33,657 nucleotides of DNA from an uncultured Verrucomicrobiales bacterium (lineage in GTDB: Bacteria > Verrucomicrobiota > Verrucomicrobiia > Verrucomicrobiales > DEV007), in NCBI GenBank assembly GCA_937891465.1, contig CALAHF010000173.1, forward strand, positions 1 to 33,657. The letters run 5' to 3'. Of this stretch, positions 1 through 33,657 are shown piece by piece. Both the position numbers and the translations under genes were made by a program. How positions within the stretch are numbered: position 1 is the first letter of the stretch; every line of letters starts with the position of its first letter. The notes beneath the pieces are model-generated. The model did not search any database. It was not told where the DNA came from and saw nothing but the letters and a program-made list of their open reading frames with translations.

Positions 1-1167
1 CAACTTGCCCATCTGCTTTTTCTGAAGCTCGGCATTTTTGAGGGCTTCATCGAGCTTCTTCACGGATTTCTCAAGCTGGCCCAGGTGGTTAGATAGTGCA
101 CCTTCAGAGCCTTGCGCCATCGAACCCTGGGCTTCGCCGCTGTTCCCGGAGCTTTCTTTGCTCTTACTTTTCGATCCAGATGAATTGGATTTGTTTCCCT
201 TTTCCGAATTCGAGGCTGAGGAGCTCTTACGATTTGCGTTCTTCGCCGCAGCAGCCATCCGCTGCGCTGCTGATTTCAGACGAGCCAACTCTTTGCGCTG
301 TTCGCTCAACTCCTTCTGTTGCTCGCTGGGCTTCATCGCCTTGAGCTCCTCAGCGGCTTCATCGAACTTCTTTTCTTCAAGTTTTTTGCCAAGGGCTTTG
401 TTTTCGTCGTCTTTTTTGATCTCTTTGCCGATTTTCGCCAGCATTTCCTCGTTCTTCCGCTGATCGAGACGCTTCGCTGCTTCCTGAAGTTTCCGTTCTA
501 ACTGCGCATACTGTCGCATTGCCTCTTTGCGGTCCTTGGTATCATCCAATTCCTTGACCCATTCTTTCAATTTTTCAGGATCGAGCGTTTTTAACTCCTC
601 TTCATTCGACTCTTTTTTCAATTCCTCGATCATCTCTTCGAGGAATTCATTGATCTCAGTGGTCTTCGCAGCGGTTTCTGTTTCGATCCGCTGCTTCTCC
701 AAAATGTGAGGCGCCGGAGCTTTGAATGCGAGCAACGAGCATACTAAAACCATAACCAATCCAGAAACGATCAATTTAACCGGCGTTTCATAAGGAATCG
801 CTGACGAGGCGAGGGGCTCGACTTTTGCTGTGGTGGAATTTTTCTGGAGCTCAACAAAATCTCCCTCGCGATGTTCCTTTCGAAAATGCTGGGTCGTTGC
901 GATCGGGTCTTTCAATCCGAAAAACTGGTCAGCAAAAGAGGCAGCGCCATCGCCATTCCAGCGACGAACCGCAAAAAGTCCCAGTGTTGAGACGGCGAGA
1001 AGACCAGCCGAAATCCCGTAGGACAATTTTGGCACGGCGTAGCCGCGAATCACATAGACAAGGCAAACAATCAGCAGCGCCCAGAAGAGGGTATCAAGAA
1101 ATCGAAACCGATTCAGCCTCCCTTTGACGTCTTTTACGAATGAATCAATCGGGTCGTGGCTGCTCAT
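1..1167 (-). CDS. Coiled-coil membrane protein, DUF4175-like (3' end outside window)
   Basis: The frame is open from ATG at 1167 to the window edge (389 codons, no stop seen), so the C-terminus is missing. Hydrophobic segments lie at about residues 24-42, 48-67 and 131-149. The stretch FFGLKDPIATTQHF between them resembles the 'LDRxxGLxDRLxTA' signature of large Bacteroidota/PVC membrane proteins of the DUF4175 type. From residue 155 the chain is almost entirely Lys/Glu/Ala-rich and predicted coiled coil (for example QAAKR, KKLEEKKFDEAAEELK), then a Ser/Gly/Asn-rich low-complexity part near 325-360, then helix again. In PVC genomes such proteins often follow MoxR/DUF58/VWA genes, but that side is not in the window. 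Divergent from lipA. Function unknown; coding status is secure from frame length and composition, the family name is tentative. Confidence 0.75.
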   Translation of the reverse strand, partial: MSSHDPIDSFVKDVKGRLNRFRFLDTLFWALLIVCLVYVIRGYAVPKLSYGISAGLLAVSTLGLFAVRRWNGDGAASFADQFFGLKDPIATTQHFRKEHREGDFVELQKNSTTAKVEPLASSAIPYETPVKLIVSGLVMVLVCSLLAFKAPAPHILEKQRIETETAAKTTEINEFLEEMIEELKKESNEEELKTLDPEKLKEWVKELDDTKDRKEAMRQYAQLERKLQEAAKRLDQRKNEEMLAKIGKEIKKDDENKALGKKLEEKKFDEAAEELKAMKPSEQQKELSEQRKELARLKSAAQRMAAAAKNANRKSSSASNSEKGNKSNSSGSKSKSKESSGNSGEAQGSMAQGSEGALSNHLGQLEKSVKKLDEALKNAELQKKQMGKL

Positions 1168-1485
1168 AATTGCTCAAAACTGAGGGTTGCGTAAGTAGGA
1201 TACAGAAAATTGGAATTCCCGCCAGCCCCCTTTTGTAGGGGTTTGTATGAAGCTGGGGCATTATTTTACGATCGAACAGGGTTGTTTCATCGAGCGAACC
1301 CTATTGATTCGTTTTGTCATTTCCATTCATGACAACATTTTGTAGAAAGCGCAAAATGTGACCTGCATCTCAAAACTCGGGAAACGGCGCGGTTTGCGTC
1401 AAAGTGAGTATGTCCCGATTTTTGTGATTCGGCAGGTTGATTCGCCTTCCAGATAGGGTTTGTTCGTAACCACGTCACAACTGAT
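1168..1485. other. Intergenic region between divergent genes
   Basis: This 318-base spacer has no convincing ORF. It must contain the promoters for the membrane protein on the left and lipA on the right, but I cannot pick clear -35/-10 boxes. It holds one copy of the 43-bp palindromic repeat (1270-1312) and a separate inverted repeat, ACATTTTG and CAAAATGT, at 1335-1342 and 1352-1359 with a 9-nt loop. Confidence 0.6.
1270..1312 (-). repeat. 43-bp palindromic repeat, copy 1 (reverse orientation)
   Basis: Two 21-bp halves (1270-1290 and 1292-1312) flank one base. The right half contains ACCCTATTG and ends ATTCG; the left half contains the inverted core CAGGGT. About 13 of 20 positions pair between the arms by hand alignment. 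The centre reads TTTCATCGA, the reverse of the TTCGATGAA centre in the copies at 15858 and 26082. Confidence 0.7.
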
Positions 1486-2391
1486 ATGCCTGTTAAGATT
1501 GATCCATCCCTTCACATCGAAAAGAAACCGTCCTGGATTCGGGTGAAGCTGCCAACGAACCCGGTTTTCTGGGATACCAAGGATATGATTCAGGATCTGA
1601 ATCTGGTGACGGTGTGCGAAGAAGCTCAATGTCCCAACCGCTGGGAGTGCTGGGAGCAGGGAACTGCGACGTTGATGATCGCGGGTGACCGCTGCACTAG
1701 GGCATGTGGATTTTGTGCCGTCGATACGCGCAAGCCGATGCCATTGGAGGCGGATGAACCCGATCGTGTGGCCGAAGCGGTTAAGCGGATGAATCTGAAT
1801 CATGTTGTCATCACCGCTGTTGCGCGAGATGATCTTCCTGATGGCGGGGCGTGTCACTTTGCGAACGTCATTTATAAAGTGCGCGAAGTGAATCCAGACA
1901 CAGTGATCGAGGTGTTGGTTCCTGACTTTATCGGAAAAGACGACGCGCTGTGGGTCGTGATGGAAGCGGAGCCTCGTATTTTTAATCACAATTTGGAGAC
2001 GGTCGAACGCCTGACGCCAGTTGTGCGATCAAAAGCGGAATACTGGCGTTCGCTGAAAGTGCTGAAGCGTGCTCGCGAAATGGCCAACGAAATGGGCTAC
2101 CGCTGCGCGACGAAAAGCGGCATCATGCTGGGTCTTGGGGAAAGCGAGCCGGAATTGCTCAATGCGATGGATGATCTTCGCGATCACGATGTGACCGTGC
2201 TGACGCTTGGCCAGTATTTGCGGCCTTCACCGAAGTATCTCCCTGTGGTTGAATACGTTTTGCCGGCGACCTTTGACCGCTACAAGGAAATCGCGCTTGA
2301 AAAGGGATTCCGTCATGTTGCGTCCGGGCCATTGGTGCGTAGCTCGTATCACGCGGCTGATTTCAAGCCTGAGCTTGATCCTTTGGCGTGA
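1486..2391 (+). CDS. lipA: Lipoyl synthase
   Basis: Radical-SAM enzyme that inserts two sulfur atoms into octanoyl groups carried on lipoyl domains, the last step of lipoate synthesis; cytosolic. The auxiliary 4Fe-4S cluster motif CEEAQCPNRWEC gives C44, C49 and C55. The radical-SAM motif CTRACGFC gives C70, C74 and C77. The C-terminal RSSYHAAD (R285-S286-S287-Y288) supplies the serine ligand of the auxiliary cluster. The 301-residue length is normal for the family. The ATG at 1486 is chosen because the N-terminal helix and the KPSWIRVKLP segment follow directly; no Shine-Dalgarno is visible. lipB is not adjacent. The gene converges with the esterase at 2423; between them GCCTTT (2401-2406) and AAAGGC (2416-2421) could form a small hairpin without a T tract. 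Confidence 0.97.
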   Translation: MPVKIDPSLHIEKKPSWIRVKLPTNPVFWDTKDMIQDLNLVTVCEEAQCPNRWECWEQGTATLMIAGDRCTRACGFCAVDTRKPMPLEADEPDRVAEAVKRMNLNHVVITAVARDDLPDGGACHFANVIYKVREVNPDTVIEVLVPDFIGKDDALWVVMEAEPRIFNHNLETVERLTPVVRSKAEYWRSLKVLKRAREMANEMGYRCATKSGIMLGLGESEPELLNAMDDLRDHDVTVLTLGQYLRPSPKYLPVVEYVLPATFDRYKEIALEKGFRHVASGPLVRSSYHAADFKPELDPLA

Positions 2392-2422
2392 GTTGATAGT
2401 GCCTTTGCCGAATTAAAAGGCC

Positions 2423-3370
2423 TTATCGCATCCATTTCAAAACGAACGGCACGAGCTTTTCGTGAGCGGCATTGATATCTTCACGTTTTGCTCCCGCCAG
2501 CCCGTGTTCGCCGCCGTTGACTGAGATGAACTCGTATTCCACCCCGTGTTTCTTGAATTCGCGGACCATCATTTCGGATTGTAAATGAGGCACGTCGGTA
2601 TCTTCGGTTCCGTGGATGAGAAGTGTTGGAGGATAGCTGGGCGTCACGTTTTTTACGGCCATATACGGATAAAATTTCTCGACTTCGGGTTCAGGAAATC
2701 CGGCGACTTTTTCTGGCCAATTGCCTTGTTGCCGAGTCGTACCGTAATATGCGCTGCCGTCTCCTTTGCGGTTTGCTGGATCGGAAATCGCTGGGCCCGC
2801 TTCGATTTTGGCCATTTCGGTGTCAGAAAGCGGGGTTCGATTCTTATGGCTAGCGTGCGGGCTGGGATCGGTCATCCAACTGGTCACCAAATCGCCATAT
2901 CCCCAATAGGCAACGATAACGGTTGGTGGTGGATCAACGCGGAATCCTGATGTAAGCGCCATGTATCCGCCTGCGGAACCTCCGATGACCGCGATTTTTG
3001 AAGTGTCGGCATTGAACTTTTCCCGGCCGTTCTTCCGAATCCAAACAAAGGCGTCTTCGAGATCTGAAATGATGTCAGGCAGTTTGGATTCCGGGGCTAA
3101 ACGGTAGCCTATCGTAACGACGCAGAATCCGTGATCGAGCAATCTGCGCGCAGGACCGATTCCTTTGCGGCTGCCATTGATGAGTGCTCCGCCATGAATC
3201 CAGATCGCAAGCGGTCGAATTTCAGTGTCGTCGGGCCGATGCACGTCGAGTTTGATTTCGAGATCACCAACAGTTTTGTAAGTGAACGTCTCAACCTGAA
3301 TTGGAGCCGGAGTCTGTGCCTGAGCAATTGGAGTGAGCACAAAAAGGGCAAGAACGAGCAGGTGTTTCAT
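2423..3370 (-). CDS. Secreted alpha/beta-hydrolase (BD-FAE/acetyl-esterase-like)
   Basis: A 315-residue protein with a clear signal peptide (residues 1-19, cleavage probably after AQA). It has the alpha/beta-hydrolase landmarks in order: oxyanion-hole motif WIHGGALINGS (57-67), nucleophile elbow GGSAGG with S132, acid at D257 or D259 in HGTEDTDVP, and histidine H289 in GGEHG. The layout matches the esterase/lipase family used by PVC bacteria and Bacteroidota to deacylate polysaccharides or release feruloyl and acetyl groups. The substrate cannot be read from sequence. It is a single gene, convergent with lipA and followed upstream by the broken cyclase on the same strand. Family is secure, specificity is not. 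Confidence 0.85.
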   Translation of the reverse strand: MKHLLVLALFVLTPIAQAQTPAPIQVETFTYKTVGDLEIKLDVHRPDDTEIRPLAIWIHGGALINGSRKGIGPARRLLDHGFCVVTIGYRLAPESKLPDIISDLEDAFVWIRKNGREKFNADTSKIAVIGGSAGGYMALTSGFRVDPPPTVIVAYWGYGDLVTSWMTDPSPHASHKNRTPLSDTEMAKIEAGPAISDPANRKGDGSAYYGTTRQQGNWPEKVAGFPEPEVEKFYPYMAVKNVTPSYPPTLLIHGTEDTDVPHLQSEMMVREFKKHGVEYEFISVNGGEHGLAGAKREDINAAHEKLVPFVLKWMR

Positions 3371-3444
3371 GGCAGGAGGCTAGCATAGGGTGGTTTTCGA
3401 ACCAACCTTTTCAGATTGCTGACGCCCACTGCGTCGATTTGTGA

Positions 3445-4070
3445 TCACTTAAATTGCACCGAAAACCCTTGCTCCTTCTTTCCGCCAAACTCTACAGAAA
3501 CCGGATTGGCTTTGATCTCTAAATTGTCGGGCACCATTTCCATCGCATTTTTCGTTACGAGAATTTGCCCGGGCTTCCCGATGTCTTCGCCGAGTTTGCT
3601 GGCACGATTGACCGGATTCCCGAAAAAATCGTGAGGGTGGGGGAACAGGCATTTTCCATGATCGATCCCGGCCGAAATGTAGATGTCGAGTTCGTCGGGT
3701 GTCAGCAGGTTTGCGGAATCGAGCGCTAGATTCAGCGCGATGGTTGCCCGAATGGCGTTTGCCGGATTTTCAAATCGTGCGAAAGCGTTGTCGGCTTCGA
3801 ATTTCACGATTGAACCTCTGTAGCTTTTGACAATGGGCTCTGCTGTCAGCTGCATCCGGCGGACCATTGACAAATAATGAACGACTCCATGAGAATCGGT
3901 CAGCTTCGTGAATCCAGACATGTCGACAATCAGCGCGGTCGTCTCAGCTCCATATTCTTCCCAAAGTTTCTTTGTTTCTTTTCAACTTCGCTTCGAGCGC
4001 CCGTGTCCAATTCCTGGGAATACCGAAGCGCCTGATCGTTGAAAGCCTGAATGGCGGGAGTGGGTTCCAT
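3445..4070 (-). pseudogene. Class III adenylate/guanylate cyclase domain protein, frameshifted
   Basis: Reading from ATG at 4070, the first frame gives MEPTPAIQAFNDQALRYSQE and continues to about KKQRN, then runs into TGA. The next frame takes over with KLWEEYGAETTALIVDMSGF and continues to the stop at 3445. One missing base in the A-rich stretch at 3963-3985 explains both; the downstream frame has its own TGA just upstream, so there is no alternative upstream start in that frame. Cyclase marks are present: metal Asp in LIVDMSGFT, second Asp in KFEADNAFARF, and the DFFGNPVNRASKL region. Restored length is about 209 residues, a stand-alone catalytic domain. An ATG at 3921 would give only a truncated protein that loses the first metal-binding strand. 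Could be a true pseudogene or a base-calling error. Confidence 0.75.
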
Positions 4071-4160
4071 TTAATTATAATAGGAGTGCCTTTCAGGATT
4101 CGTCGATTCTAAAAAGGTCGCCGTTGCGCTTTTGGATGATTCGTCGAAATTCGCGGTCCC

Positions 4161-5204
4161 ATGAGTGAAAAAATCAAAATCGCAATCATCGGTGCAAGCG
4201 GCTATACGGGGCAGGAATTGCTCCGTCTGCTGATCATGCATCCGGCTGTTGAGATCGCCGCGATCACCTCGCGGAAGGAAGCTGGAAATTCAGTCGACTC
4301 AGTTTTTCCACGATTTCGCGGAGCGCGTTCGGTCGATCAGCTTGAGTTCATGGAGCCCGATATCGATTCGATTGTTGCAACGGGGGCGAAGGCCGCATTT
4401 TTGGCGTTGCCGCATGGCGTGGCGTATGAATTTGCCGGCCCCTTATTAAGTCGGGGCATTCGGGTGATTGATCTCAGTGCTGATTTTCGTCTCAACGATC
4501 TGGCAGTTTATGAAGATTTCTACGGAGATCATTCCGCACCGGAGCTGCTTTCGGAATCGGTCTTCGGACTACCTGAAATTCACGGCGATGCAATTCGTGA
4601 CACAAACTTAGTTGCTTCACCGGGTTGCTATCCAACAAGCATTTTGCTTCCATTGATTCCGCTGTTAAAAAACAAGCTGGTTGATCCGACGACGATCAAT
4701 ATTTCCAGCCTGTCTGGAAGCAGCGGCGCAGGGAAAACGTCGAACACCGCATTTTCATTCGTGGAAGTCAACGAAAGCCTTCGAGCTTATGGCGCGCCCA
4801 AGCATCGCCATGTTTCGGAGATCGAACAGGAATTGTCGCTCGCTTTTGGAGAGACTGTCAAAATCAGCTTTGTTCCCCATTTAATGCCGGTGAATCAGGG
4901 CATCGTCACTACGACCTTCGTGAATCTCGAATCGGGAACGGATTCGGCCGCAATTGCTGATGCGCTGTCTTGTTACGACAGCTCAGCCTTTGTCCGGGTT
5001 CTCGGCGAAGGTGTCTTTGCCGACTCAAAAAATGTGACGCGGACCAATTTTATTGACATTGGCTGGGTAATTGATACTCGAACGAATCGCCTGATTCTTT
5101 CAAGTGCGGAGGACAATCTCGGTAAAGGTGCCGGCGGTCAGGCTATTCAGAGTTTCAATTTGATGTTTGGTTTGGCTGAAATGGCTGGGCTGGAGAACTT
5201 CTAA
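4161..5204 (+). CDS. argC: N-acetyl-gamma-glutamyl-phosphate reductase
   Basis: Third step of arginine synthesis: NADPH-dependent reduction of N-acetylglutamyl phosphate to the semialdehyde. The N-terminal Rossmann motif is IIGASGYTGQEL (residues 9-20). The catalytic cysteine is C156 in ASPGCYPTS, and the active-site histidine lies in KHRHVSEIEQ (214-223). The C-terminal KGAGGQAIQSFN closes the fold. At 347 residues it is a full-length type 1 ArgC. It is the first gene of the run argC-argJ-argB-argD-argF, and its stop (5202-5204) is 28 bases before the start chosen for argJ. The promoter must lie in the 90 bases between it and the divergent cyclase, but I see no clear ARG-box palindrome there. 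Confidence 0.96.
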   Translation: MSEKIKIAIIGASGYTGQELLRLLIMHPAVEIAAITSRKEAGNSVDSVFPRFRGARSVDQLEFMEPDIDSIVATGAKAAFLALPHGVAYEFAGPLLSRGIRVIDLSADFRLNDLAVYEDFYGDHSAPELLSESVFGLPEIHGDAIRDTNLVASPGCYPTSILLPLIPLLKNKLVDPTTINISSLSGSSGAGKTSNTAFSFVEVNESLRAYGAPKHRHVSEIEQELSLAFGETVKISFVPHLMPVNQGIVTTTFVNLESGTDSAAIADALSCYDSSAFVRVLGEGVFADSKNVTRTNFIDIGWVIDTRTNRLILSSAEDNLGKGAGGQAIQSFNLMFGLAEMAGLENF

Positions 5205-5232
5205 TTTTTGTAAACACCAAAATTTCAGACCA

Positions 5233-6468
5233 TTGAAGGACCTAAATTTCATTGAAGGAGGCGTTTGCTCGCCCAAAGGATTTCGTTGCGCCGCTGTTGG
5301 GTGCGGAATTAAAAACCCAAAAGTGAAGCGACTCGACTTGGCGCTCGTGTATTCCAAATATCCGACGGTTGCAGCAGCGCTGTTTACTCAAAATGCAGTC
5401 CGTGCAGCGTGCGTCGATTTTTCAGCTAACAATTTAGAGAAGGCCGAGCCCCGGGCTATCATCGTCAATAGTGGCAACGCCAATGCTTGTACTGGACCTG
5501 CTGGAATGCGCGATGTTCGCAAAACCGCCAAGCTTTTAGCCAAGGAACTTGGAATTCTTCAGCGCGAAATTCAGGTATGCTCCACCGGTATCATCGGAAT
5601 GGAATTGCCGATGGATCGGATTGAGCCAAATATCCCGAAGCTGGTTAAGGCGCTCAATCAGGAAAGCTGTGATGTAGCCCAGGCTATCATGACCAGCGAC
5701 ACAAGGCCGAAAGAAGTGGCTGTTGAATTCGAGATTGGTGGCAAAACAGTTCGGATTGGTGCGTGCGCGAAAGGTGCAGGAATGATCAATCCCAACATGG
5801 CGACGATGCTGTGTTTCGTGACGACCGATGCCAATGTCAGCAAGGCCGAGATCGTTGCGGCAACCAAACAAGCCGTAGAACAAAGCTTCAATCGGATCAC
5901 CGTCGATGGTGACACCAGCACGAACGATGCCGTCATTGTGATGGCAAACAGGCGTGCTGAAAACAAGGAAATCAGCCGTCGAGGCGAAGGGAGTGCGGAG
6001 TTTCGTGCTGCGCTTCAGGAAGTCATGATCCGGTTGGCGAAGAAAATGGTCTCTGATGGTGAGCGAGTTACCAAGCTCGTCGATATCCGGGTTCGTGGAG
6101 CAAAGACCAACAAGGATGCTCAGTTGGTGGCGCGCGCCGTAGCGAATTCAAATCTTTGCAAATGCTCGTGGAATGGTGAAGACCCGAACTGGGGCCGGAT
6201 CATTCATGCAGTTGGTTATGCCGGCGCTCAAGTTTGCGAAGGTGCGGTGGACATTTACTTCGATGGGCTCATTGCTGCCAAAAATGGAATGACTGCCAAA
6301 AAGACCCCCTTGGAAAAGCTGATTGATGTTGTGAAAAACGACAAGTTTTCGATCGGAATCGATCTTAACTTGGGGGCTGGCGAATTCAATATCTGGACGG
6401 CTGATCTCTCTCCCGAATACGTGGATTTCAATCGGGCCGAATATGCTGCTTCGAAGATGAAAGGCTAA
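5233..6468 (+). CDS. argJ: Glutamate N-acetyltransferase / ornithine acetyltransferase
   Basis: ArgJ transfers acetyl from N-acetylornithine to glutamate, making the pathway cyclic; it self-cleaves into two chains. The cleavage site is visible as KGAGMINPNMATML, with nucleophile T191 in this numbering. NSGNANACTG (79-88) is the conserved glycine-rich motif. The C-terminal half has EDPNWGRI and GEFNIWTADLS. The frame is open back to an ATG at 5167 inside argC, but that would add 22 residues without family resemblance. The family start lies just before IEGGVCSPKGF, so I chose TTG at 5233; ATG 5167 is the alternative. A GGAGG at 5256-5260 is inside the coding sequence. The presence of argJ fits the lack of argE in the operon; whether it also accepts acetyl-CoA (bifunctional) cannot be told. 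Confidence 0.93.
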   Translation: MKDLNFIEGGVCSPKGFRCAAVGCGIKNPKVKRLDLALVYSKYPTVAAALFTQNAVRAACVDFSANNLEKAEPRAIIVNSGNANACTGPAGMRDVRKTAKLLAKELGILQREIQVCSTGIIGMELPMDRIEPNIPKLVKALNQESCDVAQAIMTSDTRPKEVAVEFEIGGKTVRIGACAKGAGMINPNMATMLCFVTTDANVSKAEIVAATKQAVEQSFNRITVDGDTSTNDAVIVMANRRAENKEISRRGEGSAEFRAALQEVMIRLAKKMVSDGERVTKLVDIRVRGAKTNKDAQLVARAVANSNLCKCSWNGEDPNWGRIIHAVGYAGAQVCEGAVDIYFDGLIAAKNGMTAKKTPLEKLIDVVKNDKFSIGIDLNLGAGEFNIWTADLSPEYVDFNRAEYAASKMKG

Positions 6469-6493
6469 GTTCGATCAGGCTTTGACTAATCAT

Positions 6494-6524
6494 GGAAGTC
6501 GCCGAAATTTCCGGCTTCCCTTTT
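6494..6524 (+). promoter_or_regulatory. Hairpin plus T4 directly before argB
   Basis: GGAAGTCG (6494-6501) pairs with CGGCTTCC (6512-6519) through 8 pairs including one G-T, with a 10-nt loop, followed by CTTTT and the argB start. The shape is that of a weak intrinsic terminator or start-site occluder. The position in the argJ-argB gap suggests partial attenuation inside the operon, but this is inference. Confidence 0.35.
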
Positions 6525-6525
6525 G

Positions 6526-7395
6526 ATGAGCGCACCGGATTTTCAGCAACAAATCGACAAAGCAGCGGTCCTGCTTGAAGCCCTTCCGTACTTTCAGCAA
6601 TTTCGCGGTCAGACCTTTCTCATCAAAGTGGGCGGTTCTGCGATGGATGACCCGGAAAGGGTTAAGAATCTGCTTCGCGATGTGGTTTTTCTGGAAATTG
6701 CAGGGATCAATCCTGTTTTGGTTCATGGAGGCGGCAAAGCAATTTCAGCAGCCATGGCGGAGTCCGGGCTTAAGCCCAAGTTTGTGAATGGATTGCGGGT
6801 CACGACGGACGAAGCGATGATATTGGTCGAGAAAACGCTCAGCCAGACCATTAATCCGGGGCTGGTTTCGAATATCAATGATTTCGGCGGCCGTGCTCTT
6901 GGTGTGGCTGGAAATGAAGTTTTTGTTGGGGAACGAATTCCTGATCTCGGACGAGTTGGAAAAGTCGTTGATTTTGATATGTCGAAAGTCCTAGCTGCTC
7001 TGGCTTCTGAAATTACCCCGGTCGTTTCGCCCGTTGCTTCGGAAGTAGACACGAAACTCCCCCTCAATGTAAATGCGGATCTTGCGGCGAGCGCGTTGGC
7101 TTCAAAATTGAAAGCCGCCAAGTTGGTCTACCTCAGTGATGTTATCGGTTTGTGCAAAGACAAGGATGATCCATCGACTCTGATTTCATCCGTCCAATCG
7201 GGAAGCGTTGAGGCAATGATCGAAGACGGGACGATCGCAGGCGGGATGATTCCGAAAGTGCGCTCTTCCGTTGATGCCCTCAATGCCGGTGTTGGCAAAG
7301 TTCACATGGTCGACGGTCGGATTCCCCACTCTATGTTGCTGGAAATTTTTACCGAGTCCGGAATCGGAACCGAAATCGTAAAATCAGAGTCATGA
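6526..7395 (+). CDS. argB: Acetylglutamate kinase
   Basis: Phosphorylates N-acetylglutamate with ATP, the second step of arginine synthesis. It shows the amino-acid-kinase motifs: KVGGSAM (phosphate binding), VHGGGK (substrate loop), GGMIPK, and the C-terminal [14 protein letters not shown]. The ATG at 6526 is preferred over the adjacent TTG at 6523. The protein carries an N-terminal helix of about 25 residues ending in [14 protein letters not shown], as in Pseudomonas and Thermotoga NAGKs, where this helix and the EIFTxSGxGT end form the arginine-inhibition site. Feedback inhibition by arginine is therefore likely. At 289 residues it has the usual length. The stop overlaps the argD start by four bases (ATGA), suggesting translational coupling. 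Confidence 0.95.
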
Positions 7396-8648
7396 TCTCT
7401 CAAGAAACAGCTGCTCTCTCGCAAGAATTTGTGTTGGGAAACTACGGTCGTTTTCCGATCGCCTTCACTCATGGTAAAGGATCGCGGATTTGGGATGAAA
7501 ATGGTCGTGAATTCCTCGATTTTGGAATGGGGATTGCGGTAAACACGCTGGGACACGCTCATCCGGCAATGCAAAAAGCGATTGCTGATCAGGCAGGCAA
7601 GCTGATTCATACTTCGAATCTCTACCATATTCGCGAGCAGGCCGAGTTGGCTCAATTCATTACTGAAACAGTTATCAGGCAGCCTGGAAAAGTTTTCTTC
7701 TGTAATAGCGGAGCTGAGGCGAATGATACGCTGATCAAGCTCGCTCGGAAATTCGGAAACGACGCTGGAAATGGCCGCTTTGAAGTGATCACCTGCACGA
7801 ATTCGTTTCACGGTCGAACACTTGGCGGCATTGCTGCGACAGGGCAGGACAAAGTAAAGGCCGGTTTCGAACCGCTCCTTGAAGGATTTACTCATATTCC
7901 GCTGAATGATTGCGAAGCGTTGAAGAATGCAGTCGGCCCGCGAACTTCGGCGATTTTGTTTGAGCCGTTGCAAGGCGAGGGGGGAATCAATGCGGTGACG
8001 CCTGAATTTTTCAAAACCGCCATGGAATTGCGGGACCAACACGGATTGCTCCTCATGATGGATGAAGTCCAATGCGGATTTGGCCGGACAGGCGATTGGA
8101 ACGGATACGAAACCGCGCTTCGCGATTCGGGGATCGATTTTCAACCGGACGCTGTCAGCTGGGCAAAAGGAATTGCCGGCGGATTTCCGATGGGAGCCGT
8201 TTGGTTTAATGCACGTTGCGAAAATGTTCTGGGGCCGGGAACGCATGGCTCGACCTTTGGCGGAACACCACTCGGATCGGTCGTTGCCTTGACTGTCCTG
8301 AAAACCATCGAGTCTGAAAAGCTCGCTGAAAATGCGGAACGCCAATGTCAGCGGATCAAAGCGGTCGTCGCGAACTGGAATTCCCCGTTTGTGGACGAAG
8401 TCCGCGGGTTTGGACTGATGCTCGGTTTCAGCATGAACGATGAGGCCATTGCTAAAACAGCTGCTTTTTCAGAGTCGAGCCGAGCTGTTTGCAGTTTATT
8501 TATGGTCGACGAATTGACCAATGCTGGACTTATCACCGTTCCTGCCGGAGCGAATGTGGTGCGCTGGCTGCCCGCCCTGAACGTAACTGACGCCGAAGTG
8601 GACGAGGCGTTGTCAATTTTTCACACCGTCCTCACCAATTTGAAATGA
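7392..8648 (+). CDS. argD: Acetylornithine aminotransferase
   Basis: PLP-dependent class III aminotransferase that converts N-acetylglutamate semialdehyde to N-acetylornithine with glutamate as donor. The landmarks are NSGAEAND (105-112, phosphate/PLP ring contacts), SFHGRTLG (138-145), LFEPLQGEGG (189-198), DEVQCGFGRTG (D224 to the pyridine nitrogen) and the Schiff-base lysine K259 in SWAKGIAGGFPMG. At 418 residues it is slightly longer than the 390-400 usual for ArgD. It overlaps argB and argF by ATGA at both ends, so the three are surely one transcript. As in other bacteria it may also serve lysine synthesis (DapC), which cannot be seen here. Confidence 0.95.
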   Translation: MISQETAALSQEFVLGNYGRFPIAFTHGKGSRIWDENGREFLDFGMGIAVNTLGHAHPAMQKAIADQAGKLIHTSNLYHIREQAELAQFITETVIRQPGKVFFCNSGAEANDTLIKLARKFGNDAGNGRFEVITCTNSFHGRTLGGIAATGQDKVKAGFEPLLEGFTHIPLNDCEALKNAVGPRTSAILFEPLQGEGGINAVTPEFFKTAMELRDQHGLLLMMDEVQCGFGRTGDWNGYETALRDSGIDFQPDAVSWAKGIAGGFPMGAVWFNARCENVLGPGTHGSTFGGTPLGSVVALTVLKTIESEKLAENAERQCQRIKAVVANWNSPFVDEVRGFGLMLGFSMNDEAIAKTAAFSESSRAVCSLFMVDELTNAGLITVPAGANVVRWLPALNVTDAEVDEALSIFHTVLTNLK

Positions 8649-9553
8649 AAAACTTGCTCTCTATTGAATCCCTGACCGCAGCTGAGATCGAAGGTCTCAT
8701 TGACAGCGCGGCCGAATTGAAAGCAACGCGCGGTTCTCACGCAGAACAGCCATTGGCGGGTCAGACGTGGGCTATGATATTCAGCAAATCATCGACCCGA
8801 ACTCGTGTCAGTTTTGAAGTGGGTGTTCGCGAACTCGGCGGTTCGGTATTTTTCCTGAATTCAAATGACATGCAGCTTGGTCGAGGCGAACCGATCAAAG
8901 ATACTGCTCGTGTGTTGGGCCGCATGGTTCATGGGGCAATCATCCGGACATTTGATCAGCAGGATGTTGAAGACTTTGCGAAATACAGCAAGATTCCGAC
9001 GATTAATGCCCTGACCGACGAGGAACATCCCTGCCAAATCTTGGCCGACTTGCTGACTATTCGCGAACGCTGTGGTGGTTGGGAAGGCACGAAAGTGGCA
9101 TTTTTTGGTGATGGCGATTGTAATATGGGTCGTTCGTGGGCATGGGCAGCAATTCGGCTTGGTTTCGAATTGGTTATCGCTGCGCCGAAAGAATTTCAGC
9201 CCGCATCGGATTTCATGTCGCGAATTGGCGACTACACCCCGGTGACAATTACAGATGACGCAAAAGCTGCCGCAACCGGAGCCGACGTGCTTTACACTGA
9301 TACATGGGTCAGCATGGGGAAAGAAGACGAAGCTGCTGATCGCCTGAGAATTCTCGCTCCATTTCAGATTAACGATGAATTGCTCTCGCTCGCAAACGAT
9401 GGCGCGATCGTTCAACATTGTCTGCCTGCGTATCGGGACAAAGAAATCACCGAATCGGTTCTCGAAGCTCGCGAAAATGAGATCTTCGATCAGGCCGAAA
9501 ATCGACTGCATGCTCAGAAAGCAGTAATGGCTGCATTGGCGGAAAAATCGTGA
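8645..9553 (+). CDS. argF: Ornithine carbamoyltransferase
   Basis: Condenses ornithine and carbamoyl phosphate to citrulline; last gene of the operon. The carbamoyl-phosphate loop is SSTRTR (49-54), followed by EEHPCQILADL (127-137), the SMG loop DTWVSMG (219-225) that contacts ornithine, and the active-site HCLPAYRDKEIT (258-269). The intact SMG and HCLP motifs favour a normal OTC over acetyl- or succinyl-ornithine carbamoyltransferases. The nucleotide-fold strand reads FFGDGDCNMGRS rather than the common GDGNNxxxS. At 302 residues the length is typical. argG and argH are not in the window, so arginine synthesis finishes elsewhere. A copy of the 43-bp repeat follows 12 bases after the stop. 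Confidence 0.95.
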   Translation: MKNLLSIESLTAAEIEGLIDSAAELKATRGSHAEQPLAGQTWAMIFSKSSTRTRVSFEVGVRELGGSVFFLNSNDMQLGRGEPIKDTARVLGRMVHGAIIRTFDQQDVEDFAKYSKIPTINALTDEEHPCQILADLLTIRERCGGWEGTKVAFFGDGDCNMGRSWAWAAIRLGFELVIAAPKEFQPASDFMSRIGDYTPVTITDDAKAAATGADVLYTDTWVSMGKEDEAADRLRILAPFQINDELLSLANDGAIVQHCLPAYRDKEITESVLEARENEIFDQAENRLHAQKAVMAALAEKS

Positions 9554-9565
9554 TTTTGATTTTCA

Positions 9566-9608
9566 CGAACCGATAGGGTTGGCTCATCGAACGCATACGG
9601 TTGCTTTG
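9566..9608 (-). repeat. 43-bp palindromic repeat, copy 2 (reverse orientation, degenerate)
   Basis: It has the same 21+1+21 layout, with halves at 9566-9586 and 9588-9608. The left half keeps GATAGGGTTGGCTC; the right half has diverged to CATACGGTTGCTTTG. About 10 of 20 arm positions still pair. It lies between the convergent ends of argF and the zinc-ribbon gene. Confidence 0.6.
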
Positions 9609-9613
9609 TTCTT

Positions 9614-9877
9614 TCAAAGAACCAGAAAGAGAAAGGCGATCAGAGTGATGAGCGCAACAGCCCACCAAAACCATTCTTTGAATGTCTTCTTGGGGAGGCC
9701 GCCAAACTCTTCTTCGACAAACTTGTCGTAATAGAAAAGATCATCTTCCTGCAAATCGAGATCCAATCCATCGCCGTCAAAATCGAGGTCTTCACCCGCG
9801 TTGCATTTGGGACATCCGGCTGAACCAACCCGGACTTCGCGGTCACACCTGGGGCACATGTAGTAATCCGCTGACAT
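9614..9877 (-). CDS. Zinc-ribbon, tail-anchored membrane protein
   Basis: An 87-residue protein. CPRC (C8, C11) and CPKC (C22, C25) form a probable zinc ribbon at the N-terminus. A strongly acidic stretch (residues 29-60, rich in D, E and L) follows, then a single hydrophobic segment at about 69-87 that runs to the C-terminus, so the ribbon would face the cytosol. It is last in a four-gene minus-strand operon, 9 bases after the DUF1853 gene. The reverse-strand leader has GAAGGT 7 bases before the ATG, one of the few weak Shine-Dalgarno-like sites in the window. Function unknown. Confidence 0.8.
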   Translation of the reverse strand: MSADYYMCPRCDREVRVGSAGCPKCNAGEDLDFDGDGLDLDLQEDDLFYYDKFVEEEFGGLPKKTFKEWFWWAVALITLIAFLFLVL

Positions 9878-9886
9878 TAATTACCT

Positions 9887-10714
9887 TCAATCTATCGCGG
9901 GCCAGCGATCGTTCACCACAAAAATTCGGGCAGTTTCGGTTTCGGTGAAATCCAGGGCGCTGAGCAAAACGGGATGGTCGGACTCTGTGAAATGAGTCTT
10001 CAGCCAATCAGAAATCGATGCATAATTTACGGCAGCCGCGCTCGAGCCGGAAAGCCAGGAGGGCTTTTGCAGGATTCGAAACGATTCAGCACCCTGAAAG
10101 TTTTCAAGAAGATCGGTTTCTGATTGGCGAAACCAAAAACCGCGTTGGTGGTTTTCGGCCAATAGTGGCGAAATCACTGGATCCCGATCCGTTGGGTGAT
10201 AGAAAATTTGGCCTTTCACGAAGGTAGCCTGATGAGCAATCTCCGGAATCGTTGCTTTCCCGAGCGGAAGCTGATGATCGATAAAACGCGCGTGTTTCCG
10301 CTCAAGTGTGTCTCTGGCATTGGGCCCAACAAAATGGCTACCGCTGTAATTTTCAGTGGCAGCATGAAGATAGAATTTTATGGCGACTTCCCAATGATTC
10401 AATTCGCCGTTTTCGTCACGAAATACGAAATCCAATTCTCCAACGGTGCGTTTGCCATCCTGAATCTGGAGATTGTGCTCCACGATTTCAACGCCCCGAA
10501 TTTCCTTCAGCCAGAAATGGACCAACGATTCGAAGTAGTATCCAACCCGATGGGATCGTGGAGCGGCCACAAAAAATTCCAGAAAAGCGTCCGATTCAAA
10601 GATCGCGGAACCAGGCGCGGGAGGAGAAATTGATGGTTGGCCTTTCAGCAAAAACGGCGTCCGCAGAACCCAATCCAAATCGCGTGCGATTTGCTGAAAG
10701 TTAGTCGGGCTCAT
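9887..10714 (-). CDS. DUF1853 family protein
   Basis: A 275-residue cytosolic protein. The conserved block of the family is clear: YYFESLVHFWL (59-69), NLQIQDGKRTVGELDFVF (81-98), HWEVAIKFYL (107-116) and HFVGPNARDTLERK (127-140). The arrangement of E62, D95 in GELD and E109/K113 resembles the acidic/lysine cluster of PD-(D/E)XK nuclease folds, although the E-x3-K spacing is not canonical; nuclease activity is a guess. The ATG at 10714 is preferred over GTG 10717 and overlaps the last base of the MIF gene stop (TGATG), so the two are coupled. No function is established for the family as far as I know. Confidence 0.88.
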   Translation of the reverse strand: MSPTNFQQIARDLDWVLRTPFLLKGQPSISPPAPGSAIFESDAFLEFFVAAPRSHRVGYYFESLVHFWLKEIRGVEIVEHNLQIQDGKRTVGELDFVFRDENGELNHWEVAIKFYLHAATENYSGSHFVGPNARDTLERKHARFIDHQLPLGKATIPEIAHQATFVKGQIFYHPTDRDPVISPLLAENHQRGFWFRQSETDLLENFQGAESFRILQKPSWLSGSSAAAVNYASISDWLKTHFTESDHPVLLSALDFTETETARIFVVNDRWPAID

Positions 10715-11061
10715 CACGCGAAGGTCTTTTTATTCCAACCAAAATGGCTGCGGGGATGTTCGTGGAACACCAAAAAGACACGGGCGGGATTGATATCAAG
10801 CTTATCGTGTAACCACTCGCAGAAAAGTGTCGAAAGCGTGACTGATTGCTCAGCGTCAACTCCAAGCGAGATTAAGCTGACGAACGCGGTGGGTTCGGAG
10901 CTGCCCCCAAAGTGCATTTTCTTCCCATCTTCAAAAATGACCTGCACGTAATCGATCGATTTTCCCAGTTCCTCTGCGGCGAGTTTTCCTGCTTCGGCGA
11001 GAAGCGATTCAATCTTGGAAGGATCGACAGCAATCGAGGTTTCAATTCGTAAATGAGGCAT
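10714..11061 (-). CDS. MIF-like tautomerase (phenylpyruvate tautomerase family)
   Basis: The 115-residue length matches macrophage migration inhibitory factor. It starts MPHLRIET, giving the catalytic amino-terminal proline after Met removal. The family pattern follows: LAAEELGKSIDYVQV (31-45), MHFGGSSEP (54-62), a Gly near residue 72, and the terminal GWNKKTFA in place of GWNGSTFA. It would form a trimer and tautomerise phenylpyruvate-like substrates; cytosolic, no signal peptide. MIF-type proteins are common in eukaryotes and patchy in bacteria. Here it sits between a 3-TM membrane protein (12 bases upstream) and the DUF1853 gene (1-base overlap). The physiological substrate is unknown. Confidence 0.9.
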   Translation of the reverse strand: MPHLRIETSIAVDPSKIESLLAEAGKLAAEELGKSIDYVQVIFEDGKKMHFGGSSEPTAFVSLISLGVDAEQSVTLSTLFCEWLHDKLDINPARVFLVFHEHPRSHFGWNKKTFA

Positions 11062-11073
11062 CAGAAGATCAGG

Positions 11074-11454
11074 TCAGGCAGGTCGACCGTAATAATTTTT
11101 GCATTCCGGCTTCAGCCAGAAAATCAAAAGTGGGATGCAGAAGATCATCGAACAGCTGGTCAATCCCAGACAAATCACAACGAGATTGTAAACCCAAGTC
11201 CATGGCTTCGGCTTGGTAAACAAGCTGACACCGAAAATTCCCATGCTGATAATCATCGCGACTCCATAGGTTGGTGCCATGATTTTGGCCGTCATCTTGT
11301 CGTCCGCCGTCATGTCCGGGAAAGGAATGAAGGGAACCGCAAAGCAAAAAATCGCCAGGAGGATCAACAACACAAAACTTACTCCCATATAAATCCTGAA
11401 CCATTTGTCGACGCCGGGAGGGACGCGGGGTGGTGCAGGGTAGGGGGGCTCCAT
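11074..11454 (-). CDS. Small membrane protein, 3 predicted TM segments
   Basis: A 126-residue protein with a Pro-rich cytosolic start (EPPYPAPPRVPPG) and hydrophobic segments at about 20-44, 60-80 and 88-112; no family recognised. It is first in the minus-strand operon with the MIF-like tautomerase, DUF1853 and zinc-ribbon genes. The divergent LAB_N gene is so close (6 bases if the first ATG there is used) that the operon promoter must overlap that gene's 5' region. Confidence 0.72.
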   Translation of the reverse strand: MEPPYPAPPRVPPGVDKWFRIYMGVSFVLLILLAIFCFAVPFIPFPDMTADDKMTAKIMAPTYGVAMIISMGIFGVSLFTKPKPWTWVYNLVVICLGLTSCSMIFCIPLLIFWLKPECKNYYGRPA

Positions 11455-11532
11455 TCATAAATGCATTCAAAAGCGAAAAAGCTCTTCACTTCAAGCGATT
11501 TCATTTTGCCATTCGGGGATACTGCCGCAACA

Positions 11533-12159
11533 ATGCGGAAACGAATGCTCAACCGCCGAAAACGCCGTCTACTTGTTGTCATCCTGCTGATCCTCTTGAT
11601 TCCGGCTGGGATTTGGATATCGCTCTATCTCAGCGGCAAAATCCCAGCTCCCGGCGAACCTGCGCGAGGCAATTTTAACATGTCCGACCGGATTGCAACG
11701 CTGGATGTCGAAGAGCGGGATGGGGAAGTAGTTTTTGTTTTCAGTGATCTCTTCGGTGGAGACGAAGGAACTCTGACCCCCGAGGAATTCGCGGCAGAAC
11801 TGCTTCGTAGGGAAAAAGACCTTCCACGAATCTATCGGATACTTGATGTCACTGGGACATCGGGTTTGTTGTGGTTGCTGTTTGGCTTACTTGCGCAGGC
11901 CGTGTTCATGGGCCGACTACTCATCCAGTGGCGGGCCAGTGAGAAAGCAAAAACTTCCGTCGTCCCTCCCGTTTTTTGGTGGTTCAGCTTGCTGGGATCT
12001 TCGATGCTGCTGATCTATTTCCTCTGGCGGAAAGAGCCTATCGGCCTTCTTGGGCAAGCGACCGGGTGGTTCATCTACGTCCGGAATCTTTGGTTTATCT
12101 ATGGGAAACCAAGAGTTGAAGCCGCCGCGACTACTTCGTCTTCAGAGGAGGAAAAATAA
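11533..12159 (+). CDS. Lipid-A-biosynthesis N-terminal (LAB_N) domain membrane protein
   Basis: The C-terminal half is a LAB_N domain (about residues 111-190): [38 protein letters not shown] and [18 protein letters not shown] are its three conserved membrane segments. One further membrane anchor sits at residues 12-32, followed by a periplasmic stretch of about 75 residues. LAB_N domains occur at the start of some LpxB proteins and stand alone beside polyprenyl-phosphate glycosyltransferases, with a supposed role in lipid-linked sugar handling. The adjoining GT2 gene fits that. The frame is open to ATG 11461 (232 residues), but that leaves only 6 bases to the divergent gene. I prefer ATG 11533 (208 residues), where a basic N-terminus leads into the anchor. 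The last 29 bases overlap the end of the GT2 gene. Confidence 0.85.
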
Positions 12160-12883
12160 TCTTGCGCTTCAGCAGCCAGCAAACGCCGACCAAATCGTAA
12201 ATCCCACGGATCGCCCGGTCGAAATTCGTGTATTTCGAATCGCCCGCTTTTCGTTCGCGGTGATTCACATCGATCTCCGTAATCTTCAGCCCTGCATTTG
12301 TGAAAATCGCAGGCAAAAACCGGTGCATTCCGTTAAACGGCACAAACAGATCGATACAGTCTTTTTTGAAAACCTTGAGCGAGCAGCCCGTGTCGCTGAT
12401 TCCATCATGAATGAAAGTCCGCCGCACTCGATTTGCAATTCGCGAGGCGGCGCGACGACTCCACGTGTCTTTCCGCTTAGCGCGACGACCGCAAGCGACA
12501 TCGAATTCACCTGATTTTACAGCGTCGACCAGCTCCTGAATATTCGCGGGATCATTCTGCCCATCCCCATCAAGCAGCACGCAGATCTCACCTTTCGCTG
12601 CGCGGATTCCTGCAAAGATCGCGGCGCTTTGCCCCCGGTTTTCGGTCATTTGAATTGGAGTGACCCCTTCGATCGTCAGCATTTTTTCCCACGTACCATC
12701 TGAGCTGCCGTCATCGACTGCGATCAATTCCGCATCCGGCTGACAATCGCGAATTTCCTGCAGGACGAATTCAACACAGTCCACCTCGTTGTAAAACGGA
12801 ACGATAATGGTGACGCCATCCCCGGAAGGATCGGCGTCGGTGCGGAGCCCATGACTGAGCGGGAATATGGTTTCAAAACTCAC
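12131..12883 (-). CDS. Family 2 glycosyltransferase (dolichol/undecaprenyl-phosphate sugar synthase type)
   Basis: A GT-A fold enzyme that most likely loads a sugar onto undecaprenyl phosphate at the inner membrane face. The nucleotide-sugar motifs are [10 protein letters not shown] (24-33), [10 protein letters not shown] (55-64) and the metal-binding [10 protein letters not shown] (103-112). [10 protein letters not shown] and [14 protein letters not shown] match the DPM1-like subfamily. There are no C-terminal TM helices, unlike ArnC/GtrB. The frame is open to 12946, but the first 21 codons look unrelated, so I place the start at GTG 12883 (250 residues). The gene converges with the LAB_N gene and overlaps it tail to tail by 29 bases. 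Confidence 0.88.
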
Positions 12884-12994
12884 AGCGCGGCATTGTAGCC
12901 AAGAATTGAATGGGCGCAATCGGCGAATCAGACGATCCTCTGGCACCCAATGAATTGACGATTTGGGTGATGCCCTCGACAGCTACTGCATCAT

Positions 12995-14228
12995 ATGACA
13001 TTCACGGATGGATCTATTTTGCTGGTAGCGCTTGGGGTTGCTGTTTGGATGCCAATGCCCCGATTGCGAAATTCCGCGACCTAGTTGCCTACGGTCACAC
13101 CTCTTGCTTCGATTATCGGAAGCGGATTTCTCGTGGCTACCCCATTATTGGCAGTGATCGTGGGAACTGCCGCGCCCATTGCGATGCTGGCGATTGTTGT
13201 TGTGGCGTATTTCATTGGAGGCGTCATCCGTTTCAATATTGTCCACCTTGAGCCCGCGTTGGAGGATCGATCACAAACGCCACATTCTGTATTCGTCCTC
13301 GAAAAAATATCCAATTTCACGCTTTCGGTCGCCTATATTGTATCGGTCGCGTTTTATCTCAGGTTGCTTTCATCGTTCGTGATGTACAATCTGGACGCGG
13401 GCGAGCAAAGTGATTTTTATGCGAATCTAATTACAACGGCGATTCTCGCTTTCATTGGTGTGATTGGTTTTTTAAAAGGATTACGATCCCTCGAGACGTT
13501 GGAATCCCTTTCAGTAACGTTGAAGCTCGTAATCATCGCGGGTCTGCTGGTAGGGCTGACAATGTTCGATGTCCAGACGCTGGGGGAAGCCACTGAGCAT
13601 GGAATCCCGTCTCTTGATGTGAGCTGGTTCGAAAAACTGCGAATGCTCGCAGGGATCTTGCTTGTCGTGCAGGGATCCGAAACCTCGCGATACCTTGGCG
13701 CCGCCTACGATAGCCAGGTTCGGGTTAAAACGATGCGTCGCGCACAGATTATCTCCGGAATAATTTACGTGGCATTCGTCTTTTTGGCTTTGCCGCTTCT
13801 GCCACACCTTGAAAATACGACTCCAAACGAAACTGCCATCGTCGAACTGGCCAAATTTGTCAGTCCATGGCTCCCGTTTTTGCTGATTATCGCCGCTGTG
13901 ATGGGTCAGTTTAGTGCCGCTGTTGCAGATACTGTTGGGGGTGGCGGGCTTTTTAGAGGAGGAAACCAATAAGAAAATCAAATCCCGCCCCGGCTATCTG
14001 TTGATCGCAGGCACAGCGATCGCTCTCGTCTGGGTTGCAGATATTTTCCAGATCATCAGCATCGCATCGCGCGCCTTCGCCTTCTACTATTTGCTCCAAT
14101 GCTTGAACGCCTGGCGGGTGGCTTCACTTTGCCTGAAGGGTAAGCGGCTATTTTGGGAGCGACCGCGTTTCGGCATTCTGATTCTACTCCTCGCTTTTGC
14201 GACGTTGTATGGACGATCCGCAGGTTAG
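12995..14228 (+). pseudogene. Multi-spanning (APC-like) transporter, broken by a stop and a frameshift
   Basis: ATG 12995 opens MTFTDGSILLVALGVAVWMP, which stops at TAG (13082-13084) and continues in the same frame as LPTVTPLASIIGSGFLVATP and about ten hydrophobic segments. At 13937-13941 a run of five G shifts the frame: the current frame ends at 13972, while the neighbouring frame carries on from GFLEEETNKK to the stop at 14228. Restored length is about 410 residues. The SIIGSGFL motif in the first segments resembles the unwound helix of APC-superfamily carriers, but I cannot name the substrate. TAG could come from CAG (Gln). Two lesions of different kinds in one gene argue for a real pseudogene. 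Confidence 0.75.
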
Positions 14229-14248
14229 GGCGCTTTAAATGAACTGAA

Positions 14249-14923
14249 TCAATCCAACAGATCCGGACGGTTCTCGGCGGTTCGTTGTTTCGCCATATCA
14301 GCCCGCCATTCATCGATTTTTCCGTGGTGGCCGCTCAACAAGATATCAGGAACTTTCATGCCTTCGAAATCGGCGGGGCGCGTGTATTGCGGGGCTTCCA
14401 GTAATTTTCCGTCGCCGCCGAAGCTTTCTTCCACGGGCGATCGTTCGTCGCCGAGTACGCCGGGAATCAAGCGCACAATCGAATCGACCACCACTGCTGC
14501 GGCGACGGTTCCATTGGTCAAAACGTAGTCACCGAGTGAGATCTCCTGATCGACGAGCCCATTGACGACCCGATGATCGACGCCTTCGTAATGACCACAC
14601 AGGATGATCAAATGTTTTGCCGTCGAGAGCGATTCGGCATCGGACTGCTCGTAGCGTTTGCCTTGCGGAGTCATCAGCAAAACGATTGAATCTTCAGTCT
14701 TCAGCTTCCGAACTACCGCAAAAAACGGATCCGGCTTCATGACCATTCCCGGTCCGCCTCCATAAGGAATATCATCGACGCTCCGATGTTTGTCGGTCGT
14801 ATATTCGCGAAGATCGTGCGCTTGGATTTCGACGGCGCCCGCAGCTTGAGCCCGCTTCATGATGCTTTCGCCAAGCGGACCTGCGCAGATTTCCGGGAAA
14901 ATGGTGACAATATCGATCTTCAT
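14249..14923 (-). CDS. trmD: tRNA (guanine37-N1)-methyltransferase
   Basis: SPOUT methyltransferase that adds N1-methyl to G37 next to the anticodon of CCN, CUN and CGG tRNAs, preventing +1 frameshifts. The markers are DIVTIFPE (4-11), PYGGGPGMVM (53-62), TPQGKR (85-90), the knot motif LCGHYEGVDHRV (108-119), EISLGDYVLTNG (127-138) and APQYTRP (177-183). At 224 residues it is a standard catalytic length. It lies 7 bases downstream of the C39-like gene on the same strand. It is not in the common rpsP-rimM-trmD-rplS arrangement. Confidence 0.96.
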   Translation of the reverse strand: MKIDIVTIFPEICAGPLGESIMKRAQAAGAVEIQAHDLREYTTDKHRSVDDIPYGGGPGMVMKPDPFFAVVRKLKTEDSIVLLMTPQGKRYEQSDAESLSTAKHLIILCGHYEGVDHRVVNGLVDQEISLGDYVLTNGTVAAAVVVDSIVRLIPGVLGDERSPVEESFGGDGKLLEAPQYTRPADFEGMKVPDILLSGHHGKIDEWRADMAKQRTAENRPDLLD

Positions 14924-14930
14924 CTTTTTG

Positions 14931-15794
14931 CTAAAATTTACCCATCAGATGGTTCGCAATCGTCACGACCCGTTCCGACCACTTCAAATTTGCCGGCTTC
15001 AAGGTGGGAACCGTTGGTGCCGCGACTTGTAAAAACGGTTTTCCCGAAATCCATTTCCCCTGCGTTCCATTTCCTTTTTGAGCCGTGAAAGGCTGGCCGT
15101 TCGAATCGTGGAACACAAAAATCTCCGACTCCATCCCGCCGTTCGGGTCGATAATTCCAAGTTTGAATCCTTGAGACGACACCGTTTTTGTCACCTCATC
15201 TCCTCGAATTAAGCTATCAGGGACTTCGGTGATCAGGACATAATGATGCTGTCCGATCCGCCATTCCATTTCTCCCGGTTTGTTCAACTTCTCACGGGCA
15301 ACAAACGATTTCAGGCTCAAGATGGGTGGAACGCCCGCCTCCAATGATCGTTTCATCATTCGATGAATTCGGCGAACCATTTCGGAGTCTTTTTCTTTAA
15401 CATTCTCGCGATCCAGCCATGAGCCTGATAAATCGAGACGATCAAGTCCGTTCTCCTCCATCCAATCATCTGCGGCCGCTTCCATGTCGCGGGTCAAAAC
15501 TCCGTTGATGCCCCATCGATACAATTCCGGAGAAATCACCGACCGTTTCTTTTTGAAATGACGTTCGATCAAATAATTGATTCGTTTTGCGGAATCCGAA
15601 CCGATCAGCTTTCCATGCGCCGCCTGCATTTCCGGCGTTCCGTTTTGAAATTGCATCAGCATGCACGTCGGTCCGCAAGCATTGAGCGATTTAGGGTAGG
15701 TGTTTTGATCAATCTTTTCGGTTATCTCGATTCTTACAGTTTCTCCAGCGCTCCCTATTTGAATTGCGCCGAAAAGTGCAATAACTGAAAACAC
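14931..15794 (-). CDS. Exported papain/C39-like cysteine peptidase-type protein
   Basis: Numbered from GTG 15794 (287 residues). A hydrophobic leader FSVIALFGAIQIGSA is followed by the mature chain. NACGPTCMLMQF puts a cysteine at 40, GQHHYVLITEV gives H183 or H184, and IIDPNGG gives D216; together these match the Cys-His-Asp triad of C39-like folds. Peptidase activity is inferred, not shown. The start is uncertain: the frame is open to ATG 15944, but everything between 15804 and 15900 is the palindromic repeat cluster, and the ORF would overlap prfB. With GTG 15794 the signal peptide lacks the basic n-region (RSWK) that lies just upstream inside the repeat, so the repeat may have replaced or fused to the original 5' end. 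Confidence 0.7.
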   Translation of the reverse strand: MFSVIALFGAIQIGSAGETVRIEITEKIDQNTYPKSLNACGPTCMLMQFQNGTPEMQAAHGKLIGSDSAKRINYLIERHFKKKRSVISPELYRWGINGVLTRDMEAAADDWMEENGLDRLDLSGSWLDRENVKEKDSEMVRRIHRMMKRSLEAGVPPILSLKSFVAREKLNKPGEMEWRIGQHHYVLITEVPDSLIRGDEVTKTVSSQGFKLGIIDPNGGMESEIFVFHDSNGQPFTAQKGNGTQGKWISGKPFLQVAAPTVPTLKPANLKWSERVVTIANHLMGKF

Positions 15795-15803
15795 GAGTTT
15801 CCA

Positions 15804-15900
15804 CGAACGGACCCTATTGATTCGCCGAACGTACCCTGTTGCTTCAAAACGGCTTTTCGAAACAATAGGGTACGTTCGATGAACAGACCCTGTTGCTTCG
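15804..15900 (+). repeat. Repeat cluster: two direct half-units plus a complete 43-bp palindrome (copy 3)
   Basis: It holds four 21-bp half-units. Units at 15804-15824 and 15826-15846 are direct (cores ACCCTATTG and ACCCTGTTG). Units at 15858-15878 (inverted, CAATAGGGT) and 15880-15900 (ACCCTGTTG) form the complete element with one base between them. In that pair about 16 of 20 arm positions match, centred on TTCGATGAA. The unit at 15826 also mirrors that at 15858 at about 18 of 20 positions, so alternative hairpins are possible. The cluster lies between prfB and the C39-like gene. Confidence 0.8.
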
Positions 15901-15921
15901 TTTTCGGTTGAATTAAACGAT

Positions 15922-17041
15922 TTAAACATCGCCGTCATCGGCACCTCCTACTTGACCGCGGAGTTTTGCCTCCATGAACGGAGTCAAATCACCATCCATC
16001 ACCGCTGAAATGTTGCCGGTCTCGCGACCGGTTCGGTGATCTTTCACCATTTGGTAGGGATGGAAAACATAGGAGCGAATCTGACTTCCAAAGCCAATCT
16101 CTCCTTTGTCGCCGTATTCCTGCTCCATTCTGGCGCGCTTTTTGTCTTCCTCGATCTGGAAAAGCTTGGTTTTGAGCAATTTGAAAGCGAGTTCTTTGTT
16201 CTTCAGCTGACTTCGCTGTGCGGTGCAGCGAATCTGAATTCCAGAAGGCTTGTGCTTCAGTAAAACGCCGGTTTCGACTTTGTTTACGTTCTGGCCGCCT
16301 TTGCCGCCAGATCGCATTGTGGTGACGTCGCAATCGGAATCGGCCACTTCGATATCGGGGGCCTTTTCCAGATCAGGTGTCACTTCAACACTCGCAAACG
16401 AGGTGTGACGACGCGATTGGGAATCGAAAGGCGAAATTCGGACAAGTCGGTGAACGCCACGCTCACAGTTGAGGTATCCGTAGGCGTTTTCACCCGAGAA
16501 CCGAATCGTTGCTCCGCGAATGCCGGCTTCGTCTGCGTCTTGGAGATCGACGACCTCTGTTTTGAAATCATTTTGATCACCCCAACGAAGGAACATGCGG
16601 AAAAGCATTTCAGCCCAATCGCAGGCTTCGGTTCCGCCCGCTCCTGAGTTGATTGAAAGGAATGCGTTGTCCGAATCGTTTGGGCCGCTCAACAAAGTCT
16701 GCAGCTGGATTTTTTCCAACGCGACTTGAATTTGAGCTGCTTCGGAAACGACTTCTTTGGCGCTGGCTTCATCGCCTTCTTCTCGGGCCATTTCGACGAG
16801 CACTTCCATATCATCGATCCTCGAATCGAGCGCGATGATTGGATCGATCTTCTTTTTCAGGGTCGACACGTTGGCCATTTTTGCCTGTGCCTCATCCTGA
16901 TTGTCCCAAAAGCCGGGCGCGGACATCTCCTCTTGAATAGAGGCCAGTTTATTTTCGAGCTCAGCGAAGTCAAAGGTACCGCCGCAGCTCAGTGAGCCGG
17001 GCCTTTAAAGCGTCCGTGTCGATTGTTGAGAGATCATCCAT
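15922..17041 (-). CDS. prfB: Peptide chain release factor 2 (programmed +1 frameshift)
   Basis: RF2 releases nascent chains at UGA and UAA. The gene starts at ATG 17041 and reads 23 codons ([20 protein letters not shown], then RYL) to an in-frame TGA at 16970-16972. A +1 shift on CTT-TGA-C gives [20 protein letters not shown] and the rest, 372 residues in all, close to the 365 of E. coli. The catalytic GGQ is in [12 protein letters not shown]; the SPF-type stop-recognition motif reads ISPFDSQ. The second frame alone starts at 16926, which would drop the N-terminal helices. The shift site makes expression depend inversely on RF2 level. Stop codon is TAA. Confidence 0.97.
16969..16975 (-). promoter_or_regulatory. 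prfB programmed +1 frameshift site CTTTGAC
   Basis: On the minus strand CTT TGA C follows CGG CGG TAC. The CTTTGAC core is identical to the E. coli site. The upstream Shine-Dalgarno-like spur (AGGGGG in E. coli) is here only GCGGCGG, so stimulation by anti-SD pairing may be weaker. This is recoding, not a broken gene. Confidence 0.93.
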
Positions 17042-17110
17042 GTTATTTAACAAAGATAAAGTAGTGCCACAGAATGCGGGGAGGGCAAGGGCGAAGGGTG
17101 ATTCTTCAAT

Positions 17111-17389
17111 TCATTGATTTATCAGAGCCACAACGATTCCTGCCACGCAGAAGCAGGAGGCAAGAAGCATCCAAGGGAACATTGGAACAAATTTTGGCGG
17201 CTTGATCCCTTGTTTCCGGTAGATCGCGTAGATTTTCTGTGCATCTAAAAATGGTCCGATGTTTAGGGGCTTGCTTGCTGCTTTTCCGCCCTTTTCAGTA
17301 ATGTCTTCCTGAACTCTAACCCACAAATTAACAGTGAGAATCCACACGGCAGCTGCAATACAGAATGCAATGATTAGGAGGCCGCTCAT
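17111..17389 (-). CDS. Small membrane protein, 2 predicted TM segments
   Basis: Starting at ATG 17389 gives MSGLLIIAFCIAAAVWILTV and a 92-residue protein with hydrophobic segments at 3-24 and about 68-90, separated by a soluble loop with KPPKFVP. The frame is open to 17515 (134 residues), but the extra 42 residues are basic and low in family character. No family recognised. It is divergent from the isomerase gene. Confidence 0.6.
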   Translation of the reverse strand: MSGLLIIAFCIAAAVWILTVNLWVRVQEDITEKGGKAASKPLNIGPFLDAQKIYAIYRKQGIKPPKFVPMFPWMLLASCFCVAGIVVALINQ

Positions 17390-17551
17390 TTTGGTTGATT
17401 GGTGAACCGCTCCGTTTGTTTTGCGGAGGACGTTCAGGAGCTGAATGATCTGCGAAAAACGTGAGCTGTTCAATCGCCACGTTTGTAATCGATCACGAAA
17501 GCGCCGACTTTCCATCTTGAATCAACCTCCAATTTCTGTTCCACTGATTGA

Positions 17552-18487
17552 ATGACTGAATCGAACTCTCGACGCAATTTTTTGCAGAAATCTGCTCTCG
17601 CTTCCCTTGGACTAGCTGTTCCTGGTGCTCTTGTAAAAGGCCAAATGCCGCGCTCAGCAATGACCCCAAATTTTGTGGTGAAAAATGGACGGATTCGCCA
17701 ATCGATAATGGGGTGGTGCTTCAATAAGGCTTTTGACAAAGAAGATTCCAAGAAAAATACGCTGATGCTGGCTCAACACTGCAAAGATATTGGGTTGGTG
17801 GCGATGGAGGGAATCTCTCGTGATCTCTATCCTGATGTTAAGAAGATGGGGCTGGATATTTCGTTGGTGAGTGGTGGGCACGGATTCAAGAACGGGCCCT
17901 GTAACCCTAAATTTCACGACGAAGTGGTCGAAGGCCTGAAAGGTGCGATCGATGCTGCGGTTGAGTTTGATTGCCCGAGTGTGATCACTTTTACGGGAAT
18001 GCGATACGATGGCATGGATGACGAAGAGGCGGCAAAACGCTGCGTCGAAACGTGGAAAGAAGTGGTTCCGTATGCGGAAAAGCACAATAAAACACTGGTG
18101 CTGGAGCATTTGAACTCGCGGGACGACTCGCACCCGATGAAGGGGCATCCCGGCTACTTTGGCGATGACGTAGACTTCTGCGTGGATTTGATCAAAGAAG
18201 TCGGGTCAGAGAATTTTAAGCTGCTGTTCGACATCTATCACGTGTCAGTGATGAACGGCGACGTGATCCGCCGGATTGATCAATACAAGGACTACATCGG
18301 TCATTATCACACCGCGGGAAACCCAGGTCGCGGCGAGCTGGATGATACGCAGGAGATCAATTACCCGCCGATCATGAAAGCGATTTTAGCGACGGGATAT
18401 AAGGGATTTGTTGCTCAGGAGTTCATTCCGAATTGGGATGATCCTGAAGCTGCGTTGCGGCATGCCGCTGAGGTTTGTGATGTTTGA
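17552..18487 (+). CDS. Tat-exported sugar-phosphate isomerase/epimerase (hydroxypyruvate-isomerase-like TIM barrel)
   Basis: A 311-residue protein that opens with a twin-arginine signal, SRRNFLQKSALASLGLAVPG, so it is probably exported folded. The body is a xylose-isomerase-like TIM barrel. The metal ligands expected for the family are E185 in LVLEHLN, D227 in LLFDIYH, a histidine in IGHYHTAGNPGRGELD (H251 or H253) and E290 in VAQEF. The NPGRGE and EINY segments are closest to hydroxypyruvate isomerase (Hyi). Verrucomicrobia and Planctomycetes carry many Tat-exported paralogues in sugar degradation; the true substrate is open. A 640-base gap follows the gene. Confidence 0.88.
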   Translation: MTESNSRRNFLQKSALASLGLAVPGALVKGQMPRSAMTPNFVVKNGRIRQSIMGWCFNKAFDKEDSKKNTLMLAQHCKDIGLVAMEGISRDLYPDVKKMGLDISLVSGGHGFKNGPCNPKFHDEVVEGLKGAIDAAVEFDCPSVITFTGMRYDGMDDEEAAKRCVETWKEVVPYAEKHNKTLVLEHLNSRDDSHPMKGHPGYFGDDVDFCVDLIKEVGSENFKLLFDIYHVSVMNGDVIRRIDQYKDYIGHYHTAGNPGRGELDDTQEINYPPIMKAILATGYKGFVAQEFIPNWDDPEAALRHAAEVCDV

Positions 18488-18650
18488 GGTGATAAAGCCT
18501 ACGTGTCATAAAACTTTTCGGGTAGGAGTATAGGGGACTGAGTGCAAAATTCTGAGTCGCTTTTCCCTGGTAAACTTGAAAGACGACCATAACAGAAATA
18601 GGCCACTTTATTCAGAATAAACCTGTTAAGCACGGAAATGCACGCTTCTT

Positions 18651-18980
18651 ATGATTCAGAAACTAATTAAAATTTTCATGAAAGGTCCACCCGTGAACGA
18701 TTTAGGAAGAGTTGATATGAGGGTAGACTTTATGGATGAGGACATGATCTTGCTGATCATGATCAGCAGTCGTCTCAGAGATACCGAGGAGCATCGAGGT
18801 CTACTGACGAGAAAATTGGAAAGTTAACTCGAATATCTTCAGTCGAACGACTGCAGTCTCTATCGCAACGGAACCGTTGAGATTAAGAACGGATGGCCGT
18901 TACCAGTGAGTTTGGTCGCGATTTGCGAAGATCGTGCCGCCAAATTCACTGACTTTCGATGTAACCTCGCATGGAAATAA
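18651..18980 (+). pseudogene. Possible small gene remnant interrupted by TAA
   Basis: ATG 18651 opens a 58-codon frame ending LLTRKLES at TAA (18825-18827). The same frame then stays open for another 50 codons, LEYLQSNDCSLYRNGTVEIK and on to TAA at 18978-18980. A CAA in place of the first TAA would give one 109-residue protein with Leu spacing running through the join (LLTRKLESQLEYLQS). No family recognised. It could be a real 58-residue protein, a remnant, or chance. Confidence 0.3.
18751..18768. repeat. 18-bp perfect palindrome TGCTGATCATGATCAGCA
   Basis: The sequence equals its own reverse complement over 18 bases and contains TGATCA twice, overlapping at the centre. It lies inside the small ORF remnant. 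It could be an operator or a chance site; no neighbouring regulator is visible. Confidence 0.6.
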
Positions 18981-19127
18981 AGTGCGGAATTCTATAGATG
19001 CCTAACAGGCGCTCAACATCTGAAAGCTATGAGCCTAAATTACTTTTTTTGATTTGGAATTTATCACCACAATCTACATGTACTCTTTGCAGGATGACAG
19101 TGCAGTCTAACGTTCTGGTGGTGATAC

Positions 19128-20831
19128 TCACTTTTTCGGAATGACTCCCCGCGCGGGCCGATCGCCAATCGAGAAATAGCCTAGCTGGCCGCCTTCGCTG
19201 CCATTGATCTGCCAAACGGCACCAGGCCTCGTGCTTTGAGATTTTGTCTTGCCTGGCTTGATCTTTCCGTAAGAAACTGGCTTTCCTTTGGGATCCATCC
19301 AAAGTAACTCAACGGGATTTTCGCGCTTGTTGATGAAATGGGCTTGGAAGGTTCTGCCGTCGGGTTTGGAAACAGGCCCATTTTTTCCTGAAAGCTTGTT
19401 CCACTTCAATTTCGTAAGTGACTCTACGGTCGGCTTGGGCTTCACCGCGAATTGCTGCGGTCCCAGTTTTTTCAATTCGGCCAATCTCTCGCTGTGCTCC
19501 TTTTTTTCTGCAAGATTGGTCCATTCGTATGGATCGTTCTTAATGTCGTAGAGTTCGTTCTCGCCGTTGGCGTATTGGATCATTCGCCAATCGTTATCAC
19601 TGAGGCCGTAGCTACCGCGTTCTGAGAGGTAGGTGACAGAAACGTGATCCCACTCGGCTTTTGGATCCTTCAAAAGCGGAACGAGACTTGGGCCTTTGGC
19701 GACAGGGTTTGCGGGTAGCCCGGCCAGTTCAGTCAAGGTTGGGAAAAGGCTGATGAGATTGACGGGCTCTTCGCAAATGGTTTCTGGCTTTGTGAGGTTG
19801 GGAACGCGGATCATCAAGGGAACTCGCGTGACCACGCGCCACGCGGTGTATTTCTGCCAGTGCTGTTTTTCACCGAGGTGCCAACCGTGATCACTCCACA
19901 GCACGACGATGGTGTTGTCTTTGTTGGGGCCGGATTCGAGCGAATCGAGCACCCGACCGAGCATGGTGTCTGCAAAATAGATCGAGGCGAGATAGCCTTG
20001 GATTCCCTGTTTCCACTGATCGTTTTTTTGAATATGCTCGAAATAGCGATTTGGTCCGCGTTTCTTGCCCGCAGATGGTAAATCATCGAGATCATCCGCT
20101 TTGTAGCCCGGCGGAAGCTGAATCGATTCGAGTGGAAACGGTTCAAAGTATTTCTTCGGCACAAACCAAGGTTCGTGAGGTCGGTAAATCCCGCAGGCGA
20201 GAAAGAATGGTTTGTCGTGCTCTTTGGAAAGCTGTTCGCCGATCCATTGGGAAACTAACCAATCACCTCCGAACTCTTCATCAGTCGCATCGAGCGCGGC
20301 CCAATCCGTTTCCACGTATTGCCAGGGACCTCCCACGGGGAGTGAAACGGGACGATTCTCGGGATAAAGCGTGCGCGGCAGTGGTCGCTCGGTTTCAGCT
20401 TTAGGGAAGTAGTCGTCCCACGACGGCGCATCGATAAAGTAATGCAGGAGTTTGCCTGAACCGGCTGACCAATAACCATTTTCGGAGAAATACTTCGGCA
20501 TCAAGGTGGCGTCGGGCGTGACCTCTCTCATCTTTTGCCCGTTCTCATAAAGCCCGGAGACATGGGGCGAGATGCCGGTAAAAATCGCGCTGCGTGAAGG
20601 ATTGCAAGCGGGAGCCGGACAGTGAGCATTATTAAAAAGAACGCCACTCGCAGCGAGCTGATCGAGATTTGGCGTTATGGCTTGGGGATGTCCGCCGAGG
20701 CAACCGATCCAGTCATTGAGGTCATCCATCGAGATGAACAAGATGTTGGGTTTCTCATCGGGGGCCGCAGTTGCAATGCCGGGCAGACAAAAGCTGAGAA
20801 GCAAAAGAGCGATTGAGAAGCGCGGTAGCAT
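19128..20831 (-). CDS. Secreted sulfatase (iduronate-2-sulfatase-like) with VHL-beta-like C-terminal domain
   Basis: A 567-residue protein with a signal peptide (1-22, cleavage near ATAA). Formylglycine sulfatase: the modified cysteine is C76 in ACNPSRSAIFTG, metal-binding Asp residues are in ISMDDLNDW (33-41) and WSDHGWHLGEKQHWQKYT. The HPQAITPNLDQLA and CNPSR segments point to the iduronate-sulfatase-like group acting on sulfated polysaccharide. Residues about 495-567 form an extra domain, with FINKRENPVELLWMDPKG, YGKIKPG and AVWQING. It looks like the beta-domain of the von Hippel-Lindau protein (F-N-x-PV-L-W-x-D-G, Y-x-I-x-PG, W). No maturase or other sulfatase is adjacent. It is downstream of rpsA on the same strand but separated by the rpsA terminator. 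Confidence 0.92.
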   Translation of the reverse strand: MLPRFSIALLLLSFCLPGIATAAPDEKPNILFISMDDLNDWIGCLGGHPQAITPNLDQLAASGVLFNNAHCPAPACNPSRSAIFTGISPHVSGLYENGQKMREVTPDATLMPKYFSENGYWSAGSGKLLHYFIDAPSWDDYFPKAETERPLPRTLYPENRPVSLPVGGPWQYVETDWAALDATDEEFGGDWLVSQWIGEQLSKEHDKPFFLACGIYRPHEPWFVPKKYFEPFPLESIQLPPGYKADDLDDLPSAGKKRGPNRYFEHIQKNDQWKQGIQGYLASIYFADTMLGRVLDSLESGPNKDNTIVVLWSDHGWHLGEKQHWQKYTAWRVVTRVPLMIRVPNLTKPETICEEPVNLISLFPTLTELAGLPANPVAKGPSLVPLLKDPKAEWDHVSVTYLSERGSYGLSDNDWRMIQYANGENELYDIKNDPYEWTNLAEKKEHSERLAELKKLGPQQFAVKPKPTVESLTKLKWNKLSGKNGPVSKPDGRTFQAHFINKRENPVELLWMDPKGKPVSYGKIKPGKTKSQSTRPGAVWQINGSEGGQLGYFSIGDRPARGVIPKK

Positions 20832-20912
20832 GCGGCGAAGATGCCATGGAATAGGAATTGAAACAAGATCACAGACCGGCTTTCAAAAATGTGGTCCCCC
20901 GATCGCCAAACA

Positions 20913-20941
20913 CAAAAACGGCCGAGCTTTCGCCCGGCCGT
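20913..20941 (-). terminator. Rho-independent terminator of rpsA
   Basis: On the minus strand ACGGCCGGGC, loop GAAA, GCTCGGCCGT and then TTTT. The ten-base stem has nine Watson-Crick pairs and one mismatch, with a GNRA loop, and lies about 60 bases after the rpsA stop. It separates rpsA from the sulfatase gene. Confidence 0.9.
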
Positions 20942-21002
20942 CTTGTAATTCTTGATTGTTTTCTATCCGAAGAACAGAAAACGCAAGGTGAGGTGAGAGG
21001 TA

Positions 21003-22754
21003 TCAGTCTTCCGATTTTTCCTCTGACTTTTCCTCTGATTTCTCTTCGGTTTCTGCACCTTCTTCGCTTGGACGCCATTCGTCGCTTGCGAGGTTGAACG
21101 CCTGCTCGAGTCCAACAAGGTCGCTGCTTGGACGCAAGGCTTCGAATGCGGCAGTCTCTTTCTTGAGATCTTCCTCGCTGTATTCTGCAGCTTTGATCGA
21201 AAGACCAATGCGGCGCTCGACGCGGTCGACTTTGATGACGCGTGCCTCGACGTCGTCTCCGACTTTGAGAACGTCCTTCACCTTGGCCACGTGCTCTTCG
21301 CTCAATTGCGAGATGTGAACCAAACCGTCGATGTCGTCTTCCAACTGAACGAAAGCTCCGAAGCTTGCGATCTTAGCGACCTGACCTTTAACGAGATCTC
21401 CAACCTTGAAGCGGCCGTCGATTTCATTCCATGGGTCATTCTCAAGCTGCTTGATACCAAGGCTGATGCGCTGGTTGGTCTTGTCGATGTCGATGACCTG
21501 TGCTTCGAGCTCTTCGCCCTTCTTGAGGATTTCGCTTGGGTGATTGATCTTCCGTGTCCAACTGAGGTCGGAAACGTGAATCATACCGTCGATGCCGTCT
21601 TCGAGTTCTACAAACGCACCATAGGCAGTGAGGTTGCGGATCTCGCCCTTGATCGTTGAACCGATCGGGTAGCGTGACTCGACTTCGTCCCAAGGATTTG
21701 GCTCGAGCTGGCGAACCCCGAGGGAGATTTTCTGCTCTTCCTTGTTGATCGAGAGGACAACCGCTTTGACTTCCTGATTGACTTCGAGAACGTCGCTTGG
21801 GCGTGTAATACGCTTGGTCCAGGACAGTTCGGAAACGTGGATGAGACCTTCGACGCCTTGCTCGATTTCGACAAATGCTCCGTAAGGAACCAATTTCGTA
21901 ATCGCACCGGCAACTTCTGTTCCGATTGCATACTTGCTCTCGATGCCATCCCAAGGGTTGTTGAGAAGCTGCTTGAGACCGAGCGAAACACGCTCTTTCT
22001 CCTGATCCACTTCGAGGATCTGAACAGTAAGCGTCTGACCAATCATGAGCATTTCGCTCGGGTGATTGATACGGCCCCAGCTCATGTCCGTGATGTGAAG
22101 CAATCCGTCCATGCCTTGGAGATCGACGAACGCACCGAAATCGGTGATGTTCTTGACCATTCCGTCGACCGTGTCGCCGATTTGAACTTCCTCGAGGAAC
22201 TGCTGACGCTGCTCTGCGCGCTCAGCTTCGATAACTTCACGACGTGAAAGAACGATGTTCTTCCGGATGTCATTGACCTTAACGATCTTAAATTCGTAAA
22301 CCTTGCCAACGTATTCATTGAGGTCTTTTGGTGGGATGACGTCGATCTGCGAACCGGGAAGGAAAGCCTCAACACCGACGTTGACCATGAGGCCACCTTT
22401 AACAACAGATTTGACCTTACCTTTAACAAGGCCGCCATCTTCGTAAACTTTGACAATCTTGTCCCAGTTTTGCTTGTGTGCTGCTTTCTCTTTCGAGAGA
22501 ACAACCATGCCCTCGTCGTTTTCGAGTTTTTCGAGGAGCACCTCAATTTCGTCGCCTACGGCGAAGTCTTCGTCTTCAAATTCTGAAACGGGGATGATTC
22601 CCTCGGATTTCGCGCCGATATCGACGATGACGACTTGCTTGCTAACTTCAAGGATCTTGCCGTTTACAATCGAGTTTTCTCGATAGGCGATGAAGTTGTT
22701 GTCAATGAGTGCTGCCAATTCAGGATTGGTGCCCTCGATGAGGTCGGTGGACAT
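21003..22754 (-). CDS. rpsA: 30S ribosomal protein S1
   Basis: A 583-residue protein with six S1 (OB-fold) repeats at about 26-88, 107-172, 193-261, 278-348, 365-435 and 452-521. Repeats 3-6 carry the strong RNA-binding signature GAFV-x-L/I-x(4,6)-GLxH-S/T. S1 brings mRNAs without strong Shine-Dalgarno sequences to the 30S subunit, which fits the near absence of such sites here. The C-terminus ends in a tandem acidic repeat EEKSEEKSEEKSED. The start is ATG 22754 (MSTDLIEG), which matches the family; the frame is open to GTG 22805, but that lies inside the leader hairpin. No Shine-Dalgarno precedes the ATG. Regulation probably runs through the structured leader. Confidence 0.96.
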   Translation of the reverse strand: MSTDLIEGTNPELAALIDNNFIAYRENSIVNGKILEVSKQVVIVDIGAKSEGIIPVSEFEDEDFAVGDEIEVLLEKLENDEGMVVLSKEKAAHKQNWDKIVKVYEDGGLVKGKVKSVVKGGLMVNVGVEAFLPGSQIDVIPPKDLNEYVGKVYEFKIVKVNDIRKNIVLSRREVIEAERAEQRQQFLEEVQIGDTVDGMVKNITDFGAFVDLQGMDGLLHITDMSWGRINHPSEMLMIGQTLTVQILEVDQEKERVSLGLKQLLNNPWDGIESKYAIGTEVAGAITKLVPYGAFVEIEQGVEGLIHVSELSWTKRITRPSDVLEVNQEVKAVVLSINKEEQKISLGVRQLEPNPWDEVESRYPIGSTIKGEIRNLTAYGAFVELEDGIDGMIHVSDLSWTRKINHPSEILKKGEELEAQVIDIDKTNQRISLGIKQLENDPWNEIDGRFKVGDLVKGQVAKIASFGAFVQLEDDIDGLVHISQLSEEHVAKVKDVLKVGDDVEARVIKVDRVERRIGLSIKAAEYSEEDLKKETAAFEALRPSSDLVGLEQAFNLASDEWRPSEEGAETEEKSEEKSEEKSED

Positions 22755-22770
22755 AATAGGGTAGTATTTG

Positions 22771-22842
22771 AAAAAAAATGCTGCCGCTGGCGTGAACAAG
22801 TTCACGCGCTACACGGTCGCAAGCGACCTGCAGCATTTTTTT
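22771..22842 (-). promoter_or_regulatory. Structured rpsA leader: three-way junction ending in U8
   Basis: Read on the minus strand, the outer stem AAAAAAATGCTGC pairs perfectly with GCAGCATTTTTTT (22830-22842 with 22772-22784, 13 pairs). Inside are two perfect hairpins: GGTCGC-TT-GCGACC (22815-22828) and GCGTGAA-CTTG-TTCACGC (22790-22807). The U8 ends 17 nt before the rpsA ATG. The shape fits an attenuator or a protein-binding autoregulatory leader. An ATG in the outer stem (22836) opens an out-of-frame upstream ORF that overlaps the rpsA start. Confidence 0.7.
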
Positions 22843-22962
22843 GGTTTTGGTTGTTTACTTGGTTAATCGGACTTCCGATAGTGCTCCAAAGATGAACCCG
22901 GCCAAAATCGTGGAGCGCCTGCATTCCGGTCGGGGGCGGCAAACCTAGGATGAAAAACAGGA

Positions 22963-23316
22963 ATGGCAAGAGAGAAAATCAGGCCGAATCGAAGCCCGTT
23001 TTCCCTGATGGCCGTTGGAGCCATGGCGTTTTTTAGAAGCATGAATTTTGGTGATATCCAGTCGAAGAAGTTAATCATCGCGAAAGGTCTGCTTTTCTTA
23101 ATATTAGGGCTGATTGCAGGCGCTCTCGTGGTCTTTGAAACTGGAGAGTGGTGGCGGCGGCTCGGTTTTCTGTCGATTTGCGTCTGGGCCTTCTGTCGCA
23201 GTTACCATTTCGCCTTTTATGTAATCACCAATTATGTCGATTCGAGCTTCAAGTTCGCTGGATTGGGCAGCGCATTGCGATTCTTGCTGAAACGTCAGAG
23301 AAATGTAAAAAAGTAG
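22963..23316 (+). CDS. Small membrane protein, 2 to 3 predicted TM segments
   Basis: A 117-residue protein with a basic N-terminus, hydrophobic stretches at about 36-58, 64-79 and possibly 82-90, and a basic C-terminus (LLKRQRNVKK). No family recognised. ATG 22963 is the first start; internal ATGs at residues 16 and 21 are alternatives. It is divergent from rpsA, and its promoter lies in the same 120-base gap. It is followed 54 bases later by the SHD1 protein gene on the same strand. Confidence 0.6.
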   Translation: MAREKIRPNRSPFSLMAVGAMAFFRSMNFGDIQSKKLIIAKGLLFLILGLIAGALVVFETGEWWRRLGFLSICVWAFCRSYHFAFYVITNYVDSSFKFAGLGSALRFLLKRQRNVKK

Positions 23317-23370
23317 CCCATTCCAAACGCGTCCATTGCACCACTGAAAAGATGGGCAAAAGTCCTAAAG

Positions 23371-24729
23371 ATGATGGTTGGATTGAAACAATGGGGAATC
23401 GGCTGTGTGATGCTCGCGACGGCATTTTTCGCGAACGCACAGGAAAGCGGTGCGGTGCGGACGTGGACAAACGCTGAGGGGAAGTCTCTCGAAGCGGTCT
23501 TAGTTCACGTCAACGAACTCACCGCTGAATTAAAGATGGCCAATGGCACTGTTGCGCGAGTTCCTGTTGCGTCGTTGTCTAAGCCCGATCAGAATTTCAT
23601 CGATGAATTGAAAGAGCTGAATCTAGTTGTGCCGCCTTTCCCGAAATCGGTTCAAAGTTCACCTGGTGGGTCGCATTTCGCGATAACAGGGCAGGGGGAA
23701 ATGGGGCCCGAGTTCGATCAAAGGTTCGAAAATTCATATGCAGCCGCTTCGGCCCTTCCCTTTAATCTGGATCTTAAGCCGGGACCAGATCAGGATAAGT
23801 TCTCGATCCAATACGCTGACAGCGCGGGGTTTCGCTCGTTTCTAAGCAGTAAGAAAATGGATCCCAATCTGCAAATGAACGCTGCTTTCATCCTCGATGA
23901 AGTTTCGATGTTTGTGAATTATTCCAACATTCGAGCAGATAAGCTAACCCCGCAAAAGCAAGCCGAAATCGATCACGAGGGCGCGGCTTTGGCGCTAATC
24001 CGTTGGAAGCCTGTTCTTCCAGAATGGTTTTTTGATGGCCTTGCCAGCAACATCGCTTCGATTCCGGCTGTCAGAAACGAAGTCCAACTTGCGAATCACG
24101 AAGCTGGGCTCAAACAGTTTTTGGTGACTCGGTTTGAACTCGATCCAAGGAGTATTGCAGTTACCAGCCCATTTAAGCTGCTTGATAAGAGTGCCAAGCC
24201 GTGGACTCCAACCGTCCAAAACCGCGCGGGAGCTATGCTTTTGGTGTATTTCTTGATGTATCTCGACGAATCCGCGTCCCCTGGTGTGCCCGTTGCGCAG
24301 GTGCTTGAAAGCGTCCGTGCGATGCGCGAAGAGGCTGCCGCAGTTCTTCAAACTCCGGAAAGTGCAGCGGCAAATTACGAGCGAAAGCGAGCTTCGTTTA
24401 ACAAAGAGGTTGAGGCCTACAACAATGCGATCAACAAATTCAAAGACGAAACCGCGGCATACAATGATCGGGTCCGAAAATTTAATTCGCAGGTCGCAGC
24501 GGGTCTTCCTGAAATTCAGCGAGTCGTGGTCGGGGAGAAGCCCAAAATGCCGACACCTCCTGTTGCTCCGGTCATGCCATCTGAAACAAACGAAGTCACC
24601 AGTGGTGGTGTTTCAAATGAAGCCCTCGCCAAAGTCCTGCCGCATCTACATCCCGGCCGAACGCTTATTGAATTCTCCGATCAAGTTGCGGCCGCGTTTG
24701 CGAAGATCGGCGTGCCGCTGAAGTATTGA
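23371..24729 (+). CDS. Exported protein with SHD1 (SLA1 homology 1-like) domain
   Basis: A 452-residue protein with a signal peptide (about 1-23, cleavage after ANA). Residues 30-81, RTWTNAEGKSLEAVLVHV to PVASLSKPDQNFIDEL, match the SHD1 pattern (R-x-W-T/S, G, V-L, L-S-x-x-D) often found in secreted PVC proteins. The central part has no family I know. A helical section at about 330-380 (ANYERKRASFNKEVEAYNNA and on) is probably coiled coil, followed by a Pro-rich link (KPKMPTPPVAPVMP). Start is either ATG of the pair at 23371 and 23374. Role unknown; export and the SHD1 call are the solid parts. Confidence 0.75.
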   Translation: MMVGLKQWGIGCVMLATAFFANAQESGAVRTWTNAEGKSLEAVLVHVNELTAELKMANGTVARVPVASLSKPDQNFIDELKELNLVVPPFPKSVQSSPGGSHFAITGQGEMGPEFDQRFENSYAAASALPFNLDLKPGPDQDKFSIQYADSAGFRSFLSSKKMDPNLQMNAAFILDEVSMFVNYSNIRADKLTPQKQAEIDHEGAALALIRWKPVLPEWFFDGLASNIASIPAVRNEVQLANHEAGLKQFLVTRFELDPRSIAVTSPFKLLDKSAKPWTPTVQNRAGAMLLVYFLMYLDESASPGVPVAQVLESVRAMREEAAAVLQTPESAAANYERKRASFNKEVEAYNNAINKFKDETAAYNDRVRKFNSQVAAGLPEIQRVVVGEKPKMPTPPVAPVMPSETNEVTSGGVSNEALAKVLPHLHPGRTLIEFSDQVAAAFAKIGVPLKY

Positions 24730-24740
24730 GTTTTTGAGAC

Positions 24741-26006
24741 TCAGCGGCCGGCCTTGACTGGCAAAAGCACCAACTTCCCGTCCTTATCAAAGGGATCAGA
24801 CCATTTTTCGTTCACATAAACGTCGGATCCCGTCAGTGTCTGCAGAAATGCAAAAAGTTGGCGTTGCTCTTCGGCGGTAATATCGAGGAACTGCGGCTTT
24901 CCACCGGGCACCATCCGTGGATCGAGATTTGTGTTCCGCGCATCAAACTCACGAAAATTGTAGCGCGCTTTAATCCCAATGATGTTGCCTGCGGTGCCTC
25001 CGTGGAACATAGGGCCGTTCATTTCGCCCGTCGGCCCCGTTAAGTCTCGCAACGGCGGAGAACGAGTTACTGAGTAATCCCGTGTTCGACGAGAACCTGA
25101 ACCACGATCAAAGCCGTTGTTCAGAGACTTTGGATCAATATCAAATTCAGGTGGCTGGTGGCAGGTCGCGCAGTTCAGACCGCCGCTGATCCGCTTGGCG
25201 ACATCCATTTTTGAGGTTCCACGGAATCTTTTGACGTCCACTTCGCCCAGCTCAAATTTGAAATCCTCGGTAAAAAGGCGCTTCCCCGCGTTTTCGGCCA
25301 CGCTAAAATTAGGGAAATCATCAATGTGTTTCTCGACCTTGGCTCGACCGACATCGTATTTAGAATCGAAGGACTGGATGCTTCTAACAAATTAAGCAAG
25401 TGCAAGCTGCATCCGTTTTTCCGTGATTTCGGGATCACCAAATGCCAGATTGAAGAGCGCCGCATAATATTTCACTCCTTCCAGCTTCGTGATGAGCTCC
25501 TTGAAAGTCGGATTGCCATCAGCGCCGCTGTATCCAATCTCGACTGGATTCCGAACCGGAGTCGTCATCTGTTCTTCCAGAGTTCCCGCCGCTTCATCCC
25601 AGCGGAAGCGCGTTTCCTCCGAGAATCGAGCATTGATCAATCGAGGTGAATGCCGGGCCGTTTGTCCTGCGACGCCCTGACTTTTTTGCGCGGGGTCCGA
25701 AAACGCTTTCTCCTGCTGATGACAACTCGCACATGATACGGTGTTGGTAGTCGATAAATTTTTGTCATAAAAGAGGACTCGCCCCAACGTGGCCCCTATG
25801 TCAGTGATGGGATTTTCACCCGTGTTGTCTTTCACTTTCCCCGGCGTCGCGTTGATGTATTTCGGCACAGGTTGATTCGCGTAGTTTTGGAGGTTCGCCA
25901 GATCGAGCGTGCCCGGTTCTGCGGCCTTTACCGAACTGAATGAGGCTCCTGAAAGCAATATAAGTATGAAAAATGACTGAAAATTGGCGGAGGAGAGCTG
26001 TTTCAT
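24741..26006 (-). pseudogene. Di-heme cytochrome c peroxidase (MauG/CcpA family), split by an in-frame TAA
   Basis: ATG 26006 starts a signal peptide and a mature chain with the first heme site SCASCH (C92, C95, H96), followed by FRWDEAAGTLEEQMTTPVRN, typical of MauG/CcpA. Codon 205 (25392-25394) is TAA. The same frame continues with FVRSIQSFDSKYDVG and the second heme site NCATCH (C279, C282, H283), then FHGGTAGN, to the stop at 24741. The expected motif is ALxQFVRSIxSFDSKYD, so TAA most simply comes from CAA. Restored length is 421 residues, normal for the family. It would be a periplasmic enzyme reducing peroxide or oxidising a partner. With a single lesion, recent loss, readthrough or a consensus error all remain possible. 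Confidence 0.85.
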
Positions 26007-26081
26007 AGTTGGAACTACCCAAATAAACACAGCTAACCAAAAGTCGTTGCGTGGAAAGTTGTCCTTCAAACCTTATTGTCA

Positions 26082-26124
26082 CGAACCAACAGGGTATGTT
26101 CGATGAATAAACCCTATTGGATCG
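26082..26124 (+). repeat. 43-bp palindromic repeat, copy 4 (forward orientation)
   Basis: Halves at 26082-26102 (CAACAGGGTATGTTCG end) and 26104-26124 (TGAATAAACCCTATTGG) flank a single A at 26103. The geometry is identical to 15858-15900, and about 16 of 20 arm positions pair. It lies between the divergent peroxidase pseudogene and the NYN gene, 27 bases before the NYN start. Confidence 0.8.
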
Positions 26125-26150
26125 TAGAAATTTTCGGTTAGGTTTTCAGC

Positions 26151-26942
26151 ATGCCGAATGAACCGGAAACTCTGAACATGGCGGTGTTCGCCGATTTCGA
26201 AAACGTCGCGATTGGTGCTCAGCAGGCCAAATATTCTAAATTCGACATCGAAACGGTGCTGGAGCGGCTTTTGGTCACGGGGAACATCATGGTTCGCAAG
26301 GCCTACTGCGACTGGGATCGCTACAAGGCGTTCAAAAAACCGATGCACGAAGCGAATTTTGAATTGATCGAGATTCCGCACGTCAGCCAATCGGGTAAAA
26401 ACTCGGCCGATATTCGAATGGTGGTCGATGCGCTGGATCTCTGTTACACGAAACCGCATTTGAACACGTTTGTAATCATCAGTGGTGACTCAGATTTCTC
26501 GCCGTTGGTGAGTAAGCTTCGCGAGAACAACAAAACAGTGATCGGAGTCGGGGTGAAGCAATCGACTTCGAATTTGTTCGTGGAAATCTGCGACAGTTTT
26601 ATTTTCTACGATGATTTGGTTCGCAAATCGAAGCCAAAGGTCCGGAAAACGACGAGCAAAAAGAAGACTGCCGCGAATGGTCAGAAAAGCGGGGGAAAAC
26701 GGGATGAAGGGATTGAGTTGGTTGTCGAAACCATTGAAACGCTGGAGGACGAGCGGAAAGGCGATGCTCCGGTTTGGGGATCAATGGTGAAACAAGCGAT
26801 CAAGCGCTTGAAGCCGGGCTTCAACGAAGGCTATTACGGATTTCGCGGGTTCAACTCGATGCTGGAGGAAGCCCAGAAACGGGGGCTGATCCAGCTTCAC
26901 GCCGATGAAAAGTCAGGCGGATACGTTGTGCGCGTTTCCTGA
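26151..26942 (+). CDS. NYN-domain (PIN-like) ribonuclease with C-terminal LOTUS/OST-HTH domain
   Basis: A 263-residue protein. The N-terminal NYN domain (about 8-155) has the acidic cluster of PIN-like nucleases: D15 in VFADFEN, D87 and D93 in NSADIRMVVDALD, D113 and D115 in ISGDSDFSPLV. A Lys-rich linker (158-185) leads to a LOTUS/OST-HTH winged-helix domain (about 188-262), with LVVETIETLEDERKGDAPVW, GFRGFNSMLEEAQKRG and GGYVVRV. The NYN-LOTUS fusion is known from bacteria (LabA/DUF88-like) and recalls eukaryotic MARF1/LOTUS proteins. It is predicted to cut RNA, with the LOTUS part binding structured RNA. Its stop is 6 bases from the convergent methyltransferase stop. Confidence 0.9.
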   Translation: MPNEPETLNMAVFADFENVAIGAQQAKYSKFDIETVLERLLVTGNIMVRKAYCDWDRYKAFKKPMHEANFELIEIPHVSQSGKNSADIRMVVDALDLCYTKPHLNTFVIISGDSDFSPLVSKLRENNKTVIGVGVKQSTSNLFVEICDSFIFYDDLVRKSKPKVRKTTSKKKTAANGQKSGGKRDEGIELVVETIETLEDERKGDAPVWGSMVKQAIKRLKPGFNEGYYGFRGFNSMLEEAQKRGLIQLHADEKSGGYVVRVS

Positions 26943-26948
26943 GGCAAT

Positions 26949-27590
26949 TCAGCGAACGCATCGGTAAACAAGGGCTGGCGGAAGGTTGCTCCACGCAGTT
27001 TTGCTGAATTCGACTTCGCTAAAGCGTTCTTTTAGCTTCTTGAGGAACCGTTGTCCAGCCGGCATCATCAGCCCCTGCCAGTAGGCAAAGGTCGCGAATT
27101 GTCCGCCCGGTTTCAGAATTGAAAACATGGTATCAAGGCATTCATCCTGAAGCGATTCAGGGAAAGCTGCCCATGGCAAGCCGCTGAGGATGGCATCGAC
27201 TGATTCTACGTTGGCGCCTTCGCACAGCGCAGCAACATTGGTGACGCTATCGATGTGGACCGTGACATCCGGACAACGGCGTTGGGTGATTTCTGCCAGT
27301 TTGGGATCCATTTCGATCGCGAAAAACGTCGAGTCCTTTTGTCGACAAGCCTGAATGCGCTCTGTGAAAACTCCGGTCCCGGGGCCGTATTCAACAACGT
27401 GCTTGATCGAATCCCATTCAAACCACTCGACCATCAATTGAGCCAATGCCGGCGAGCTGGGCGCGACGGCACCAACCTGGCCCGTGTTGCGAAGAAACGC
27501 TTTCAAAAAAGCGCGTTTGCTCCCGACTTCGGGCTTTTCGGGAATCGCAGTTGTGGAACTGGTATCCGGATCAATTGTTGGCTCACTCAT
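26949..27590 (-). CDS. PmtA-like class I methyltransferase (phospholipid N-methyltransferase family)
   Basis: A 213-residue protein. After a low-complexity start it shows AFLRNTGQVGAVAPSSPALA, typical of bacterial PmtA and related proteins. The SAM motifs are VVEYGPGTGVF (motif I) and FFAIEMDP, followed by AILSGLPWAAFP. PmtA-type enzymes methylate phosphatidylethanolamine or ornithine lipids at the membrane; the relation to KsgA-like rRNA methylases means the substrate is not certain. ATG 27590 is preferred to the TTG just before it. Confidence 0.82.
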   Translation of the reverse strand: MSEPTIDPDTSSTTAIPEKPEVGSKRAFLKAFLRNTGQVGAVAPSSPALAQLMVEWFEWDSIKHVVEYGPGTGVFTERIQACRQKDSTFFAIEMDPKLAEITQRRCPDVTVHIDSVTNVAALCEGANVESVDAILSGLPWAAFPESLQDECLDTMFSILKPGGQFATFAYWQGLMMPAGQRFLKKLKERFSEVEFSKTAWSNLPPALVYRCVR

Positions 27591-27650
27591 CAAATCGCAG
27601 TCATGCTGACTAAACTCATACAGGGTATCGTTGAGATTCTGAAATCAATT

Positions 27651-28073
27651 TCAGTCTTTCTCATCATCACTGGACTCTTCCTTTTCAGGTAGCCCCAGCT
27701 CTTCGTCTTTCGGAGTGCGGGAAGCGAAGATTTGATTCAATCCGGCAAAGAGCGGAATGATGCTCACGACGATCACCGGGACCGTGAGCTTTCTTCCTTC
27801 GGTAAAGAAGACACCAACACAAATCGCAGCTGCTGAAAGCACCAGAATATAGCCGATGAGGCGTTTTCGGGCGAAATAACGGCGTTTGAGTGGGCCTCCG
27901 CGCTCTCTTATTTCAGGAATCAGGGATTTTGCCTTTTTTTTCGGCATACTCTGAGATACGAGATAAGCGATGATCTCAGTATCCCATGCAGCCCGGCCAG
28001 CCATTCTCACAGCTTGCCCCATAACGGCTTCAATCCGTTGTTCTTCAGTGGGTTCTTCGATCTCGATATCCAT
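27651..28073 (-). CDS. Membrane protein with 2 TM hairpin
   Basis: A 140-residue protein. A charged, helical N-terminal part (1-70, with PKKKAKSLIPEIRERG) precedes two hydrophobic segments at about 72-90 and 97-113 and an acidic C-terminus (EEESSDDEKD style). No family recognised. It is divergent from parA, 107 bases apart; the next minus-strand gene (methyltransferase) starts 60 bases downstream. Confidence 0.7.
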   Translation of the reverse strand: MDIEIEEPTEEQRIEAVMGQAVRMAGRAAWDTEIIAYLVSQSMPKKKAKSLIPEIRERGGPLKRRYFARKRLIGYILVLSAAAICVGVFFTEGRKLTVPVIVVSIIPLFAGLNQIFASRTPKDEELGLPEKEESSDDEKD

Positions 28074-28180
28074 TGTGACGTTTTTTACGCTAATCCGGCA
28101 TGAGAATAAGGTAAAATCTTAATCTTTCCGCTTTCCCGATTCCAAGAGTCTGTCAGAGTGTGGGCCTTTATAAAAGACGG

Positions 28181-28969
28181 ATGAAATTCATCGCCATTGC
28201 CAATCAAAAAGGCGGCGTCGGGAAGACCACCACGGCGGTTAATCTCGGAGCCTGTCTCGCCGAACGCGGAGTTCGCACTCTCATTCTCGACCTCGACCCC
28301 CAGGCGAACTCTACGAGTTCCTTTGGATACACGCCTGGTGAGCATGACAGCGTTTACGCGGCTCTAACGGGGGATGCGGACATCGCGGATCTTGTGCTTC
28401 CGACTCAATATAAGAACTTAAGCATCATTCCCTCCGAGCAGGATTTGGCCGGTTGTGAGATCGAAATGGCATCTGAAGGCGACCGGTTGATCCGATTAAA
28501 GGGGATTTTAGAAGATTTTCGCCATTCGAACGTGGCTGATTATGTGTTTATGGATTGTCCGCCTTCGCTCGGCGTGATGATGACATCCGCACTGGCGGCC
28601 GCTGACGAGCTTTTGATTCCGCTGCAATGCGAATACTTCGGCCTCGAAGGAGTTGCCAAAATCGTCGATCTTCACGAACAGATTCGGAATTCCGGAGCTG
28701 ATTTGAATGTGATTCTCGAAGGTATTGTTTTTACGATGGCAGATAGCCGGACCAATCTTTCCACTAGCGTCATCAATGACGTTCGCGGGGTATTTGGTGA
28801 CGTGACTTACCAAACGGTCATTCCCCGCAACATTAGTCTGAGCGAAGCACCCAGCTTTTCGCAGACCATTTTGGAATACGCTCCAAGCAGCGCCGGCGCT
28901 ACCGCTTATCGCCAATTGGCCGAGGAGTTTTTGAAACGGCATGCGGCAGTTCCTGCGGCAGTTGAGTGA
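28181..28969 (+). CDS. parA: ParA/Soj-type partition ATPase
   Basis: A 262-residue protein. The deviant Walker A NQKGGVGKTTTAVNLG directly follows the start, LILDLDPQANSTSS is the A' motif, YVFMDCPPSLG is Walker B, and PRNISLSEAPSF is the signature of chromosomal ParA/Soj. It binds DNA non-specifically as an ATP dimer and moves ParB-parS complexes. The start is ATG 28181 (MKFIAIANQK); a start at 28160 would add seven residues without family support. parB is expected next to chromosomal parA but is absent here: the next gene is the broken AIM24 gene. Confidence 0.93.
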   Translation: MKFIAIANQKGGVGKTTTAVNLGACLAERGVRTLILDLDPQANSTSSFGYTPGEHDSVYAALTGDADIADLVLPTQYKNLSIIPSEQDLAGCEIEMASEGDRLIRLKGILEDFRHSNVADYVFMDCPPSLGVMMTSALAAADELLIPLQCEYFGLEGVAKIVDLHEQIRNSGADLNVILEGIVFTMADSRTNLSTSVINDVRGVFGDVTYQTVIPRNISLSEAPSFSQTILEYAPSSAGATAYRQLAEEFLKRHAAVPAAVE

Positions 28970-29076
28970 TTTGTCGATTCAAAAGAGGGGCTTCGTTGAA
29001 CAATGCTCTATTTGATTGCAAAAAGCGAGTGATCATGTATCTGCGTGATTTGACGGTTCGTGTAGAATCCTTTCTT

Positions 29077-29820
29077 ATGGATCAAACACCACCACCGCTA
29101 TCGTCGTTTTCTGAACCTCAAGCTCGCTATTCTCTCGGAGAATTCTTGCAGGCATCCGCTTAACGAGATCTCGGGCAGGGAGTTTTTGAATTGGAAACAC
29201 CTCGACTCCTCGAGCTAAATTTGAACGGGACCATTTGGACCAAATTGGGGTCAATGGTCGCCTATCGGGGGACGTGAAGTTTGTTCGCGAAGGAATGATG
29301 AATCGCGGCGTCGGGAACCTTTTGAAAAAAGCGATGACAGTTGAGCGGGGCGAGCCTTTCGAAAGCGGAAGGGCAGGATCAGGTTTACTTGGCGGATGCT
29401 GGAAAAAAAGTGATCATCATTCAACTGCATGGCGAGGAAATCATTGTGAACGGTAACGACTTGCTCGCGTTTGAGCCGTCGATTGAATACGAAATCAAGA
29501 TGATGAAAAAGCTCGGTGCGATGTTGGCCGGCGGACTTTTCAATGTGCGCCTCCGCGGAACGGGAATGATTGCTTTTACCTCGCATTACGAGCCTATCAC
29601 GCTTCGAGTGACACCCGATGCTCCGGTTTACACGGACCCGAATGCAACAATCGCCTGGTCAGGAAATCTTGAGCCCACCTTCAAAAGCGATATTTCGCTG
29701 CGGACCTTCATGGGCCGGGGCGGTGGTGAATCCTTTCAGATGGAATTCAAAGGCGACGGCCTCGTGGTCATTCAACCATTCGAAGAAATCGTAATGGCGA
29801 ACTCGCAAGGCAGTCGCTAA
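29077..29820 (+). pseudogene. AIM24 family protein, decayed (one stop, two opposite frameshifts)
   Basis: ATG 29077 begins MDQTPPPLSSFSEPQARYSL and ends at TAA (29161-29163). The same frame continues RDLGQGVFELETPRLLELNL and AYRG. A lost G in the G5 run at 29267-29271 moves reading to a second frame (DVKFVREGMMNRGVGNLLKK). A gained base near 29338-29355 moves it back, and the rest (KAEGQDQVYLADAGKKVIII to the stop at 29820) is intact. Restored length is about 247 residues, with the AIM24 beta-barrel landmarks GSMVAYRG, GQDQVYLAD and LLAFEPSIEY. The TAA could come from CAA. An ORF from 29341 could still make a C-terminal fragment. AIM24-type proteins have no firm bacterial function. Confidence 0.8.
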
Positions 29821-29878
29821 GTCACGCAACAATTCGAGGCGTTGCTATAACGGTTTGGCTGAAGGAATAAACCTCAAC

Positions 29879-31072
29879 TTACTTGCGGCGCTTCGGCGCA
29901 GGGCGCTTTTTGCGGAGCGGTTTCTGATTTTCGTCCAAAAGCGCGGTGTAAATGTAATCGAAGCCTTCGAGTTTCTTACGGTCGATTTTTTGCTCAACAA
30001 AATGTTCAACCGCTTTAGCGTTATCTAGTTCATCTGCAGACAAAATGGTAAAGGCATCGCCCTCTTTCTGAGCGCGACCGGTCCGTCCAATACGATGAAC
30101 GTAATCTTCCGGGTTTTCAGGGACGCGATAGTTAATCACATGTGTAACGCCGGTGATATCGAGTCCACGAGCGGCGACATCGGTTGCGACAACAACATTG
30201 AACGTGCCATCACGAAAACCATTGAGTGCCTTAGTCCGGTCGGATTGCTTGATATCTGAGTGAAGAGCAGCAGGACGGGCGCCTTCGAGTTCAGAAATTT
30301 TAGCCAGTAGCGCATCGGCCTCTTTTTTCGTCCGCGTGAAAATCATGAGACTCTCGAAATGTGTCTCACGAACAAGACCGAGAACCAGTTCATCGCGCTG
30401 ATCCATTGCGACCGGGTAAAAAGCGTGAGAAACCGTTTCGGCAGGAGAGCGGCGTTCACCTACCTCAATTTCCACAGGATCTTTCAGAGCCCAGTTTGCG
30501 AGCGTCTGAATCGCTCCCGGCATAGTTGCTGAGTAAAATTGAGTTTGCCGATCTTTCGGGCAGCGATCGATAATCCGCTTCACGTCAGGGAGAAATCCCA
30601 TGTCGAGCATCCGATCAACTTCATCGAGAACTAGGTGTTTGATCTGGTCGAGCTTCAATGAGCCGCGCTCCATGTGATCAATCAATCGTCCAGGAGTTGC
30701 AATAACCACATCAGGTTTTGTCGCAAGACCTTCGTTTTGAGGTCCGTATCCAACTCCGCCGTGAAGGAGGACAACGTTCATCGGACGAAAAAATCCAAAA
30801 TTCCGCATCTGATCTTCCACCTGCGCGGCCAATTCTCGAGTCGGCTCAAGGATCAAGCACTGTGGCTGTGTTCCCGGCGTGAGCAGCGAAACGATAGGAA
30901 GTCCAAACGCAGCAGTTTTACCCGTTCCAGTTTGAGAGGCTCCAACGATGTCATTTCCTTTTAAACACTCGGGTATTGCCTGCGCCTGAATAGGCGTAGC
31001 GGTCGTGTAACCGGATTCTTCAACGGCACGAAGGACGGGTCGGGATAACCCGAGATCTGCAAAAGATGACAT
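29879..31072 (-). CDS. DEAD-box RNA helicase, RhlE-like, with DEVD motif II
   Basis: A 397-residue protein from ATG 31072; an in-frame TTG at 31081 would add three residues. Numbering from 31081: Q motif TPIQAQAIP (29-37), Walker A ASQTGTGKT (48-56), PTRELA (80-85), TPGR (129-132), motif II VLDEVDRMLD (151-160), SAT (184-186), then ARGLDI and HRIGRTGR in the second RecA domain. The third residue of motif II is Val, not Ala; the catalytic Asp-Glu pair is kept. A basic tail (KPLRKKRPAPKRRK) probably holds RNA. It is a general RNA-remodelling enzyme of cold response, ribosome assembly or decay. Confidence 0.93.
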   Translation of the reverse strand: MSSFADLGLSRPVLRAVEESGYTTATPIQAQAIPECLKGNDIVGASQTGTGKTAAFGLPIVSLLTPGTQPQCLILEPTRELAAQVEDQMRNFGFFRPMNVVLLHGGVGYGPQNEGLATKPDVVIATPGRLIDHMERGSLKLDQIKHLVLDEVDRMLDMGFLPDVKRIIDRCPKDRQTQFYSATMPGAIQTLANWALKDPVEIEVGERRSPAETVSHAFYPVAMDQRDELVLGLVRETHFESLMIFTRTKKEADALLAKISELEGARPAALHSDIKQSDRTKALNGFRDGTFNVVVATDVAARGLDITGVTHVINYRVPENPEDYVHRIGRTGRAQKEGDAFTILSADELDNAKAVEHFVEQKIDRKKLEGFDYIYTALLDENQKPLRKKRPAPKRRK

Positions 31073-31159
31073 GGTGGACAAAGGAGGTTACGCAATCCGG
31101 TTGCAAGGGAAAAATGCGCGGATCTGAAGAATGTGAAGATTATTTAGCCTGATGAAGAA

Positions 31160-31657
31160 TCAAGCGAAACGGCTGGGTGCTTTTTTCTTTTTACCACGGC
31201 GTTTAGTCATCAAAGTATCGAGTGAGAATAAACCGCCACCAGAAAGCAGCAGAGTGATGCATAAGCCGATGTAAATGAGCAGAGTCTGCGGGGTCAATGA
31301 ATTCTCCCGAAGTTCAATCGGAGCCACCAAAACTACGCCGAGACAAATAAGAAGAATCGCCGCATTGATTCGAGTCAAAAATCCGATCAGAATCCCAAAT
31401 GCGCTGACAAGGAGGAAAAAGACCAGCGCCACCGCCATCGGTCCGGGAGAACTGTAATTTAAGGCAGCCATTTGATCGACGACGCTCCACTCTTTCTTTG
31501 CCCACATGTATTCCCAACCCAGATTGGCATGTTTCCATGCTTGATAATAGACCATAGGGAATCCGGTGAAAAACCGGAGGAGAAAAACCCACAAGTCGCT
31601 CGCGTTCATACGGCGGGACGACGATGGAGTTTCGTTTGAATCAGTAAAAACAGACAT
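31160..31657 (-). CDS. DoxX-like membrane protein
   Basis: A 165-residue protein from ATG 31657 (MSVFTDSNETPSSS). Four hydrophobic segments are seen at about 22-40, 72-92, 98-116 and 124-143, with WVFLLRFFTGFPMVYYQAWK at the start of the first, as in DoxX/DoxD-like proteins. The C-terminus is basic (TKRRGKKKKAPSRF). The frame is open to 31858, but those codons overlap the upstream gene and lack membrane character. DoxX proteins are linked to thiosulfate or quinone chemistry in a few species; here the role is unknown. Confidence 0.75.
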   Translation of the reverse strand: MSVFTDSNETPSSSRRMNASDLWVFLLRFFTGFPMVYYQAWKHANLGWEYMWAKKEWSVVDQMAALNYSSPGPMAVALVFFLLVSAFGILIGFLTRINAAILLICLGVVLVAPIELRENSLTPQTLLIYIGLCITLLLSGGGLFSLDTLMTKRRGKKKKAPSRFA

Positions 31658-31752
31658 GGTAGAAGGGCGAAGGTTCCAAGAGAGGTCGCTCGGAGCATCA
31701 TAAGAAATAATTACCGAAAAGTCTAACCGCAAAACGCGCTCGAACCGAATTC

Positions 31753-32079
31753 TCAGCGTCGTTCGTAAATCTCGAAGCTGTCGAACATCACTTCTTCTGA
31801 GTTGGAAGCCCGGGTTGCGATCCCGTCGTAGTGACCTTGATCTTCGATTGATTGCCACGGCACTTCGGCATAAAGATTGATGAATTCAATGAACCGAATC
31901 CCGAGATTTCTGCTTTTAAACTCAAGGTCAAACTGATCAAGGGCATCCCGTGCATCCACGGCTTGAACGAAGCAATAGACGAACCCGCCTTCAAATTCTC
32001 CATGGTATTTTGATCCTGCTTCATAGGAAAACTCAATGTTGGCCCAGTAGACCAGGCGAGTTGAATTGGGAGAAAACAT
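31753..32079 (-). CDS. Small conserved-looking protein of unknown function
   Basis: From ATG 32079 this is a 108-residue soluble protein: MFSPNSTRLVYWANIEFSYE, then GGFVYCFVQAVDARDALDQF and IEFINLYAEVPW. It has alternating strands and one amphipathic helix (VDARDALDQFDLEF), like a small alpha-beta (ferredoxin-like) domain. The frame extends to 32133 (126 residues). No signal peptide, membrane segment or recognised family. It is 95 bases upstream of the DoxX-like gene on the same strand. Confidence 0.6.
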   Translation of the reverse strand: MFSPNSTRLVYWANIEFSYEAGSKYHGEFEGGFVYCFVQAVDARDALDQFDLEFKSRNLGIRFIEFINLYAEVPWQSIEDQGHYDGIATRASNSEEVMFDSFEIYERR

Positions 32080-32245
32080 GGTGTGAAGAGCGTTGCTCGG
32101 CTTCTTTTTGCCAAATTCGGAACCATGGAGCAAGAAAAATCGAATCGCTTAGTTGCAGACGACAAAAAACGAGCCGAAAACGAAATAGAAAGTTCCCAAA
32201 ACGCCTCGCATAAATGAATCTTCTGTCTACATTTCGAAACTGCCT

Positions 32246-33412
32246 ATGGGAGAACGTTGGACACTTGAATCAGCCGCTGCCAAACGGGGGCCCGCATTGC
32301 ACCCGCTCGCAGGTGCCCGGACGCCACTTTTTGCGAAACGAACGCTATTAACGTCTGGCCTTTCGAAGAGGAGTCGAGTCCAGCGGGCCGTCAGTCTTGC
32401 CGCCCAGTTGGGGAGAAATCCCTTTGCCTGGTATGAAAGCCTGCGTTGGAAATCAAAATTTGCGGACGTCGATCCTGAGAAACCGGTTTTGTTTCTCATC
32501 GGACACTGGAGAAGCGGCACGACTCACCTTCATAACCTGATGAGCCGCGATCCGCAGTTCGGATTTATGACTTTTGGCGAAACTGCGCTGCCGATGAATA
32601 TGCTGGGCAAAAAAGTCGAGTTCGCGCGAAGCATTATCGACAAAACCCTCCCGAAAACGCGGGGTTACGACAACGTAAAACTCGATCTCAGCGAACCCCA
32701 GGAAGAGGAGATGGCACTCGGGAATCTCAACTCTATTTGCTACTACAACGTCTATTATTTCCCTCAGATGATGGAGATTGAACAGAAGCGCTCACTCCTG
32801 ATGGAGGAGGCGACACCTGAGGAGATTGAGCAGTTCGAAGACTCCTACCGCTTCATTGTTCGAAAGATGAATTACGCAAAAGAAGGGAAGCAGCTCCTGT
32901 TTAAAAATCCGGCGAGCACCTCGCGGGTCGCCATGCTTAAGCGACTTTTTCCCAATGCTAAATTCATCAATATCGTCCGCAATCCATGGCCGGTTTTCAG
33001 TTCCAGCATGGGAAAATTCCCCCGAATGCTGAACGCGTTCGCGTGGCAGGATTTTGATCAAATTGATTACGCTGATTTTACGATTCGGAATTATAAAGAT
33101 CTGATGCAGCGTTACTTGCACGATCGGGACGCTCTGGATTTACCACCATCCGATCTTGTTGAGACCAGCTACGAAAAGATCACGGCAGATCCGATCGCTG
33201 AAATTGGCAGGATTTATGATCAACTTGAGATTCCTAATAAAGAAGCCGGATTAGTTCCGATTCAGGAATACGCGGAATCGATGAATAGCTACAAGCGGAA
33301 TGTTCACACCATTTCTCCCGAACACGCTGCGCGAATCCGCGAAGAATGGCGGTTCGCTTTTGATGAATGGGGCTATCCGCTTGATCCGCCGGTGGACATT
33401 GCCATCCTGTAG
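32246..33412 (+). CDS. Sulfotransferase family protein
   Basis: A 388-residue protein. The 5'-phosphosulfate loop is LIGHWRSGTTHLHNLM (84-99), with the R-S-G-T-T core that binds PAPS. The 3'-phosphate motif is FINIVRNPWPVFSSSM (240-255), with R245 and the following serines. FKNPASTSRV lies just before it. This is the Sulfotransfer_3-like group found in many marine bacteria; acceptor unknown (polysaccharide, lipid or small molecule). No TM segment is evident. It ends in TAG, confirming that TAG is used as a stop. A terminator follows at 33457. Confidence 0.88.
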   Translation: MGERWTLESAAAKRGPALHPLAGARTPLFAKRTLLTSGLSKRSRVQRAVSLAAQLGRNPFAWYESLRWKSKFADVDPEKPVLFLIGHWRSGTTHLHNLMSRDPQFGFMTFGETALPMNMLGKKVEFARSIIDKTLPKTRGYDNVKLDLSEPQEEEMALGNLNSICYYNVYYFPQMMEIEQKRSLLMEEATPEEIEQFEDSYRFIVRKMNYAKEGKQLLFKNPASTSRVAMLKRLFPNAKFINIVRNPWPVFSSSMGKFPRMLNAFAWQDFDQIDYADFTIRNYKDLMQRYLHDRDALDLPPSDLVETSYEKITADPIAEIGRIYDQLEIPNKEAGLVPIQEYAESMNSYKRNVHTISPEHAARIREEWRFAFDEWGYPLDPPVDIAIL

Positions 33413-33657
33413 CTGCCAGCACACAGCCGTCCAAATAAGTGTAAAAAGTCAGGCAACACCCAGTTGGCCAGGGGGATGCGGGTGGTTTTTTTGAGGCGTC
33501 ACGTTAGAAGTGACGGACGTCGGTCAAATCGCCTGCCTCGGTAGCTCTTGCTGTAATTTCCAAACCGTCTGTAATTGGAGCTGTGTCGTAAGGAAAATTC
33601 CTGAGTGGATCGCCTCGCGCTCAGGTAATTTTAAATTTTGATAAAATTGTTAAAAAT
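33413..33657. other. Right-end spacer
   Basis: No ORF supported. After the terminator there is a perfect small hairpin, CGTCAC-GTTAGAA-GTGACG (33497-33515). The last 30 bases are very A/T-rich and could hold a promoter for a gene beyond the window. Confidence 0.45.
33457..33492 (+). terminator. Probable terminator after the sulfotransferase gene
   Basis: CACCC (33457-33461) pairs with GGGTG (33480-33484), followed by G and a seven-T run (33486-33492). The loop is long (18 nt) but could pair further. It sits 45 bases after the stop. Confidence 0.5.

Follow-up and report, generated by a model that had tools for sequence, protein, structure and literature searches.

A Covarying H-Type Pseudoknot Upstream of rpsA in Several Verrucomicrobiales Families and a Probable Terminator-Like Insertion in One Species

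Introduction

In an uncultured Verrucomicrobiales bacterium, the rpsA gene, which encodes ribosomal protein bS1, is preceded by a long palindrome that ends in a run of eight U residues. A sequence-only reading of this DNA had regarded the palindrome as an rpsA leader structure that could act by attenuation. Is this palindrome a conserved regulatory element, and if not, which part of the leader is conserved and what might each part do? We examined these questions by comparing the leader with those of related genomes. Positions refer to the window, i.e., the whole stretch of 33,657 nucleotides that was analyzed. The relevant features are listed below.

20944 to 20915: intrinsic terminator of ordinary type just 3' of rpsA (13-bp stem, U-rich tail, A-stem-U plan)
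21003 to 22754, minus strand: rpsA, ribosomal protein bS1, 583 amino acids, with six S1 domains (six stretches matching Pfam PF00575)
22843 to 22862 and 22755 to 22770, minus strand: the two halves of an unstructured A/C-rich tail (AACC repeats) between the pseudoknot and the start codon, split by the putative insertion
22771 to 22842, minus strand: 72-nt palindrome, absent from relatives and probably inserted, with an A7-UGCUGC/GCAGCA-U8 outer stem closing two hairpins
22830 to 22842, minus strand: 5' arm of the outer stem, AAAAAAAUGCUGC, carrying an out-of-frame AUG at 22836
22772 to 22784, minus strand: 3' arm of the outer stem, GCAGCAUUUUUUU, continuing into U8 (22778–22771)
22861 to 22940, minus strand: conserved rpsA leader element with an H-type pseudoknot, based on covariation and a covariance-model match (E 2.6e-12)
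Within 22861 to 22940, minus strand: helix S1 (CCCGACCGGA/UUUGGCCGGG), helix S2 (GCUCCA/UGGAGC), and the conserved loop GCAGGC
22942 to 22969, minus strand: promoter-like pair recognized by eye, with a −35 TTGCCA (22969–22964), 16 nt, and a −10-like TAGGTT (22947–22942)

Structure of the Palindrome and the rpsA Start

On the leader strand, the palindrome follows the pattern A7-UGCUGC ... GCAGCA-U7(8), its ends being uncertain by 1–2 nt. The outer arms (22842–22830 and 22784–22772) are perfectly complementary over 13 bp. Of the three perfect arms described in the sequence-only reading, this outer stem and the 7-bp second hairpin (GCGUGAA-CUUG-UUCACGC) hold, whereas the first hairpin, given as 6 bp, has 5 bp (GGUCG-CUUG-CGACC), because a sixth pair would leave a loop of 2 nt. 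The U8 tract (22778–22771) is present as had been noted; the 3' arm runs into it, and 16 nt separate it from the rpsA ATG. With a G+C-rich hairpin and a U-tract immediately 3' of it, the palindrome has the layout of an intrinsic terminator.

The structure exceeds chance, in line with the strong folding proposed before: the RNA of the leader strand folds at −31.1 kcal/mol (z −3.8), and none of 200 shuffled sequences did as well. The same was true when the palindrome was folded as DNA (z −5.1; 0 of 200 shuffles). The plus strand folds to a different optimum; the rpsA leader corresponds to the minus strand. Nearest-neighbor folding that excludes pseudoknots favored an alternative fold, with a probability of only 0.16 for the outer stem.

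The rpsA ATG at 22754 lines up with the starts of its orthologs in the family, and we regard it as the family-type start despite an open rpsA frame that reaches an upstream GTG at 22805, within the palindrome (window 22754–22805). It is possible that this GTG gives a 17-residue N-terminal extension of the product in this species only. The out-of-frame AUG in the outer stem (22836), also recognized in the sequence-only reading, opens an ORF of 38 codons that spans the rpsA start. No canonical Shine-Dalgarno (SD) sequence was found before rpsA, either in the window, which has CAAATACTACCCTATT-ATG, or in relatives, which have A/C-rich tails.

The Palindrome Is Found in a Single Species

rpsA was located in 67 of the 75 family genomes, and leaders were collected from most of them. 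An early DNA search showed that relatives' leaders have a gap exactly where the window has the palindrome. It is absent from all 64 same-family rpsA leaders with enough upstream sequence, among them that of the only other genome of the genus compared. Over the last 75 nt ahead of the ATG, perfect inverted-repeat arms reach 13 bp in the window but no more than 7 bp in any of these 64 relatives. The idea of a conserved leader structure fails here, and an alignment of leaders, proposed along with it as a check, yields no compensatory changes in the palindrome, as there is nothing to align; the sequence-only reading had itself named such an outcome as a refutation.

The distance from the pseudoknot described below to the ATG is 45–59 nt (median 48) in 57 relatives and 128 nt in the window, or 56 nt once the 72 nt are subtracted, and the two flanks (...AACAACCAAAACC and CAAATACTACCCTATT-ATG) join into one ordinary family tail. 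The palindrome is absent from relatives, and joining its flanks restores the spacing of the family; the reading that fits best is a terminator-like insertion specific to this species.

We also searched for other copies of the insert, which had been seen in one draft metagenome-type assembly (229 contigs, about 96% complete). The window's own genome yielded no second copy, the 74 family relatives gave only short chance matches, and no relatives of the palindrome were detected in phages, plasmids, or viral contigs. Phylum-wide matches were scattered pieces of 17–29 nt, and a 20-mer scan with the insert, covering the records of a contig collection other than the window's own, returned just two records, from unrelated bacteria. 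A repeat or mobile palindrome of the REP or MITE type was rejected, as several copies would be expected and there is a single one. Two individual matches were also set aside: a 20-nt match in genome G007, which by eye lies inside an apparent coding gene, and a short intergenic match in a Vibrio plasmid (E 2).

A Conserved H-Type Pseudoknot Upstream of the Palindrome

A covarying structure is nevertheless present in these leaders: a pseudoknot, which starts some 20 nt 5' of the segment considered in the sequence-only reading. Every normal family leader has the order helix a, a loop of the GCAGG type, helix b, a', a second loop, and b'. In this a-b-a'-b' arrangement the loop of the first hairpin pairs downstream and both helices are supported, as expected of an H-type pseudoknot. 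When 65 leaders were searched blindly for their best pseudoknot, the scores averaged 35.2 versus 23.4±4.3 in shuffled ones, and 58 of the 65 exceeded the 95th percentile of the shuffles.

Covariation was analyzed in 58 family sequences that were aligned by sequence only. The sequences were trimmed using the predicted pseudoknot and eight leaders were omitted (seven without the standard geometry and one truncated), so that the set leans towards pseudoknot-bearing leaders. In this alignment, 79.2% of cells paired, compared with 63.8±1.0 after shuffling. Covariation scored 0.521 versus 0.251±0.014 after shuffling, and sliding by 1–3 columns gave no more than 0.264. Two-sided changes were observed at 10 of 10 pairs of helix S1 and at five of seven pairs of helix S2. 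The loops are variable with few invariant bases. Neither the window nor the relatives' leaders matched any family in Rfam 15, be it at the gathering score or with a convincing E-value, and our survey of the literature on rpsA leaders and pseudoknots, including Verrucomicrobia, found no description of it. On this comparative evidence, the pseudoknot is a previously uncatalogued RNA element common to the relatives.

Distribution and Specificity for rpsA

A covariance model of the element gave 58 matches in the family with E-values of 4e-5 or better. Each genome concerned has a single match, always directly upstream of rpsA, and these include G009 and G013, which had not been used in building the model. 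The element combines two properties of autoregulatory ribosomal leaders, a covarying structure and a position directly before one ribosomal protein gene across genomes.

The fold recurs in the rpsA leaders of other families of the order (f2, f6, and part of f3). A separate alignment of 14 sequences from three sister families gave a covariation score of 0.520 (shuffled, 0.221±0.028; slid, at most 0.190). No convincing pseudoknot was found in the rpsA leaders of another family of the same order, f4, and no convincing equivalent in those of other orders in the class and phylum. Beyond the order, model matches were weak, and the two best examined (in G339 and G157) are not at rpsA and were treated as chance.

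Two other features of these leaders were noted. The rpsA leaders from other orders and classes (L192–L197) lack an equivalent pseudoknot; in some of them (L195 and L196) the rpsA ATG is preceded by purine-rich SD-like stretches, which suggests a different mode of initiation. In both genomes examined of one f2 genus (g19; leaders L145 and L146), the pseudoknot ends directly at the AUG of a 12-codon ORF, MRKIVNTNSSTI, which stops at UAA, and the rpsA AUG comes immediately after it (UAAAUG); this is possibly a conserved upstream ORF.

Promoter-Like Sequence and Leader Tail

The promoter-like pair adjoins the pseudoknot on its 5' side and, by eye, is placed alike in relatives; a consensus promoter scan did not score it. 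Transcription should start near 22935 if the pair is used. Its position means that both pseudoknot and palindrome are expected in the transcript; a start downstream of 22772, which the sequence-only reading had named as evidence against its proposal, is not what the sequence predicts. The tail that follows the pseudoknot is of the AACCNAACAACC type common to relatives. No AU-rich single-stranded S1 targets were found in the translation initiation region: the conserved tail is A/C-rich, and the sole U-run is the species-specific U8.

Possible Function of the rpsA Leader

In Escherichia coli, S1 represses its own mRNA, which lacks an SD sequence, in competition with the 30S subunit (PMC10931766). 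The affinity of S1 for H-type pseudoknots in SELEX is nanomolar (PMC7708055), and S1 also binds pseudoknots in the rpsO, tmRNA, and preQ1 RNAs (PMC7708055; PMC10931766). In tisB mRNA, S1 uses a pseudoknot far upstream as a standby element (PMC7708055). Considering both the self-repression in E. coli and the binding of H-type pseudoknots, the most economical reading is that the pseudoknot is most likely an S1 autoregulatory operator or a ribosome standby site.

Based on these observations, we propose that rpsA mRNA starts just 5' of the pseudoknot, which would be followed by a short A/C-rich tail without SD sequence and the start codon. The pseudoknot is most likely the place where S1, either free or as part of the 30S subunit, recognizes its own mRNA: for S1 on the ribosome it would work as a standby or entry site, and excess free S1 would compete for it, resulting in translational autoregulation. 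In one species, the tail that separates the pseudoknot from the start codon appears to have received a 72-nt terminator-like palindrome. As this insert would fold on itself and bring its ends together, the effective distance from the pseudoknot to the AUG would be roughly kept, and U8 probably gives some premature termination that lowers rpsA output without abolishing it. For this explanation as a whole, i.e., a pseudoknot recognized by S1 and an inserted palindrome that terminates in part, we estimate a probability of about 0.6; the S1 binding, the autoregulation, and the partial termination are the parts that we infer.

Gram-negative bacteria cannot do without S1 (PMC10931766), and therefore the insert cannot stop all transcription. 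Efficient termination ahead of an essential gene should kill the cell; the insert must then be a weak terminator, allow read-through, or be circumvented by an unseen promoter. It is either leaky, or folds away without much effect, or is regulated.

The pseudoknot is a candidate rpsA operator for a widespread order (f1, f2, f6, and part of f3), with a shape that S1 prefers in vitro, which opens S1 autoregulation outside gammaproteobacteria to direct tests. The insert, a strong terminator-like hairpin before an essential gene that is tolerated in one species, amounts to a natural experiment.

Alternative Explanations

The insert may have no regulatory role at all. A neutral or slightly harmful recent insertion, such as a stray terminator or the remnant of a small mobile palindrome, that simply folds away is a serious possibility, to which we give a little less than an even chance. 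It agrees with the occurrence in one species as a single copy without conservation, with an insert length near the excess in spacing, and with the failure to find relatives in phages, plasmids, and viral contigs. On the other hand, the arms are perfect over 13 bp and show no decay, implying that the insertion is either very recent or under constraint, and no source copy was found in the genome, which is about 96% complete. The same restriction to one species, in a draft of 229 contigs, might instead point to an assembly or binning artifact, to which perfect palindromes are prone. We consider it very improbable that the palindrome is missing from the real genome, since it matches nothing else in this genome or the searched databases that could be a visible chimeric source, and its flanks continue the family leader undamaged.

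If the insert is regulated, attenuation in response to S1, an extension of the idea in the sequence-only reading, could be considered: stabilization of the pseudoknot by S1 would allow the terminator to form and transcription to stop at U8; otherwise AAUGCAGGCGCU in the leader would pair with the 3' arm and transcription would read through. The layout of the terminator is textbook, AAUGCAGGCGCU can pair with AGCGGCAGCAUU of the 3' arm at 10 of 12 positions, and the energies of the two folds differ little (−55.3 and −54.1 kcal/mol). However, when other leaders were put in front of the insert, 22 of 300 shuffled ones and 3 of 64 from relatives gave an equally low outer-stem probability; the pairing is thus at best marginally better than chance and was not counted as evidence. 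Moreover, relatives without the insert conserve the same leader strand, which was therefore not selected for switching, and the pairing calculation ignores the pseudoknot. We regard such attenuation as unlikely. Quite unlikely, too, is the evolutionary version of this idea, in which capture of a terminator turned an ancient S1-binding pseudoknot into an attenuator, with the formed pseudoknot freeing the 3' arm and its loss sequestering it. The pseudoknot itself might respond to a small molecule rather than to S1, as H-type pseudoknots are used by the preQ1 and SAM-II riboswitches. Within the family it occurs only before rpsA, no Rfam riboswitch matches it, and its variable loops with few invariant bases are unlike a ligand pocket; a riboswitch is hardly to be expected here.

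Comparison with Known Systems

The proposed S1-recognized leader resembles the rpsA translation initiation region of E. coli and other gammaproteobacteria in being structured, in lacking a canonical SD sequence, and in having S1 itself as the likely repressor. The E. coli region combines AU-rich single-stranded stretches with a specific fold (PMC10931766); here, by contrast, an H-type pseudoknot lies about 48 nt before the ATG and an A/C-rich tail follows. The palindrome, too, differs from the E. coli leader, as the sequence-only reading had held. Like the pseudoknots bound by S1 (the SELEX ligand, rpsO, the tisB standby element, tmRNA, and preQ1), the element is an H-type pseudoknot in an mRNA leader; unlike them, it belongs to the gene for S1, comes from another bacterial lineage, and has S1 as a putative ligand. 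As a covarying RNA directly before a ribosomal protein gene it is also similar to the ribosomal leader candidates of Eckert and Weinberg (2020, PMC7247131), who make no mention of rpsA or bS1.

The insert, with a G+C stem and then U8, is similar to intrinsic terminators and attenuators, and the terminator at 20944–20915 has the same A-stem-U plan. It differs from ordinary intrinsic terminators in its stem, which forms a three-way junction of 71 nt, and in its position before an essential gene.

Repeated Motif Elsewhere in the Window

Four imperfect copies of a GAACGNACCCTRTTGNTTCG-like motif, in both orientations, are present at 15799–15905. They lie at the upstream edge of an ORF without Pfam match (14931–15944) and adjoin a release-factor gene (15922–16926) with PCRF and RF-1 domains, and could be operator or recombination sites.
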